A stretch of 64,000 bases of DNA from Gemmatimonadota bacterium (lineage in GTDB: Bacteria > Gemmatimonadota > Gemmatimonadetes > Gemmatimonadales > GWC2-71-9): assembly GCA_025357945.1 (NCBI GenBank), contig JANYLJ010000038.1:1-64000 (forward strand), given 5' to 3'. This document shows, piece by piece, positions 1-64,000 of this stretch (position 1 is its first letter; each line of letters opens with the position of its first letter). The notes under the pieces are model-generated. The model made no database searches. It saw nothing but the letters and a program-made list of their open reading frames with translations, and was not told the origin of the DNA. A program made the position numbers and the translations under genes.

Positions 1-17
1 ACTTGAGCTCAATGGGG

Positions 18-64
18 GAGCTCGTCACTAAAGTGACGGCTCGGCTGATGTCGCTAAAGCGACG
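18..64 (+). repeat. Two-hairpin dispersed repeat, copy 1
   Basis: A 47-bp element matching a second copy on the opposite strand at 17929-17975. It starts with GAGCTCG, then hairpin A (GTCAC-TAAA-GTGAC, 24-37) enclosed by GAGC/GCTC, a linker GGCTGAT, and hairpin B (GTCGC-TAAA-GCGAC, 50-63). Both loops are TAAA. Hairpin A differs from the other copy at three stem pairs, all changed on both sides so pairing is kept. It lies upstream of the first gene; its role is unknown. Confidence 0.7.
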
Positions 65-128
65 TTGGCTCCCAGTGTGAACGGCGTGGGCTGCGTCGCA
101 GGGAGGACCCGCTAGGGAGCGCGCCCCC

Positions 129-149
129 AACCGGCGTGTCACGCCGGTT
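129..149. other. Short perfect hairpin upstream of the M16 gene
   Basis: AACCGGCGT-GTC-ACGCCGGTT forms a 9-bp perfect stem with a 3-nt loop. It has no T-run, so it is not a clear intrinsic terminator. The rest of 65-283 shows no gene I can support; it presumably holds the promoter of the peptidase gene. Confidence 0.4.
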
Positions 150-283
150 GCGAATCGCGAGTCACCCGCGCGGGGTCGCGCGGTGCGAGCGTATTCGCGG
201 GCGCGCGGAATCGGGGACTCCCGAGACGCGACCTGCGCCGTTCGCCTGGCACTACCTTCCACCAACTCTTATGCGGACCCACC

Positions 284-3112
284 ATGCGTCTCAGCCTCTT
301 CGCGCTCCTGATCGCCACCCCGCTCGCCGCCCAGCAACCCGCGCGGAAGACGCCGACAACGCTACCCAGCGCACCGGCCCTTCCCGCCGACACCTCCGTG
401 CACACCGGCAAGCTCGCCAACGGCCTGCGCTACTGGATCCGCCACAACAGCTACCCCGAGCATCGGCTCGAACTCCGGCTGGTGGTGCGCGCCGGATCCA
501 TTCTGGAAGACAACGACCAGCGCGGCCTGGCGCATTTCATTGAACACATGGGGTTCAACGGAACCACGCATTTCGCCAAGAATGACCTGGTGAAGTACCT
601 CGAGTCGATCGGCGTGAAGTACGGCGCCGACCTCAATGCCAATACCGGCTTCGACGAGACGCAGTACATCCTGCCGGTGCCGAGCGACAAACCGGAACTC
701 GTTGCCCGGGCGTTCGACATCCTGCAGGACTGGGCGATGGGCGACAAGTTCGACCCCGCCGAGGTGGCGACCGAGCGCGGCGTGATCATGGGCGAGTGGC
801 GCAGCGGACTCGGCGTGGGCTCCCGCGAGCGCGATAAGGAGTTCCCGATACTCTTCCAGGGCTCCAAGTACGCCATCCGCCTCCCGATCGGCGACACTGG
901 GATCATCGCGCACGCAACGGCCGCGCCAATGAAACGCTTCTACCACGACTGGTATCGCCCCGATCTCATGGCGGTGATTGCTGTGGGCGATTTTCCGATC
1001 GACTCCCTCGAACGGCTGATCAAGAGTCGTTTCGGCGGCATGAAGAACCCGGTGCCCGCGCGGCCGCGCACCGAGGCGCCGATACCGACGATCCTGGGCA
1101 CTCGTGTTGCCATCGTCACCGATCCCGAGGAGACCACCGAATCGGTGCAGCTGCTGATCCGTCGGCCGTCGGTCCACTACCGGACCGAAGCCGACGAGCG
1201 CCGCACCCTGATCAACGCCCTGCTCGGCAGCATCGCCGGAAGCCGCATGTCGGAGCTCGCGCGCAAGCCAGACGCACCCTTTGTTGCCGCCGGCTTCGGG
1301 TCGTCCGGCTTCATTCGCGACCTGCAGTTGTTCCAGGTCAACGTGTCCGCGAAAGCAGGGAAGAGTGCCGCCGCCTTCGAGGCGGCGCTGCGCGAACTGC
1401 GTCGCTTCGGCGAACACGGCGTCCTGGCGCCGGAACTCGAGCGCGCCAAGGCCTCGCTGTTGCGCGGACGTGAATCGGCGGCGGCGGAGATCGGCAAGAC
1501 CGAGTCGTACGTCTTCCTCGGCTCCTACATCGGCGCCTTCGTGAACGGCAACGCCGTCGTGTCAGCGCAAGCGCGCTACAGTCTCGCCCAGAAGATCCTG
1601 CCCGCCATCACCATCGACGAAGTGAACACCGCGATTCGCGAAGCGTCGCGCGGCAATGATCGCTTCATCGCGGTCGTGGCACCAGACAACGCCCGGCCGA
1701 CGCTCCCTGCGCGGGACACGCTGCTGGCGATCCTGGCGCGCACCGACACGATGACGCTGCCGGCCTGGGTCGAGACGACGGTCAACACGGCGCTGGTGCC
1801 GAACCCGCCCAGGCCCGGCCGCATCGTATCCGAAACCACTTACGCCGATATCGGGGTGACCGACTGGCGGCTCTCGAACGGTGTCCGGGTGCTGATCAAG
1901 CCGACCGACTTCAAGGCCGACGAAGTCCAGATCGCCGGCGAATCGGCGGGTGGCGCGTCGCTTGCGCCAGATGACGCGGTGATCGAAGCCGCGTTAGCGC
2001 CGTTCATCGTGCAGCAGAGCGGTGTTGGCGATTTCGACGCGCCGTCGCTGCGCAAGCGTCTTGCGGGAAAGATTGTCGGCGTCCGGGCCAAAATCGACGA
2101 AACGAGCCAAGGCCTCAACGGCCGCGCGTCACCCAGGGACCTGGAGACGGCGTTCCAGTTGCTCTGGCTCAACGCGACCGCGCCCCGCCTGGATACGGCC
2201 GCGGTGGCCGCGCTGAAGAATCAGTTCCACGCCATGCTGCAACAGCGGGACGCCTCCCCGGAATCCGCCTTCAGCGACACGGTCACCATCACGATGGGAC
2301 GCAACAGTCCGCGCGCGCAGCCGCTCACGGCGGCACGCATCGACAAGCTTGATCCCGAGCGGGCGCTGGGCCTGTATCGCGAATGGTTTCGCGATTTCGG
2401 CGAGGCCACCTTCCTGATCGTCGGGAACACGTCACTCGATTCGTTACGTCCGCTGGTGACCCAATGGCTCGGTGGGTTGCCGGCGGCTGGCGCCAAGCAC
2501 GCTTGGCGCGACGTCGAGCCGCGACCGCCCGAGGGCGCGATCACCAAGGTAGTGCGCAAGGGGAAGGCGCCGGTAACGACGCAGGTGATCCTCTTCACCG
2601 GCACGACCGATCCGGCCGGTCCCGAAACCGAGCTGATTGCGGCAGCAGCGGCGCAGATCCTCCAGGAACGCCTGCTCGACAAGCTGCGCGAAGCAATGGG
2701 CGCCACCTACGGCGTCGACGCCAGCATGTCGATTTCCCGGGTACCGCGAAAGAGCTACAGCACCGCAGTCGACTTCAAGTCGTCGCCGCAACAGGCCGAT
2801 ACCCTGTGGCAGGCCGCGCAAGTGATCATCGCCGCGTTCCGCAACGACGGACCCACCAAGGATGAACTCCAGAAGTTTGTCGAGCAGACCCGGCGCGAAA
2901 CAGAGATTGCTGTGAAGACCAACGGTTGGTGGCTCGGCCAGCTCAGCAACTACACCATGGCCGACGGACCGCGGTTCGGTCGCTCCATGTCGGAGCTGCT
3001 CGAGTGGAACAAGCGCCTCGACGCCCTCACCCCCGCTATGGTTCAGGATGCGGCGAGGCGGTACCTCGATCCGGCGAACGTGGCGCGGTTTGTCCTGCTG
3101 CCGGAGAACTGA
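284..3112 (+). CDS. M16 family zinc metallopeptidase, tandem-domain, secreted
   Basis: A 942-residue member of the pitrilysin/insulinase (M16) family, PqqL-like in size, with two M16 halves in one chain. The first 17 residues are a typical signal peptide ending LAAQQ, so it acts in the periplasm or outside the cell. The inverted zinc motif HFIEH lies at residues 84-88, with the third ligand Glu164 (ATERG) 76 residues after His88, the spacing known for the family. The C-terminal half lacks a second zinc motif, as usual. The ATG fits the signal peptide. The next gene follows after 16 bp and has its own AAGGAG site, so the two may be cotranscribed. Substrate unknown. Confidence 0.93.
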   Translation: MRLSLFALLIATPLAAQQPARKTPTTLPSAPALPADTSVHTGKLANGLRYWIRHNSYPEHRLELRLVVRAGSILEDNDQRGLAHFIEHMGFNGTTHFAKNDLVKYLESIGVKYGADLNANTGFDETQYILPVPSDKPELVARAFDILQDWAMGDKFDPAEVATERGVIMGEWRSGLGVGSRERDKEFPILFQGSKYAIRLPIGDTGIIAHATAAPMKRFYHDWYRPDLMAVIAVGDFPIDSLERLIKSRFGGMKNPVPARPRTEAPIPTILGTRVAIVTDPEETTESVQLLIRRPSVHYRTEADERRTLINALLGSIAGSRMSELARKPDAPFVAAGFGSSGFIRDLQLFQVNVSAKAGKSAAAFEAALRELRRFGEHGVLAPELERAKASLLRGRESAAAEIGKTESYVFLGSYIGAFVNGNAVVSAQARYSLAQKILPAITIDEVNTAIREASRGNDRFIAVVAPDNARPTLPARDTLLAILARTDTMTLPAWVETTVNTALVPNPPRPGRIVSETTYADIGVTDWRLSNGVRVLIKPTDFKADEVQIAGESAGGASLAPDDAVIEAALAPFIVQQSGVGDFDAPSLRKRLAGKIVGVRAKIDETSQGLNGRASPRDLETAFQLLWLNATAPRLDTAAVAALKNQFHAMLQQRDASPESAFSDTVTITMGRNSPRAQPLTAARIDKLDPERALGLYREWFRDFGEATFLIVGNTSLDSLRPLVTQWLGGLPAAGAKHAWRDVEPRPPEGAITKVVRKGKAPVTTQVILFTGTTDPAGPETELIAAAAAQILQERLLDKLREAMGATYGVDASMSISRVPRKSYSTAVDFKSSPQQADTLWQAAQVIIAAFRNDGPTKDELQKFVEQTRRETEIAVKTNGWWLGQLSNYTMADGPRFGRSMSELLEWNKRLDALTPAMVQDAARRYLDPANVARFVLLPEN

Positions 3113-3128
3113 TGCAAGGAGAAGCGGC

Positions 3129-4016
3129 GTGAGACGTTACGGTACGATCGCGGTCATCACACTCTGCTTGCCGCCCGCACTCAATGCGCAGGCACGCGTG
3201 ATGTCTGACCCGATGCCACCGCACGCGCAGGAGTCGCGGTACGCCGGCGCCCGACTGATGCGGTCCGGCATCGCATCACAATTTGATTCGCTCGGGCGCA
3301 CGCCGCTCGGGCATATGGGCGATTCAGTGACCGCGTACCTGTTCACGTATAACGACCAGCTCAGGCGCGTCGTGCACGCGCGGATCGCCTCGAGGCAACG
3401 GTTTCAGCCGCCGGTGTCGTGGCGCTCTGCCTGCGACGAAGTCGCCCATCCCGGCTGGTTCTTCAACCTGGCGCCGGCGTCGCGGGCGCTGTTCGCCGTG
3501 GTGGTTCCCGGCGTGTTCGGGCAGCCTGCCGTCAACGAGTTGCCGCCGGCCGCCAGGAGCGGCGTGTGGCAGTTCTTCCACGCCGTCGCCGATTCGTCCT
3601 GGCGAGCGTACCTCGCCTTCCGGAAGCCGGCGACCGATCGCGCCAGCGAATTCATGTGGCGCGACTTCTGGGGCCCCAAGGACGATGCCCGATTTTCCCT
3701 GATCCGCATGTTCGGCCTCCGCGGCACCGAGGGGCGCACGTACACGGCATTCTCCTTCGCGATGCGGGACGATTATCCTGGTGCACCGAACACGGCGCGC
3801 ACCTGGGTAGTGGATGCATGGGGATATCCGGTCGCGAGCGCGCTGGGGAACATCGACCTGTACGGGACCGTCGCTGACGGCGGCGGCGATGCCGTGGTCA
3901 CATCGAGCGGACTGATCCGCTGGGACGGCACACAATGGCAGATTCCGCCGGTGTATTCCGAAGAGCCGTGTCTCTATCACCGCACCATGCCGCTGCCGCC
4001 GGGAGCCCACCCGTAA
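3129..4016 (+). CDS. Secreted protein of unknown function
   Basis: A 295-residue protein. The frame is open further upstream, but the GTG at 3129 is chosen because AAGGAG sits about 8 nt before it and it begins a clean signal peptide (RRYGTIAVITLCLPPALNAQ). I recognise no domain. The mature part is mixed alpha/beta, rich in Arg, Trp and Phe, with two Cys residues. It follows the M16 gene closely and may share its transcript. The 3' end overlaps the next gene by about 80 bp in another frame. Confidence 0.7.
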   Translation: MRRYGTIAVITLCLPPALNAQARVMSDPMPPHAQESRYAGARLMRSGIASQFDSLGRTPLGHMGDSVTAYLFTYNDQLRRVVHARIASRQRFQPPVSWRSACDEVAHPGWFFNLAPASRALFAVVVPGVFGQPAVNELPPAARSGVWQFFHAVADSSWRAYLAFRKPATDRASEFMWRDFWGPKDDARFSLIRMFGLRGTEGRTYTAFSFAMRDDYPGAPNTARTWVVDAWGYPVASALGNIDLYGTVADGGGDAVVTSSGLIRWDGTQWQIPPVYSEEPCLYHRTMPLPPGAHP

Positions 4017-4924
4017 GACCGAGTGGTACCGCCATCGCTGTCGCGTTCGGCGCGCTCTATCTCATCTGGGGCTCCACCTACCTTGCCATCCGCATCGCCG
4101 TTGAAACCGTGCCGCCGTTTTCGCTCGCGGGGGCACGTTTTGCGGCCGCCGGCGCTGCCATGCTCCTCTGGCGCCGGTTCCGCGGCGGTGTTCCATTGCC
4201 GACTCCACGACAGTGGCTCGGCGCCGGCAGTGTGGGCGTCTGCCTCGTGCTGCTCAGCAACGTCTGCGTCGTGTTCGCCGAGCGAACGCTCTCCTCCGGC
4301 GTCACCGCGCTCTTCGCGGCCGGCACGCCACTGCTGATCGCGCTCTTCAACGGACACCGCACCGGCACATCGCTTGGGTCACGGCGCGCTATTGGTCTCG
4401 CCCTCGGCACCGCCGGGATGATCCTCCTCGGCAGCGCCACATTCGCCGCAGTACACGACGTCACTCCGCTGCTGCTGATGGCAGTGGCATCGGTGGCATG
4501 GGCGGTCGGCTCCACATACGGCCGCGGCTGGAGCCAACCGACCGACGTGATGATGGCAAGTGCCACGCAGATGCTGGTTGGCGGGGTCCTGGCAACACTT
4601 GTCGGCGTCGCTGCGGGTGAGTTGAGCTGGCTGCACGGCCACACCATCAGTTGGCAGTCGGGCGTCGCGTGGGCCTACCTCTCCGTCGTCGGCTCGTTCG
4701 TGGCGTATCCTGTGTTTCAGTGGCTCCTGTCAGTCGCCGACGCCACCGCGGTGGCGAGCTACACCTACGTCAACCCGATCGTCGCCGTAGCGCTCGGCGT
4801 GATCCTCATCGGCGAAGTGGTGACGCCGCGAACGCTGTTGGCGACGGCGGTGCTCATCCCGGCGGTAGTGCTTGTGGTCACGGGGGCGCCCAAACGGGAG
4901 CTTGAGGTGAAGGAGGAGGTGTAG
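3935..4924 (+). CDS. EamA/DMT-family permease
   Basis: A drug/metabolite transporter superfamily protein with two EamA repeats and about ten hydrophobic segments; the first (FGALYLIWGSTYLAIR) carries the common WGSTY signature. Members export amino acids, metabolites or drugs across the inner membrane; the substrate cannot be read from sequence. The only ordinary in-frame start before TM1 is ATG 3935, which overlaps the preceding gene by 82 bp. This is unusual, and a non-canonical start near 4013-4030 is possible. Confidence 0.85.
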   Translation: MADSAGVFRRAVSLSPHHAAAAGSPPVRPSGTAIAVAFGALYLIWGSTYLAIRIAVETVPPFSLAGARFAAAGAAMLLWRRFRGGVPLPTPRQWLGAGSVGVCLVLLSNVCVVFAERTLSSGVTALFAAGTPLLIALFNGHRTGTSLGSRRAIGLALGTAGMILLGSATFAAVHDVTPLLLMAVASVAWAVGSTYGRGWSQPTDVMMASATQMLVGGVLATLVGVAAGELSWLHGHTISWQSGVAWAYLSVVGSFVAYPVFQWLLSVADATAVASYTYVNPIVAVALGVILIGEVVTPRTLLATAVLIPAVVLVVTGAPKRELEVKEEV

Positions 4925-4941
4925 GTCGCCATCCTCATCCA

Positions 4942-4971
4942 CGTCTCTCGTCTCTCGTCTATCGTCTCTCG
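4942..4971. repeat. CTCTCGTC low-complexity repeat
   Basis: A run of CGTCTCTC/CGTCTATC units between the EamA gene and the convergent methyltransferase gene. It runs into the last codons of the methyltransferase (Ala-Glu-Arg-Arg-stop). The same CGTCTCTCGTCTATC word recurs at 25607-25640. Confidence 0.6.
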
Positions 4972-6128
4972 GCCCTTATCACCCTCACCGGCAATCCCCC
5001 ATTCGTCGTCTTCAGAACTTCTTCCATCGACATCCCGAGCTGCCCCTCCAGCATCCGATCCGCACTCAACATCGCCAATCCCCACCCGGGGCGCCGCTCG
5101 CGGACGACCCGGCCGAGCACCGCATACAGATCCCGCAGCGCGTTGCGTTCACCGATCCGCGCACCATACGGCGGATTCGTCACAATCCAACCGGTACCGC
5201 TGTCCGGCTCAAGCGAAGAAAGCGCCGCCTCCGCAAACGTGATATCGCCCGCGACACCAGCGCGCTCCGCATTGGCGATCGACGCCGCAATCGCACCCGC
5301 GTCGCGATCGCGACCAGCGATCTGTGCCGTCGCCGGACGCTCCTTTGCCGTCGCTCGCTTCCGCGCGTCACTGATGACGTTGCTGTTCAGCGCGGGCCAC
5401 GCCTCCATCGCGAATCGCCGCACACGTCCCGGCGCGATCCCTCGGGCCATCAGCGCCGCTTCGATCGCGATCGTCCCCGACCCGCAGAACGGATCGAGCA
5501 GGGGCATTCCCGGCTCCCAGCCACTCGCCAACAAGAGCGCCGCTGCCAACGTCTCCCGCATCGGCGCCTTCGCCACATCCTGCCGATACCCCCGCAGATG
5601 CAACGACGCCCCCACCGCATCGGCCGAGAACGTGACTTCGTCCCGCATCACGCGAACCAGAATCCGTTGAACCCGTCCAATCCGCCCCATCCGTAGATCA
5701 GCGTCCTCGATCGCACCCACCGCCGACGGCGCCCGAACCGCGTGGGTACCCTTCACGATCCCTGCCACCGCGCGTTCCAGCCGCTCGGCAATCCCATCCT
5801 CATGAAACAGCTTCGATTTCTTTGACGTCACCCGGAAATGCACCGTGCCACCCGGCTTGATCACCTCTTCCCACGGCACCTCGGCCGCGCGTCGTTCCAG
5901 TTCCCCGAACGCCCGTGCTTCGAACGATGCCAGCCGTACCGCGACCCGGTTTGCGGTACGAAGCTGGACGACTGAATCGGCCAGTTGCGCTGCCGTTGCT
6001 GTGAACTCCACGCCACCCGGCTCGATCTCACTCGGCGTGAGTCCAAGCCCGCGCAATTCATTCGCGAGGAGGCGTTCGAGGCCGGGCGCGGTGGTGGCCC
6101 AGCAGGTCAGTTGCTCGGGAAGCGGCAT
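4959..6128 (-). CDS. THUMP-domain RNA N2-guanine methyltransferase (RlmL/YpsC-like)
   Basis: A 389-residue class I SAM-dependent methyltransferase. Residues about 1-180 form the N-terminal/THUMP region, ending in LHLRGYRQDVAKAPMRETLA, which is typical of RlmL-like enzymes. SAM motif I is DPFCGSGTI (212-220) and the catalytic NPPYG is at 318-322. The family methylates guanine N2 in 23S rRNA. The C-terminal RlmK domain of the gammaproteobacterial fusion is absent, as in most phyla. It is divergent from the deoxyhypusine-synthase-like gene; the 71 bp between the start codons must carry both promoters. Confidence 0.88.
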   Translation of the reverse strand: MPLPEQLTCWATTAPGLERLLANELRGLGLTPSEIEPGGVEFTATAAQLADSVVQLRTANRVAVRLASFEARAFGELERRAAEVPWEEVIKPGGTVHFRVTSKKSKLFHEDGIAERLERAVAGIVKGTHAVRAPSAVGAIEDADLRMGRIGRVQRILVRVMRDEVTFSADAVGASLHLRGYRQDVAKAPMRETLAAALLLASGWEPGMPLLDPFCGSGTIAIEAALMARGIAPGRVRRFAMEAWPALNSNVISDARKRATAKERPATAQIAGRDRDAGAIAASIANAERAGVAGDITFAEAALSSLEPDSGTGWIVTNPPYGARIGERNALRDLYAVLGRVVRERRPGWGLAMLSADRMLEGQLGMSMEEVLKTTNGGLPVRVIRAERR

Positions 6129-6166
6129 GAGATGGAACGTAACGCGTGGGGTTGGTTCACGGACTT

Positions 6167-6199
6167 GTCATCCTGCGCGAAGGGAAGGATCTTCTCGCC
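6167..6199 (+). repeat. TCATCCTGAGCG-type repeat abutting a start codon
   Basis: GTCATCCTGCGCGAAGGGAA followed by GGATCTTCTCGCC: one copy of the repeat family also seen at 9108, 13974, 24091 and 30709. It ends immediately before the ATG at 6200, so its GAAGGGAAGGA stretch is the only Shine-Dalgarno-like sequence for the downstream gene. Confidence 0.65.
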
Positions 6200-7180
6200 A
6201 TGACTACATCGAGCCCGATTTCGGCCTTCCTCCGCCACCACTACCGCCACTTCAACGCGGCGACACTCATCGACGCGACCGACGGTTATGTGCGCCATCT
6301 CGATGCCGGGGGCAAGATGATGATTACCCTCGCCGGCGCAATGAGCACCGCCGAATTGGGACTCTCGCTCGCCGAGATGATTCGCCAGGGCAAGGTCCAG
6401 GCGATCACCTGCACCGGTGCCAACCTGGAGGAAGACATCTTCAACCTGGTCGCGCACGACTACTACGAGCGCGTGCCGCACTACCGCGACCTCACGGCAC
6501 ACGATGAGAAGGCGCTGCTCGATCGCCACATGAATCGCGTCACCGACACCTGCATTCCCGAGATGGAAGCGATGCGGCGACTGGAAGGCGCGGTGCTCGA
6601 AGAGTGGCTGGCGGCGGATCAGGCGGGCGAGCGCTACTTCCCGCACGAGTTCTTCTATCGGGTGTTGCGCTCAGGCAAACTCACCCAGTTCTATCAGATC
6701 GATCCGAAGAACTCGTGGATGCTCGCCGCCTGCGAAAAGAACCTCCCGATCTGGGTTCCGGGCTGGGAAGACTCCACCCTTGGCAACATGTACTCCGGCC
6801 ACTGCATCACCAAGGACATCACGAACGTCCACACCGTGCGCACCGGCATTGAGTACATGATGACGCTGGCAGAGTGGTACCTGGCGAACGCCACCGGTCA
6901 GGGGATCGGCTTTTTCCAGATCGGCGGCGGCATCGCCGGAGACTTCCCGATTTGCGTCGTGCCGATGCTGCACCAGGATCTGCAGCGCGAGGACATCCCG
7001 GTCTGGGCCTACTTCTGCCAGATCTCGGACTCGACCACCAGCTACGGTTCCTACTCCGGTGCCGTCCCCAACGAGAAGATCACCTGGGGCAAGCTTGGGA
7101 TCGACACGCCGAAGTACATCGTAGAGAGCGATGCGAGCATCGTGGTACCACTGATGTTTGCGATGATCCTAGGGCAGTGA
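6200..7180 (+). CDS. Deoxyhypusine synthase family protein
   Basis: A 326-residue homologue of deoxyhypusine synthase (NAD-dependent transfer of the spermidine aminobutyl group to a lysine amine). TWGKL at 295-299 aligns with the SWGKI segment of human DHS that carries the catalytic Lys329, so Lys298 is the likely imine lysine. The last 28 residues, with DASIVVPL, also match the family. Bacteria lack eIF5A, so the acceptor must differ; related bacterial enzymes have been linked to homospermidine formation, but that is not shown here. The ATG at 6200 is preferred over an upstream one at 6146, whose product would begin with translated repeat. Confidence 0.9.
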   Translation: MTTSSPISAFLRHHYRHFNAATLIDATDGYVRHLDAGGKMMITLAGAMSTAELGLSLAEMIRQGKVQAITCTGANLEEDIFNLVAHDYYERVPHYRDLTAHDEKALLDRHMNRVTDTCIPEMEAMRRLEGAVLEEWLAADQAGERYFPHEFFYRVLRSGKLTQFYQIDPKNSWMLAACEKNLPIWVPGWEDSTLGNMYSGHCITKDITNVHTVRTGIEYMMTLAEWYLANATGQGIGFFQIGGGIAGDFPICVVPMLHQDLQREDIPVWAYFCQISDSTTSYGSYSGAVPNEKITWGKLGIDTPKYIVESDASIVVPLMFAMILGQ

Positions 7181-9100
7181 ATCCCGCCGCTTCGGCGGCC
7201 GCACTCGCAGCGACTCCATCGCGTTGCGCGCCGAGTCGAGCTGCGTCGGTGGGTACATCCGCATCGTCTGGGCACCCGGATCGTACGGTCCGCCGCGTTC
7301 GCGCCCCATGTCCTGCACCCACGCCTGTCCGGGCGGTAGCTGGCGCAGCTGGCGGAGGAGTCGCGCCGCGTCGTTCAGCGTCCCGCTGAACGGTGCGGTG
7401 CTGGTCGGCCGGTACACGGCGTCGCTGGTGAGCGCATGGTACCCGAAGTTCGTGCCGGGATCAGTGCTCCGGACCGACACCGACATCTTCACCGAATCAG
7501 GGCCTTCATATTGCATATTCAAGAACACAAGCACATCAGCGCGCCCGGGCACAGGAAAGCTTCCCGGCCCCGATCGGCCCGCGGTGTCGATGTTGACCGA
7601 CGCCCACTGCCCGCTTCCCCGGTTCGTGCGCTCCGCCAACTCGACCGCAGCCCGGCGCTGGAGCGCCCGCAAGGTCGAGTCAACCCGATCGCGTGGCTGC
7701 GCCACGATCGTCAGGCGATGCGGCGTGAGGCCAGTCGTACTCGCCGCGACGGGTGGTGGGGCGCCGGGTGCGCCAGCAGGAATCGGCGGCGTATTCGGCG
7801 TGGCCGCGGTGACGACGGTGCCGACCGCCGCGCCGGCTCCGCGCTGACCGTACAACTCCCACATCCGCGCCCGGATCAGTGAATCGGTCCGTGCCACCTG
7901 CACATCGAGCGGCACCTGCTCAGTCACTGCTGGTGTTACCGCCGGTTTATTCGGATACCTGGGATCGGCCTCGCCCAACTGCTGCTGCAGATCGTCCAGC
8001 AGCTTGAGCGAGTCCTTGTGCGTCATCGGCCGCAGCGGCAGCGGCGTGTTGAGATCCGTGTCGTCGGCGAGACGCGTTGCAGCTGCGGTGTCTGGACCAA
8101 CGACCGTTGGTGAACCGCGCTGCATCCACCAGAAGCCCGCGGCAACGAGTACCAGCACGCCAAATGTCGCCAATATCAGCGGCAGCGACGACGCGGGCGA
8201 TTTCGCGCGCGTCTCGCGACTGGTGGACCGATGCGCGTCGGCTGCGAGTGCGCCCGCGATGTGATCCAGTTCCGCCAGCACCGCCAGTGCGTCGGGCGGT
8301 CGGTCCTCCGGCGACTTGGCGAGACAGTGCTGCACCAGGTCCGAGAATGCCGGCGGGATGTCGGCGTGCAGTTCATGCAACGCCTGCGGAACGCGCGTGA
8401 GTTGTGCCGTCATCGTGGCGGTCGGCGACGGCGCCGCAAACGGAGAGACACCGCTCAGCAACTCATACGCGAGCAAGCCGACGGCGTAGATGTCCACGCG
8501 ATGGTCCGCTTCGGGATCCGCCGCCAGTTGCTCCGGCGCCATGTAGGCCGGTGTGCCGATCGCCATCCCCGACGTGGTGTGTCCCGGTCCACCCATCGGC
8601 AGTGCGGCGTTGAGCGCCTTGGCCACACCGAAGTCGGTCACCAGCGCGTGGCGTCCGTCGGAGAGGATATTGCCTGGCTTGATGTCGCGATGGATTACGC
8701 CGCGCGAATGCGCGTAGGCCAGCGCCTCGACCACGTCGTGCAACAGCTTGAGGACTTCCGGCAGCTTGAGCGCGCCGGCGCGCTGCAGTCGGGTACGCAG
8801 CGACTCGCCGGCGATATACGGCATCGTGAACCACAACAGCTCGTCGTGCTCACCGGCGTGCAGTAACGGCACGATATACGGATGCGAAAGCCGCGCCGCG
8901 AGTTGCACTTCGCGGCGGAAACGCTCGCGATTGACGCCGGCCGCGAGATCGGGCGGAAGCACCTTGATCACGACCTCACGGCCGAGCGCATGTTCCGTCG
9001 CCACGAAGACACGGCTCATGCCGCCGCCCGTGAGCTCGCGCTCGATCGTGTACGCGTCGCCCAGCGCGCGCTTGAGGTCGTCGACCAGCTTGTCAGCCAT
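7169..9100 (-). CDS. Membrane serine/threonine protein kinase
   Basis: A 643-residue Hanks-type kinase. The N-terminal kinase domain (about 17-285) has the glycine loop TGGGMSRVF, Lys46, catalytic HRDIKPGN (Asp139) and DFG at 156-158, so it should be active. Residues 306-326 form one transmembrane helix. The remaining 315 residues are extracytoplasmic, with a Pro/Ala/Thr-rich stretch and no PASTA repeats; I do not recognise the sensor part. The 3' end overlaps the convergent deoxyhypusine-synthase-like gene by 12 bp. Three 22-bp repeats lie just before its start codon. Confidence 0.93.
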   Translation of the reverse strand: MADKLVDDLKRALGDAYTIERELTGGGMSRVFVATEHALGREVVIKVLPPDLAAGVNRERFRREVQLAARLSHPYIVPLLHAGEHDELLWFTMPYIAGESLRTRLQRAGALKLPEVLKLLHDVVEALAYAHSRGVIHRDIKPGNILSDGRHALVTDFGVAKALNAALPMGGPGHTTSGMAIGTPAYMAPEQLAADPEADHRVDIYAVGLLAYELLSGVSPFAAPSPTATMTAQLTRVPQALHELHADIPPAFSDLVQHCLAKSPEDRPPDALAVLAELDHIAGALAADAHRSTSRETRAKSPASSLPLILATFGVLVLVAAGFWWMQRGSPTVVGPDTAAATRLADDTDLNTPLPLRPMTHKDSLKLLDDLQQQLGEADPRYPNKPAVTPAVTEQVPLDVQVARTDSLIRARMWELYGQRGAGAAVGTVVTAATPNTPPIPAGAPGAPPPVAASTTGLTPHRLTIVAQPRDRVDSTLRALQRRAAVELAERTNRGSGQWASVNIDTAGRSGPGSFPVPGRADVLVFLNMQYEGPDSVKMSVSVRSTDPGTNFGYHALTSDAVYRPTSTAPFSGTLNDAARLLRQLRQLPPGQAWVQDMGRERGGPYDPGAQTMRMYPPTQLDSARNAMESLRVRPPKRRDSLP

Positions 9101-9107
9101 TTACAGC

Positions 9108-9173
9108 GTCATCCTGAGCGTTTCCCGCCGTCACCCTGAGGGTTTCTCGCCGTCATCCTGAGTGAAACGAGGG
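9108..9173 (+). repeat. Three tandem 22-bp TCATCCTGAG repeats
   Basis: Units at 9108-9129, 9130-9151 and 9152-9173 begin GTCATCCTGAGCG, GTCACCCTGAGGG and GTCATCCTGAGTG. They start 8 bp upstream of the kinase start codon (minus strand). The units have no spacers, so this is not a CRISPR array. Between this block and 9270 I see nothing else. Confidence 0.75.
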
Positions 9174-9270
9174 ATCTGTTACCCGGTGGAGAACCCGGCC
9201 AGGAACAATCGGCTGGATCCACAGAATATACGGCTGGCCAAGTCCCAAGGCTGAGACCCCAGCCATCGTG

Positions 9271-9287
9271 GGCCGCATTCTGCGGCC
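9271..9287 (-). terminator. Hairpin downstream of the DCC gene
   Basis: GGCCGCA-TTC-TGCGGCC, a 7-bp stem 32 bp past the stop of the DCC gene. There is no T-tract on either strand, so termination is only a possibility. Confidence 0.3.
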
Positions 9288-9318
9288 TCGGTGGTCGCCC
9301 GTACTCCGTTGTCCTATA

Positions 9319-9753
9319 TCATGTTACGCTACCGATAGCGGGCGTATCGGCCCAGTCGAGAAACCGGGCTCGCTCCGCGATTGTTGGCAGCGGGCAGACC
9401 AGACCGAAGCGTCGCGCGATCGCCGCCCGTCGACCCGCGAACGCGTCGTATCCGGCGTCTCGCCACCGCCGCGGCACGATTGCCGCGACCGCAAGGATCC
9501 GCCAAGGCCAGCCGAGGCGACGAACGATCTGGACGACCGCGCCGCTGCGAACAAAGACCCGTTGGTCGTCGATCAATACCACGCTGTCGAGCGAGGGGTC
9601 CACCGCGTACTCGCGGCGAACGGCCGCGCCCACCCGCGAGTCCAGCGCCGCGAACCGGAAACGGCCCGTTGCGTCGTGTCGTATGACAAAGCGGACCAGC
9701 CAATGGCAGACGCCGCAGCTGTTGTCGAACAGCAGGACCGGTAGATTGTTCAT
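9319..9753 (-). CDS. DCC (DUF393) family thiol-disulfide oxidoreductase-like protein
   Basis: A 144-residue protein. The defining DxxCxxC motif is Asp10-Asn-Ser-Cys13-Gly-Val-Cys16 at the N-terminus, after a beta strand (PVLLFD) as in a thioredoxin-like fold. The frame stays open far upstream, but an earlier start would run through the 37-codon gene on the other strand; ATG 9753 puts the motif at its usual distance from the N-terminus. Reaction and partner unknown for the family. Confidence 0.85.
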   Translation of the reverse strand: MNNLPVLLFDNSCGVCHWLVRFVIRHDATGRFRFAALDSRVGAAVRREYAVDPSLDSVVLIDDQRVFVRSGAVVQIVRRLGWPWRILAVAAIVPRRWRDAGYDAFAGRRAAIARRFGLVCPLPTIAERARFLDWADTPAIGSVT

Positions 9754-9773
9754 GCCCCCTCGGCGGTAAACTC

Positions 9774-9800
9774 TTGACGGTGGCCCAAGGGTAGTAGATT
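9774..9800 (+). promoter_or_regulatory. Possible promoter of the 37-residue membrane protein
   Basis: TTGACG (9774-9779) and TAGATT (9795-9800) separated by 15 bp, about 62 bp before the start codon at 9862. The -35 is good but the spacing is short. Confidence 0.35.
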
Positions 9801-9861
9801 TCGTGGGAACGGGTGTCGGGGCGCAGTACCCTGCGCGCGTAACGAATCGGAGAGGTTCACC

Positions 9862-9975
9862 ATGCCGCACGATTTGCCTGAGTTTGCCTACATCGTCGGG
9901 TTTCTTGCCTGCATCATCGGCGTGTTCGTTGTCGCCAACGTCGTCGCGGCTATCAACGGCTACCGCGAGAAGTAA
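9862..9975 (+). CDS. Small single-pass membrane protein (37 residues)
   Basis: MPHDLPEFAY, then a hydrophobic helix of about 22 residues (IVGFLACIIGVFVVANVVAA), then a basic tail INGYREK. Support for expression: GGAGAGG 5 nt before the ATG, a plausible upstream promoter, and an exact fit between the divergent DCC gene and the convergent glycosylase gene (8 bp from its stop). The topology suggests a small inner-membrane protein. I do not recognise a family; small subunits of respiratory or transport complexes look like this, but nothing nearby supports a partner. Confidence 0.6.
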   Translation: MPHDLPEFAYIVGFLACIIGVFVVANVVAAINGYREK

Positions 9976-9982
9976 CGCGGGG

Positions 9983-10642
9983 TCAGAACTCCGCCAACCG
10001 CCCCTTGTCCAGCAACGCCCAACAACACAACGCCACGTGACTCTCGTGGCCCTGGATAAGCTTCCGCACTGTTGGTTTTCTGATCCCCTTGAACACGACC
10101 GCGGCCGCCCGCACCACGCCCGCGTCACCCTCGGGCCAGATGCCTGGGTGTCCGAAGCCGAAGATCGCGATCATATGCGCACTCCAGGGCCCTAGCCCGC
10201 GCAACGCCACGATCTCGCCAACGAGTTCGTCGGCGGAGAGATCCTGCCATTTCTTGCGCGGATCGCCGTGTTCGGCGAGAAAGAATCCCCAGTTCGCCAT
10301 CGCCCGGCGCTTGGCGCGCGACAGCGAGTGCGCGGGCGGCGCGTCGGCTGGCGTCCGCATCGCCCACGCGACGATGCCGTTGATATCGCCGTGCGCATCG
10401 ATCAATGTTTTCATGATGCTGCGCGCGGCCGCGGTCGACACCAGCTGGCCCACGATGGTGCGGACCACGAGATGGGACAGCGGTCGCTTGTCGGGAACGG
10501 TGCGCTCGAGCGGATGCGCCAGTTTGACCAGGCGCGCAAGGCGGGGATGCCGTGCCGACAGTTCTCGGCGAGCGGCGGCGTGCGCGTTCGTCCTGGGGGC
10601 ACGGGTGCCGCCCAACCGGGTGGCGTCGCGGCGACGGGGCAT
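9983..10642 (-). CDS. HhH-GPD DNA glycosylase (3-methyladenine type)
   Basis: A 219-residue base-excision repair enzyme of the AlkA-like HhH-GPD superfamily. The helix-hairpin-helix is LRGLGPWSAHM (147-157) and the catalytic aspartate is Asp173 in WPEGDAGV. There is no C-terminal Cys cluster, so it is not an EndoIII/MutY-type Fe-S enzyme. The first 30 residues are Arg-rich and may be an extension or an early start. It should remove alkylated purines from DNA. Confidence 0.88.
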   Translation of the reverse strand: MPRRRDATRLGGTRAPRTNAHAAARRELSARHPRLARLVKLAHPLERTVPDKRPLSHLVVRTIVGQLVSTAAARSIMKTLIDAHGDINGIVAWAMRTPADAPPAHSLSRAKRRAMANWGFFLAEHGDPRKKWQDLSADELVGEIVALRGLGPWSAHMIAIFGFGHPGIWPEGDAGVVRAAAVVFKGIRKPTVRKLIQGHESHVALCCWALLDKGRLAEF

Positions 10643-10854
10643 GGCAGGAAACTACAGCGATGAACACGGAGCTGAGGAGGGGGTGCCGCCGGGTCAGTCC
10701 GCGCCGCACTACCGATTCGCTTCGCTCGCCCCACGTCGTTTCTCTCTTGTGGCGACGGACTGGCCCCATACGCAACTCGTCGGGGATGGCTGGCCCCGCG
10801 TCGGGAAAAGTGGGACGGGGGTGTCAACCAAGTATCAAATCCTGGCCGGATCGA

Positions 10855-12309
10855 TCAGGATGCCCTGGTCAGCGCCTCGAGTGCGCGGTGCAGCTTCACC
10901 ATCGCGAGGGTGTCCAGTTTGCAGTAGTCGAGCAACTGCTGGCGGTGGGAATCCTGGTCCGCCGGATCGCGTCGCCCGACAGTCATCAGGGCGAAGAGTC
11001 CCGCCGCGTCCTCTCCGTTCCCGACACCCGTCCCGGAATAGCTCAGCTCCGGGGCGACGACCGGCAGCACGTTCTTGATGCTGGTTCGTCCAAGAAAGGC
11101 GGGGTGACAATACCCGTTGCGCACAATAGGCTCAAAATCCACCAGTCGGGCGATGATGGCATGCAGCGCTGCCGCGAACTCCGGCAACGACGTTGCCATC
11201 GCCGCGAGGCGCTGTTTCTCGTAGCCGGAGTACACGACGATCGAACCACGATCCCCGAGCCGTTCGATCAACGCGACGGCGAGCTCGTGGCGCCAGTCGC
11301 CGCCGATCGGTGCCAGGTATTCGTGATGCGCGATCTCGTGCCCGACTCGATCGCACACATGAATGGAAAACTGAAACGGCATGATCTCGTATGGCGCGCA
11401 CTCGTCAAACCATGGCAACGCTGGTGCGACCGCCTCGAAGTCGAGGTAGTACACTGGCCACACCAACTGGTTCAATTGAGCCAACTCCGCCTGATCGATC
11501 AACGGCGCCCCTGATCGTACGGCATTGAAGACCCGGTGCTGCGGCCCGGTGAGGTTCGCGCCGGCGGGAACCGCCGACAGCCGCTGATACTCCTTCATCG
11601 CCTCAAATCGCTTTTCCGACAACCGCGGCAGAATGAACAGCGGATCGGTAATCCCTTTTCCCACACAATCCGAGGCGAAGAACTCACACTTCTTGCAAAC
11701 GAACTGCAACGCCGGTGCCGGTCGATCAAGCGCGGTGCACGCAGTGGCGATCCTCGCGGACCGATCGGCGAACCCGGCTACCCGCTGCACAACGGTCTCT
11801 GTCACGTCCAGTTCAGTGAGACGTTCGGCGCCGAGCCGGCAATCGCGCCCGAGGAACATCAGCGTGCATCGCCCGACCGCGACACCCGAAGCACGCGCGA
11901 CGAACGCGGTGTACGCCAGATCGTCCAGGTGTTCGTCGCTCGCCACTCCATCCTCAGGTGCCATGGCGGACTTGACCTCGATCACGTCCCAGCCACCATC
12001 AGTGCGTCGCAACGCATCCGCGCGCGCGACGAAAGGACCCGCGACGAATGTCGCCTCGAACAACAGCGTTGCGTCCGCATTGCCCATCGCCTTCGCGGTC
12101 GCCTGCAATGCCGTCTCGGTCGGCGCGAATGGGAGCAGCGTTCCCCGGCCGAGCTGCTTCCGGGCCAACCGCCCGATCTCGGCGCCGCTGTGGAACCGCC
12201 ACTCGAGGCCGGGTCCCGGCGGGCCAGGTTCGGCCTGGGCGGCGTACCAGCCGGCGGTGTCGCAGCCGAGCGCGGCGAGAAAGGTTCGTTTGGTGACGGT
12301 CGGATTCAT
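10855..12309 (-). CDS. DUF2779 protein: Cas4/RecB-like nuclease plus DEDDy exonuclease-like domain
   Basis: A 484-residue protein. The N-terminal half resembles a Fe-S PD-(D/E)XK nuclease: Glu85, Asp98 (ARADAL), Glu111-Val-Lys113, then DDLAYTAF like the QxxxY motif, and four cysteines placed as in Cas4/AddB (Cys16 near the N-terminus; Cys205, Cys208 and Cys215 after the core). The C-terminal half (from about 286) is the DUF2779 region and carries DEDDy signatures: Asp290-Phe-Glu292 (YYLDFE) and Tyr462-Cys-Lys-Leu-Asp466. The family has no established function; two nucleases in one chain is my reading of the residues. No CRISPR or recombination gene is adjacent. The 188 bp to the divergent decarboxylase hold both promoters. 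Confidence 0.82.
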   Translation of the reverse strand: MNPTVTKRTFLAALGCDTAGWYAAQAEPGPPGPGLEWRFHSGAEIGRLARKQLGRGTLLPFAPTETALQATAKAMGNADATLLFEATFVAGPFVARADALRRTDGGWDVIEVKSAMAPEDGVASDEHLDDLAYTAFVARASGVAVGRCTLMFLGRDCRLGAERLTELDVTETVVQRVAGFADRSARIATACTALDRPAPALQFVCKKCEFFASDCVGKGITDPLFILPRLSEKRFEAMKEYQRLSAVPAGANLTGPQHRVFNAVRSGAPLIDQAELAQLNQLVWPVYYLDFEAVAPALPWFDECAPYEIMPFQFSIHVCDRVGHEIAHHEYLAPIGGDWRHELAVALIERLGDRGSIVVYSGYEKQRLAAMATSLPEFAAALHAIIARLVDFEPIVRNGYCHPAFLGRTSIKNVLPVVAPELSYSGTGVGNGEDAAGLFALMTVGRRDPADQDSHRQQLLDYCKLDTLAMVKLHRALEALTRAS

Positions 12310-12497
12310 CTGTGCCAGAATCTATCGCAAACCTTCGTCGTACATTCGGCGGTGGCCGATTAAGCTCACGTCTGGCATACTCGGGTCGCGGGTCCGTTTG
12401 GCTGCATCCGGCGCCGCAGTTGCGCGGGTGGCCAAACGGGCCAATTACTCGATATTCCGCGACATCACCGCGCCAATTACATCCAACCGGAGCCTCT

Positions 12498-14006
12498 GTG
12501 CCCCAGCTGCACCCCGACCTCCCCACGGCCGAATTCAAGGCTCTTGGCCACGACGTCATCGACCTGCTGGCTGATTACTACGCCGGGATCGAGGCCGCTC
12601 CGGCGTTTCCCGGGTGCAAGCCTGCCGACGTCGCCGCACTCTTCGACGCACCGCCCCCGGAACAGGGGGAATCGGCCGCGGCGATTCTGGCGGATTGGCG
12701 CGACAAGATCATCCCCAACTCGTCGCGCCAGGGATCACCCCGCTGGTTTGGTTTCGTGAACGGGTCGGGATCACAGATCGCGACCCTCGCCGACGCGATG
12801 GCGAGCACGCTCAATCCCAACTGCGGTGGCTGGCGGGCGTCGCCCGCGGCCACCGAAATCGAACGGCGCACCGTCCGATGGCTCGCCGAACTGATGGGCT
12901 ATGTGTCCGAGTGTGGTGGCGTCTTTGTCAGCGGCGGGACGATGGCGAACGTCGCCGCACTGAGGGTGGCACTCTGCGCCAAGGCGACGTGGAACGTCGA
13001 CATGGATGGCCTGCAGTCGCGGAACGGTGCCGGCCGGATGACGGTGTACATGGCCGATCACGAAACGCATGTTTCCATGGTGCGCGCGGTGGACCTGCTC
13101 GGCCTCGGTCGATCGGCACTGCGCGCCGTACCGTCGAACGCCGACTTCACCATCGACGTGCAGGCGCTCGAACGGATGCTGGACGCCGACATTGCGGTGG
13201 GAATGACGCCGTTCTGCATCGTCGGTCACGTCGGCTCGATCAACGTCGGCGCGATCGACGACATCAACGCGCTCGCCAACGTCGCCGCGCGTCGCAATCT
13301 CTGGTTGCACCTCGACGGTGCCTGCGGTGCCCTCGGTGGCATGTTGCCGGAGTTGCAGCCGCAGCTCAACGGCATGGTGCGTGCCGACTCCGTTTCCTTC
13401 GATGCCCACAAATGGCTCGGCGTTCCCTACGAAGCCGGCTGCCTGATGGTACGCGAGATCGCGGCACTCCGCCGCGCCTTCGCGATGCAGGCCACCTACC
13501 TCCTCCCCGCCAAGGACAACGAATACAGCGGTGACAATTATTTCGACTACGGCCCGCAACTCTCGCGCAGCTGGCGCGCCCTCAAGGTATGGATGACGCT
13601 GCGCTACTACGGCGCCGAGGGAATCCGCACCTTCTTCCGCCAGACGATTGTCTGTGCGAAGCACCTGCATAACCTCGTGGACACGTCCGACGACTTCGAA
13701 GTCGTCCAGCCGTCGCCGCTGCTCTACATCTATTCGTTCCGTTGGGCGCCCAAGGAGCTGCGCGGCAACGATGCGCTGCTGGATGAACTGAACCAGCAGA
13801 TCTCGGACGAATTGCAGCGGCGGTTGATCGCGTTCGCAATGACCACGCGGATTCGTGGCCGCGTGACGCAGCGGCTGTCGATCTGTTCGCACCGGACGAC
13901 GACCGCCGATATCGATGCGACGTTTCAGGCGATGCGCGTGATCGGGCAGGAGTTGCTGGCAACAACCACGGCCCATCATCCTGAGCGGAGTGAAGGACCG
14001 GTGTAG
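12498..14006 (+). CDS. PLP-dependent (aromatic/acidic) amino-acid decarboxylase family protein
   Basis: A 502-residue group II decarboxylase (DDC/GAD superfamily, fold type I). The PLP lysine is Lys305 in DAHKWLG; Asp273 in HLDGA contacts the pyridine nitrogen; ADHETH (186-191) supplies the stacking histidine. Substrate could be tyrosine, tryptophan, DOPA or glutamate-type and is not decidable here. The frame is open upstream to 12312, but GTG 12498 follows CCGGAG and gives the usual N-terminus (LHPDLPTAEFKALGHDVIDL). The last residues, HHPERSEGPV, are encoded by a TCATCCTGAG repeat, so the original C-terminus has been replaced or extended. Confidence 0.88.
   Translation: MPQLHPDLPTAEFKALGHDVIDLLADYYAGIEAAPAFPGCKPADVAALFDAPPPEQGESAAAILADWRDKIIPNSSRQGSPRWFGFVNGSGSQIATLADAMASTLNPNCGGWRASPAATEIERRTVRWLAELMGYVSECGGVFVSGGTMANVAALRVALCAKATWNVDMDGLQSRNGAGRMTVYMADHETHVSMVRAVDLLGLGRSALRAVPSNADFTIDVQALERMLDADIAVGMTPFCIVGHVGSINVGAIDDINALANVAARRNLWLHLDGACGALGGMLPELQPQLNGMVRADSVSFDAHKWLGVPYEAGCLMVREIAALRRAFAMQATYLLPAKDNEYSGDNYFDYGPQLSRSWRALKVWMTLRYYGAEGIRTFFRQTIVCAKHLHNLVDTSDDFEVVQPSPLLYIYSFRWAPKELRGNDALLDELNQQISDELQRRLIAFAMTTRIRGRVTQRLSICSHRTTTADIDATFQAMRVIGQELLATTTAHHPERSEGPV
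13974..14001 (+). repeat. TCATCCTGAGCG repeat forming a protein C-terminus
   Basis: CATCATCCTGAGCGGAGTGA then AGGACCGG, a canonical copy of the repeat. It is translated in frame as HHPERSEGP at the end of the decarboxylase, and the stop codon follows after one further codon. Confidence 0.75.
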
Positions 14007-14022
14007 TCGTCAGCGAAGACAA

Positions 14023-14050
14023 ACGGCCCCGCTCCCGAGGGCGGGGCCGT
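14023..14050 (-). terminator. Intrinsic terminator between tRNA-Phe and the decarboxylase gene
   Basis: ACGGCCCCGC / GCGGGGCCGT, a perfect 10-bp GC stem with an 8-nt loop. On the minus strand it is followed by TTGTCTT, so it best fits the tRNA transcript; it can also stop the decarboxylase transcript arriving from the other side. Confidence 0.65.
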
Positions 14051-14055
14051 CAGAG

Positions 14056-14128
14056 TGGCCAGGGGCGGGATCGAACCGCCGACACCGTGATTTTCAGTCA
14101 CGTGCTCTACCAACTGAGCTACCTGGCC
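14056..14128 (-). tRNA. tRNA-Phe (GAA)
   Basis: Minus-strand cloverleaf of 73 nt: acceptor GGCCAGG/CCTGGCC, D-arm GCTC-AGTTGGTA-GAGC, anticodon stem CGTGA/TCACG with loop CTGAAAA (anticodon GAA), T-arm GGCGG-TTCGATC-CCGCC, discriminator A. The 3' CCA is not encoded. The Gdx-like gene lies 15 bp upstream on the same strand. Confidence 0.97.
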
Positions 14129-14143
14129 GGAAGGCCCGGCAAA

Positions 14144-14473
14144 CTACTTTGCGAACTTGAGTCCCACAATCCCGACCACGATCAGCGCGATCGACAGCAA
14201 CCGCATCGGTTGGCGTGACTCGCCCAGCAGGATGATGCCGAGCATCGCCGTTCCCACCGCGCCAATCCCCACCCAGACCGCATACCCCGTACTGGCCGGC
14301 AGCACCCGGATCGCCTGTGCCAGGAGCCACATCGATACCAGCATCGCGACCACCGTCACCGCACTCGGCCACGGACGCGAGAAACCTTGGCTGTACTTGA
14401 GCCCGATCGCCCAGACCACCTCGAACAGGCCGGCGACGATCACGTAGAGCCAGGCGCGGTTCTCGGTGATCAT
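14144..14473 (-). CDS. SMR-family exporter, Gdx/SugE subtype
   Basis: A 109-residue protein with four transmembrane helices. The first contains the substrate- and proton-binding glutamate, Glu18, in [14 protein letters not shown]; the WAIGLKYS context is typical of the guanidinium exporter (Gdx, formerly SugE) branch rather than EmrE. It would work as an antiparallel dimer exchanging guanidinium-type cations for protons. The start ATG overlaps the stop of the RidA-like gene by 4 bp, so the two are coupled. I see no guanidine riboswitch upstream of the operon. Confidence 0.85.
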
Positions 14474-14877
14474 GCCGCGTCGATCACGATCGCGTCCGCT
14501 TCGATCTCCACCAGCATCCGCTCGTCGATCAATTTCGCCACCTCGACCATCGTCGTCGCCGGCAGGATCCTGCCAAACGCCTCCCGGTGCGCTTGTCCCA
14601 CCGCTTCCCAGCGCGCAATGTCGGTGACGTAGATCCGCGTGCGTACCACGTCCTCCAGCCGCGCACCAGCCGTGCCGAGCGCCGACGCAATATTCCCGAT
14701 CGCCTGCTTCGCCTGCAGGTACATGTCACCCACACCCACGATCTCTCCGTCGGCTCCCGTCGCCGTCGTGCCGGTGACATGCACGAACGGCCCCACCCGC
14801 ACGGCGCGCGAGTAGCCGACGATCGACTCCCACTTCGCACCGGACGAAATGTTGGTGCGTTGCATCCCGCTGCTCAC
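14470..14877 (-). CDS. Rid (YjgF/YER057c/UK114) family protein
   Basis: A 135-residue trimeric Rid-fold protein; [13 protein letters not shown] and VEIEADAIV are the family hallmarks. RidA proper has an arginine in PAR(S/T) that binds the imine substrate carboxylate. Here the segment is Pro106-Ala-Thr108, so the arginine is missing and classical enamine/imine deaminase activity is doubtful. This suggests one of the Rid subfamilies of unknown activity. It overlaps the genes on both sides by 4 bp (ATGA) in a three-gene operon. Confidence 0.88.
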
Positions 14878-15089
14878 GATCGCCGCGAGCCGCCAGTGAA
14901 CACCAGCACCAGGCCGGCCAACGCGAGCGCGCCGCCGACCCAGGGCGGCACCGCCGTCTGTTCCTCGGCGCTCACCCGGACGCCGCCGAGGTCGACGACA
15001 TCCTTGCGCGACGTGTAGTGCAACCCGCGCGCGAGAATGAAGCCGCCCCCGAGTACGAGCAACGCGCCAACAAGGATTCGAAGTCGCAT
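14874..15089 (-). CDS. DUF3185-like small membrane protein
   Basis: 71 residues: an N-terminal hydrophobic helix ([18 protein letters not shown]), a short polar loop with [14 protein letters not shown], and a second helix ([16 protein letters not shown]). This layout fits the DUF3185 inner-membrane family. AAGGAG stands 6 nt before the ATG. First gene of the DUF3185-Rid-Gdx operon. Function unknown. Confidence 0.65.
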
Positions 15090-15106
15090 GGCTTGCTCCT
15101 TGACTT

Positions 15107-15607
15107 TCAGAGGATCGGGTCGGCCAGCGGCGGCACCGCCACGGTGCCGAGTCCGTTTGACTGGCCGGTCACGACGCGGCGATGCATGTCCGCCTGACCG
15201 AGGTGATAGGTGAGGTGCGTGGCGAGGTGAACCAGGAATCGGCCGGTGGAGAGCGTGGTCTTGCCAATCAGGATCGGGAAATCGAGCGTCAACTGGTCGG
15301 AATCAAGTTGATCGAGCGCGCGGGCTACTTCGTCGCGCGTCACCGCCAGCAGCATCTCGAGCTCAACGCGCTGCAGGCCGCGCACGGCGAACTCCGCGTC
15401 GCGATCGCGCACGTATCCGCTCTTGCCAAGTACCGCCCCGACAAAATGACGGAGGTTGCCGCAAGCGTGCAGCGTCAACGTCCCCGTCGAGTTGTTGACG
15501 CCTGGTGGCAGCGCCCACACCGACACATCGTCGCGATACGCATCCAGTTCGAGGGCGAATCCGGCGAGGTCGCGCATGAGGCAGCGCTTGACCGCGTCAA
15601 TCAGCAT
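15107..15607 (-). CDS. DinB-family four-helix protein
   Basis: A 166-residue DinB/YfiT-type protein. The three metal-binding histidines are at the expected places: His47 ([11 protein letters not shown]) and His127/His131 ([14 protein letters not shown]). Members include bacillithiol- or mycothiol-dependent transferases and proteins of unknown activity. The exported-protein gene upstream ends 7 bp before this start, so they are probably cotranscribed. Confidence 0.82.
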
Positions 15608-15614
15608 CCCGTCC

Positions 15615-16199
15615 TCACATCGACGGCGTGAACATGATGTGCGCCTTGGGCGTCCCCGGCTCCATCAGCCAGGGACCATTGGCGATCGGCTCATCCGGCA
15701 GCCCGGTTGACGCCGACGTGGCAAATGGCATGTACACCACATAGCGCGGCTTGATCGCGGCCGTCACCGTCCCTGCCGCCGCGTTCACGCCGCTCATCGG
15801 GCCATCGAGCGCGTACAGCGCCGCAGCCTGCTTCGGCATCGGCAGCTTCCCCGACTTGATCTCCGCGAAACGCACGCTGTCGACCTTCGCCCCGGTCGTC
15901 CCCTGCGCCCGCAACTCGCGGCCGCGCGCCATGAACGGTTCCAGTGAGTTCTGGTAGCAGGCCGGGTCGAACGTCGCCTGCTTTGGATCGCTCATGAGAC
16001 AAACCATCGCCCCGGTCCCGCGGCGCAGCGTCACCAGCTTGCCGCGGGCGTCGTAGCCGAGGACGGTGGCGTCGGCGCGGAACACCTTGGGCAGCGGCAG
16101 CACGGCGAGGGCAATTTGTTGTGCGGCGGGGATCGGTTTCTGCGCGTACACGGCGGCCGGCAGACAAAGCATCGTGGCAGCCAGGATGAACGGTCGCAT
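15615..16199 (-). CDS. Exported protein of unknown function
   Basis: A 194-residue protein with a signal peptide (RPFILAATMLCLPAAVYAQ). An in-frame ATG 36 nt further upstream would bury that signal behind 12 polar residues, so 16199 is preferred. The mature protein contains VLGYDARGKLVTLRRGTGAM and two Cys, with no domain I recognise. Confidence 0.65.
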   Translation of the reverse strand: MRPFILAATMLCLPAAVYAQKPIPAAQQIALAVLPLPKVFRADATVLGYDARGKLVTLRRGTGAMVCLMSDPKQATFDPACYQNSLEPFMARGRELRAQGTTGAKVDSVRFAEIKSGKLPMPKQAAALYALDGPMSGVNAAAGTVTAAIKPRYVVYMPFATSASTGLPDEPIANGPWLMEPGTPKAHIMFTPSM

Positions 16200-16276
16200 G
16201 GATGGCTCGGAGTCGAGGAGGCTCAACGATGGCATGATTGCATCGGTCGCGCTACCAGCGGGGCACCGGGCGGACC

Positions 16277-16864
16277 TCAGCCCAGCTCGCTCTGTTTCGA
16301 GATAATCTTCCCCACCAGCCCGTATTCCTTGGCCGCCTCCGCATCGAGCCAGAAATTCCGCAACGTGTCATCCTCGATCCGCTCGATCGATTGACCTGTC
16401 TCACGCGCGAAAATCCGGTTCAACCGCTCGCGCATCCGGACGATTTCGCGCGCTTCGATGGCGATGTCCGACGCGGTGCCGCCCATGCCACCGGCCGGCT
16501 GGTGCAACAGGAAGCGAGTGTTCGGCAGGCAGTAACGCTGCTTGCGCGGCACGGCCACGTAAATCAGTGCGCCGGCGCTGGCGACCCATCCGGTGCCCAC
16601 CACCCGCACCGGTGGTGCGATGAATCGCAGCATGTCGTGGATCGTATCGCCCGCCTCGACGTGGCCGCCCTGCGAGTTGATGAACACGGTGATCTGGTCG
16701 GCGGATTCTGCCGCCAGAGCCAGTAGCTGCGTCATCGTGCGCTCGGCGACCCCCTGATCGATCTCGCCGGAGATGATGACCGTGCGGGCCTTGAACAGCT
16801 TCTGCGCCAGCGGATTGAAGGCCGCCGGCGAGAAATCGGAGTCGGAGGTTTCGGGTTGTGACAT
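16277..16864 (-). CDS. clpP: ClpP-family serine protease
   Basis: A 195-residue Clp protease proteolytic subunit homologue. The triad can be placed: Ser97 in VASAGALIY, His121 in LLHQPAGG, Asp166 in ERIEDDT. The nucleophile context is ASAGA instead of the common ASMGA of housekeeping ClpP, so this may be a second, divergent ClpP. No clpX, clpA or tig is adjacent, also unlike the housekeeping locus. ATG 16864 is chosen because the upstream in-frame extension runs through a palindromic repeat and is Arg/Ala-rich. Confidence 0.88.
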
Positions 16865-16883
16865 GGCCGGAAAATAGCAGCGT

Positions 16884-16907
16884 AGGGGCGCAGCATGCTG
16901 CGCCCCT
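16884..16907. repeat. 24-bp perfect palindrome
   Basis: AGGGGCGCAGCA/TGCTGCGCCCCT is perfectly self-complementary. It lies between the ClpP gene and the gene upstream of it. GTAGGGGCGCAGCATGCTGC-type sequences are a familiar dispersed intergenic repeat in high-GC environmental genomes. Confidence 0.6.
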
Positions 16908-16931
16908 GCCGAGGGCGGTGCGGCGCCCGCC

Positions 16932-17321
16932 CTACAGGCTGTCCCGCGGCTCGAGCCGACACGCCTTCTTCGGATAGCTGACCCGCGCGGCGCTGTCAGG
17001 GCTGGCGCGCAGCAACGAGAAGTCAACCCGCTCGGTCGAGTCGGTGACCGTCACGCCCGCCGCCTGTGCCGGCTGATAGCCGCGCAGCAGCGCCTGCAGT
17101 GCGAAGTTGCCGGCCGGCGGATTCGCCATGCGATAGCGGCCGTTGACGTCGGTGAGGACGTGGCCCGCCGACCCGGTCGCCGCGAGCTGCACACTCCGCA
17201 GCGGGCAGCCTGTGCTGTCGTCGAACGCCCGACCGCTCACCATCCGCGGGGCGCCCTGGGCGGCCACAATCTGCGTCGCGCCCGCCACCATGACCGCTAG
17301 AAGAAACGTTGTTCGCATCAT
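16932..17321 (-). CDS. Exported carboxypeptidase-regulatory-like domain protein
   Basis: A 129-residue protein: signal peptide ([22 protein letters not shown]), then one beta-sandwich of the carboxypeptidase regulatory type ([19 protein letters not shown] ... [20 protein letters not shown]). GGGGAGGA lies 8 nt before the first of two adjacent ATGs. Such single-domain proteins are common in the envelope; specific role unknown. Confidence 0.75.
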
Positions 17322-17399
17322 CGTGCCATCCTCCCCTGAGAGACCACATGTCCCGGTCTGCCATTCGTACGACGTGCCAGTGCTCCGATACTTCACGCC

Positions 17400-17945
17400 T
17401 CACGTCCGCCGCCCCTTCCCTTTCCGCGCAGTGTCGGGCGGCGGCGCGACTGACGACGTATGTCCCACCAGGAACTTCCAGCCGGAATCGCCATGCACCA
17501 CGGTCATCGACACCGCGCCCGCGAATCCGATGGTCTGCCCTGTGGTGTCGGTCAGCTTCTGGGCAAAAGTCGTCGTCACCACTGCCACACCCGGCGCCAG
17601 CGCCGTGATCTGCGGCTCGATCAGCGAAATCGCGAACGACCGGAAGGCGGGCGCCATCGCCTTCATTGTATCGCCGATCTCCTTGGCCGACCGGTACTTC
17701 AATTCACCATCTTCGAACCAGCGAAAGTCGGGGTCGCTCGAGTAGAACGCCGCCGCACGCGTCATGTTCTTTGCGTTCACCGCATCACGCCATGACGTGA
17801 GCATCACCTGCACGCTGTCCACGATCGCGGCGCGATGGGCGGCGGTCAACGATGGTGACGACGTGGCGCAGGCGACCGTACCGAGGAGCACGGTCACACT
17901 CGGGGTGGTCGGCCACACACGGAGCAGGCGTCGCTTTAGCGACAT
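17400..17945 (-). CDS. Exported SnoaL/DUF4440-like (NTF2-fold) protein
   Basis: A 181-residue protein. The N-terminus has a basic stretch, a hydrophobic segment and LLGTVACA, suggesting a lipoprotein or cleaved signal. The rest fits the NTF2-like DUF4440/SnoaL fold: SWRDAVNAKNMTRAAAFYSS, DFRWFEDGELKYRS and the final GWKFLVGHTS. The start ATG at 17945 lies inside hairpin B of the dispersed repeat, which encodes the first residues MSLKRR. A start at 17999 is also possible and would read through the whole repeat. Confidence 0.7.
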   Translation of the reverse strand: MSLKRRLLRVWPTTPSVTVLLGTVACATSSPSLTAAHRAAIVDSVQVMLTSWRDAVNAKNMTRAAAFYSSDPDFRWFEDGELKYRSAKEIGDTMKAMAPAFRSFAISLIEPQITALAPGVAVVTTTFAQKLTDTTGQTIGFAGAVSMTVVHGDSGWKFLVGHTSSVAPPPDTARKGKGRRT

Positions 17946-17975
17946 CAGCCGAGCCGCGGCTTTAGCCGCGAGCTC
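17929..17975 (-). repeat. Two-hairpin dispersed repeat, copy 2
   Basis: Same 47-bp element as at 18-64, read on the minus strand. Hairpin A is GCGGC-TAAA-GCCGC and hairpin B is GTCGC-TAAA-GCGAC, identical to copy 1. It fills the gap between two codirectional genes: its first two bases overlap the stop codon of the Tat-exported protein gene, and its second hairpin contains the start codon of the NTF2-like gene. Confidence 0.75.
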
Positions 17976-18636
17976 ACACCCGCTGGTAGGCGCACCCATG
18001 TTCCTGCGCCGCCGTCAGCATCATCGTGTGCGACGGCACCAGCTTCACCCTGGGCAGCAGCCCGGCCTTGAACTCGGCGTATACCGCCTCGTGCTTCTGG
18101 TTCGTGGCGTCGGCCATTTTTCCGCTGACGATCGTGAGCGCGGTGTTGCACATCCAGAAGATCACGCCGCGCTTCTGCAGCGCCGGGACTGTCCACTGCG
18201 CGGCCATGGCGTCGGGCGAACTCGCGAAGACGTTTTTCTTGGACGGCGTGTTGGTGGCCGGGTCCATCACCTTCCACCCTTCGCCGAGCGGATATTTCGC
18301 CCAGATCGCGTCGGTGAAGTTCATCGGGAACGCGTTCCCGGCAATGCCGACGATGGCCGCGAGCTTGGCGTCGGTCATCCCCGGGTATACCTCGTTATGC
18401 GCGTTGAGCCAGAAAAACGGGAAGTGGAGCGGCGAGATCCCGTTCATGTCGAGCACGCCCATGTCGTACACCTGCTTGTGCGCCTTCGCCTTCACGGCGT
18501 CGAGCCAGGTCAGGTCCCATTTCTCCTTCGCCGCGCTCGCGAGCGATGGCGGCGATGCGCCGACAATGGGCGGGACGGCGAGCGAGGCGACTCCGGCGGC
18601 GGCAAGGGTGCCGAGGAACTGGCGGCGATCTGGCAT
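17974..18636 (-). CDS. Tat-exported DsrE-like protein
   Basis: A 220-residue protein with a twin-arginine signal (MPDRRQFLGTLAAAGVASLA). Its last 70 residues resemble the DsrE/F sulfur-relay fold: ALQKRGVIFWMCNTALTIVS, a later LVPSHTMMLTAAQEHG, and a terminal Tyr-Gln-Arg-Val. Cys is present in the position after the FWM strand. Exported DsrE-like proteins are known but poorly characterised. It directly precedes the NTF2-like gene, separated only by the repeat. Confidence 0.7.
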   Translation of the reverse strand: MPDRRQFLGTLAAAGVASLAVPPIVGASPPSLASAAKEKWDLTWLDAVKAKAHKQVYDMGVLDMNGISPLHFPFFWLNAHNEVYPGMTDAKLAAIVGIAGNAFPMNFTDAIWAKYPLGEGWKVMDPATNTPSKKNVFASSPDAMAAQWTVPALQKRGVIFWMCNTALTIVSGKMADATNQKHEAVYAEFKAGLLPRVKLVPSHTMMLTAAQEHGCAYQRV

Positions 18637-18749
18637 GGTCAGGCTCCAGGTTGGCGGGGATCCCTAGAAACTACCGCCCCGCCAGATCCTGGCTACTGGT
18701 GGGGAACGCAGCGCCCCGAACCTCGGGGCTCCGGGCTTACCTTTGAACC

Positions 18750-19391
18750 ATGACCACCAAGCCCCGCGGTGGGCTCACCGTTCTCGATCACCCGTTGATC
18801 CGTCACAAGATGACGCTGCTGCGGGACGTGGCGACTTCGTCGCGGGATTTCAAGCAGCTGGTCAGTGAGATCGCGGCATTGATGACCTACGAGGTCACCC
18901 GCGACCTGCGCACCGAGTCGGTCGAGGTGGTCACCCCGCTGGAGACGACCACCGGCCACCGGATCAGCGGCAAGATCGCCCTGGTCCCGATCCTCCGCGC
19001 CGGGCTGGGCATGGTCGACGGGATCGTGCAGCTGATACCCAATGCCCGGGTCGGCCACATCGGCCTCTATCGGGACCACGACACGTTGCAACCCGTATCG
19101 TACTACTTCAAGGTGCCGACGCCGACGGCGGACCACCGCTTTTTTCTGCTCGACCCGATGCTTGCCACCGGTGGGTCAGCCGCCAAGGCCGCCTCAGAGC
19201 TGAAGCGGGCCGGCGCCGGCGACATCTCCCTCATCTGTCTGGTCGCGGCACCGGAGGGGGTCGCTGCATTCGCTACCGCACACCCCGATATTCCGGTGTA
19301 CGCCGCGGCGTACGATCGTGAACTCAACGCGATCGGCTACATCCTCCCAGGCCTCGGCGACGCCGGGGACCGCCTCTTCGGGACCAAATGA
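18750..19391 (+). CDS. upp: Uracil phosphoribosyltransferase
   Basis: 213 residues, the normal length. The PRPP-binding loop is DPMLATGGSA (135-144), and the C-terminal uracil-binding part AAYDRELNAIGYILPGLGDAGDR is intact. It makes UMP from uracil and PRPP in pyrimidine salvage. Its stop overlaps the next start by 4 bp (ATGA), so it heads the beta-CASP/YdcF/M16 run. Confidence 0.97.
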   Translation: MTTKPRGGLTVLDHPLIRHKMTLLRDVATSSRDFKQLVSEIAALMTYEVTRDLRTESVEVVTPLETTTGHRISGKIALVPILRAGLGMVDGIVQLIPNARVGHIGLYRDHDTLQPVSYYFKVPTPTADHRFFLLDPMLATGGSAAKAASELKRAGAGDISLICLVAAPEGVAAFATAHPDIPVYAAAYDRELNAIGYILPGLGDAGDRLFGTK

Positions 19392-20740
19392 GCGCCCCAC
19401 GCACGCTGACTTTCTTCGGTGGAGCTGCCACCGCGACCGGCTCGATGATCCTGCTCGAGGCGGCCGGTGCCCGTGTGCTCCTCGACGCCGGCCTCTTTCA
19501 GGGCAACGTCGCGCAGGCCGAGGAGAAAAACCGGGAACTGCCGCTCGATCCGGGCAAGGTCGACGCGATCCTCCTCTCGGCGGCCGGTCTCGCGGCCTCT
19601 GGTCGGACGCCGCAGCTGGTGCGTCACGGTTTTCACGGTCCGGTGTACGCCACGCCGGCGACCCGCGATTGCGCGGCCGTACTGCTCGCGCACACCGCGC
19701 TCGAACTCGCGACCCACGGCCATCAGCTCTACGGGCTGCAGGATGTGTTCGCCAGCCAGCAGCTCACCGTCGGCCAGCCGTATCACCGCGCGCTGCACCT
19801 GCGCCGCAACCTGGTGTTCGAGTTCACCGAAGCGGGGCATACGCTCGGGTCCGCCAGCATTGAGCTGCGAACCGGCGAAGGCGGATCGCACCGCATGGTC
19901 TACTCGGGTTCGGTGGGCCGTCCCGGGTCCGCCATCTTTCGCGACGCTGCCCCGAATCCTGGCGAAGTGGACACGCTGATCATCGGCTCACCGTTCGCGC
20001 ATCTGCGCCACCCGACATTCAGCGATGCGCAGCAGCGGATCGCCACCATCATCAACGAGAGTGTCGCCCGCGGTGGCCTCATCATCGTCCCCGCCACGAC
20101 GATCGGCCCGGTGCAGGAGTTCGTGCGCGCGGTACAGCAACTCTGGCACGCCGGCAACATTCCGGAAATCCCGATCTGGATGGACATCCCGACGCCGGTG
20201 TCGCTGACCACCATGTTGCGACTCCACCCCGAAACGATCGCCGCCAACGAGGATGCGTATGCCACCGAGGCCGGCGCCTTCGATCGCTCGCTGCTGCACT
20301 ATCTGCCCCAGGGAAATCCCGACTTCGCCGATACGATTGAGGGCCCGGCGATCATCGTGGCGCCCAACGAGACCTGCGACTCCGGTCGCTCGGCCCACCA
20401 CCTCCGCCGTTGCCTCGGCGACGCGCGACACACGATCATCTTCGCGTCGTTCCAGGAAGACGGCTCGGTGGGTCGATTGCTGGAGGACGGCGCCGAGTCG
20501 GTCGAGCTCGGCGGCGCGATCGTTGAACGGAAGGCGACCATCGAAACCATGACCGCGTACTCGGGGTATGCCGACGGCGAAGAGATGCGCGCCTGGATTC
20601 GCGCGCTCGGTGGGCCCGTCAAGCGAGCCTTCGTGGTGCAAGGCGATGACCTCGCGGTCGCGATGATGGTCACCATCCTGCGAGAAGAAGGTGTCCGCGA
20701 CGTCATCGTGCCGCGAAAGGGTGAGTCGTTTCCCTTCTGA
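19388..20740 (+). CDS. Beta-CASP family protein lacking its metal ligands (probable pseudoenzyme)
   Basis: A 450-residue protein that aligns end to end with the active paralogue at 21327-22721 (shared starts FFGGAA/FWGAAG, DAGLFQGN/DCGMFQGK, and ends EEGVRDVIVPRKGE/EEGVKDVQVPKHGE). The HxHxDH motif of metallo-beta-lactamase nucleases is replaced: His, His, Asp, His become Ala65, Gly67, Ala69, Ala70 (LLSAAGLAASGR). The metal-bridging Asp becomes Ser175 (SGSVG) and the final ligand His becomes Tyr394 (YSGYAD). AGH at 149-151 and SAHHL at 335-339 are kept. The frame is full length and uninterrupted, so the fold is maintained without catalysis. Likely a partner or regulator of the active paralogue. 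Confidence 0.88.
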   Translation: MSAPRTLTFFGGAATATGSMILLEAAGARVLLDAGLFQGNVAQAEEKNRELPLDPGKVDAILLSAAGLAASGRTPQLVRHGFHGPVYATPATRDCAAVLLAHTALELATHGHQLYGLQDVFASQQLTVGQPYHRALHLRRNLVFEFTEAGHTLGSASIELRTGEGGSHRMVYSGSVGRPGSAIFRDAAPNPGEVDTLIIGSPFAHLRHPTFSDAQQRIATIINESVARGGLIIVPATTIGPVQEFVRAVQQLWHAGNIPEIPIWMDIPTPVSLTTMLRLHPETIAANEDAYATEAGAFDRSLLHYLPQGNPDFADTIEGPAIIVAPNETCDSGRSAHHLRRCLGDARHTIIFASFQEDGSVGRLLEDGAESVELGGAIVERKATIETMTAYSGYADGEEMRAWIRALGGPVKRAFVVQGDDLAVAMMVTILREEGVRDVIVPRKGESFPF

Positions 20741-20781
20741 CCATTCGCATCCGCCGTTGGATCCTTCGTGCCGCAGAGGTT

Positions 20782-21330
20782 GTGGTCGGCATCTATTTCG
20801 TCGCATTCGCCGACGTGGTCATCATGTCCCGGCGCGACCAGCAACGCCACGCTGAGGCCATCGTCGTCCTCGGCGCCGCCCAGTACAACGGTCATCCGTC
20901 GCCCGTGCTCAAGGCGCGGCTGGATCATGCCTACGATCTCTATCGCGCCGGCCTCGCCCGCCTCGTCGTCGTTACCGGCGGCATCGGCCAGGGCGACCGG
21001 GTGAGCGAGGCGGCTGCGGGGCGGCGGTATCTCGTGGGCATCGGTGTTCCCGGCGATTCGGTAGTCCTCGGGGCGGGCACGACGACTGCGGCCTCGATGG
21101 ATTCGGTCGCCCAATACCTGCATCATGCCGGGATCACTCGCGTGCTGCTGGTGAGCGATCCCTTTCATCTCGCCCGGCTCCACCTCGAGGCGTGGCGGGT
21201 CGGGCTCGAGGCGTACACTTCGCCGACCACGTCGTCGCCAATTTCGCGAAGCTTTACCACCGAACTCGGCTATCTCCTCGCGGAGGCCGCCAAGCTTCCG
21301 CTCACCTTCGTCAGAGGCCTCGTCTCGTGA
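20782..21330 (+). CDS. YdcF/SanA-like DUF218 membrane-anchored protein
   Basis: 182 residues from the GTG at 20782. The frame is open back to about 20725 and adds RIRRWILRAAEV, which would complete an N-terminal transmembrane helix, so a non-canonical start at 20737 or 20743 is possible. DUF218 hallmarks: AIVVLGAAQYNG, ARLVVVTGG and VLLVSDPFHLARL. ElyC/SanA/YdcF proteins are linked to envelope integrity and polyisoprenoid metabolism. It sits between the inactive and active beta-CASP genes and overlaps the latter by 4 bp. Confidence 0.85.
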   Translation: MVGIYFVAFADVVIMSRRDQQRHAEAIVVLGAAQYNGHPSPVLKARLDHAYDLYRAGLARLVVVTGGIGQGDRVSEAAAGRRYLVGIGVPGDSVVLGAGTTTAASMDSVAQYLHHAGITRVLLVSDPFHLARLHLEAWRVGLEAYTSPTTSSPISRSFTTELGYLLAEAAKLPLTFVRGLVS

Positions 21331-22721
21331 GCACATCGATCACGTTCTGGGGGGCGGCGGGACAGGTGACCGGCTCCTGCCACCTGCTCGAATGGAATGG
21401 TCATGGCGTCCTCCTCGATTGCGGCATGTTCCAGGGCAAGCGCGACGAATCGGCCGCACTCAACGCCAAGCTCTCGTTCGATCCGCGCCAGCTTGATGCC
21501 GTGATCCTGAGCCACGCGCACATCGATCATTCCGGTCGCCTGCCGCTCCTCGCCGCCAATCAGTACAACAAGGCGATCTTCGCGACCTCGGCGACGCGCG
21601 ATCTGTGCGCCTCGATGCTCCCCGATTCCGCGCACATTCAGGAGAGCGACTTCAAGTGGCTGCAGAAGAAGGGCCGCGCCGGCCCGTCGTCGGCGCCACT
21701 CTACACCGTGGCCGACGCCGTCAAGGCGGTCGAGTTGATGGAATCGCATCCGTACGAGCGGCCGTTCGCCGTGGCAGGTGATCTCACCGTCACCTACCGC
21801 GACGCCGGACACATTCTCGGAAGTGCCAACGTCGAGGTGCAGATCGCCGGGACGAAGCCGCACCGCGTGGTCTTCTCCGGCGACATCGGCCGCTGGGGCC
21901 AGCCGATCATCCGCGACCCGTCCGGGCCGCGCGGCGCGATCGACACACTGATCATCGAAAGCACCTACGCCCTCAAGAATCATGACACGTCGACGCACGC
22001 GACGGATCATCTCGCCGAAATCGTCAACCGGGTCGCGGCGCGGCAAGGGATCATCCTGATGCCGTCCTTCGCACTCGGCCGCACCCAGGAACTGATCTAC
22101 GCACTGCACGAACTCGCCGATGCGAACCGGATCCCGCAGATCCCGATCTACGTCGATTCGCCACTCGCCGTCGAGGCGACCGCGGTGTTCCGGCTGCACC
22201 CCGAACTCTTCGACGATACCGAAGCGCTCATCCAGACCGACTCCAAGCTCTTCGACTACCATCTCGTGACCTACGTGCGCGACGTGAACGAGTCGAAGCA
22301 GCTCAACTCGTTGAACGGCCCCGCTATCATCATCGCCGCGTCCGGCATGGCCGAAAACGGTCGCATTACCCATCACCTCGCCAATCACGTCGAGGATTCG
22401 CGCAACTGCATCCTGCTGGTCGGGTTCCAGGGTCAAGGAACATTGGGCCGCCGAATCCAGGACGGCCAGAAAGACGTCCGCATCCTCGGCGAACCGCACC
22501 ATATCGCCGCCGAAGTTGCGACCATCGACGGCTATTCTGCCCACGCCGGACGCGACGAGTTGCGCCGCTGGGTCAAGGAACTCGGCGGGCCGATCCAGCG
22601 GGCGTTTTGTGTGCATGGTGAACCGGAATCGCTGCTCGCCATGCAGAAGATCCTGCAGGAAGAGGGGGTCAAGGACGTGCAGGTGCCGAAACACGGGGAA
22701 ACATTCGCGATCGGGTCATAG
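21327..22721 (+). CDS. Beta-CASP metallo-beta-lactamase RNase family protein
   Basis: 464 residues from GTG 21327 (GTGA overlap with the YdcF-like stop). All motifs are intact: SHAHIDHSG (His63, His65, Asp67, His68), AGH (His162), SGDIG (Asp186), IIEST, THHL of the beta-CASP cap, and YSAHAG (His406). The family contains RNases related to CPSF73 and RNase J; this short type without an extra C-terminal domain is common in bacteria and is assumed to cut RNA. It is the intact paralogue of the protein at 19388-20740. Confidence 0.92.
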   Translation: MSTSITFWGAAGQVTGSCHLLEWNGHGVLLDCGMFQGKRDESAALNAKLSFDPRQLDAVILSHAHIDHSGRLPLLAANQYNKAIFATSATRDLCASMLPDSAHIQESDFKWLQKKGRAGPSSAPLYTVADAVKAVELMESHPYERPFAVAGDLTVTYRDAGHILGSANVEVQIAGTKPHRVVFSGDIGRWGQPIIRDPSGPRGAIDTLIIESTYALKNHDTSTHATDHLAEIVNRVAARQGIILMPSFALGRTQELIYALHELADANRIPQIPIYVDSPLAVEATAVFRLHPELFDDTEALIQTDSKLFDYHLVTYVRDVNESKQLNSLNGPAIIIAASGMAENGRITHHLANHVEDSRNCILLVGFQGQGTLGRRIQDGQKDVRILGEPHHIAAEVATIDGYSAHAGRDELRRWVKELGGPIQRAFCVHGEPESLLAMQKILQEEGVKDVQVPKHGETFAIGS

Positions 22722-22723
22722 CC

Positions 22724-24091
22724 ATGCGTCGACAATTTCTGGTTCTGACCGGGGCCTTGGCGGCACTCGTTGCGTCCGCCTCCGCCCAGGCCGTCCACGT
22801 ACCCGTCACCGTTGACACACTGCCCAACGGCCTCCGCGTCATCGTCCACGAGGATCAGTCCTCGCCGATCGTGACGGTGAACACGTGGTTTGACGTCGGT
22901 TCGGCCAACGAAACACCTGGCCGCACCGGGCTGGCGCACCTGTTCGAGCACCTGATGTTCATGGGTTCGCAGCACGCGCCATATCCGCAGTTCGATCGCC
23001 GGCTCGAAGCCGCAGGCGCGAACAACAACGCGTCGACGGCGAATGATCGGACTGACTATTACGAAGCTGGCCCAGTCCACGCCTTGCCACTCATGCTCTG
23101 GCTCGATGCCGACCGTATGGGCTGGTTCCTGCCCGTGATGGACGCCAGGAAAGTGGACGCGCAACGCGACATCGTGAAGAACGAGCGTCGCGAAGGCATC
23201 GAGAACCAGCCATACGGCCTCGTCGAAGACTACGAGCCGGGCATGCTCTTCCCGCCCGGACATCCCTACTCGTGGCCAGGCATCGGATCGATGGCCGACC
23301 TGTCGGCGGCGTCGCTCGAGGACGTGCGCGACTTCTTTCGACGCTACTACGCGCCCGACAACGCCGTGATCGCCGTGGTCGGCGCCGTCAAGCGCGACAA
23401 CGTACTTAAACTCATCAGGAAGTACTTCGGTGCGATTCCGCGCGGCCCGGGCGTGACACATCCCACGCTGGCGCAGCCCCAGCTCAAGACCGACACGATG
23501 GTCACCCTCGAAGATCGCGTGCAGGTACCGCAACTCATCTACGACTTCGAGTCGGTGCGCGCGTGGGATCCCGACGATGAAGCGCTCAAGGTCGCATCAT
23601 ACATCCTGACGGGCGCCAAGAATTCTCGCCTCACCCAGCGCCTGGTCTATGTCGACCAGAGTGCGAGTCAGGTCTCCGCCTCCGCCAACGACGAGCGCCT
23701 CGCCGGTTACTTCGGGATTCTCGCCCGGGCGCGCCCGGGCCACAATCTCCCCGAGCTGCAGGCCGCGATCGACGCCGAGCTGCAGCGGCTCGCCCAGGAC
23801 GGCCCGAGTGCGCGCGAGATGGAGCAAGCCAGGAACTCGATGGAGTCACGAATCCTCGGCGGCATGGAAACGATTCAGGGGAAGGCGAATCGCCTCAACC
23901 AGTACTACATCGAGACCGGAAATCCGGACGGGTTCCAGAAAGACATCGACCGGCTGCGCGCGGTTTCCGCGGCCGACGTGCAACGCGTCGTGCGCCAGTA
24001 TCTCCTCGGTCCCCGCGCCATCATTTCCGTGGTCCCGATCGGCAAGGCGGCAACACCCGGCGTCGCCGCTCAGTGGAGGAGCGTACCATGA
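22724..24091 (+). CDS. M16B peptidase, catalytic subunit, secreted
   Basis: 455 residues with a signal peptide (to about 22, SASAQ). The zinc motif is HLFEH at 72-76, with a downstream ligand at Glu154 (KNERRE). The C-terminal half lacks the Arg/Tyr substrate-binding pair seen in single-chain M16 enzymes. Immediately followed by a non-catalytic M16 gene (ATGA overlap), the arrangement known for heterodimeric M16B peptidases in which one chain supplies zinc and the other the Arg/Tyr pair. Confidence 0.92.
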   Translation: MRRQFLVLTGALAALVASASAQAVHVPVTVDTLPNGLRVIVHEDQSSPIVTVNTWFDVGSANETPGRTGLAHLFEHLMFMGSQHAPYPQFDRRLEAAGANNNASTANDRTDYYEAGPVHALPLMLWLDADRMGWFLPVMDARKVDAQRDIVKNERREGIENQPYGLVEDYEPGMLFPPGHPYSWPGIGSMADLSAASLEDVRDFFRRYYAPDNAVIAVVGAVKRDNVLKLIRKYFGAIPRGPGVTHPTLAQPQLKTDTMVTLEDRVQVPQLIYDFESVRAWDPDDEALKVASYILTGAKNSRLTQRLVYVDQSASQVSASANDERLAGYFGILARARPGHNLPELQAAIDAELQRLAQDGPSAREMEQARNSMESRILGGMETIQGKANRLNQYYIETGNPDGFQKDIDRLRAVSAADVQRVVRQYLLGPRAIISVVPIGKAATPGVAAQWRSVP

Positions 24092-25548
24092 ATCGTCATC
24101 CTGAGCGGAGCGAGCGCCCCGCGCTCACGAAGTCGAAGGATCGCGTCGTCCTGGCGTTGATCCTCGTCATGGCGGCAACGCCGCTCGCCGCACAGGTCAC
24201 CACCGCTCCCACTCTCGGCCCGGCCCCGACGCTGGTGCTGCCCACGGTTGAACGCGCAGTATTGCCGAACGGGATCACGCTCCTCGTCTCGCGCAACGCT
24301 GAAGTTCCCATCGTCGAGGGGCGATTGATCATCGACGGTGGTGCGCGCCTGCAAGGCGCGGCACCCGGCCTTGCGTCCTTCGCTGCTGGAACGTTGTTGG
24401 AGGGCGCCGGTGGGCGTACCGGCGTGCAGCTCGCCGAAGAGATCGATCTGCTGGGAGCTCGCATTGGCGCTGGTGCGGGCTGGGAGAACTTCACGGTGAG
24501 CGTGCGGGCGCCGAAGCGGACGATCGACCGGGCCATGGCGCTCATGGCGGACGTCGCGTTGCGGCCGAACTTTGCGGCCGCCGACGTGAAGCGAGTGCGG
24601 GATCTCCGGCTGGCCGGGTTCCTGACCGCCCGTGATCGCCCCGGATCGGTCGCCTCAAAGGTGTTCTATCGCAACATGTTCCCGGCAGGCCATCCGTACC
24701 ATGGTGAAATCGTCGGTGATTCCGCCAGCGCCGCGACATTCGATTCCGTGGCGGTTCGGCGCCTGTGGAACAGCACTATCGATCCGCATCGGGCCACGTT
24801 CGTCATCACGGGAGATGTCACGCTCGCTGAAGCCCGGGCATGGGTCACCGGGCACTTCGGCAGTTGGACGGTACCTGCCAATCCCGCCTCAAAACCTGCG
24901 GCCTCGACCGTTGCCGCCCCGCCCCGCGTCGCCACGCGCGTGGTCCTCGTCGACAAGCCCGGTGCCGCCCAATCGGTGATCTGGATCGGCGCACCGGGCG
25001 CAAGTCGCACCTCGCCGGATTACCCGGCGATCGAGTTGATGAACACCGTTCTCGGCGGTTCGTTCTCGTCGCGACTGAATGATTTCCTGCGCGAACAGCT
25101 CGGCTACACCTATGGCGCCAGCTCCCTGTTCGAATGGTCGCCGGTTCCCGGTGCATTCATCGCGCGCGCCCAGGTGCGGACGAATGTGACGGACTCGTCC
25201 CTCGCGGTGTTCTTCCGCGAATTCAGCCGCATCCGGACCGCGCCCGTCGCCGTGACGGAACTCGAGCGCGGCAAGGCCTATGTCGTGCTCGGTGCGCTGG
25301 ACAACTACGAGACCGCGGGACAGGTCGCGGGTGCCATCAGTACCAGCGTTGTCTTCGATCGGCCGCTGTCGACGATCACCGCCGAATACGCCGCGATCAA
25401 GCGTCTCAGCGCCGGTGACGTTCAGCGCGCCGCGCAGAAGTATCTCGATCCTTCAAGGCTGACAATCGTGATCGTTGGCGATATCGCAAAGATTCGCGCA
25501 GGAATCGAGAAGCTGAATCTGGGGCCCATCGAAGTGCAGGCGTACTAG
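24088..25548 (+). CDS. M16B peptidase, non-catalytic partner subunit, secreted
   Basis: 486 residues; the ATG follows GGAGGA. The HxxEH position reads GLASFAAGTLLEG, so no zinc site. The C-terminal half has REQLGYTYG, which carries the Arg/Tyr pair needed for substrate binding, complementing the upstream protein. The N-terminus is odd: NRHPERSERPALTKSKDR, translated from a TCATCCTGAG repeat, precedes the hydrophobic signal core VLALILVMAATPLAAQ. The signal peptide therefore has a long basic n-region of repeat origin. Confidence 0.9.
   Translation: MNRHPERSERPALTKSKDRVVLALILVMAATPLAAQVTTAPTLGPAPTLVLPTVERAVLPNGITLLVSRNAEVPIVEGRLIIDGGARLQGAAPGLASFAAGTLLEGAGGRTGVQLAEEIDLLGARIGAGAGWENFTVSVRAPKRTIDRAMALMADVALRPNFAAADVKRVRDLRLAGFLTARDRPGSVASKVFYRNMFPAGHPYHGEIVGDSASAATFDSVAVRRLWNSTIDPHRATFVITGDVTLAEARAWVTGHFGSWTVPANPASKPAASTVAAPPRVATRVVLVDKPGAAQSVIWIGAPGASRTSPDYPAIELMNTVLGGSFSSRLNDFLREQLGYTYGASSLFEWSPVPGAFIARAQVRTNVTDSSLAVFFREFSRIRTAPVAVTELERGKAYVVLGALDNYETAGQVAGAISTSVVFDRPLSTITAEYAAIKRLSAGDVQRAAQKYLDPSRLTIVIVGDIAKIRAGIEKLNLGPIEVQAY
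24091..24145 (+). repeat. TCATCCTGAGCG repeat inside a signal-peptide n-region
   Basis: CGTCATCCTGAGCGGAGCGA at 24095-24114, followed by GCGCCCCGCGCTCACGAAGT and CGAAGGATCGCGTC. It is read as HPERSERPALTKSKDR near the N-terminus of the non-catalytic M16 protein, two codons after the start. Confidence 0.75.
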
Positions 25549-25640
25549 AAGAGGAGAGACGAGAGAGGAGAGACGAAGACACCCCGCTCGTGCGGGGGTC
25601 CTCCTGCTCTCGTTTCTCGTCTCTCGTCTCTCGTCTATCT
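25549..25640. repeat. Imperfect inverted repeat of GAGAGACG/CGTCTCTC units with central hairpin
   Basis: The left arm (25549-25580) is GAGGAGAGACGAGAGAGGAG-like and the right arm (25607-25640) is CGTCTCTCGTCTATC-like, roughly complementary. Between them CCCCGC-TCGT-GCGGGG (25582-25597) forms a 6-bp GC hairpin. The whole fills the gap between the M16 partner and the NUDIX gene and could end the long upp-M16 transcript. The right arm matches the repeat at 4942-4971. Confidence 0.6.
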
Positions 25641-25647
25641 TCCCCCC

Positions 25648-26196
25648 ATGACCCTGCTGCACACCAGTCGCGTCTACGCGGGAAGAATCGTCAACCTCGA
25701 CATCGACACTGTCCGTTTTCCCAACGGCACCGTCGGTGAGCTTGAGATGCTCCGGCATCCCGGGGCATCGGCGGTCGTGCCGTTCCTCGATGATCCACGC
25801 GACGATGATCCACGCCTGGTACTGATTCGTCAGTTCCGCCACGCGACCGGCGATTACCTCTGGGAAATCCCCGCTGGCCGGTGCGATGCTGGCGAGGCTC
25901 CCGAAGCGACCGCGACCCGCGAATTGCGTGAGGAGACTGGCTATTCCTGCGGCGCGCTGCGCCAGTTGACCTGGATCTGGACCACACCGGGGTTCACCGA
26001 TGAGGTGATCCATCTCTTTCTGGCGACGGACCTTACGCCGGGCGCGACAGCGCAAGAGCCCGACGAGGTGCTCGACCTTCACGTTCTCCGCTGGTCCGCC
26101 GTGCGCACGATGATACGCGACGGCGTGATCGTGGACGCCAAGACGCTGATCGCGCTGCTGTATGTTGAAGTGGAGGTGAGGGGTAGCTTTCCGTGA
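25648..26196 (+). CDS. NUDIX hydrolase (ADP-ribose pyrophosphatase-like)
   Basis: 182 residues with a perfect Nudix box: Gly77, Glu83, Arg91-Glu92, Glu95-Glu96, Gly98 (GRCDAGEAPEATATRELREE then TGY). The upstream FRHATGDYLWEIPAG is typical of ADP-ribose/nucleoside-diphosphate-sugar hydrolases. The stop overlaps the holA start region by a few bases. Confidence 0.9.
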   Translation: MTLLHTSRVYAGRIVNLDIDTVRFPNGTVGELEMLRHPGASAVVPFLDDPRDDDPRLVLIRQFRHATGDYLWEIPAGRCDAGEAPEATATRELREETGYSCGALRQLTWIWTTPGFTDEVIHLFLATDLTPGATAQEPDEVLDLHVLRWSAVRTMIRDGVIVDAKTLIALLYVEVEVRGSFP

Positions 26197-27257
26197 TGCC
26201 CCGCCTCACCCTGGACAAGCTCCGCCGCTCCCTGATCGCTGGCCTGCCGGCGCCGGCGTATTACGTCCACGGCGGTGAGGGCATCCTCAAGGACGAGGCC
26301 GTTGCACTGATTCTCGACCGCGCCCTCGACGCCGCAACCCGCGAGTTCAACCTCGATCTCTGTTCCGCCCAGCAGTTGGACCCGGCCGGACTCGCCGCCG
26401 CCTGCGCCACCATGCCGATGATGGCAGAGCGTCGCGTAGTCGTCGTGCGCGACATCGAGGTGTGGCACCGGAAGAGCAAGGCGAAGTTGCCCGCGGTGGC
26501 GTATCTCGAGCGGCCGATGCCCGACACCGTCCTGGTCATGGTGCAGGGGAACGACGACGACCCCGACGCCGATCTCTCGTCGCGTTGCACCAGCATCCAG
26601 TGCACGGCCCCGACCGGCGACCAACTCGACGCCTGGCTCGACGAGCGGCTCGCCCTGCACGCCGTGGCGATCGTGCCCCAGGCCCGCGAACACCTGATCC
26701 GCGCCACCGGCGGTGACCTGGGACTCCTCAGCGCCGAAGTACAGAAGTTGAGTGGACTCGATATGCCGGGACCGATCGACGCGGAAACGGTCGGTGCACT
26801 CGTGGGGGTCCGCTTCGGCGAGACCGCAGACGACTGGCGCGACGCCGTCCTGCGCGACGACGTCTCGCGAGCGCTCACACTGGTGCCGAAACTGTTGGAA
26901 ATGACCGGCGTATCGGGTGTGAGTCTCGTCAGCTTGCTGGGGACTTCGTTGCTGGCAGTACGCTGGGCGCGGGACCTGGCCCGAAGCAACAAGGAGTTGC
27001 GTAGCGACGCGCTGGCGACCCGGGTGAAAAGCGATCTGTTGTTCAAGATTCGCCCGCGCGTGGGTAGCTACGACCCCTTCGCGCGCCTGGTCGGTGACGT
27101 CGTCGGCCGCTGGCCACCCGCCCGGCTGGAGACCGCGATCGCGGCCGCGCTCCATGCCGACATCGCGCTCAAGAGCAACACGATTTCCGACCAAGGGGGC
27201 ATCGTGACCGATCTCGTGCTTACCATCGCTGCGTCACGCACCCGGAAGGCCGCATGA
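26196..27257 (+). CDS. holA: DNA polymerase III subunit delta
   Basis: 353 residues from ATG 26196 (a GTG lies one codon earlier). PAYYVHGGEGILKDEAVALI matches the start of the delta subunit, followed by MAERRVVVVRDIE and a helical C-terminal collar domain ending in LVLTIAASR. It opens the beta clamp in the clamp-loader complex; the clamp gene dnaN lies at 41.4 kb. Coupled to NUDIX upstream and the SPOR gene downstream by 4-bp or shorter overlaps. Confidence 0.9.
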   Translation: MPRLTLDKLRRSLIAGLPAPAYYVHGGEGILKDEAVALILDRALDAATREFNLDLCSAQQLDPAGLAAACATMPMMAERRVVVVRDIEVWHRKSKAKLPAVAYLERPMPDTVLVMVQGNDDDPDADLSSRCTSIQCTAPTGDQLDAWLDERLALHAVAIVPQAREHLIRATGGDLGLLSAEVQKLSGLDMPGPIDAETVGALVGVRFGETADDWRDAVLRDDVSRALTLVPKLLEMTGVSGVSLVSLLGTSLLAVRWARDLARSNKELRSDALATRVKSDLLFKIRPRVGSYDPFARLVGDVVGRWPPARLETAIAAALHADIALKSNTISDQGGIVTDLVLTIAASRTRKAA

Positions 27258-28213
27258 CACGTCACGGTGCGGCGATAGCCGTCGTCGCGACAGCAGTTTT
27301 TGCCAGCGTCGCCACCGCCCAGGCCGCGCTCGCACCGACCACACCCCGATTCCAGGAGATCGCGCGTCTGGCCCAGGAGGGTTACGGTGACTCGGCTCGC
27401 GCCGCGATCGCCCGTATCCTGAGCACGGCGTCGCCCACCGACGCGAGTTATCCGGAAGCGCTATACACGTCTGGAGCCGTGGCCCGGACCGGCGATTCCA
27501 TGCGCATCGTTTTCGCGAAGATTGCGGTCGACTTCTCCGCGTCCTCGTGGGCGGACAAGGCACTGGTTCGCCTGGCACAGCTCGAGTACGGGTTCAGCAA
27601 CATGGACAAGGTCATCACCGACATCACCCGGCTGTTCGAGGATTATCCCGGCTCGCCAGTGCTCGCCACTGGCGCCCTCTGGGGCGCGCGCGCCGCGTTC
27701 AGCCAGCAGAAGATGCAAATGGGATGCGGCTGGTTGACCAAGGGGATCGCGGCGGTCGGCGACGATCTCGAGTTGAAGAACCAGTTGCAGTTCGCCAAGC
27801 AGAGTTGCAACGTCGGCCCCGGCGTGCAGTACGCGCCGGTGGTTCCGGAATCATTGCGCGCGGGTCCGCCGCCGCGTCCCGCGCCCGACACGACGACGCG
27901 CGCGCCGGTTAGTCCGCCGCCACCACCACCCGCGTCGAATCCGGGCAAGCCCTCGGCGAAATCACCTGCCAGGAACGCCGCGTCGCCGTGGCGCGTCCAG
28001 GTCGCGGCGATCAGCGACAAGGCCGTCATTCGTCGCCTCGTCCAGAAGATCGGGGCAGCGGGGTTCAAGGCGTACACGGTTCCAGGTCCGAAAGGCCTCA
28101 CCAAGATTCAGGCCGGGCCGTTCGCCACCCGGGCCGCTGCGGTCGCCGGCTTGCCGAAGGTAAAGGCCGCCGCCGGAGGGTCGCCGATCGTGGTGCCCGC
28201 CCCCAGCCCCTAG
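27254..28213 (+). CDS. Exported TPR-like/SPOR-domain protein
   Basis: 319 residues: signal peptide (to about 23, TAQA), a helical TPR/BamD-like region (about 30-190, with QEGYGDSARAAIARIL and SWADKALVRLAQLEYG), a Pro-rich linker (205-240), and a C-terminal SPOR domain (about 245-319: WRVQVAAISDKAVIRRLVQK). SPOR domains bind denuded septal peptidoglycan, so the protein probably sits in the periplasm at the division site. The stop codon lies in a CCCCCAGCCCCTAG tandem repeat. Confidence 0.85.
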   Translation: MTRHGAAIAVVATAVFASVATAQAALAPTTPRFQEIARLAQEGYGDSARAAIARILSTASPTDASYPEALYTSGAVARTGDSMRIVFAKIAVDFSASSWADKALVRLAQLEYGFSNMDKVITDITRLFEDYPGSPVLATGALWGARAAFSQQKMQMGCGWLTKGIAAVGDDLELKNQLQFAKQSCNVGPGVQYAPVVPESLRAGPPPRPAPDTTTRAPVSPPPPPPASNPGKPSAKSPARNAASPWRVQVAAISDKAVIRRLVQKIGAAGFKAYTVPGPKGLTKIQAGPFATRAAAVAGLPKVKAAAGGSPIVVPAPSP

Positions 28214-28243
28214 CCCCCAGCCCCTAGCCCCCAGCCCCAGCTA
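28200..28243 (+). repeat. CCCCCAGCCCCTAG tandem repeat
   Basis: A 14-bp unit repeated about two and a half times, then a short CCCCAG and CTAG. The first CTAG contains the stop codon of the SPOR gene, and the array runs to within 12 bp of the mutS start. Confidence 0.7.
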
Positions 28244-28254
28244 GTTTTTCCCCC

Positions 28255-30915
28255 GTGTCCGACGCGCCCTCACCCCTCCTCGTCCAATACCGCGACATCA
28301 AGGCGCGCCACCCCAATGCGATTCTGTTTTTTCGCATGGGCGATTTCTATGAAATGTTCTATGAGGATGCCCACACCGCCGCGCGCGCGCTGAACATCAC
28401 CCTCACCGCGCGCGGCGATGGTGTGCCGCTCGCCGGTGTGCCGGTCAAGTCGGCGGCCGGGTACCTGCGTCAGTTCATTGCCCAGGGGTTTCGCGTCGCA
28501 ATTTGTGAACAGGTGGAAGACCCGCGCACCGCCAAGGGGATCGTCAAGCGCGCCGTCGTGGAAACCGTCACCCCGGGCGCATTTCTCGATGAGGATTGGA
28601 CACCCGGGTCACGGAACAACTGGCTGGTGGCGCTGCTCCCCGCCGGCGACGCGGTCGGCCTCGCCGCCATCGACCTGTCGACCGGCGAATTCAGCCTCGA
28701 AACCGTGCCAGCGGACTCCCTGCCCGAGGCGCTCAGCCGCCTGTCACCGGCGGAGGTGGTCCTCCCCAACGACGTGATCGTCCCGATCGACGATGGCGTC
28801 CTTCGCACCGTGCGCGAGCGCTGGGAGTTCGACGTCGACCTCGCCAGCGAGGAACTGACCCGTCGATTACAGCTCGCGTCACTCGACGGCCTCGGCCTGG
28901 CGCCCCAGGACGCCGCGTGCATCGGTGCGGCGGGCGCGCTGCTGCGCTACATCCTCGAGTTGCAGCCCCAGGGGCTGCCGCACCTCGGCCGACCGCAGGT
29001 GCGCCGCAGCGACGAGCTCTGCTGGCTCGACGAGATGACCCGCCGCAACCTCGAACTGGTGGAACCGCTCCGCGCGGGTGCCAAGGGCGTGACACTCCTC
29101 GAAACGCTCGATACCACGACCACGCCAATGGGGGCGCGACTGCTGCGCCACTGGGTCCTGGCGCCACTTCGCGACCCGCAACGAATCGACGCTCGGCTCG
29201 ACGCCGTACAGGTTCTGGTCGCTGCCGGCCGAGCCCGTGGCGAACTTCGAGACGCACTCGACGGCGTCCGGGACATCGAGCGCCTTGCCGCGCGCGCCGC
29301 CGCCGGACGCGCCAATCCCCGCGAACTCGGTGCCGTACGCGATTCGTTCCTGCGCTTGCCGAGGGTCCATGCGACGGTCGCGGAGCTTGCCGGCACGGCA
29401 TCGGCGACGCTCCTCACCTACGCCGCCGAACACCTCGATCCCCTCGCCGACATCGCCGCCGACCTCGGCTACTCGCTCGTGCCGCGCCCGCCGATCGCGC
29501 TCGCCGACGGCGACGTCATCGCACCCGGCTGCGACGCCGAACTCGATGCGCTGCGCGACCTGCGCGACAATGGCAAGCAGTCGCTCGCGGGCATCCAGCA
29601 ACGCGAACGGGAACGTACCGGCATCCAGTCGCTCAAGGTCGGCTACAACAAGGTGTTCGGCTACTACCTCGAGATCACCCACGCCAACACCTCGGCGGTC
29701 CCGGCCGACTACGAGCGCCGCCAGACGCTGAGCAACGCGGAACGCTACGTCACGCCGGAGCTGAAGGCATTCGAAGCAAAGGTGCTCGGCGCCGAAGAGC
29801 AGATCGCCGTCCACGAGGGCGCCCTGTTCGCTGCACTTCGCGACCGGGTGGGCAGCGCGATCGCGCGCATCCAGCGAACGTCGCAGCTGTTGGCGCGACT
29901 CGACGTGCTCGCCTCGTTCGCCGAGGTCGCCGTGAACCAGCGCTATGTTCGGCCCGAAGTGCACACCGGCTACGACCTGACGCTCACCGGGTCGCGCCAT
30001 CCGGTAATCGAACGGATGATGCCGCGCGAGAAGTTTGTGCCCAACGATGTCCGCTTCGATGAAGTATCCCGGGTGCTCCTGGTCACCGGCCCGAACATGG
30101 CGGGCAAGAGCACCATCCTGCGGCAGATCGGCCTCTGCGTCCTGCTGGCGCAGATCGGATCGTTCGTCCCGGCGACGGCGGCACGGATCGGCGTGGTCGA
30201 TCGGTTGTTCACCCGGGTGGGCGCGAGCGACAACCTGGCGCGCGGCCAGTCGACGTTCATGGTCGAAATGAGCGAGACCAGCGCCATCCTGCATAACGCC
30301 ACGCAACAATCGCTGGTACTGCTCGACGAGATCGGCCGCGGCACCAGCACCTACGACGGCGTCGCCATCGCCTGGGCCGTCACCGAACACCTGCACGACC
30401 GCGTCGGTTGCCGCACCATGTTCGCCACGCACTATCACGAACTGATGCAGCTCCCCGAAAAGTTGGCACATGCCCGCAACTTCAACGTCGCGGTGCGCGA
30501 GATCGACCACGGTATCGTCTTTCTTCACCGCCTGGAGCCGGGCGGCACCGACCGTTCCTACGGCATCCACGTCGCCGAACTCGCCGGCCTGCCGTCGGCC
30601 GTGGTCCTCCGCGCACGCGAAGTGCTTGCCACGCTCGAAACCGGCCACCGCATGGTACCGGGGGCACCGCCGCTCGACGCCGATCCCACTCAACCGTCGC
30701 TCTTCGATCGTCATCCTGAGCGCCTGCCCCGAGCGGATGCGAGGGGAGCCGCGCAGCGGCGAGTCGAGGGACCGCCGCAACTCACCGAAAGCGAGCAGAG
30801 AGCCGTCACGCTTTCCCGGCACCTCCGTGGCCTCGATCCGGACACGATGACACCGATTGAGGCGCTACAGGAGCTGGCCAGGATTCGCGACGAGCTGGAG
30901 TCGGCCGGCGAGTAG
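28255..30915 (+). CDS. mutS: DNA mismatch repair protein MutS
   Basis: 886 residues from a GTG start. The mismatch-reading Phe-x-Glu is in GDFYEMFYEDA near the N-terminus; the Walker A loop is GPNMAGKST (612-620), followed by LLDEIGRGTSTYDG and TMFATHYHEL. All domains are present. Residues about 819-843 (RHPERLPRADARGAA, then QRRVEGP) are translated from a TCATCCTGAG repeat inserted between the ATPase domain and the C-terminal helix-turn-helix/tetramerisation part, where a flexible linker is tolerated. A 12-bp gap separates it from the SPOR gene. Confidence 0.97.
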   Translation: MSDAPSPLLVQYRDIKARHPNAILFFRMGDFYEMFYEDAHTAARALNITLTARGDGVPLAGVPVKSAAGYLRQFIAQGFRVAICEQVEDPRTAKGIVKRAVVETVTPGAFLDEDWTPGSRNNWLVALLPAGDAVGLAAIDLSTGEFSLETVPADSLPEALSRLSPAEVVLPNDVIVPIDDGVLRTVRERWEFDVDLASEELTRRLQLASLDGLGLAPQDAACIGAAGALLRYILELQPQGLPHLGRPQVRRSDELCWLDEMTRRNLELVEPLRAGAKGVTLLETLDTTTTPMGARLLRHWVLAPLRDPQRIDARLDAVQVLVAAGRARGELRDALDGVRDIERLAARAAAGRANPRELGAVRDSFLRLPRVHATVAELAGTASATLLTYAAEHLDPLADIAADLGYSLVPRPPIALADGDVIAPGCDAELDALRDLRDNGKQSLAGIQQRERERTGIQSLKVGYNKVFGYYLEITHANTSAVPADYERRQTLSNAERYVTPELKAFEAKVLGAEEQIAVHEGALFAALRDRVGSAIARIQRTSQLLARLDVLASFAEVAVNQRYVRPEVHTGYDLTLTGSRHPVIERMMPREKFVPNDVRFDEVSRVLLVTGPNMAGKSTILRQIGLCVLLAQIGSFVPATAARIGVVDRLFTRVGASDNLARGQSTFMVEMSETSAILHNATQQSLVLLDEIGRGTSTYDGVAIAWAVTEHLHDRVGCRTMFATHYHELMQLPEKLAHARNFNVAVREIDHGIVFLHRLEPGGTDRSYGIHVAELAGLPSAVVLRAREVLATLETGHRMVPGAPPLDADPTQPSLFDRHPERLPRADARGAAQRRVEGPPQLTESEQRAVTLSRHLRGLDPDTMTPIEALQELARIRDELESAGE
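30709..30776 (+). repeat. Extended TCATCCTGAG repeat inside mutS
   Basis: Starts CGTCATCCTGAGCGCCTGCC and ends GCGGCGAGTCGAGGGACCGC. It is a long form of the repeat, in frame, encoding a charged linker (HPERLPRADARG...) before the C-terminal MutS helices. Confidence 0.7.
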
Positions 30916-30942
30916 GGGCCCATTGTGCCGCGCCCTTTACGG

Positions 30943-31314
30943 CTACACGAGGATCAGCGGCACGTCGTAACGCTCAAAGATCCGATCGCGGGATACCAAG
31001 GTGAGCTTTTCATGGATCGCCTGCGCCACCAGAAACCGATCGAACGGATCGCGGTGGTGCCAGGGAAGTGTCGCCACCACCTCCGCGTGTCGCAGGTGAA
31101 CCGGCAACTCGACAAACCCCGAGGCCCGGCAAACCTCTGTCACGCTCCGGCGCACACGAACCCGCCCCACCGAGGTCTTGATTGCGATCTCCCACCCCGT
31201 GACCGCACTGACGTAGACCAGCTCAGCGTCCTTGATGAGATTGATCGTCTTTGGGCGAAGTTCTGATCCCTCGTCGCACCAGATCAGGGTGTGCGTATCG
31301 AGGAGGAGTCTCAC
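30943..31314 (-). CDS. PIN-domain toxin (VapC family)
   Basis: A 123-residue PIN RNase. Acidic metal-binding residues: Asp6 (LLLDTHTLIW), Glu42 (TGWEIAIK), Asp89/Asp92 (HHRDPFDR) and Asp110. The WHHRDPFDRFLVAQA segment is typical of the VapC group that pairs with Phd/YefM-type antitoxins. The start overlaps the antitoxin stop by 4 bp. Active VapC toxins cut tRNA or rRNA; the target here is unknown. Confidence 0.92.
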   Translation of the reverse strand: MRLLLDTHTLIWCDEGSELRPKTINLIKDAELVYVSAVTGWEIAIKTSVGRVRVRRSVTEVCRASGFVELPVHLRHAEVVATLPWHHRDPFDRFLVAQAIHEKLTLVSRDRIFERYDVPLILV

Positions 31315-31583
31315 ACCAAGGGTGGTGCGCCGAAGGCCAGCAGCATCTCTTCAGGCAATGGGTCGTCGAAGGCGGGACTGAGGTGCCACTGCCCACGCCC
31401 CTGACCCAGGGTGCGAGGACGGGTCGCCTCAATCGGGACAAGGCGTGCCTTCGGCTTCCCCGACTTGGTAATCACGATCTGTTCGCCGCTGGCGGCGCGT
31501 TCAACTAACTCCGAGAGGTGGGTCTTGGCGTCGTAGAGCGATACGGTTTCGCGCACCACCAAGGGTTTCCCTTTTTTCGGCAT
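31311..31583 (-). CDS. Phd/YefM-family antitoxin
   Basis: A 90-residue antitoxin. ETVSLYDAKTHLSELVERAA and EQIVITKSGKPKARLVPI are the Phd/YefM DNA-binding domain; the rest (from about 60) is the flexible toxin-binding tail ending in LLAFGAPPLV. ATG 31583 is chosen because GGAGG lies 4 nt upstream; a longer open frame to 31730 would cross the promoter and lacks homology. It should neutralise VapC and repress its own promoter. Confidence 0.9.
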   Translation of the reverse strand: MPKKGKPLVVRETVSLYDAKTHLSELVERAASGEQIVITKSGKPKARLVPIEATRPRTLGQGRGQWHLSPAFDDPLPEEMLLAFGAPPLV

Positions 31584-31587
31584 CGTG

Positions 31588-31628
31588 CCTCCAAATGGAG
31601 GATACACGCACTTGACCAGATTAGTCAA
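31588..31628 (-). promoter_or_regulatory. Toxin-antitoxin promoter with two palindromes
   Basis: On the minus strand, TTGACT (31628-31623) and TATCCT (31604-31599) lie 18 bp apart. The -35 is part of TTGAC-N7-GTCAA (31612-31628). CCTCCA-AA-TGGAGG (31588-31601) overlaps the -10 and contains the Shine-Dalgarno of the antitoxin. Both are good candidates for autoregulation by the antitoxin or toxin-antitoxin complex. Confidence 0.55.
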
Positions 31629-31692
31629 TTTTACTTGCGCAATCGGAGGCTCGAAAACGCGATAAGGGCCGATAGCGGGACCCGCCATGCGA

Positions 31693-31720
31693 TAACCACC
31701 ATAATACGTTATGATGGTTA
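31693..31720 (+). promoter_or_regulatory. Operator-like inverted repeat before the CGNR gene
   Basis: TAACCACCATAA-TACG-TTATGATGGTTA: 12-bp arms with one mismatch, ending 1 bp before the ATG at 31722. CATAAT (31700-31705) inside it is a good -10, so transcription would start only about 10 nt before the ATG and there is no Shine-Dalgarno site. A protein bound here would block transcription. Confidence 0.55.
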
Positions 31721-31721
31721 T

Positions 31722-32219
31722 ATGTATCATTCGCAGAGCCTTATCGGCGGCACACTCTGCCTCGATTTTGTCAACACACCAGCCGATTCACTGGCCATCG
31801 ATGAACCCCAGGAGCCCGAAATATCGCCGGCACCCATCCGGGAGGTCCAGCGATTCCGGACCACGCTCCGCCGCCTCCTCGACGCCGAAGCACGCGGCCT
31901 CAGCGCCGACCCGAAGGACCTCGCCGCCCTCAACAACATTCTCGCCCGGTCAGGTGCGCGTCGAGGACTTATCCCCACCGTGCGTGGCTATGGCTGGGGA
32001 TGGCTGGACGGCCCGGTCAGACCGGAGCGGTCACTCTGGCCAATCGCCTTTTCGGCCGCCCGACTCCTTGAGGGACCGGACCTCGCGCGCCTGAAGGCCT
32101 GCGATGGCTGTGGTCGACTCTTTCTCGATGCCTCCCACAACCGCTCGCGCCGGTGGTGCGACATGCAGGGGTGTGGCAACCGCGCAAAGGCCGCGCGGCA
32201 CCGGGCGCGAAAGGATTAG
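31722..32219 (+). CDS. CGNR zinc-finger (ABATE domain) regulator
   Basis: 165 residues. The N-terminal ABATE domain begins GGTLCLDFVNT, usual for the family; the C-terminal zinc finger has Cys127, Cys130, Cys146 and Cys151 in CGNR (151-154), followed by a basic tail AKAARHRARKD. Members are predicted stress-responsive transcription regulators. The frame is open upstream, but the ATG at 31722 gives the family N-terminus. Divergent from the toxin-antitoxin pair, with 138 bp between the start codons. Confidence 0.88.
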   Translation: MYHSQSLIGGTLCLDFVNTPADSLAIDEPQEPEISPAPIREVQRFRTTLRRLLDAEARGLSADPKDLAALNNILARSGARRGLIPTVRGYGWGWLDGPVRPERSLWPIAFSAARLLEGPDLARLKACDGCGRLFLDASHNRSRRWCDMQGCGNRAKAARHRARKD

Positions 32220-32229
32220 CTTCTCTGCT

Positions 32230-32613
32230 GTGTGGAACGCGCTCGTCGTCACGGTCTCGCTGATCTGCTGTCTTGGCTGCGCCAGACGGGCGTCCCCGGC
32301 GAGCGACCTCGTGCCCGCCACCCTTGCAACCCAGCCGGCGATTCCCTATCCGCCGGAATTGTTTGCCAGGAGGATCGAGGGCGAAGTGGTGCTGTACTTG
32401 GTGGTTGATTCCACCGGGGCCGCCCTGCGCGATTCGACCCGTGTCGCCAAGTCGAGCGGTCAGGCGGCGTTCGACGCCGCCGCCCTCGAAGCGGCGCCCG
32501 GGTTGCACTTCACTGCTGCCCGCCGCGGGGCGATGGCGGTGACCGCTCCAATACAGATTCCGATTCGCTTCACGCTCCCCGATTCCATCAAGCACCCCCG
32601 AGACCACAAGTGA
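32230..32613 (+). CDS. Lipoprotein with a TonB C-terminal domain
   Basis: 127 residues from GTG 32230, giving a lipoprotein signal (LVVTVSLICCLGC). After a short linker comes a TonB_C fold: YPPELFARRIEGEVVLYLVV, then AAFDAAALEAAPGLHFTAAR and PIQIPIRFTLP. It lacks the long Pro-rich spacer and inner-membrane anchor of true TonB, so it is probably not an energy transducer. Its stop overlaps the cbs start by 4 bp. Confidence 0.75.
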   Translation: MWNALVVTVSLICCLGCARRASPASDLVPATLATQPAIPYPPELFARRIEGEVVLYLVVDSTGAALRDSTRVAKSSGQAAFDAAALEAAPGLHFTAARRGAMAVTAPIQIPIRFTLPDSIKHPRDHK

Positions 32614-33998
32614 CACCTCAGAACCTTCGCCCGTACGACTCGGTACTCGACACCATTGGCTGGACGCCGCTCATCCACCTCGCGCGACTGGGGCACGGCA
32701 TCCGCACACCCGTATATGGCAAGGCCGAGTATGCCAATCCGGGCGGATCGGTGAAGGACCGCATCGGCCTCGCCATCATTGCCGGCGCGGAGCGCTCGGG
32801 TGAGCTCAAGCCCGGCGGCGTCATTGTCGAAGGCACCAGCGGCAACACCGGCGTCGGGCTCGCGATCGCTGCGGCCATCAAGGGTTACCGCTGCGTCTTC
32901 ACGATGCCCGACAAGATGAGCCAGGAAAAAGTGCGCCTGCTCAAGGCGTATGGCGCCGAGGTGATCATCACGCCCACGGCAGTGCCGCCGGACCATCCTG
33001 AGCATTACGTCATGAAGGCGAAACAGATCGCGCACGACACGCCGGGCGCGATCCTCGCCAATCAGTTCTACAACCAGCTCAATCCCGAAGCGCACTACGC
33101 CACGACCGGTCCGGAAATCTGGGAGCAGACCGAGGGCAAGGTCACCCACTTCATCGCCGGCGCCGGCACCGGCGGCACCGTGAGTGGCGTCGGCCGGTAT
33201 CTCAAGGAGAAAAACGCCGCCGTTCGCATTCTTGCCGGCGATCCGGTCGGCTCGCTCTACGCGGGGTACCATCGCACCCGCCAGATGGCCACCGACGGCG
33301 CGCCCTATAGGGTCGAGGGCATCGGCGGCGACAAGATGCCGACCACAGTGTGGTGGGACGTGATCGACGAATTCCGCAGCGTGACCGACAAGGACGCCAT
33401 GGCGCTGACGCGCCGACTCGCCCGCGAAGAGGGGATCCTCTCGGGCGGCTCGACCGGTGTCAATCTGCACGTCGCCTTTCAGGTTGCCCGCGAGATCAAC
33501 AACCCCGACGCCTGCATCGTCGCCATCCTCTGCGACAGCGGCGAGCGCTACCTCTCGAAGGTGTTCAACGACGCGTGGTTGCAGGAGAACCAGCTGCTCG
33601 ACACGCCGCACCCCACCGTTGCCGACCTGCTCAAGCGCCGTTCGGGAGAGGCGCCGCCACTGGTACAGGTCGCCCCGACCGCACAGGTCCGCCAGGCACT
33701 CAACCTGATGAGCACCTTCGGTGTATCCCAGTTGCCGATCATCGAAAACGGCAAGTGCATCGGCTCATTGGTCGAGGGCGCGCTGATGACCCTCGCGCTC
33801 GAGCAGCCCACCGTGCTCGACCGCGCGGTGCGCGACGTGATGGAAGAGCCGTTCCCTGTCGTGGCGAGCACCCTCACGCTCGATCGGCTGGCACCCATGC
33901 TCACTCGTGAGACGCCGGCGGCGTTGATTGCGGACCATGGCAAGCTGGTTGGCATCGTGTCGCGGTATGATGTGTTGCAGTTGATGATTGGCCGATGA
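32610..33998 (+). CDS. Cystathionine beta-synthase
   Basis: 462 residues from GTG. The PLP lysine is Lys49 in NPGGSVKDR; EGTSGNTG is the substrate loop and GAGTGGTVSG the phosphate loop. Two CBS domains follow (about 345-460), which in the family bind adenosyl ligands. There is no N-terminal haem segment. It converts serine (or O-acetylserine) and homocysteine to cystathionine in transsulfuration; no cystathionine lyase is adjacent. The CBS domains favour this over a plain cysteine synthase. Confidence 0.9.
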   Translation: MTPQNLRPYDSVLDTIGWTPLIHLARLGHGIRTPVYGKAEYANPGGSVKDRIGLAIIAGAERSGELKPGGVIVEGTSGNTGVGLAIAAAIKGYRCVFTMPDKMSQEKVRLLKAYGAEVIITPTAVPPDHPEHYVMKAKQIAHDTPGAILANQFYNQLNPEAHYATTGPEIWEQTEGKVTHFIAGAGTGGTVSGVGRYLKEKNAAVRILAGDPVGSLYAGYHRTRQMATDGAPYRVEGIGGDKMPTTVWWDVIDEFRSVTDKDAMALTRRLAREEGILSGGSTGVNLHVAFQVAREINNPDACIVAILCDSGERYLSKVFNDAWLQENQLLDTPHPTVADLLKRRSGEAPPLVQVAPTAQVRQALNLMSTFGVSQLPIIENGKCIGSLVEGALMTLALEQPTVLDRAVRDVMEEPFPVVASTLTLDRLAPMLTRETPAALIADHGKLVGIVSRYDVLQLMIGR

Positions 33999-35005
33999 AC
34001 ATTTGCGTCCTCACCGGTGGCTCCTCGGCCGAGCGCGATGTCGCGTTCGCGTCGGCCACCCAGGTCGTCGCCGCACTGCGCGGTCGCGGTCATCAGGTCA
34101 CCGTTGCCGACACCACGACTGGTGTGCTCGACGCGACAAGTGAGGCGCGCCTGCTGCAGTCTCAGGTCCGCAACGCACCGCCCGACCCTGACGTGATCGA
34201 CGCCCTGGTGGCGGCCGAACAGGCGACTCTCCTCGGTGGGCTGCTGGCCGACCCGGCGATTCGCGGCGCCGACGTGGTCTTTCTCGCGCTCCATGGCGGC
34301 CGCGGTGAGGACGGAACCATCCAGAACCTCCTCGAATCCGCCGGCGTTTGTTACACCGGAGCGGGGCCCCTCGGCAGCGGCGTGGCGATGGACAAGGACC
34401 TGTCCAAGCGGCTCTTCCTGGTGGCGGAAGTCCTTACGGCAGCTTGGCTTATGGCTCCGGTCAGCGCCGCTGCGGTGGATCTCGACCTCGATTGGCCGGT
34501 AGTTGTGAAGCCTTCCAAGCAGGGGTCCACGGTAGGGTTAACCGTCGTGCGTGAAGCGGCAGGGCTGGCCTCGGCGATCGCCGAAGCGGCGCGCCACGAC
34601 GACGAAGTGATGGTGGAAGCGTTCGTGCCCGGCCGCGAGCTGACAGTTGGCGTCCTGGGCGACCAGGCGCTCGCGGTGGGCGAGATCATCCCGCAGCACG
34701 AGCTGTTCGACTATGAGTGCAAGTACACCCCCGGCATGTCGGCGGAGATCTTCCCTGCCGATATCCCCGAAATGATCGCCCGGGAGGCCCAGGAAATCGC
34801 CCTCCGGGCGCATCAGGCCCTCAAATTGCGGGGATATTCGCGGGTGGATTTTCGTTTGACCCCGGAGGGCGAGCTGTTCTGTCTGGAAGTGAATACGTTG
34901 CCCGGGCTGACGGCGACGTCGCTGATGCCGCAATCGGCGGCCGCCGTCGGAATCGACTTCCCGGCGTTGTGTGAACGGATCTGCATGTTGGCGTTGAATG
35001 ACTGA
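33995..35005 (+). CDS. ddl: D-alanine--D-alanine ligase
   Basis: 336 residues, ATP-grasp fold. LTGGSSAERDVAFASA is the N-terminal signature; ALHGGRGEDG, VKPSKQGSTVGL, VDFRLTPEGELFCLEVNTLP and the omega-loop YECKYTPG are present. It makes D-Ala-D-Ala for peptidoglycan. ATGA overlap with cbs indicates a joint transcript. Confidence 0.96.
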   Translation: MNICVLTGGSSAERDVAFASATQVVAALRGRGHQVTVADTTTGVLDATSEARLLQSQVRNAPPDPDVIDALVAAEQATLLGGLLADPAIRGADVVFLALHGGRGEDGTIQNLLESAGVCYTGAGPLGSGVAMDKDLSKRLFLVAEVLTAAWLMAPVSAAAVDLDLDWPVVVKPSKQGSTVGLTVVREAAGLASAIAEAARHDDEVMVEAFVPGRELTVGVLGDQALAVGEIIPQHELFDYECKYTPGMSAEIFPADIPEMIAREAQEIALRAHQALKLRGYSRVDFRLTPEGELFCLEVNTLPGLTATSLMPQSAAAVGIDFPALCERICMLALND

Positions 35006-35119
35006 GTGGGTGCGGCGAGCCGTACCGTGCGGGCCCGCTGCCGACGCCGCGGTTGCGTCGGCGGGCCAAACGGATTCGCTACCGCACCGGCGCCCAACAT
35101 CAACGAGGAATACAATCGC

Positions 35120-35974
35120 GTGATTGAATTGCCTGATCGCCGCATCACACCCTGGGTCGGTCGCCTGCTGGCGATCAACGCGGTCGTGTTGCTGTTGCAG
35201 CAGACGATCTTCACCTCCGAGTATCTCGCGCAGCTGCTCTCGTTCGATTCGTCGCTCACGTTGCAGCGCCCGTGGACGCTTGTCACGTACATGTTCGTGC
35301 ATGGTGGCATTTTTCACCTGGCGGCGAATTCGCTCGCGTTGTTCGTCTTTGGGCCGCCGGTTGAGCGTCGGTTCGGTTCGCCGACGTTCATTGCCTACTA
35401 CATGCTGTGTGGCATCGGCGCGGCGCTCTTTTCGATGGTCCTGCACGCGTTCCAGCTCGGCCTCGAACCGTTTGTCGGCGCGTCCGGTGCAATTATCGGC
35501 GTTGCCTACGCGTTCTCCCGGTTGTTCCCGGACGCCCAGATGATGGTGTTTCCGATTCCGGTGCCGATCAAGGCGAAGTGGTTGATCCTGATGCTCGCCG
35601 CGTACGACGTGCTCGGCCTCTACGTCATCCACGACGGCATTGCCCACGGCGCACACCTCGGCGGGCTCCTGACTGGCGTGGTGTATTTCGTCATCCGCGG
35701 CATCGGCCGACCGATCGATTCGTTTCCGCTGCCGTCAATCCGCCGCCGGGTTCCCGTGGTCGCGCGCGGTGGCGACGGCACCAGCCAGCAACCGCTGATC
35801 ACGACGGCCACGGCACCGGTCCCACCGTCGGGCGAGCGGCAGCACGGTATCGAGGAGGCCCTCGAAATCGATCGCGTGCTCGACAAGATCAGCGCCACCG
35901 GGCTCGGTTCCCTCACCACCGAAGAGCGCCGGTTCCTCGACACCGTGGCGCGTCGCCGCCGCGACATGAACTGA
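35120..35974 (+). CDS. Rhomboid family intramembrane serine protease
   Basis: 284 residues from GTG 35120, with GAGGA 9 nt upstream; the open frame before it is Arg-rich and unlikely. HLAAN (66-70) gives the oxyanion residues, Ser122 in GASGA is the nucleophile and His179 in HGAHLGG the base. About six transmembrane helices, then a cytoplasmic tail of some 85 residues with ERRFLDTVARRRRDMN, as in many bacterial rhomboids. Substrate unknown. Confidence 0.93.
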   Translation: MIELPDRRITPWVGRLLAINAVVLLLQQTIFTSEYLAQLLSFDSSLTLQRPWTLVTYMFVHGGIFHLAANSLALFVFGPPVERRFGSPTFIAYYMLCGIGAALFSMVLHAFQLGLEPFVGASGAIIGVAYAFSRLFPDAQMMVFPIPVPIKAKWLILMLAAYDVLGLYVIHDGIAHGAHLGGLLTGVVYFVIRGIGRPIDSFPLPSIRRRVPVVARGGDGTSQQPLITTATAPVPPSGERQHGIEEALEIDRVLDKISATGLGSLTTEERRFLDTVARRRRDMN

Positions 35975-36008
35975 ACAAACGGGGCCGTGCTCGAACCGTG
36001 GGCCGCCA

Positions 36009-36842
36009 ATGATCGTCGACCTCGTCTCGCCGTGGTCGGCCGCGGTGGAGGCAACCGATTCACCGCGGGCGCGCGACGCCTTTCGCCGTCGTCATGGCCA
36101 ACTGCTCGAGCTGCTGCGCCGCGCCCGCGCACCACTGTTCGACACGATGCCGCTCGCCATGGACATCGACGCGCTCCGCCCGCTGGCGCGCCGTGCCGCC
36201 GATCCAGCCCTCCAGCAACAGATCCGTGACGCCTTGGCGCGCGCCGCACAGCTCGGCGCCGATCACTGCCGCAGCGTCGTGCTCATCGCCGGCGATGGCC
36301 GCGGCGACGCGACCGAGCCGATTCCCTGGCCCGACGCCGACGCGGTGCTCTTTCTTGACCGGATCGAGGACGACAGCCGACTGATCCCCGCGCTCGCCCG
36401 CGCCGTCGCGGCACTCACCCGGTGGGGCGCGGCCGATTCGCACACCGCGGTCAGCCACGATGTGGCTCATGGCTGGGATCGCTGGCAATCCGCGCGCGAC
36501 GTGCCACTCCGTGAGTGGATCTACACCGAGGGCGTTGGGTTGCAGCTGGCGCAGGCGTTGCGGCCCGACCTGCCGCCGCACGAACTCCTCGGCGTCAACC
36601 AGGTGGCGTTCGGCCGCCTGCGCCAACGGGAGAAGGTGTTTCGCGCGCTCCTCACCGCCGACCTCGATCGGCGTGGCATCGGGCTGCTGCTGCGTTGGCT
36701 CACGCCCAACGCGCCAACCGGACCGCGCACCGTCGGCAACGTCGTGCTCCCGCCAATGGCAGGACAGTATCTCGCGTGGCGGATGTTGGCCGAGCGCGTC
36801 ACGCGAACAGGACTGCGCGACGCAATCAGGATGGCGGCGTAG
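36009..36842 (+). CDS. Protein of unknown function
   Basis: 277 residues, mostly helical, soluble, no signal peptide. Trp-rich middle part with WDRWQSARDVPLREWIYTEG and VGLQLAQALRPDLPPHELLG, faintly like degenerate Zn-protease domains of the DUF2268 type, but no HExxH is present, so I do not assign a family. Convergent with the CDGSH gene. Confidence 0.6.
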   Translation: MIVDLVSPWSAAVEATDSPRARDAFRRRHGQLLELLRRARAPLFDTMPLAMDIDALRPLARRAADPALQQQIRDALARAAQLGADHCRSVVLIAGDGRGDATEPIPWPDADAVLFLDRIEDDSRLIPALARAVAALTRWGAADSHTAVSHDVAHGWDRWQSARDVPLREWIYTEGVGLQLAQALRPDLPPHELLGVNQVAFGRLRQREKVFRALLTADLDRRGIGLLLRWLTPNAPTGPRTVGNVVLPPMAGQYLAWRMLAERVTRTGLRDAIRMAA

Positions 36843-36858
36843 CGCCGGCTGGCGAACG

Positions 36859-37098
36859 CTACGGTGCTGGTGGTTCGGCCGGCGGAAAATGCGTTTTGTG
36901 CGTCCCGTCACAGATCGGCCACTTCAGCGACATGCCACATCCGCAAAGCGAAATCCGTCGCGGATCTTTCCGCGCCGGCAGTGGCATCGCGACGCCATCG
37001 ACATCGACAAGTTTCCAGTCGCCATCAATGCGATACGGCCCGCGCGACGGGTTCGTCGCCCGGATGGTAACCAACGCGTGCGGGTGTTCTTCGGACAA
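36859..37098 (-). CDS. CDGSH iron-sulfur domain protein
   Basis: 79 residues. The 2Fe-2S ligands are Cys52, Cys54, Cys63 and His67 in LCGCGMSLKWPICDGTHK, the classic CDGSH pattern with Thr for Ser. The N-terminal part, ATNPSRGPYRIDGDWKLVD, is the usual capping segment. It lies 36 bp after yidC on the same strand and may be the last gene of the rpmH operon. Role in electron or cluster transfer. Confidence 0.92.
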   Translation of the reverse strand: MSEEHPHALVTIRATNPSRGPYRIDGDWKLVDVDGVAMPLPARKDPRRISLCGCGMSLKWPICDGTHKTHFPPAEPPAP

Positions 37099-37134
37099 GT
37101 CGCGATCTCCTTGGTACGGTGGCGGGCTGTGACC

Positions 37135-38838
37135 TTACATTGACTTCCGCTTCACAATCACCGCGCTCGCGGCCGGCGCCAGCTTCATCCGCTCCTTCAC
37201 CACCAGCCACTGCTGCGGAATCGACGCCAGGTTCTGGATCGTGTAATACAGGTTCAAGCCCGACGCGAACCGGGCGAAGAACACCAGCATCATCACCGGC
37301 ATCAGCCAGGTCATCATCTTCGTCTGCGGATTCGGCGGCAACCCCATCTGTCCGATCTTCGACACCGCGAACATCGACACCGCCATCAACACCGGGATGA
37401 GGTAGAGCGGATCGGCCCGCGACAGGTCGGGCAGCCAGAGAAAGGTCTGGCCGCGAACTTCAATCGCAGCCTGGAGCACGAAGAACACGGCGACCAGCAA
37501 CGGATACGGCAGCAGCATCGGCCAGCAACCACCAAACGGATTGACCTTGTGCTCCTTGTAGAGCTTGAAGGTCTCCTGCTGCAGCAGCTGAGGGTTGTCC
37601 TTGTGGCGCTCCTGCAGCGCCGTGATCTGCGGTTGCACCACCTGCATGCGCGCCATCGATCGCATCGCGATGCGACTGAGCGGCCACAACAGGATCCGCA
37701 CCAGCAGCCCGAATACCACGATCACCAGGCCGTAGCCCAGGCCCAGCGCGGTGTGCATCCAGACGAAGATGGTGCGGATCACCACGGCGATCGGCCGGAT
37801 CACCGGACGCAGCCACGACCAGCCGTACGGATTGACGTCGTCGAAATCACGGCCCATGCCATGGAGTCGATCGTATTCCATTGGCCCCAGGTACAGGCTC
37901 CAACGGAACGATCCCTCTGCCGGCACACCGAGCGACGCCGCGACCTGCGCGCGGACCGGGTGGCTCGTGGTGTCTGCGGCGAAGGCCTGTACGCCACCGA
38001 GATTTCCCTTCACCGACTGGCCTGCCGACGAGTCGTAGGCAAAGAGCCCGACGACGAAATATTTCGACTTGACCGCCACCCACTCGAACGGACCGCTCAT
38101 CGTCGTCACGACGCGCGGGACCAGCTTCCCGAACAGCGTGAGATCGGTCTTGTCCCGCTTGGTGACGATACCGCTTTGACGGGCGTTGTCGGCGGTGTCG
38201 GCTTCGGTCTGGCGGAAGCCATTGCCGAGGCCGATCAGCAGCGCGCCGCCGGTCGGCCCGAGCCCGGTGACCCGCCCGGTTGCCGTGATGCGAAAGTCGC
38301 GCGGCGAGAAGACGTAGCTGAGGTCGACCGTGTACCCGCCGGACTGGCCGTGAAGCGTCAGCGTGGCCGGGGCGCTCGTCGTGTTGAGCGAATCGGCGCT
38401 GGCGACGAACGCGATCTGGTCGAGGTGGAGCGTGTCGTGGCCGGCGATCAGCGTGCTGGCGAGCAACCCGTTGCCCGGGGCGAGCAATTCCAGCGTGTCG
38501 CGATGGTCCGACTCGGCCAGTGACGCGTAGTGCAGGAAGCGGCTCGAGATCACCCGGGCACCGCGCGTCGAGATGCCGAACCGATAGATACCCGAGCGGA
38601 TCACCACGGTGTCTTCGCGTGCTACCGGTAGCGCCGGCACCGGCGCAGTCGCGGCAGTGGGTGCTGCGTCAGGCGTAGCGATGATCGCCGGTGCGGCGGT
38701 CGCCACCGGCGCCGCCAGCGAATCGCGGGCAATCACGCTGGCCACGGGCTTGGCGGCGGGCCGCTTGGTCAACACCTGCGGCAGGACGGCGATCACCATG
38801 ATCAGCGCTAGTGCCAGCAACAATCGGCGATCGTTCAC
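37135..38838 (-). CDS. yidC: Membrane protein insertase YidC
   Basis: 567 residues from GTG. N-terminal transmembrane anchor (LLLALALIMVIAVLPQVL), a large periplasmic P1 domain (to about 330), then five helices of the 60KD_IMP core, with the hydrophilic-groove arginine near LSRIAMRSMARM and a final WLVVKERMKLAP. It inserts proteins with or without SecYEG. Part of the conserved rpmH-rnpA-yidD-yidC cluster next to the origin. Confidence 0.96.
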   Translation of the reverse strand: MNDRRLLLALALIMVIAVLPQVLTKRPAAKPVASVIARDSLAAPVATAAPAIIATPDAAPTAATAPVPALPVAREDTVVIRSGIYRFGISTRGARVISSRFLHYASLAESDHRDTLELLAPGNGLLASTLIAGHDTLHLDQIAFVASADSLNTTSAPATLTLHGQSGGYTVDLSYVFSPRDFRITATGRVTGLGPTGGALLIGLGNGFRQTEADTADNARQSGIVTKRDKTDLTLFGKLVPRVVTTMSGPFEWVAVKSKYFVVGLFAYDSSAGQSVKGNLGGVQAFAADTTSHPVRAQVAASLGVPAEGSFRWSLYLGPMEYDRLHGMGRDFDDVNPYGWSWLRPVIRPIAVVIRTIFVWMHTALGLGYGLVIVVFGLLVRILLWPLSRIAMRSMARMQVVQPQITALQERHKDNPQLLQQETFKLYKEHKVNPFGGCWPMLLPYPLLVAVFFVLQAAIEVRGQTFLWLPDLSRADPLYLIPVLMAVSMFAVSKIGQMGLPPNPQTKMMTWLMPVMMLVFFARFASGLNLYYTIQNLASIPQQWLVVKERMKLAPAASAVIVKRKSM

Positions 38839-38853
38839 GAAACGCTCACAGGG

Positions 38854-39084
38854 TCATGGAACCGGGTCATAACCACCTGGGTGCCAGGGGTGGCAGCGCG
38901 CCACGCGCCGAATCGCGAGCCAGCTGCCGCGAATCGCGCCATGACGTTGTAGCGCTTCGAGGGCATATTGGGAGCACGACGGCGAAAACCGGCAGGACGG
39001 CGGCAGCACCGGCGAAATGAAGCGCTGATACCCTCGAATAAGGAGGGTGATCGCGCGGCGAGGAACCGACCCGAGCCACGCCAT
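38854..39084 (-). CDS. yidD: Membrane protein insertion efficiency factor YidD
   Basis: 76 residues from ATG 39084. [19 protein letters not shown] and [11 protein letters not shown] are the family signatures, with an amphipathic N-terminal helix. Sits between rnpA and yidC in the usual order, 4 bp after rnpA. Confidence 0.95.
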
Positions 39085-39088
39085 CCCG

Positions 39089-39436
39089 TCACCCGGCCGA
39101 GGCCTCGCGCCAGGCCAGCAGGTCGGCGCGCAACAGGTTGAACGGGGCGGCGTAGGCTTCACGGCGGGTCCGAACCACCACGTCCCAGGCTGGCAATTGT
39201 TGCTGGAGGTCCCGCCGCCAGACCTCTTTCAACCGGCGCCGCAACCGGTTTCTGGCCACCCCGGTCTCCCGGGCCTTGGCCACGACCAGTCCGAAGCGAG
39301 GATGCCCCGCCTCATTCGTCGTCCAGAAAATGTCGAGATGGGCCCGGCGCAAACGGCGTCCTAGCGTGACGACGCGGCGAACTTCAGCGGCGCGTACCAG
39401 TCGGCGCGAGCGCGCAAAGCGCTCGTCGCCGATCAG
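39089..39436 (-). CDS. rnpA: Ribonuclease P protein component
   Basis: About 115 residues. [20 protein letters not shown] is the N-terminal helix/strand; [14 protein letters not shown] is the RNR motif that binds the RNA subunit. There is no ATG or GTG near the expected start; a CTG at 39436 overlaps the rpmH stop by 4 bp (CTGA) and gives the normal length, so coupled translation from CTG is likely. Its RNA partner is encoded at 44422-44804. Confidence 0.88.
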
Positions 39437-39591
39437 ACGCGGGCGTGCTTGGAGCCGATGGAAACTGTCAAACGCTTCCGCCCCTTCTTGCGACGGCGCG
39501 AAAGAACAGCCCGACCCCAACGGTCGGCCATGCGCAACCGAAAACCGTGCTTGGCAATCCGGCGCTTGTTCCGCGGCTTGTATGTCGGCAT
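39433..39591 (-). CDS. rpmH: Ribosomal protein bL34
   Basis: 52 residues: [20 protein letters not shown], then [20 protein letters not shown]. This is L34, slightly longer than usual, with a tail [12 protein letters not shown] second ATG one codon upstream (39594) is 9 nt from AAGGAG and may be the real start. First gene of the operon running toward yidC, divergent from dnaA. Confidence 0.95.
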
Positions 39592-39648
39592 CATCGCGGT
39601 CTACTCCTTCCAATAGAGCCGGGCAACCTACTGTCTCAGGCCGGGGAA

Positions 39649-39686
39649 GGTCAAGGTTTGACTTTTCCACATGCGAGCCGTAGAAT
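39649..39686 (+). promoter_or_regulatory. dnaA promoter with DnaA box in the spacer; divergent rpmH promoter
   Basis: TTGACT (39658-39663) and TAGAAT (39681-39686) are exactly 17 bp apart, 51 bp before the dnaA ATG. TTTTCCACA (39663-39671), one base off the consensus DnaA box, sits between them. GTCAA-GGT-TTGAC (39650-39662) makes the -35 region symmetric; the minus-strand TTGACC (39654-39649) with TAGGTT 18 bp on can serve rpmH. Confidence 0.65.
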
Positions 39687-39737
39687 GGCCGTCCCATAAC
39701 ACGCGCCGCCTTACACTGCACCCAAAAAACCGAAACG

Positions 39738-41129
39738 ATGCCCCTGTCAGCCAAAGATCTCTGGAAACGCGTGCTCGAGGGCGCCAAGCGCGACATCCCC
39801 GAGCCGATGATCCAGACCTGGCTGTCGAGCAACGAAGCGGTCTCGTACGAGAGCGGTACGCTTGTCGTTACCACACCTGATGATTTCGCCAAGCGCTGGA
39901 ACGAAGAGAAGTACGGCTTGGCCCTCACTGCCGTCGCCACCGAGGCGGCCGGCGAACCGGTCTCGGTCGCCTTCCGGGTTGCCGGCGACCGGCTCAAGCG
40001 GCCGCAGATGGACCTTTTCGTACCGCAGGCCACCGCCGATCCATCGGCCGCGCCGCCGCGTCCCGTAAACCCCAGCGCCCAGCCCCTCAACGAGCGCTAC
40101 AGCTTCACCAGCTTCGTCATTGGCAAGTCCAACGAGCTCGCCGCTGCGGCGGCGCACGCGGTCGCTGAGGCGCCCGGCAAGCAATACAACCCGTTCTTCA
40201 TCTACGGCCCGACCGGGCTCGGCAAGACTCACCTGATGCAAGCGATCGCCCACGAGGTGCTGTTCAAGGCGCCCGCAACGCGCGTGCTGTACGTCGGCGC
40301 CGAACAGTTCATCAACGAGGTCATCGAGGGAATCCATTCCCGCACGATGGCCGACCTGCGCCGTCGGTATCGTTCCGACGTCGACCTCTTCCTGGTCGAC
40401 GACGTCCACTTCCTTGAGGGCAAGGAAGCCACTCAGGAAGAGTTCTTTCACACCTTCAACGCGCTCTACGAGGGGGGCAAGCAGATCGTGCTCACCTCCG
40501 ACCGGCCACCCAAGGAGATCCCCGGCCTCGAAGCGCGCCTGGTGTCCCGCTTCGAATGGGGCATGGTCGCCGACGTCAAGCAGCCCGACCTCGAGCACCG
40601 GATCGCCATCCTGCGCAAGAAGCAGGAACAGGATCACCTCGAAACCACGATCCCCGACGACGTCCTCCGGTTCATGGCCGAGAACGTCCGGTCGAACGTG
40701 CGCGAGCTCGAAGGGTGCATTATCAAGTTGTTGCTGTTCGCGTCGCTCCGTCACCGCGAAATCTCGATCGACCTGGCCCGCGAGGCGCTCGCCGACAAGA
40801 TCCGCCCCGGCGACGACGGCGACACCAAGTCGCGCACCCTGCCGACCATCGAAAAGGTCCAGGAAGTCGTCGCCCGCCGCTGGGGCGTGACGACGGAAGG
40901 CCTGAAGTCGAAGGCGCGCATTAAGACGCTCACCGTCCCGCGCCAGATCGCCATGTTCCTCGCCCGTGAGCTGTTGCAGATGCAGCTGGTCGAAATCGGC
41001 CAGGCGTTTGGTGGCCGCGATCACTCGACGGTGATTCACAGCGTCGACAAGGTGCAGACCCAGCTCGGCCGCGATCGTCAGTTCAGGGAGCGCGTAGAAT
41101 CAGCCCGGGCGGAGTTGTTGACAGTGTAG
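39738..41129 (+). CDS. dnaA: Chromosomal replication initiator DnaA
   Basis: 463 residues in the four-domain order: domain I (1-about 85), a short linker (PSAAPPRPVNPSAQP), the AAA+ domain with Walker A GPTGLGKT (157-164) and LFLVDDVHFLEGK, and the C-terminal DNA-binding domain with the signature GGRDHSTVIHSV. It binds DnaA boxes and opens oriC. Likely autoregulated through the box in its promoter. Confidence 0.98.
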   Translation: MPLSAKDLWKRVLEGAKRDIPEPMIQTWLSSNEAVSYESGTLVVTTPDDFAKRWNEEKYGLALTAVATEAAGEPVSVAFRVAGDRLKRPQMDLFVPQATADPSAAPPRPVNPSAQPLNERYSFTSFVIGKSNELAAAAAHAVAEAPGKQYNPFFIYGPTGLGKTHLMQAIAHEVLFKAPATRVLYVGAEQFINEVIEGIHSRTMADLRRRYRSDVDLFLVDDVHFLEGKEATQEEFFHTFNALYEGGKQIVLTSDRPPKEIPGLEARLVSRFEWGMVADVKQPDLEHRIAILRKKQEQDHLETTIPDDVLRFMAENVRSNVRELEGCIIKLLLFASLRHREISIDLAREALADKIRPGDDGDTKSRTLPTIEKVQEVVARRWGVTTEGLKSKARIKTLTVPRQIAMFLARELLQMQLVEIGQAFGGRDHSTVIHSVDKVQTQLGRDRQFRERVESARAELLTV

Positions 41130-41359
41130 TACACAGTGTGCACGACGATATCGTGGACGACGTTGGCGAGCGGTGATATTGGTGGGGAAGTGAGCCACGC
41201 GTCCCCACCCTCCACGGTGACTCCACGCGAGGGTCGAGGACACAGCATGGTGCGCGCGTACAGGTTACGGGGTCGGTCCACATTTCCCGCCCCTCTACTA
41301 CTACTACGAGAGTATTAATTGGTTGGAATAGTAGTATTTCTGGCAACCCGGGGAAGCTG
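41130..41359 (+). other. Probable oriC with DnaA-trio-like unwinding element
   Basis: The dnaA-dnaN intergenic region. Going right: TCCAC cores of possible weak DnaA boxes at 41153-41157 (minus strand), 41211-41215, 41222-41226 and 41277-41282 (GGTCCACA); a GC block TTTCCCGCCCC; CTACTACTACTAC (41295-41307), whose complement reads 3'-GAT repeats as in DnaA-trios; then an AT-rich stretch 41311-41339. This order matches the bacterial basal unwinding system of B. subtilis. Small palindromes (GTGTA-G-TACAC at 41124-41134, ACGATATCGT at 41145-41154) lie at the left end. Confidence 0.65.
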
Positions 41360-42472
41360 ATGAAGTTCACCATCACGAGGGAGCAGCTGCAGGAGGGATT
41401 GACCGCTGTTGCGGCGGCAGTTCCCACTAAAACCACGCTGCCCGTGCTCGCCAATATTCTCCTCGAGGCCACCAAGGACGGGTTGAAGCTTTCTGGCACC
41501 GATCTCGACATCGCGGTCGGTACCACGGTGCCCGCTGCGGTCGATCAGGAAGGCGCCATCACGCTGCCGGCGCGCAAGCTCGTCGAGTTGGTGCGGGAGC
41601 TGCCCAGTGCCGGAATCCGGATCACGACACAGGGAGAGCAGCGGGTGACCATCGAGTGTGGCCGCTCGAAGTTCAAGCTTCTCGGATTGCCGCGCGAGGA
41701 ATTCCCGAGCTTCCCGCAGGTCACCTTCGATGGATCGTCAAAGACCACAGCGCGCGAGCTGCAGAAGCTCATCGCTCACGTGGCGTTCGCCGCCAGCACC
41801 GAGGAAAGCCGTCCGGTACTCAACGGCGTCCTCTGGCAGCTGCTTCCCGATCGGATGCGGATGGTGGCCACCAACGGCCATCGCCTCGCGAAGATGGAAA
41901 TTCCGATGCAGAGCACCCTGGCCCAGCAAGCGGAGCTGATCGTGCCGCCGAAGGCGCTGGAACAGTTTCGCAAGCTGTTCGGCCCCGACGACGAAATAGA
42001 AATCGGCCGCTCCGACAATCACCTCGGCTTCCGTTCGGCCACCACCCAGGTCTTCACCCGCCTGATCGAGGGGCCGTACCCGAATTACGAACAGGTGATC
42101 CCGCGCGAGAACGACAAGGTCGCCACCGTCGAGAAGGCGTCGCTGATGTCGGCCTTGCGCCGGATGAGCATCGTGGCGAGCGACCAGACCCACCGCATCC
42201 GCATGTCCTTCGGCGATGGCTCGTGCCGCCTCTCGGTGACCACACCAGACCTCGGCGACGCGCAAGAGGAGATCACCGTCTCCTACGAAGGCGAACCGCT
42301 GGATATCGGCTTCAACGCGAACTACCTGCTGGAAGTCCTGAAGTACATGCCGACCGACGAAGTCCGCCTCACGTTCAAGGCGCCCGAACGCGCCGCGACC
42401 GTTGAGCCAGTGGGTTGGGATGATCCGGCAGCGTATTTGACGCTGGTGATGCCGTTGCGACTCCTCGATTGA
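41360..42472 (+). CDS. dnaN: DNA polymerase III beta sliding clamp
   Basis: 370 residues, three similar clamp domains. MKFTITREQLQEGLTAVAAA at the N-terminus and the C-terminal YLTLVMPLRLLD are typical. GGGGAAG precedes the ATG. It forms the dimeric clamp loaded with the help of the delta subunit (26.2 kb). Confidence 0.97.
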   Translation: MKFTITREQLQEGLTAVAAAVPTKTTLPVLANILLEATKDGLKLSGTDLDIAVGTTVPAAVDQEGAITLPARKLVELVRELPSAGIRITTQGEQRVTIECGRSKFKLLGLPREEFPSFPQVTFDGSSKTTARELQKLIAHVAFAASTEESRPVLNGVLWQLLPDRMRMVATNGHRLAKMEIPMQSTLAQQAELIVPPKALEQFRKLFGPDDEIEIGRSDNHLGFRSATTQVFTRLIEGPYPNYEQVIPRENDKVATVEKASLMSALRRMSIVASDQTHRIRMSFGDGSCRLSVTTPDLGDAQEEITVSYEGEPLDIGFNANYLLEVLKYMPTDEVRLTFKAPERAATVEPVGWDDPAAYLTLVMPLRLLD

Positions 42473-42689
42473 TCGCGGCGCGGCCAGGGCGGTTCATTCA
42501 CGAGGTGATGACGGCGATCGCCAATCACCGGGACCGGCCGGAATCAGATGCTTGCGCCAAAGCATCCGGTCTGGCAGGTAGTACAGATTACTACTCATAA
42601 GAAAATGTAGTGTCGCAGCAAGTGTCGCAGCTTGTTCCGCGTTTCCACGTAGCTGGCACAGGCGCCGCCCGCACCCTGCCCCGCGCTTC
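42473..42689. other. Intergenic region after dnaN
   Basis: 217 bp without a gene I can support. It holds a relatively AT-rich stretch with GTAGTACAGATTACTACTCA (42578-42597) and AAGAAAATGTAGTG, resembling the TAC/GTA trinucleotides of the probable origin. No clear terminator for dnaN or for the convergent gene at 42690. Confidence 0.3.
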
Positions 42690-43541
42690 CTACTCGGAGC
42701 TGTCACGCGAAATGGGAATGAATCGCACCGAGGCTCGGCCAAACCGCAGCGTCGGCACCACTTGTCGGGTGTCGGGGAGACTGATCAGCATGATCGTCGA
42801 GTCGGTCAGTTCGGCACTCGTCAATCGGCCACCAACAGTAGAGTAGTATATACCGCTACGCCTTCCCTGTGATGTCATGGTCATGCTCTGTCCCCCCTGA
42901 GAGCCGCGACCAAGCTGTTCGTAGTTCTCCCGCACCTGGAGCGTCAGGCTGGTGCCGTTGGCGTCGTGGCGCAATGTCCCCGCGGTCCAAGTCGCCACGC
43001 GCCGTTCCTTGGCGGTGAAGATATCTACTCGCACCCGGCCGGCGGCGGAATCGGTCCATGTCGTCTGGGCGTGGGCGCCGCCGGCCGGGAAGCGCGGCAA
43101 CAGGTTGCGAACAACCGCCGTCAGTTCGTCGGCGAAGCTTCCTCCGGCCGAGACGCGGAAGGCGACGACCTGTGGGTCGTCAGCGCGACCGGTCCAGACA
43201 GCCCGGAGCGGCGTAGCGTGGCCACCCTCGCCGGGCGGACGCATCGTCAGCGAATCGAGTCGGAGCGACACGGTGCCGTCGCCCGCCACTCCGAGGGTGA
43301 AGGCGGCACTCCGGTGGAACTGTTGCAGCTGGCGGTTGCCGGACGGCAGTGTCAGGATGATCGAGTCGTCCCGCTCGACCAGTACCTTGGCGTGCCAATT
43401 CTCCTGTAGCGAGATTGTCGGGCCGGCGTTCGGTCGCGCCGCAGGGGCGAGGGGCGGCGACCCGGCGCACGCCGCGAACACCACGATGGGCGCGAGCCGG
43501 ACCAGCGTTTGTCTGGCGGAGCTCGCTGCGGCTGTGGGCAT
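42690..43541 (-). CDS. Exported (lipo)protein of unknown function, paralogue A
   Basis: 283 residues from ATG 43541; N-terminal segment LVRLAPIVVFAACAGS looks like a lipoprotein signal. The mature protein is mainly beta: FTLGVAGDGTVSLRLDSLTM, TTWTDSAAGRVRVDIFTAKE, GIYYSTVGGRLTSAELTDST. It resembles the next protein (43585-44352) in length, in the plan of two beta sheets around a Trp-Thr-Asp-(Ser/Thr) motif, and in the C-terminal strand. Family not recognised. Confidence 0.65.
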   Translation of the reverse strand: MPTAAASSARQTLVRLAPIVVFAACAGSPPLAPAARPNAGPTISLQENWHAKVLVERDDSIILTLPSGNRQLQQFHRSAAFTLGVAGDGTVSLRLDSLTMRPPGEGGHATPLRAVWTGRADDPQVVAFRVSAGGSFADELTAVVRNLLPRFPAGGAHAQTTWTDSAAGRVRVDIFTAKERRVATWTAGTLRHDANGTSLTLQVRENYEQLGRGSQGGQSMTMTSQGRRSGIYYSTVGGRLTSAELTDSTIMLISLPDTRQVVPTLRFGRASVRFIPISRDSSE

Positions 43542-43584
43542 ACCGTGGGCGACGACACACCCCTGCGCTGGCACACACGTGCTG

Positions 43585-44352
43585 CTATGGCAGCGGCGTC
43601 AACCTCAGCGAACCCACGCTCTTCGCCGGAATTGGCGTCGCGTTCCGAGGCGACGTCATGACGACATCGTTGGCGGATTCAATTGATGCACGACGGGCCG
43701 GGCCGCGGCCTGCCATGACCAGGTGCTCCTGGCTGCGTCCATTCACGCGAAGCGTCTGGCCGTTTTGCGCGGTTGTCGTCATCGTGGTCGCTGCGGTTCC
43801 ATCCAGGACGAAGCCGCCATTTTCCATGCCAGTGACCTTCCATGTGGCAAGGATCCGGCCGGACTGGTGCCCGTTTGCTACGTCGTTGTTGACGATCGAG
43901 GTATCCGTCCAACTGTCGCCCACCTTGAAATTGGACCGCAATCCGGGGAAGAGCACGTTCATCGCCTGGATGATCGACGCCAGCGCCGGGCTCGGGCTCG
44001 ATGCCTGCGGGGCTCCGCGGACCACGCCGCGGACCGCGTAGGCACGCACGAAGGCACCGCGTGTCGAATCGCCGACCGCACCGGCCGCACTCAGCGGCAG
44101 CGATTGTGTCATCGCCCCGGTGGGTTCGAGTTTCATCGAATCCACGGTGACGCGGACGATCTGCCCCTCTGCCGAATCGGTGAGTGTCACAGATACGATG
44201 GCGGTGCTGGTGAGGCCGCCACTCAGCTTGCCCTTGCCAACACTGGTGAGATCCTGCTCCGACGCCGTCCTGGCTTCGATACGGTAGCGGAGTGGCGCCG
44301 TTGGGGTCGCTGGGCCTTGTACCATCGCGAGCGCGAGGACCATGGCGAGCAT
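43585..44352 (-). CDS. Exported protein of unknown function, paralogue B
   Basis: 255 residues from ATG 44352 (another ATG three codons on); short signal MLAMVLALAMVQGPA. Beta-rich: VTLTDSAEGQIVRVTVDSMK, FKVGDSWTDTSIVNND, and a C-terminal VVMTSPRNATPIPAKSVGSL. Similar in layout to the protein at 42690-43541, 43 bp downstream; together they look like a small tandem family. Upstream frame to 44469 runs into the rnpB terminator and is not used. Confidence 0.65.
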   Translation of the reverse strand: MLAMVLALAMVQGPATPTAPLRYRIEARTASEQDLTSVGKGKLSGGLTSTAIVSVTLTDSAEGQIVRVTVDSMKLEPTGAMTQSLPLSAAGAVGDSTRGAFVRAYAVRGVVRGAPQASSPSPALASIIQAMNVLFPGLRSNFKVGDSWTDTSIVNNDVANGHQSGRILATWKVTGMENGGFVLDGTAATTMTTTAQNGQTLRVNGRSQEHLVMAGRGPARRASIESANDVVMTSPRNATPIPAKSVGSLRLTPLP

Positions 44353-44397
44353 CGGTACCTCAGTCCACTGAAGGGGTTGCGAGTTACCTGATACAAT

Positions 44398-44421
44398 CCG
44401 CGCCGCAACTGGGCGGCGCGG
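44398..44421 (-). terminator. Terminator-like hairpin after rnpB
   Basis: CCGCGCCG / CGGCGCGG, an 8-bp stem with 8-nt loop directly at the 3' end of RNase P RNA; on the minus strand ATTGTAT follows. The T-tract is weak. Confidence 0.5.
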
Positions 44422-44804
44422 AAGGGCAAAACCGTAAGCCGAGTTCTGTTCGCACCGCGTGAGCGGCACGGATGATCATCTCTCTGGGACGGCCGTCACC
44501 GACCGCCTCAAGCAGCCTACCCGCGACTCAGACGGTGCGGGCCGCACCTCGTCGCCTATTTGGCCTTGCTCCGACCGGGGGTTACCGTGCCTCCGAAGCT
44601 TACGCCCGGAGCGGTGGGCTCTTACCCCACCGTTTCACCCTTGCCTGATTCCCTTGCTTGCGCTCGGGACCATCGGCGGTTTGCTCTCTGTTGCCCTGTC
44701 CGTCGCCTTGCGGCGCCCAGGCGTTACCTGGCGGTCTGCCCTGTGGAGCTCGGACTTTCCTCGATCCAGGTCGCCCCGGACCGCGATCATCGCGTTCTGC
44801 CCCC
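44422..44804 (-). ncRNA. rnpB: RNase P RNA, type A
   Basis: About 383 nt on the minus strand. Conserved region I, GAGGAAAGTCCGAGCTCC, is complementary to 44745-44762; GGGTGAAACGGTGGGGTAAG is complementary to the 44620s-44640s; the 3' conserved AACAGAACTCGGCTTA is complementary to about 44434-44450. The ends pair: 5' GGGCAGAAC with 3' GTTTTGCCC, one G-U, forming P1, which fixes the boundaries to within a few nucleotides. It is the catalytic RNA that trims tRNA 5' ends with RnpA. Confidence 0.93.
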
Positions 44805-44927
44805 AGAGGAAAGTAGCCGCCTGCGTCCCGCGGTACCCAATCCCACGAACTGATCCCACCGCCACCTTGATTCCCGGTTGACCCGGCCCCGGTAACCTGC
44901 GGCCAACCCCACACCGGAGCTCGCTCG

Positions 44928-45767
44928 ATGTCCTCCAGCCAAACCCCCACGATCGCGGCCGTACTCGATCCCGTCGAGCGCTCGCGCGTGGACGCCGTAG
45001 GGAGTGGTTGTTTTTCACTGGTCCACCGCGAATCGGTTCGCGACGCGCTCCGCGTCGTGCGCGAACGGCCGGTCGATGCCGTGCTGGTTTCGTTGCACCG
45101 ATGCGTCGGCGAGGCGCCGGCATTGCTGGAACAATTCTCGCGAAGTTTTCCCTCGGTACCCATGGTGGCGCTGGTCACCCGGCGTGAGCCGGGCGACGCC
45201 GAAGCGTTGCTGCGACTCGGCGCCACCGGCGTGCGCCAGGTGGTCGATGCGACCGATGCCGCCGGTTGGCGCCGCTTGCGCGAAGTGCTTGGCGCGCCGC
45301 CCGCCGAACGCGCGCAGGCCATCCTGTCGCCGGTGATGGCGGCGCTCGGGCCGATCTCGAGCGGCAGTCGTCGCTTCTGGGAGGAGCTCGTGCGTACCGC
45401 CCCGGAGACCACCACGGTCCGGCGGCTGGCGAAAGCGCTGTCGATCACGCCATCGACTTTTGTCTCGCGCTTCGTGCGCACCGGACTGCCGAGTCCGAAG
45501 GACCACCTGGTGGCCGTGCGCCTCTGTCACGCGGCGAAATTGTTTGACGACGGGGACCTGACGATCGCCGACGTCGCCTATCGCCTGGACTATGCGTCGC
45601 CGCAATCGTTCGGCCGCCACCTCCGCGTCGTCCTTGGCATCACGCCGAGCGAGTTCCGCTCACGCTTTCCGTTCTGCGCCGTGCTGCAGCGTTTCCTCGA
45701 TCAGTTCGTGACGCCGTATCGGCCGACGTGGCAGACGTTCCGGCCGCTGGCTCCTGGGCGCGGGTGA
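44928..45767 (+). CDS. AraC-type regulator with degenerate receiver-like N-terminus
   Basis: 279 residues. Residues about 170-255 form a double helix-turn-helix of the AraC family (TVRRLAKALSITPSTFVSRF; LTIADVAYRLDYASPQSFGR HL...GITPSEFR). The N-terminal 120 residues look like a receiver fold, but the strand that should end in the phosphorylated Asp reads AVLVSLHRC, so phosphorylation is unlikely. Divergent from rnpB; 123 bp between them. Target genes unknown. Confidence 0.82.
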   Translation: MSSSQTPTIAAVLDPVERSRVDAVGSGCFSLVHRESVRDALRVVRERPVDAVLVSLHRCVGEAPALLEQFSRSFPSVPMVALVTRREPGDAEALLRLGATGVRQVVDATDAAGWRRLREVLGAPPAERAQAILSPVMAALGPISSGSRRFWEELVRTAPETTTVRRLAKALSITPSTFVSRFVRTGLPSPKDHLVAVRLCHAAKLFDDGDLTIADVAYRLDYASPQSFGRHLRVVLGITPSEFRSRFPFCAVLQRFLDQFVTPYRPTWQTFRPLAPGRG

Positions 45768-45801
45768 GACGGGGGCGAACCCGATCATGCCCGCACTGTT
45801 G

Positions 45802-46353
45802 CTACGCAATACCGAGCTCCTGAGCCCGCACAAGCGCTCGCACTGCGACGCCAACGGACTCGATCCGTTCCCGCCCGCCCGCTTCACGATCCACGAGCGC
45901 CAGCAGTCCGAGCACTTCCCCGCCCGCCTCGCGGATCGCGTCAATGGCGGTGAGCGCCGACCCGCCCGATGTGATCACGTCCTCGATCACGACCACGTTG
46001 TTGCCGGCCTTGAAGTTCCCTTCGATGCGGCGCCCGGTGCCGTGTTTTTTCGCCTCCCTGCGCACCGAGAACGCGTCGAGCGGCGATCCGGCGCGCATGC
46101 TGGCGGCCGCGATGGCGTATGCCACCGGGTCGGCGCCCATGGTGAGACCACCGATCGCATCCGGCCGCCAGCCGGCGTGGTGGATGGCATCCAGTCCGAG
46201 CGGCCCGATCAGGATCTGGCCTGGCGCCGACATCGTGGTGGGGCGACAGTCGACGTACCACGGCGACTTCGCGCCGGAGGCCAGCACGAAATCACCGAAG
46301 CGGACCGAACGTTCTGTGAGGAGGGTGATCAGCGCGGCGCGATCGCCAGCCAC
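45802..46353 (-). CDS. pyrE: Orotate phosphoribosyltransferase
   Basis: 183 residues from GTG 46353. The PRPP loop is VVVIEDVITSGGSA, and GAKSPWYVDCRPTTM is the substrate-binding start. It converts orotate to OMP. The start lies 4 bp after the stop of the kinase gene, so both are on one transcript. A longer frame into the kinase gene is not needed. Confidence 0.95.
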   Translation of the reverse strand: MAGDRAALITLLTERSVRFGDFVLASGAKSPWYVDCRPTTMSAPGQILIGPLGLDAIHHAGWRPDAIGGLTMGADPVAYAIAAASMRAGSPLDAFSVRREAKKHGTGRRIEGNFKAGNNVVVIEDVITSGGSALTAIDAIREAGGEVLGLLALVDREAGGRERIESVGVAVRALVRAQELGIA

Positions 46354-46357
46354 GGTA

Positions 46358-47248
46358 CTAGTCCCGCTTGAAGAGCGACGAGAAGAACCCCTTCTTCTCG
46401 GGCTCGGCGGTGGCCGCTTCGCAGAACGCATTCGTGAAATCCATGACGCGCTTCCAGCGCTTGGAGAGGTCGCGCGCGAGTCCCTTCATCACGACCTCGT
46501 CGAGCCGGGCCGAAAACTTCACGGTGCGATCCGCCTGGTTGAGCGGAATCGGATCCTGGGTCAGCAGCTGCTGGAAGAGTTCGCGCGGATTCTTGCCTGG
46601 AAACGGCGTCACCTCGGTCAGCAGTTGGTAGGCGATGACCGCTAGCGAATACACGTCGGCCTGTTCACCGACCAACTCGCCGGAGAGCGCCTCCGGAGCC
46701 ACGTATTGCAGCGTGCCCACGAAGAATCCGGCACGAGTCAGGCGTTCCTCGGCCGGCAGTTCGGCGTCCCGGGCGATGCCGAAATCCAGGAGTCGAGCGG
46801 TTTGGGTCGCCGGGTCGTACATGATATTCGCCGGCTTGAGGTCGCGGTGGATGATCCCCGCCCGGTGGGCCTCCTCGAGGGCCGAGCCCAGCTGCTGGAC
46901 GATGTTGGCCGCGACCGGCGGCGCCAGTTTGCCAGCCCGCACCGCGAAGGTCTCCAACGGCTCGCCGTCGGCCCATTCCAGTGCCAGGTACTGCACCCCG
47001 TCGGCCTCGCCGAAGTCAAAGGTGCGCACCACGTTGGGATGGACCACGCGGGCGCCGAACTCGGCCTCGCGCAGGAAGCGCTTGACCGCGACGGCGTCGG
47101 TCGCCAGGCGCGGCCGCAGCACCTTCAGCGCGACTTTGCCGCGCTCCGGGTGTTCCGCCAAATAGACCTGTGCGGTGCCGCCTTCGCCGACCGCCTTGCG
47201 AACCGCGTAGCCGGCGATCGTTCGACCTACGATGGGATCCTGTGCCAT
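46358..47248 (-). CDS. Soluble serine/threonine protein kinase
   Basis: 296 residues, a complete Hanks-type kinase: glycine loop GEGGTAQVY, Lys42, HRDLKPAN (Asp136), DFG 155-157, and APEALSG. No transmembrane helix; the chain ends in a short basic tail EKKGFFSSLFKRD. Differs from the kinase at 7169-9100 by having no sensor part. Directly upstream of pyrE. Confidence 0.93.
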   Translation of the reverse strand: MAQDPIVGRTIAGYAVRKAVGEGGTAQVYLAEHPERGKVALKVLRPRLATDAVAVKRFLREAEFGARVVHPNVVRTFDFGEADGVQYLALEWADGEPLETFAVRAGKLAPPVAANIVQQLGSALEEAHRAGIIHRDLKPANIMYDPATQTARLLDFGIARDAELPAEERLTRAGFFVGTLQYVAPEALSGELVGEQADVYSLAVIAYQLLTEVTPFPGKNPRELFQQLLTQDPIPLNQADRTVKFSARLDEVVMKGLARDLSKRWKRVMDFTNAFCEAATAEPEKKGFFSSLFKRD

Positions 47249-47326
47249 GGGATGCGCAAAGGTATCGCACGTCCGGCCGGGCCGGCAAGCGCAAGCAGAC
47301 GGTCCGCCCTCGTCGTATAATCCATC

Positions 47327-48751
47327 ATGCGCCCCAGCAACCGTACTAGGCCGCTCGTGGCCACCCTCCTCGCCTGCGTTGTCCCGGCCGTGATCGGCTG
47401 CGGGAATTGGCAGCGTGCCGGCGGAACGCCGGGGCCGAGCACCGAAAGAGAAGTCGCCCAGATGTTGGACGCGAACACGTTGTTCGCGCGCCTGGGCCGG
47501 CTGGTATCGTCGCAGAACATTCCCTACGTTGGATCGGTCGCGTTCGTTGCGGGCCCGCGTGATTCCACCGTCGCCATTGTCGCCATCTCACTGGCCAACC
47601 ACGTCTTCGCCTTCGAGCGGAGCGGCAAGGGATTCGGCGCCAGGTATCGTATCGAGTACGAATTCGCACGCCCCGGCGCTCCACCGGTCGTGGTCGGCCG
47701 CGACAAGTCGATCGTGGTCGGCTCGTTTCAGGAGACGATGCGCGTCGATGAAAGCATCATCGAGCAGCAGCGGGTTACGCTGGCACCGGGCAGCTACGGC
47801 CTCACCGTGCGCGTCCGCGACATTGGCAACGCCCAGACCGGCACCGCTACGCAAAAGGTCGTCGCACCGGTTTTCGGGGCGAGCAGCTATACGGCCGCGA
47901 TTCTCGCCTACTCGCTTCGCGGCCGCGCCACGCGCGACGACTCCTTGGCCATCGTGCTCAACCCACGCGGCACCGTTGCCTACGGCGGCGACACACTGCT
48001 GATCTACCTGGAAGGCAACGGTTACACCCGGCCCACCGAGTTGCCGGTCGAGGTGCGCGACGAACGCGACAGCCTGGTCGTTCGCGTCGTGGTTCACTTC
48101 ACGGGCACCGGCCAGGTCGAGGGCCGCGTCATCCGCATTGCGCCGGATTCCGCACCGCTCGGGCAACTGGAGATTCTTGTCGGTCCGGATAACGCGGTTC
48201 ACAACGCTGCGCCGACGGATCGATTCGCCATCGCGCCGGGCGGCGATGCGATCCATCGGACCAACGCCGTCGTGTCGTTTTCGTCGGCGTGGGTGGTCAC
48301 CAACTTCGACGACCTGTTGGCGCTGTTGCGCTACTTTGGCGAGGATCGAAAAGTCGAGGCGATGCGTCGCGCCAAGACCACCGATCGGATCACGCTCTGG
48401 CAGGATTTCTACCGTGCCACCGACCCCAATCCCGCCACACCGGAAAACGAGGCGCTTGACCAGTACTTCGGCCGCATCGCCATTGCCAACCAACGGTTCC
48501 ATGAAACGGGATTTGCAGGCTGGCGCAGTGATCGTGGCGAGGTCTTCATCGTCCTCGGCGAACCGGACGCGGTGCAGGACCGGTCGTCGCAGTTGCAGAA
48601 CGCCGGCCGTGTCATCCGCTGGGAATACAATGGGTACCACATGGTCCTGTACTTCCAGGACATCACCGGTTTTGGCCGGTTCCAGTTGACGCCGCAGTCA
48701 CGGTCGGACTTCGAACGCGCCCGGGCGAGGGTCCAGCGCTCCGACCAGTAA
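47327..48751 (+). CDS. GWxTD-type domain lipoprotein
   Basis: 474 residues. Lipoprotein signal LVATLLACVVPAVIGC, then beta-rich domains, and the C-terminal domain of the GWxTD family: GWRSDRGEVFIVLGEPDAVQ begins at about residue 398 (Asp kept, Thr replaced by Ser), followed by WEYNGYHMVLYFQD. The family is found mainly in Acidobacteriota and Gemmatimonadota; function unknown. The envelope location is inferred from the lipobox. Confidence 0.88.
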   Translation: MRPSNRTRPLVATLLACVVPAVIGCGNWQRAGGTPGPSTEREVAQMLDANTLFARLGRLVSSQNIPYVGSVAFVAGPRDSTVAIVAISLANHVFAFERSGKGFGARYRIEYEFARPGAPPVVVGRDKSIVVGSFQETMRVDESIIEQQRVTLAPGSYGLTVRVRDIGNAQTGTATQKVVAPVFGASSYTAAILAYSLRGRATRDDSLAIVLNPRGTVAYGGDTLLIYLEGNGYTRPTELPVEVRDERDSLVVRVVVHFTGTGQVEGRVIRIAPDSAPLGQLEILVGPDNAVHNAAPTDRFAIAPGGDAIHRTNAVVSFSSAWVVTNFDDLLALLRYFGEDRKVEAMRRAKTTDRITLWQDFYRATDPNPATPENEALDQYFGRIAIANQRFHETGFAGWRSDRGEVFIVLGEPDAVQDRSSQLQNAGRVIRWEYNGYHMVLYFQDITGFGRFQLTPQSRSDFERARARVQRSDQ

Positions 48752-48784
48752 GCCGCGCCGACGCGCGCGCGTTATTCTTTGCGG

Positions 48785-51712
48785 ATGCCAGAACACACGC
48801 CTCCCCAGCTCTTCCTCGTGGACGGCTATGCCCTGATTTATCGGGCGTTTTTCGCGTTGATCAGCCGGCCACTGCGCACCGCCAGGGGCGAGAATACGTC
48901 CGCGGTCTGGGGCGTGACCAACTTTCTCCTCCGACTGCGCGAGAAATACCGTCCTGATTATCTCGTGTGGGTCAACGACGCCGGCGACTCGTTTCGCACC
49001 GCGGAGTACGCCGAGTACAAGTCCACCCGAGAAAAGCTCGACGACGAGTTGCAGGCCGACTTCGATCGCGCCGTGGAGCGTGTGCGCACGCTCCTTGCCG
49101 GCTTCCGCATCCCGCTGGTCGAAGTGGCCGGGTACGAGGCGGACGACGTCATCGGCACCCTCGCCGTTCGCGCCGCAACACAGGGACTTGCGGCCGTCAT
49201 CGTATCCGGCGACAAGGACTTCTATCAACTGATCCGCCCGGGCATCGCGTTGCTCAATCCCGGGCGCGGCGGGCCCGGCGGCGTCGAGGAGGTGTGGGTC
49301 ACCGAAGCCAACGCGGCGGCGCGCCTTGGCGTGCCGCCGGCGCAGGTCACCGACTGGCTCGCGCTCGTGGGCGACACGTCCGACAACGTCCCCGGCGTCA
49401 AGGGGATCGGCGAAAAGGGAGCGGTCCAGCTGCTCCAGGAGTTCGGTGACCTCGAAACACTGCTCGCACGCGCCGACGAAGTGAAGCAGAAGCGGGCGCG
49501 CGAAGCGCTCCAGACCCAAGCAGATTCTGCCCGATTGTCACGCCGGCTCGTCACCATCAAACTCGACGTCCCGGTCGACCTCGACCTCGCGACGATCGTC
49601 GCACACCCGCCCGACCACGCCGCGCTGGCCAAGCTCTTCGTGGAGCTCGAATTCCAATCCCTCGTGCGCCGCCTGTACCAGAGCGACGCCATCAGCACCG
49701 TCACCATGGCCGGAGCCGCCGGGCCCACGCCGGCGAACGCGAACGGCCCCGTCGGTGCCGATTCGAACTCGACCGCTCACGCAGATCCAACCGTCGAGCG
49801 GTCAACCACGGCCGCGCCAACGGCCCTGACAACCACGCTCCCGGTCACCAGCTTTCCGGTGGCCACCGTCACCGATTCGGCGCAATTCCCTGCCCTTGTC
49901 GCCCGGATGCGCGCGGCGCCGATCGTTGCGTTCGACACCGAAACATCGTCGTTGGAGCCGCACAGCGCCGACCTGATCGGCCTTTCGTTCGCCGTGAGCG
50001 CCACCGAGGTTTGGTACCTCCCGTTCGGGCACCGCGAGCCGTCGCGCGACCTGTTCGAAGCCCCGATGAACGCCGAGCCCGCCCGGGCTGCCGTGGCCAA
50101 CCTGCCGGCGATCACGGCTGAGGCGTGCGCCCCGATTCGACAATTGCTCGAGGATCCGGGGGTGCCCAAGGCGGGACACAACCTCAAGTACGATGTCCAG
50201 GTGCTCCGGCGCGCAGGAATCGAGGTCGCTGGCCTGGCCTACGATTCCATGCTGGCGTCATTCGTCCTCGATCCCTCGCGGCGATCCCACGGCATCGACG
50301 CACTCGCCCTTGAGTGTTTCGGCCAACGGATGACGCAGTACACCGACCTGACCGGCAAGGGAAAGACGCAGATTCCCTTCGCGGAGGTCGACGTCGCCCA
50401 GGCGGCGGCGTATTGCGGCGCCGACAGCGCGACCGTGCTCGCGCTCCGCGATCACTTCGCCGCCGACCTGGAACGGCACCAGCTCGCCCCGCTATTCGAG
50501 CAGATCGAGATGCCGCTGGTGCCAGTCCTGGTCGACATGGAGTGGACCGGCATTCGCATCGACACGGCCCGCTTTGCCGAACTGGGGAAGTCGCTCGGGC
50601 ACGACCTTGACGTGCTGAGCCAGGAGATTCAGCGCGCCGCCGGCGGAAAAGAGCTCAACATCAATTCGCCGAAGCAGCTGGCGGCGGTGCTCTTCGAGGG
50701 TCAGGGACTGCCGGTGCTCAAGAAGACTCGCACCGGCCCATCGACCGACGCCGAGGTGCTGGAGCAACTCGCCGACATGGGTCACGAACTTCCCCGCCTC
50801 ATCCTCGGCTACCGCGAACTGCAAAAGCTCAAGAGCACCTACGTCGACGTACTGCCGCTCCGCGTGAATCGCGAAACGGGACGGATCCACACCTCGTTCA
50901 ACCAAGTGGGTGCGCAGACGGGCCGGCTGTCCTCGAGCGACCCCAACCTGCAGAACATCCCGGTGCGCTCGCCACGCGGGGAGGGAATCCGCCGCGGCTT
51001 CATCCCGGCGTTCGGCTCCAGGTTTGTGGTCGCCGACTATTCCCAGATCGAGCTGCGCCTGATGGCGCACCTGTCCGGTGATCCGGCCTTCATCGAAGCG
51101 TTCCGCCGCGGCGACGATATTCACCGCCAGACCGCCGCGATCATTTTCGGCGTGCCGCTCGCGGCGGTGACCAGCGAGATGCGCGCCCGCGCCAAGACGA
51201 TCAACTTCGGCACGATCTATGGCCAGGGACCGTTCGCCCTCTCCAAGATGCTGGGGATCACACAGGATGAGGCGAAGCGCTTTATCGGTGACTACTTCGC
51301 CCGGTTTGCCGGCGTACGCGCGTTTCTCGATCGTCAGGTCGCGCTGGCCCGGGAGAACGGGTACGTCGAGACACTCTTTGGTCGGCGACGCTACATCCCG
51401 GAAATCAACGACCGCAACTTCAACATCCGCGCCTTTGGTGAACGTACGGCGCAGAACACGCCACTCCAGGGCTCGGCCGCCGACCTCATCAAGATTGCCA
51501 TGGTCCGCATCCACAAGGCCCTGCCGGCCGCTGGGCTGCAGGCCCGGATGCTGTTGCAGGTCCACGACGAACTGGTGATCGAGGCGCCGGCGGACGAAGC
51601 CGAGCGCGCGGCCCAACTGGTCAAGGAACACATGGAAGGCGCGGCGAAATTGGATGTGCCGCTGCTCGTGACGGTAGGGATCGGTGACAACTGGCTCGAC
51701 GCCCGGTCGTGA
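48785..51712 (+). CDS. polA: DNA polymerase I
   Basis: 975 residues from ATG 48785 (TTG two codons earlier). 5'-3' exonuclease domain 1-about 300 (FLVDGYALIYRAFFAL); proofreading domain with Asp384-Thr-Glu386 (FDTETSS) and Tyr-Cys-Gly-Ala-Asp, so 3'-5' exonuclease is probably active; polymerase motif A Asp751 (VADYSQIELR) and motif C His-Asp928-Glu929 (QVHDELVIEAP). A Thr/Ala-rich linker (about 320-360) joins the first two domains. Convergent with the MMPL gene, 4 bp apart. Confidence 0.98.
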   Translation: MPEHTPPQLFLVDGYALIYRAFFALISRPLRTARGENTSAVWGVTNFLLRLREKYRPDYLVWVNDAGDSFRTAEYAEYKSTREKLDDELQADFDRAVERVRTLLAGFRIPLVEVAGYEADDVIGTLAVRAATQGLAAVIVSGDKDFYQLIRPGIALLNPGRGGPGGVEEVWVTEANAAARLGVPPAQVTDWLALVGDTSDNVPGVKGIGEKGAVQLLQEFGDLETLLARADEVKQKRAREALQTQADSARLSRRLVTIKLDVPVDLDLATIVAHPPDHAALAKLFVELEFQSLVRRLYQSDAISTVTMAGAAGPTPANANGPVGADSNSTAHADPTVERSTTAAPTALTTTLPVTSFPVATVTDSAQFPALVARMRAAPIVAFDTETSSLEPHSADLIGLSFAVSATEVWYLPFGHREPSRDLFEAPMNAEPARAAVANLPAITAEACAPIRQLLEDPGVPKAGHNLKYDVQVLRRAGIEVAGLAYDSMLASFVLDPSRRSHGIDALALECFGQRMTQYTDLTGKGKTQIPFAEVDVAQAAAYCGADSATVLALRDHFAADLERHQLAPLFEQIEMPLVPVLVDMEWTGIRIDTARFAELGKSLGHDLDVLSQEIQRAAGGKELNINSPKQLAAVLFEGQGLPVLKKTRTGPSTDAEVLEQLADMGHELPRLILGYRELQKLKSTYVDVLPLRVNRETGRIHTSFNQVGAQTGRLSSSDPNLQNIPVRSPRGEGIRRGFIPAFGSRFVVADYSQIELRLMAHLSGDPAFIEAFRRGDDIHRQTAAIIFGVPLAAVTSEMRARAKTINFGTIYGQGPFALSKMLGITQDEAKRFIGDYFARFAGVRAFLDRQVALARENGYVETLFGRRRYIPEINDRNFNIRAFGERTAQNTPLQGSAADLIKIAMVRIHKALPAAGLQARMLLQVHDELVIEAPADEAERAAQLVKEHMEGAAKLDVPLLVTVGIGDNWLDARS

Positions 51713-51716
51713 GTCG

Positions 51717-53969
51717 TTACCGACTACCGCTCTTGACCCCCGGCCACCAGTTCCATCGTCCGGCGATCTGCATGAACGACGGCACCAGAATCATCCGTAC
51801 CAGCGTGGCATCCAGGAACACCGCCACCGCCAGTCCGAAGCCGATGAACTGCATCATCAGGATATGGGCGAACGCGAAGGCGCCGAACACGGCGATCATG
51901 ATCAACGCGGCGGACGTGATCACCGAGGCGGTGGCCGAAAGCCCCTCGCGCGTCGCCACGGTGTTCTGTCCGGTGGCGTCGAAGGCTTCCTTGATGCGCA
52001 TCAACAGGAAGACTTCGTAGTCCATCGAGAGACCGAAGACGACGGCGAACACGATCACCGGTACCAGCACGTAGATCGCCGATGTGGGGCCGTCGACCCC
52101 GAAGATCTGGCCACCAAAGCCGTGCTGGAATACCAGCACAATGATCCCGAACGTGGCTGCCACCGAGAGCGAATTCATGACCACAGCCTTGATCGGCACC
52201 AGCACGGACTTGAACACGAAGGCGAGCATCAGGACCGTTACGCCGAGGATCAGCGCAACGATCAACGGAAAACGGGCCAACAACAGTCGTTGGAAGTCCA
52301 CGGCGGCGGCGACATATCCGCCGACCCGGGTGGTGGTGCCTCGCAACTGCGCGATGTGACCTGAGGCGACCAGTTTCCGGACGTCCCGGACCACGTCCAT
52401 CGTCGTGGTCAGCGATGTCGTGTCGGACGGGATGACGTCCATGAGCGTTGTGCGCCCGTCACGTGCCAGGTAGGCGTCGAGGAAGTCGGGGTACTTGGCG
52501 CGCACGGTGTCTGGCTCGCTGTACAGCAGCGAATACTCGAGCACCGACTTGCCCGGCCCAAGGTCCACCAGCGACTTGACGTCGCGGATTCGCGGATCGG
52601 CGCGCAACGAATCCGAGAGGTGCTTCAGCCCGCGCAGTGCCTTTGCGCTGGTGGCTTCAGTCCCTTCCGGAAACTCGATGATCAGGCGAAGCGGCTGCAC
52701 ATAGCCCGACATCCCCATGCGCTCGAGCGTAGCGACCCCTGCCCCGGCCTCGGTTTCCGTCGGCCACCAGTTGCGACTTGGCAGGCCGACCCGCAGGAAG
52801 AGCGCCGGTACGGTCAGGATCGCAATCGCCGCCCCGCCGAGCGCAACGGCACGGTACGGATGGCGCGACAACGAGCGCGCCCAGCGCTCCCAGATCACTG
52901 GTCGGTGATACCACGCCAGCCGGTGCGCCAGCCAGCGCGGCTTGTCGATCGATCGACCGAGTACGGCAAGGAGGGCCGGCAGAAGAGTCGTCGAGAGCAA
53001 CACGGCAACGGTAACGACCGCGAGCCCGGCGATCCCCACGCTCTTCGTTTCCGACAGCGGCGTGAGCAGCAGGGCCGCGAAACCCACCACCACGGTCATC
53101 CCCGAGGTCACCACCGCCCGCCCCGCGGTCGCGAACGTGCGCGTAGCCGCTACGACGTTGGTGTGGCCGGCGTTCAACTCTTCCCGGAAACGCGTCACCA
53201 CCAGCAACGAATAGTCGATCCCCACGCCGAGGCCGATCATGGTGATCATGTTGAGCACGAAGACCGACATCGGCGTGTACTGCGCGATGACCCCCACGAT
53301 CGTCAGCGCAATGGCGATCGCCAGGATGCCGACGACGACCGGAAGGAGCGCGGCCACCAGCGCCCCAAAGGCGAGGACCAGCACGGCGAGCGTGATCGGA
53401 ATCAGCCTGCGCTCGTTGCGGTGGGCATCCTCCGCACTGACCGTGCGAATATCGATATCGAGCGGTGCCCGCCCTGTCACCAGCACGCTGTACGCTTCGC
53501 CGTCGGGAAAGTGGCCCAGGACGCGCTGAAACGCGTCGCGCAACGGCTGGACCACGCGACCAACGGAATCGTGCGGGACCGAGAGCGACACGAGGAAGAA
53601 CGTGGTCCGCTTGTCGTGCGCCAGGAAGCTCGAGTCGTGGGTGGTGCGGACCGAGAGGACGCTGCGAACCCAGGGCTCGGCCTTGGCCGTTGCCAGCAAT
53701 GAATCGAGCAGCTGCCCGCCGATCCCCACGTCCATTGGCGTGGGGGCCTGGACCGTGACCGCAAAAAACTCGGAAATCGGCCGTGAAAAGCGGGCGGTGA
53801 GGATCGAATCGGCGAGTCGCGCCTCGGTCATTTCGTCGGCGCCGCCGCGCAACTCAAGGCGCCCGACCGTCTCGCCGGCGTGTGTCGCCGCGAAAAGGCC
53901 GATGGCCGCCCAAGCCGCTATGACGGTCCATCTCCAGCGGACGATGGCCCTTCCGAAAGAGTCGAACAC
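51717..53969 (-). CDS. MMPL/RND family transporter
   Basis: 750 residues, two MMPL halves with about twelve transmembrane helices and two large extracytoplasmic loops. The proton-relay Asp-Tyr pairs are in GVGIDYSLLVV (Asp252-Tyr253) and GLSMDYEVFLLM (about 650). MMPL proteins export lipids or hydrophobic compounds. The start is GTG 53969, only 6 bp from the ATG of the divergent protease gene. Confidence 0.92.
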   Translation of the reverse strand: MFDSFGRAIVRWRWTVIAAWAAIGLFAATHAGETVGRLELRGGADEMTEARLADSILTARFSRPISEFFAVTVQAPTPMDVGIGGQLLDSLLATAKAEPWVRSVLSVRTTHDSSFLAHDKRTTFFLVSLSVPHDSVGRVVQPLRDAFQRVLGHFPDGEAYSVLVTGRAPLDIDIRTVSAEDAHRNERRLIPITLAVLVLAFGALVAALLPVVVGILAIAIALTIVGVIAQYTPMSVFVLNMITMIGLGVGIDYSLLVVTRFREELNAGHTNVVAATRTFATAGRAVVTSGMTVVVGFAALLLTPLSETKSVGIAGLAVVTVAVLLSTTLLPALLAVLGRSIDKPRWLAHRLAWYHRPVIWERWARSLSRHPYRAVALGGAAIAILTVPALFLRVGLPSRNWWPTETEAGAGVATLERMGMSGYVQPLRLIIEFPEGTEATSAKALRGLKHLSDSLRADPRIRDVKSLVDLGPGKSVLEYSLLYSEPDTVRAKYPDFLDAYLARDGRTTLMDVIPSDTTSLTTTMDVVRDVRKLVASGHIAQLRGTTTRVGGYVAAAVDFQRLLLARFPLIVALILGVTVLMLAFVFKSVLVPIKAVVMNSLSVAATFGIIVLVFQHGFGGQIFGVDGPTSAIYVLVPVIVFAVVFGLSMDYEVFLLMRIKEAFDATGQNTVATREGLSATASVITSAALIMIAVFGAFAFAHILMMQFIGFGLAVAVFLDATLVRMILVPSFMQIAGRWNWWPGVKSGSR

Positions 53970-53975
53970 GGCACA

Positions 53976-54836
53976 ATGGTACGAGCCCGCCCCCCGCCCA
54001 CGCTAGCGTCGGCTCGCAACTTCGCGTCGGTCCTGCCGATATTTCGAGTAGTGCTGCGTACCGTTCTGATCGTTCTCCTGCTTGGTCTGGGCGTCCTTGT
54101 CCTCGTGGACAGCGGCCGCCGTGTCCCATTGCGTCAGGCCCCGGCGGCCACGCTCGACCGAACCCCGCTGCCGCCACGGGCCCCGCCACCGACTCTGCCC
54201 GCGATGGCCCCGACTGCCCTGGTGCCGCCCACCGCCACGCCGGCACTCGACCTCTTCGCCCGCCTCGCCGTCCGCCGCCGGATCATCCGGGAGGGGAGTC
54301 AGGTGTACCTCGACTCCCTCTTCCCTCACACCGACTCCGTGCTGACGCGGTGGTTTGAGCGAACCACCCTGTCGGTTGCGTTGGTCCGCGACACCCTGCT
54401 CGCGCGCTGGACCCCCGGACTCCTCGAGGAGGCCCGCGCCGGTATGCGCGCCTGGGACGCCATCGGGGCATCGCCGAGGCTGCGCGAAGCCACGGCCGGC
54501 GACACGGCCGACATCACCGTGCGCTGGGTCGACCTTCTCCCCGACAGCGGCCTCGTGGGATCAACCACCCTGGACTGGGGCCGCGACGGCATCGTCCGTC
54601 GCGCGACCGTTACCCTCGCGCTCCGTCGCAACACCGATTCACTGGTGCTGCCGCCCCCGGGGCGTGTCCGGGTCGCCACCCACGAGCTTGGCCACGCCCT
54701 CGGGTTGCCGCACTCCGACAACCCCGACGATATCATGTTCCGAACCTCGCCCGTTACCGCACCATCGCCTCGCGATCAGGCTACTCTTCGCCTTCTCTAT
54801 GTGCTCTTCCCCGGACCGCTCCGCCTACAGCCGTAG
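53976..54836 (+). CDS. Matrixin-like (M10A) zinc metalloprotease, membrane-anchored
   Basis: 286 residues. An N-terminal transmembrane helix (VLRTVLIVLLLGLGVLVLVD, about 26-46), a Pro-rich stretch (60-90), and a metzincin domain: His236-Glu-Leu-Gly-His240 ... His246 in HELGHALGLPHS, then Met254 (DDIMF) as the Met-turn. ITVRWVDLLPDSGLVGSTTL is the strand before the catalytic helix, as in matrixins. Should be active outside the cytoplasm. Start may be internal (GTG at about 54048) because ATG 53976 leaves no room for a promoter. Confidence 0.88.
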   Translation: MVRARPPPTLASARNFASVLPIFRVVLRTVLIVLLLGLGVLVLVDSGRRVPLRQAPAATLDRTPLPPRAPPPTLPAMAPTALVPPTATPALDLFARLAVRRRIIREGSQVYLDSLFPHTDSVLTRWFERTTLSVALVRDTLLARWTPGLLEEARAGMRAWDAIGASPRLREATAGDTADITVRWVDLLPDSGLVGSTTLDWGRDGIVRRATVTLALRRNTDSLVLPPPGRVRVATHELGHALGLPHSDNPDDIMFRTSPVTAPSPRDQATLRLLYVLFPGPLRLQP

Positions 54837-55986
54837 CGCCGCCATCCTGCGCGGCGCCATCGGGTGCGCCGCGCTCTTCGCCGGCCCGGCCCACGCGCAA
54901 CGCTTCGCCACCGTCGATGCCGCCATTCGCACGGGGATCGACACCGGGATCTATCCCGGTGCCGTTGTCGTGGTCGGTCGCTCGGACACGATCCTGTACG
55001 CGCACGGCTACGGTCACTACACCTGGAGTGCCGCCAGCGCGGCACCCGATCCCTCGGCGACCCGCTGGGATCTCGCGTCGCTGACGAAAATCGTGGCAAC
55101 CAGCAGCGCGACCGCCGTGCTGGTGCAACAGCACCGCCTCGACCTCGACGCGCCCGTGTCGCGATACCTGCCGGAGTTCCGCGGCGGCCGGAAGAACGCC
55201 GTCACCGTGCGGATGCTCCTCAACCACACCAGCGGCATGCCACCCTACGCCAGACTTTTCCAGTCCGCCCACTCCGCGGCCGAGGCTCGCAAGCAGCTCT
55301 TCGCCATTCCACTGCAACACGTTCCCGGTGCCGGCGCCGAATACAGCGACCTGAATGGCATGCTCGCGGGCCTCGTGGTGGAACGGGTGAGCGGCCAATC
55401 GCTCGAAAGCTTCGCCGAATCGGCGGTGTTCCGCCCACTCGGCATGCTGTCGACCCACTACCGTCCGACGCCCGCCGACAAGACGCGAATTGCGCCAACC
55501 GGGCGATATCACGGTCGCCCCGTCGGCGGCGTGGTGAATGATCAGAATGCGGTAGTGTTGGGCGGTGTATCCGGTCACGCAGGCGTCTTCTCGACCGGCT
55601 ACGACATGGCGCGCTTCGCACAGGCGTGGCTCAAGGCGACGACCGATCGGGGTGACTGGCTCAAGCGGGCTACAGTCGCGGACTTTCTCGCGCGCTCGCC
55701 CACGAGCGGTACCCGGGTGCTCGGCTGGGACACGCCGCTACCGCCCGGCGGCAAGAAAATGTCGCTGTATGGTCGCTGTGCGACGGCGTCCACCTACGGG
55801 CACACTGGCTGGACCGGTACGGAAATGTGGATCGATCCCGGTCAGGATCTCTTTGTGGTCTTGCTCACGAATCGCAGCTTCGCACCGAACAACCCGAAGG
55901 AATCGTTCGTCCAGCTCAAGGACGTGCGGGCGCGAGTGGCCGATGCGGTGCGGACGGAGCTGGGCGGGTGTCGCGCGGCGGGATGA
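54799..55986 (+). CDS. Beta-lactamase family serine hydrolase, exported
   Basis: 395 residues from ATG 54799, overlapping the protease gene by 38 bp in another frame. Signal peptide ending GPAHAQ (about 34). Ser94-Leu-Thr-Lys97 (ASLTK) is the SxxK nucleophile motif, YSDLN (182-186) the second motif and HTGWTG the third. This is the class C/CubicO group (D-aminopeptidases, esterases, PBP-like proteins); beta-lactam hydrolysis cannot be assumed. The longer upstream frame is out-of-frame protease sequence and is not used. Confidence 0.9.
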   Translation: MCSSPDRSAYSRSAAILRGAIGCAALFAGPAHAQRFATVDAAIRTGIDTGIYPGAVVVVGRSDTILYAHGYGHYTWSAASAAPDPSATRWDLASLTKIVATSSATAVLVQQHRLDLDAPVSRYLPEFRGGRKNAVTVRMLLNHTSGMPPYARLFQSAHSAAEARKQLFAIPLQHVPGAGAEYSDLNGMLAGLVVERVSGQSLESFAESAVFRPLGMLSTHYRPTPADKTRIAPTGRYHGRPVGGVVNDQNAVVLGGVSGHAGVFSTGYDMARFAQAWLKATTDRGDWLKRATVADFLARSPTSGTRVLGWDTPLPPGGKKMSLYGRCATASTYGHTGWTGTEMWIDPGQDLFVVLLTNRSFAPNNPKESFVQLKDVRARVADAVRTELGGCRAAG

Positions 55987-55997
55987 GCGAACCCGCT

Positions 55998-56327
55998 TCA
56001 GTGTCCCAGGAACGCCCGCACCCGCGGATCCATTTTTTCCGGCGTCCAGTACGGCTCCCACACGATCTCCAGATCAACGTCGGTGATCCCATCGAGATCC
56101 ATGAGCGTCCGCTTCACATCATCCGTGATCTCCGCGCCGGAGGGACACCCGGGCGAGGTCAGCGTCATCTTCACGTGCGCAACGCCATCGTCGGTTACCG
56201 TGACGTCATACACCAGGCCGATGTCGATGATGTTCAGGCCGAGTTCCGGATCCTTGACGGCGCGCAACGCCTTGCGCGCGAGTTCCGCGGACACCGGGCC
56301 CGGTCCCTCCCCTGTTTCGCCGTCCAT
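55998..56327 (-). CDS. MIP18/SufT-like metal-sulfur cluster assembly protein (DUF59)
   Basis: 109 residues from ATG 56327 with AAGGAGG upstream. ALRAVKDPELGLNIIDIGLV and LTSPGCPSGAEI are the DUF59 signatures; the Cys in SPGCPSG is the reactive one. SufT/PaaD-type proteins help mature Fe-S proteins, which fits the suf operon 2.5 kb away. The RNase D stop lies 1 bp before the ATG region, so they are cotranscribed. Confidence 0.9.
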   Translation of the reverse strand: MDGETGEGPGPVSAELARKALRAVKDPELGLNIIDIGLVYDVTVTDDGVAHVKMTLTSPGCPSGAEITDDVKRTLMDLDGITDVDLEIVWEPYWTPEKMDPRVRAFLGH

Positions 56328-56328
56328 G

Positions 56329-57486
56329 TCATGCCTCCTTTGGGATATTCGAACTGGTCGCGTGCACTGTCGCGAGCAGCTCTGTCCCGACGACGTCGAG
56401 TTGCCAGCGCCGAACCTCGGCAATCTGGCCCAGTTCGTCGAGGGTTTCTGGTTCGGCCTGGGCGATCGCTTCCAAGGTACCGTTGGGGCAGAGAACACCC
56501 GGTGCCAGCTGTAGCTGCTGGGCGAGCGCGTTGCGAGTTTTCTTCAGCGCTTCGAGCCGCAGCTCGTAGCCGGGGTCGGCGGCACGGCGCGCCGCCCGTG
56601 GAATACGTGGCAGCTCGGCGTCGGGAACCGCCAGGCCGTGGGCGATGGCGCCAACGATTTCCGGCCCGCGCCGTTCGAGCATTTCGCGACCGACCCCCCG
56701 TACTGCGGCCAGTTCCTCGGCGGTCGTCACGGGCCGCTCAGCCAACGCGATGAGCACGTCGTTGCCCATTACCCGGAATTCCGCGCGATCCAGCGTCGCG
56801 GCGGTTACCGAACGCCAGCGGTGTAGCTCACCCAGCACGGCCAGGCCACGTCGGTCGAGCACCCGGGCACCCTTGATCCGAAGAAAGTCCGCTGTGGGGT
56901 CGGCCGCCGCCGCGGTCCAGCGGGTTCCCTCCAGTCGATCGAATTCCTCCAAGACCCAGCTAAGTCTTCCCGCCTGCTCAAGCTGTTGAAGTAGTAGTGA
57001 TCGCAACTCACACAAGTTAATTGTGTCTCCGGCGGCGTAGTCCAGCATGGCCGGTGACAGCGGGCGCACCGACCAATCGGCGCGTTGGAAGCGCTTGTCT
57101 GCGGTAACCTCGAAGTACTTCTCGAGCAGTGCGGCGAGGCCGATGCCGGGCTCGTTGAGGAACTGGGCCGCGATCCGGGTGTCGAACAGGCACTTGGCAT
57201 GGAAGCCGAATTCCTTGTCGAACAGCCGCAGGTCGTAGTCGGCGTCGTGAAACACCTTCTCGACCGCCGGATCGGCGAGCAGGGCGCCGATCGGCGCCAG
57301 GTCCCCGACGCCGAGCGGGTCGATCACGGCCGTCAGCGTCGGCGTGGACAGCTGGATCAGGTAAATGCGGTCGTGGTAGCGATGAAACGACGCTGCTTCG
57401 GTATCGAGCGCCACCAGCGGCGCGCCGGCGATTTCGGTCAGCAGCGCGCCAAAACTCTCCGGACGATCAACCAGCCGGACGGTCAT
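56329..57486 (-). CDS. rnd: Ribonuclease D
   Basis: 385 residues. DEDDy exonuclease: Asp28-Thr-Glu30 (ALDTEAAS), HDADYDLRLF (81-90) and Tyr150-x3-Asp154 (YAAGDT). HRDC domain follows (about 200-280). It trims 3' ends of tRNA and other small RNAs. Begins directly after a 56-codon gene. Confidence 0.95.
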   Translation of the reverse strand: MTVRLVDRPESFGALLTEIAGAPLVALDTEAASFHRYHDRIYLIQLSTPTLTAVIDPLGVGDLAPIGALLADPAVEKVFHDADYDLRLFDKEFGFHAKCLFDTRIAAQFLNEPGIGLAALLEKYFEVTADKRFQRADWSVRPLSPAMLDYAAGDTINLCELRSLLLQQLEQAGRLSWVLEEFDRLEGTRWTAAAADPTADFLRIKGARVLDRRGLAVLGELHRWRSVTAATLDRAEFRVMGNDVLIALAERPVTTAEELAAVRGVGREMLERRGPEIVGAIAHGLAVPDAELPRIPRAARRAADPGYELRLEALKKTRNALAQQLQLAPGVLCPNGTLEAIAQAEPETLDELGQIAEVRRWQLDVVGTELLATVHATSSNIPKEA

Positions 57487-57657
57487 CTAGTCGCGCCGCT
57501 TGGCTGTGGATTCGAGCCCATCGGCGATCTCTTCCAATGCCTTGGCCAGCGTTTTGTAGAACTCGGGATCTGGCGTCGATGGCGTTCCCATCGAAGCGTC
57601 GAGGAACAGCTGCCGCGACAGCTTGGCGGCATGACGGATGTAATCGGTTGATGGCAT
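57487..57657 (-). CDS. Small protein of unknown function before rnd
   Basis: 56 residues: MPSTDYIRHAAKLSRQLFLD, then a loop (ASMGTPSTPDPEFY) and a helix KTLAKALEEIADGLESTAKR. GGAGAG lies 5 nt before the ATG, and the stop abuts the rnd start, which argues for a real coupled gene. A longer frame to 57810 has no support. Helical hairpin; family not recognised. Confidence 0.65.
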   Translation of the reverse strand: MPSTDYIRHAAKLSRQLFLDASMGTPSTPDPEFYKTLAKALEEIADGLESTAKRRD

Positions 57658-57835
57658 CGGCTCTCCGGCTTCGTGATGGTCGTAACGTAGCAGGGCGGGG
57701 GAGCGCTCGCGGCGGACCGGGCGACCGGCGTGGGGTGTGAAACAATCCGGTGGCTCCGACGTCGTAAGGGATGGCGGACCCGACGGAACCTCCCCATCTG
57801 TCACCGCCATTACAACGAAGCCTTCCTATGAGACG

Positions 57836-57872
57836 CCCGTCGGGGCGTGGCTGTACGCCACACCCCGACGGG
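57836..57872. terminator. Long GC hairpin
   Basis: CCCGTCGGGGCGTGGC - TGTAC - GCCACACCCCGACGGG: a 16-bp stem with one mismatch. It stands between the small gene/rnd transcript start and the ferredoxin end. It may be a terminator or a REP-like element; no T-tract. Confidence 0.5.
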
Positions 57873-57909
57873 CGATCCTCTTGCTGCGTATTGCTCCGTA
57901 ATCATGCGG

Positions 57910-57946
57910 AATAATCCTGCGGCGGCAGCGCAGCCGCAGGATTATT
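57910..57946 (-). terminator. Bidirectional intrinsic terminator after the ferredoxin gene
   Basis: AATAATCCTGCGGC / GCCGCAGGATTATT, a perfect 14-bp stem with a 9-nt loop. The AT-rich ends form the A-tract and T-tract on both strands. It lies 22 bp past the ferredoxin stop. Confidence 0.75.
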
Positions 57947-57967
57947 ACGGCGCAGACCGGCCCGCAA

Positions 57968-58231
57968 TCACTTGTTCGGCCTGCCAGGCGGCGTCTCTGA
58001 ATCGAAGATGTCTTTGTTCTTCGCGATGAACGGACGCAGGTTCTCCGGAACATCCTCTTCGGTATAGATCGCGCTGACCGGGCATTCTGGCTCGCACGCG
58101 CCGCAATCGATGCACTCGTCGGGGTGGATGAACAGTTGATCTTCGCCTTCGTAGATACAATCGACGGGGCACACATCCACGCAGGCGCGGTCCTTCACGC
58201 CGATGCAGGCTTCAGTGATGATGTACGGCAT
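57968..58231 (-). CDS. 7Fe ferredoxin (FdxA-like)
   Basis: 87 residues from ATG 58231 with AGGAAGG upstream. Cysteines at 9, 17, 21, 25, 40, 43, 46 and 50 ([29 protein letters not shown]) match the [3Fe-4S][4Fe-4S] ferredoxins of Mycobacterium and Thermus type, in which the first cluster lacks one cysteine (C-x7-C instead of C-x2-C). The C-terminal tail [14 protein letters not shown] is also typical. Electron carrier; close to the suf operon. Confidence 0.95.
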
Positions 58232-58511
58232 CGCACCTTCCTCTGACGTTCCAGGCTTGGTCCACGAACCGCGAACTGCTCGCGGTGTCGGCGCACAGTA
58301 GAAACGCGCCCCCGCGCCGCGCAAGGGGAGACGTCGGTGGCGAGGGTCCAGCGGCGCTGGCCCATGGCGGGTGGCCGGCTGGAGTGGTTCGTTCCGAACT
58401 GAAGGCTACTGCTTCTGGTGGGCTGAATAAAGGGGTTTCTCGCTGTCCAGGTATGATCCAAGCCCTGATGATTCAATAAGCTACGGATTTACACCAAGAA
58501 TGTTGGACGAA
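58232..58511. other. Intergenic region between ferredoxin and sufR
   Basis: No gene that I can support. CCGCGA-ACTGC-TCGCGG (58269-58285) is a 6-bp inverted repeat about 40 bp upstream of the ferredoxin start, possibly regulatory. The rest carries nothing recognisable until the sufR promoter. Confidence 0.4.
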
Positions 58512-58540
58512 TTGACAACCCGGGGGTTGGCGCCTAGTTT
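58512..58540 (+). promoter_or_regulatory. sufR promoter with operator-like palindrome
   Basis: TTGACA (58512-58517) and TAGTTT (58535-58540) with a 17-bp spacer. CAACCC-GG-GGGTTG (58516-58529) overlaps the -35 and fills the spacer. The start codon is 9 bp after the -10, so the transcript is leaderless or nearly so; no Shine-Dalgarno site is present. Confidence 0.6.
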
Positions 58541-58549
58541 CTGGCAACC

Positions 58550-59244
58550 ATGCGCACCTCTTTGCAGCCCGCTAACGCGAGTCCCGCGTTCTCGTCTCCC
58601 GGCCCAATCGGCCACCGGGGAACCCGCGCTGCTGTCCTCCTGGAACTCAAGCGTGCCGGCGTCGCCACGGCGGCGGCCCTCGCCGACACGCTGGCTTGCG
58701 CGGTCAACACCGTTCGTCATCACCTCAAGGAACTCGAAGCGGACGGTGTGGTCGCTTACGACCGCACCCACCATGGCGTCGGCGCGCCGCTGCACGCCTA
58801 TCGTCTCAGCCCGAAGGGGCACGGACTCTTCCCTGATCGGTACGCCGATACCGTGTCGTATCTGCTCGACCACGTGGTCGAACTGCAGGGGCGTACCGCG
58901 TCGGTCGTACTGCTGCAGGAACACTACGGCGTGCTCGGTGATCGGATCTGCGCCGAGACGGCCGAGCTGGACCAGGACGCCCGCGGCGAGCACATCGCCC
59001 GCGCACTCGACGGCGAAGGATTCATGGCGACCTGGCAGCCGTCGCCGAACGGCGGCGTGCTGACCGAGCACAACTGTCCGCATCGCGTGGTGGCGGAGCG
59101 CTTTCCGGAAGTGTGCGCCGACGAAGTGGTATTCCTCGCGCGCGCCTTCGGCGCGACGGTGCAGCGACAGTCGCACATCGCGTCCGGCTGCGGTTGCTGC
59201 ACCTATCACATCACGGTCAATGCTCTGGCACCTGGGGGTGGAAC

Positions 59245-59248
<4 letters not shown>
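58550..59248 (+). CDS. sufR: SufR-type iron-sulfur repressor
   Basis: 232 residues. N-terminal winged helix ([20 protein letters not shown]), C-terminal cysteines Cys176, Cys189, Cys214, Cys216 and Cys217 ([18 protein letters not shown]), matching the Fe-S-ligating region of SufR. It should repress the suf operon when it holds a cluster. Placed first in the operon, overlapping sufB by 4 bp, so it controls its own synthesis too. Assigned from residues and context. Confidence 0.88.
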
Positions 59249-60681
<1,433 letters not shown>

Positions 60682-61443
60682 ATGGCGCTGCTTGAAATCA
60701 GGGATCTCTACGCCAGCGTGGGCGGCACGGAAATCCTTCGTGGCATCTCGCTCAGCATAGATGCTGGCGAAGTCCATGCGATCATGGGCCCCAACGGTTC
60801 CGGCAAGAGCACGCTCGCCCAGGTACTCGCCGGGCACCCGGCGTACCAGGTGACCGCCGGATCCGTCACGTTCGGCGGCGCGGACCTGCTCGACATGGAG
60901 GCGGAAGAGCGGGCGCACGCCGGGCTTTTCCTCGCGTTTCAGTACCCGGTCGAGATCCCCGGCGTCACCAACGCGTACTTCCTGCGCACCGCGTTCAACG
61001 CGATCCGGAAAGCCCGCGGCCTCGAGGAACTTGACCCGATGGACTTCCTGGACCTGCTCGAGGAGCGGTTGAAGGTGGTCGAGTGGGGCCCGGAGATCAT
61101 GGAGCGGGCCGTGAATTTCGGCTTCTCCGGCGGCGAGAAGAAGCGCAACGAAATTCTCCAGATGGCGGTGCTCGAGCCGCGGCTGGCAGTACTCGACGAA
61201 ACCGACTCGGGCCTTGATATCGACGCGCTCCGCATCGTTGCCAAGGGCGTTAACGCGCTCCGCCGGCCGGACCGCGCGACCATGCTGGTGACGCACTATC
61301 AGCGACTACTCAACTACATCGTGCCGGATCGGGTGCACGTACTTGCCGGCGGCAGGATCGTGAAGTCGGGCGGCAAGGAACTGGCGCACGAACTCGAAGC
61401 GCGTGGCTACGAGTGGTTGACGAACGTGCTGGAGCCGGCGTGA
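60682..61443 (+). CDS. sufC: Fe-S cluster assembly ATPase SufC
   Basis: 253 residues. Walker A GPNGSGKS (36-43), ABC signature FSGGEKKR, Walker B LAVLDETDSGLDID. It drives the SufBCD complex by ATP hydrolysis. Its start directly follows the sufB stop. Confidence 0.97.
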   Translation: MALLEIRDLYASVGGTEILRGISLSIDAGEVHAIMGPNGSGKSTLAQVLAGHPAYQVTAGSVTFGGADLLDMEAEERAHAGLFLAFQYPVEIPGVTNAYFLRTAFNAIRKARGLEELDPMDFLDLLEERLKVVEWGPEIMERAVNFGFSGGEKKRNEILQMAVLEPRLAVLDETDSGLDIDALRIVAKGVNALRRPDRATMLVTHYQRLLNYIVPDRVHVLAGGRIVKSGGKELAHELEARGYEWLTNVLEPA

Positions 61444-62759
61444 CCGCTACGCTCGCCCGGGGACCCTTCGCCGACCTGGCGATGCGCGCCCAGGCGGGCG
61501 AGCCCGTGGGCGCCATCGGCGACACGCGTCGTGAAGCCCGCGAGGAGGCGTTCGCGCGCTTCACCGCCGTCGGCGTCCCGACGTCGAAGGATGAGGAGTG
61601 GCGGTTCACGCCGGTGCGGTATCTGGCGACGACCGATTTCCGGTCGGCGGGAGTGTCACCCCGCGTGACCGAACGCGACATTGCGCCATTTCTCATTCGC
61701 GACGGGGAGTTCCGCGTGGTCCTGGTCGATGGCCGGGTGGATCCGAGCCTCTCCCGGATGCCCCGGCTGGCGGGTGTGCGCCTGGTACCGTTGTCGGACA
61801 TTGGCGACACCGGATCGATGTTCACTGATTCGCTCGCGGCCGGTAACGGCACGATCGAGGCGACGCCATTCGCCGCGCTCAATGCGGCGGTCTGGACCGA
61901 CGGCGCCGCGTTGTATGTCGGCGGGGGTGCGGTGATCGAAGCGCCGATCGAGATCCTGCACGTCGCGACGCCGGCGGCCGCAAACGCCGTGATCACGCCG
62001 CGCACGATCATCCACGCCGACCAGATGGCCCAGGTCCACGTGATCGAGAACTTCGTCTCGCTCACCGATGAGCCGTACTTCACCAACGCCGCCTGCGAGA
62101 TCATCATGTCGGACGGCGCCCGGGTGGAACACGTGAGGATTCAGCGCGAGAGCCGGGCGGCCACACATGTCGGCATCACCACGGTACATCAGGCCGGCAA
62201 TTCTCACTACCGCTCCTTCACGCTCGCCCTCGGCGCCAAGCTGTCGCGGCACAACCTCCACGCGCATCTCGATGCCCCCAACGTGGAAACGCTGCTCTAC
62301 GGCCTCTATGTCGGCCGCGGCGAGCAGTTGATCGACAATCACACCGCCATCTTCCACGACCATCCCGACTGCAAGTCGTGGGAGGTGTACAAGGGAGTGT
62401 TGGCGGAACGTGCGCACGGCGTGTTCAATGGCAAGGTCATCGTGCGGCCTGCGGCGCAGAAGACCGACGCCAAGCAGACCAACCGGAACTTGCTGCTGTC
62501 AGACCAGGCGAAGATCGATACCAAGCCGCAGCTCGAAATCTTCGCCGATGACGTCAGGTGCACCCACGGCGCCACGGTCGGCAGGCTCGACGAACAGCAA
62601 CGGTACTACCTGCGTACCCGCGGCATCGCCGGGCGCGCCGCAGAGATGATGTTGATCCACGCATTTGTTGCCGAAGTGTTGGCCGAAGTCATGCAGTCTC
62701 AGGTGCGCGAAGCGCTGGAGGCGCTGGTTCACGCTGAGATGGACGCGATGATCGGTTGA
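61440..62759 (+). CDS. sufD: Fe-S cluster assembly protein SufD
   Basis: 439 residues from GTG 61440 (GTGA overlap with sufC). SKDEEWRFTPVRYL near the N-terminus, NLHAHLDAPNVETLLYGLY and HDHPDCKSWEVYKGVL, and a C-terminal GATVGRLDEQQRYYLRTRGI are typical. Partner of SufB; the histidine in HDHPDCKS is the conserved site at the interface where clusters form. Confidence 0.96.
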   Translation: MTATLARGPFADLAMRAQAGEPVGAIGDTRREAREEAFARFTAVGVPTSKDEEWRFTPVRYLATTDFRSAGVSPRVTERDIAPFLIRDGEFRVVLVDGRVDPSLSRMPRLAGVRLVPLSDIGDTGSMFTDSLAAGNGTIEATPFAALNAAVWTDGAALYVGGGAVIEAPIEILHVATPAAANAVITPRTIIHADQMAQVHVIENFVSLTDEPYFTNAACEIIMSDGARVEHVRIQRESRAATHVGITTVHQAGNSHYRSFTLALGAKLSRHNLHAHLDAPNVETLLYGLYVGRGEQLIDNHTAIFHDHPDCKSWEVYKGVLAERAHGVFNGKVIVRPAAQKTDAKQTNRNLLLSDQAKIDTKPQLEIFADDVRCTHGATVGRLDEQQRYYLRTRGIAGRAAEMMLIHAFVAEVLAEVMQSQVREALEALVHAEMDAMIG

Positions 62760-62763
62760 CGCG

Positions 62764-64000
<1,237 letters not shown>

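Follow-up and report, generated by a model that had tools for sequence, protein, structure and literature searches.

A DUF2779 protein of a Gemmatimonadota bacterium is predicted to join a Cas4-like nuclease fold and a PolB-type exonuclease fold in one chain

Confident structural models support the presence of two separate nuclease folds, with conserved catalytic-type residues, in a single DUF2779 (PF11074) chain of a Gemmatimonadota bacterium. The protein has 484 amino acids and is encoded by an open reading frame with an ATG start at positions 10855..12309 (- strand) of the window, the 64,000-nucleotide stretch of DNA analysed here. The two-domain layout is widespread and was already described in 2014, when Majorek et al. 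assigned DUF2779, as family F.17 of the RNase H-like superfamily, to the clade of 3'-5' exonucleases and recorded that it contains DUF83 (Cas4-like), a PD-(D/E)XK-like domain (PMC3985635). New here are the absence of Cas1 and PF12705 from the genome and a tendency of DUF2779 and AddAB to exclude each other in Gemmatimonadales. No report of a tested function was found in the literature on DUF2779. The family is a widespread and unstudied one, with two intact-looking nuclease active sites per chain and no assigned job. The partial exclusion of AddAB provides a concrete, testable idea of its function, and its modest size makes the protein a practical biochemical target.

The Pfam model PF11074 covers residues 287-410 (E 2.3e-31, 109.1 bits against a gathering cut-off of 23.3), and PDDEXK_1 matches residues 92-210 weakly (E 0.01, under its cut-off). 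An NCBIfam scan of the protein at E 0.01 gave no match. Searches of the PDB sequences with the protein alone and then with a 63-member profile gave no meaningful match either, so that the relation to solved structures was recognised only by structure comparison. The whole-chain AlphaFold2 model, built from an alignment of 63 sequences, has a pLDDT of 96.5 and a pTM of 0.92. Comparison with solved structures returned the folds expected from the sequence-only reading, which had proposed a Cas4-like and an exonuclease-like domain, rather than different ones. Homologues for the conservation analysis were collected from Gemmatimonadota genomes (PF11074 HMM), plasmids (tblastn), viral contigs and reference genomes. 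The reference genomes hold at least 537 relatives, the best 80 of which were kept, covering many bacterial phyla and one archaeon. The catalytic-type residues and the cysteines discussed below are near-invariant in the 142 aligned sequences.

Residues 1-232 (11614..12309, - strand) form a predicted Cas4/RecB-fold PD-(D/E)XK nuclease domain, assigned from a separate model, structure matches and conservation. Modelled alone, this part has a pLDDT of 94.7. Structure comparison (VIA) showed that residues 1-226 fit Cas4 and related RecB-fold nucleases, the best match being the Cas4/1 structure 7mi4 (Z 12.8, 198 residues, rmsd 4.3). SSO0001 (4ic1) follows with a Z of 10.7 and ranks at the top in Foldseek (E 2.8e-6), and further VIA matches include MGME1, lambda exonuclease, RecE, AdnA and EXO5, among others. 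The residues of the RecB-like fold proposed earlier as D98-x12-E111-x-K113 are at those positions, with D98, E111 and K113 present in 140, 139 and 140 of the 142 homologues. The four cysteines, read as being placed as in Cas4 and AddB, are retained in 137 (C16), 139 (C205), 141 (C208) and 138 (C215) of them. The QxxxY motif of Cas4 is absent from the protein, in which T134 occupies the place of the Gln and A138, not Tyr, the fifth position. Two homologues on Salinibacter plasmids (L046:8022-9413 and L049:7794-9383) both lack the first cysteine and have an extra cysteine inside the C-terminal cysteine cluster; the extra residue could restore four ligands.

Residues 283-484 (10858..11463, - strand) are assigned as a DnaQ/PolB-type exonuclease domain with D290, E292, E364, Y462 and D466, on the grounds of structure matches and conservation. 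This part fits the exonuclease domains of family-B DNA polymerases with Z of 14-16.2 over about 170 residues (VIA). The best match is 8g99 (Z 16.2, rmsd 3.1, 175 residues). In the match to the 9N polymerase 1qht (Z 14.2, 169 residues), residues 285-484 of the model lie on residues 136-333 of the polymerase. With the ends of the aligned ranges as fixed points, D290/E292 correspond to D141/E143 and Y462/D466 to Y311/D315 of this archaeal PolB, its exonuclease residues. D290 and E292 are present in all 142 homologues; Y462, D466 and C463 are each present in 141, the exception being a gap, although the search pattern for the 80 reference-genome homologues itself required Y462, C463 and D466. These three are likewise invariant in 27 sequences gathered by the Pfam HMM search and the plasmid tblastn. 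The proposed D290-x-E292 and Y462-x3-D466 motifs are located as described. Also conserved are E364 (141/142), D391 (142/142) and K412 (142/142). In the model, a strand at residues 356-359 is followed by a helix from residue 363, which puts Y363-E364 at motif II, where the polymerase has FD. The second acidic motif is therefore most likely E364, a Glu for the usual aspartate that was missing from the earlier residue list, this placement being drawn from secondary structure and aligned ranges rather than from a residue-level alignment. Thus, the earlier assignment to the DEDDy exonucleases holds for the fold, the DxE motif I and the YxxxD motif III, but not for the motif II aspartate, and with an invariant Glu as the probable second acid this half would be a DEED-y variant rather than a strict DEDDy enzyme.

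A tree computed with a quick method placed the protein in a set of ten sequences from Gemmatimonadota, Planctomycetota and Elusimicrobiota (SH-aLRT 100). Position 134, the site of the Gln in the Cas4/RecB QxxxY motif, is Thr in all 11 members of this subfamily examined and Gln in 129 of the 131 other homologues. The DUF2779 sequences group by phylum in the tree, indicating that horizontal transfer is not rampant. A viral-contig search with the protein alone gave no close relative, and the same search with the alignment gave six relatives; no close relative was found in the phage genomes searched.

The overall layout of the protein is identical to that of family F.17, with Thr for Gln at position 134 in the subfamily. 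RecB-like nucleases of the COG2251/TM0106 family likewise have Cas4-like and RNase H-like exonuclease domains in a single chain; they often carry added AAA domains (PMC3985635), which the window protein lacks. On a Sphingobium plasmid (L047:7261-12554), genes for a DUF2779 protein and a TM0106-family nuclease lie about 2 kb apart with a WYL-domain gene beside each. The Cas4 proteins SSO0001 and Pcal_0546 and the Cas4/1 fusion share the fold (Z up to 12.8), the D-ExK residues and the four cysteines. In contrast to Cas4, the protein has an added exonuclease domain and Thr for the motif Gln, and its genome has no cas1. A RecB-fold nuclease domain is also common to AddB/AddA and AdnAB, and AddB has Fe-S-type cysteines as well, whereas the DUF2779 protein is a single 484-residue chain devoid of a helicase domain. 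The 3'-5' exonuclease domain of family-B DNA polymerases shares the fold (Z 14-16), DxE and YxxxD, but the DUF2779 protein has no polymerase domain and has the probable motif II Glu. Predicted giant-virus proteins match the whole chain, such as E3T4R0 of Cafeteria roenbergensis virus (TM 0.59/0.50, E 1.1e-12) at about 10% identity.

The source genome is 99.8% complete and has a single DUF2779 gene. Neither Cas1 nor a PF12705 (RecB/AddB-type) nuclease was found in searches of the whole genome, although the PF12705 model gives matches in 12 of the 14 genomes used as controls; the location outside any CRISPR or RecBCD locus noted earlier is thus borne out. No helicase was found within the chain or among the adjacent genes. 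Downstream on the same strand (9983..10642, -) lies a gene for a 219-residue AlkA-like DNA glycosylase, which has no Pfam or NCBIfam match and is recognisable only through solved 3-methyladenine glycosylases (phmmer to 2yg8, E 5.6e-9). A divergent pyridoxal-dependent decarboxylase gene (12312..14006, + strand; PF00282, E 1.2e-61) lies upstream and, by synteny, forms the other edge of a variable slot. Genes for a DCC1-like protein and a protein kinase are also nearby. Two congeneric genomes (G035 and G055) have the decarboxylase and the glycosylase close together with no DUF2779 gene between them. A third (G067) has a different, long DUF2779 protein in this place (L185:10568-12391, 608 residues, 24.5% identity). 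The content of the slot thus differs between relatives, through gain or loss. The same evidence led us to reject a conserved glycosylase-DUF2779 operon; the glycosylase was not seen beside the other sampled homologues either, so the two genes are not a fixed pair. The closest relative, G035, has its own homologue, 52% identical, ~140 kb from the slot. This homologue (L141:7961-9106) overlaps an uncharacterised 180-residue gene by 4 bases, followed by a DUF488 gene. Elsewhere in the window, positions 6146-7180 (+ strand) encode a deoxyhypusine synthase family protein (PF01916, E 5.6e-37), here in a bacterium.

Comparisons across Gemmatimonadales suggest that DUF2779 and AddAB tend towards mutual exclusion. 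Taking a strong PF12705 match (E below 1e-20) as AddAB-type, DUF2779 is present in 2 of 27 AddAB-type genomes and in roughly half of the remaining genomes, or a little less. The strong matches in the order are largely adjacent pairs of about 1050 residues; two pairs resemble AddB plus AddA by Pfam, one of them also by NCBIfam, under the curated cut-offs. In family f1, DUF2779 occurs in 2 of the 13 genomes that have a strong match vs. 44 of the 88 that have none (Fisher p 0.034). In family f2, whose size was taken as between 84 and about 128 genomes, the counts are 0 of 14 with a strong match vs. 40 of 70 to about 114 without (p 4e-5 to about 0.006). Genus g49 (18 genomes) shows the same direction without significance (0/4 vs. 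7/14, p 0.12). Both genes occur together in G049, G054, G101 and G137, the last two of which are outside the order. Many genomes carry neither. Outside Gemmatimonadales AddAB-type matches are common and DUF2779 is rare. Part of the anticorrelation can stem from kinship between the genomes and from assemblies that are incomplete. A stronger proposal, that DUF2779 functionally replaces AddAB/RecBCD in Gemmatimonadales as a helicase-free enzyme, acquired where AddAB was lost, that resects or clears DNA ends of both polarities, seems unlikely.

There is about an even chance that the protein is a helicase-free bifunctional nuclease serving as an accessory DNA-repair or end-processing enzyme in genomes without AddAB/RecBCD. 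A putative Fe-S cluster on C16, C205, C208 and C215 would probably hold the N-terminal fold together, and by analogy with Cas4, AddB and EXO5 this domain may cut or trim single strands or 5' ends of DNA. The C-terminal domain would digest 3' ends using two metals on D290, E292, E364 and D466, assisted by Y462. Together the domains could act on DNA ends or single strands from either polarity, and the enzyme would most likely be an accessory one that is gained or lost in genomes lacking AddAB/RecBCD. We infer all of these parts: the cluster, the activities, their polarity and substrate, and the repair role. The near-invariant residues across many phyla, the confident models, the absence of PF12705 and Cas1 and the AddAB anticorrelation argue for repair or end processing; the confounding of that anticorrelation, the non-conserved glycosylase neighbour and the WYL neighbours found elsewhere argue against it. 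The sequence-only reading had seen a candidate undescribed repair or defence enzyme. The layout proved to be a published one and the window neighbours do not indicate defence; repair is somewhat better supported, and both remain candidate roles.

The main rival, with a smaller but appreciable probability, is an anti-plasmid or anti-phage defence nuclease that moves between genomes and is regulated by WYL proteins and aided by AAA ATPases in some lineages. The gene is patchily distributed (83 of 298 Gemmatimonadota genomes by the PF11074 HMM), homologues occur in 29 plasmid records from many genera, and the slot of the window copy is empty in two close relatives. Of the 75 genes that neighbour homologues within an operon, 7-8 encode WYL proteins, compared with 2 of 116 at a distance of four genes (Fisher p 0.015-0.03), and an AAA domain adjoins the DUF2779 gene in some loci. 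However, the WYL association holds in a minority of loci and the gene calling was crude; two suspected WYL neighbours are Sel1-repeat and Sir2 proteins. The enrichment of AAA ATPases among in-operon neighbours is not significant (p 0.11). A general AAA-DUF2779-WYL module was rejected by clustering, both partners lying within five genes in 4 of 96 loci. In the window itself the neighbours are metabolic or housekeeping genes with no WYL or AAA among them, and the only PADLOC match, short, weak and probably spurious, is with a type I specificity subunit (E 0.00067). The grouping of the tree by phylum also speaks against frequent movement.

It is improbable that the protein is a general nucleic-acid degrader for nucleotide salvage or the removal of stray DNA or RNA, without a dedicated part in repair or defence. 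A transposon mutant in the Mycoplasma bovis DUF2779 gene Mbov_0804 grows poorly only when co-cultured with host cells and is listed alongside mutants in the nanoRNase NrnA, GdpP, RecD and HolA (PMC7373297). However, the same screen also struck replication and recombination genes, and Mbov_0804 is compared with the window protein here at the level of the family. Least likely of all is that only one domain is an active nuclease and the other serves for binding, with the T134 N-terminal domain or the Glu-motif-II exonuclease weakened: the Thr of the subfamily, the invariant Glu and the eukaryotic Pol alpha domains, which give the highest Z and are catalytically dead exonucleases, would fit this, but the core D-ExK, DxE and YxxxD residues persist across the family, the subfamily included, and the invariance of the Glu suggests selection for function.
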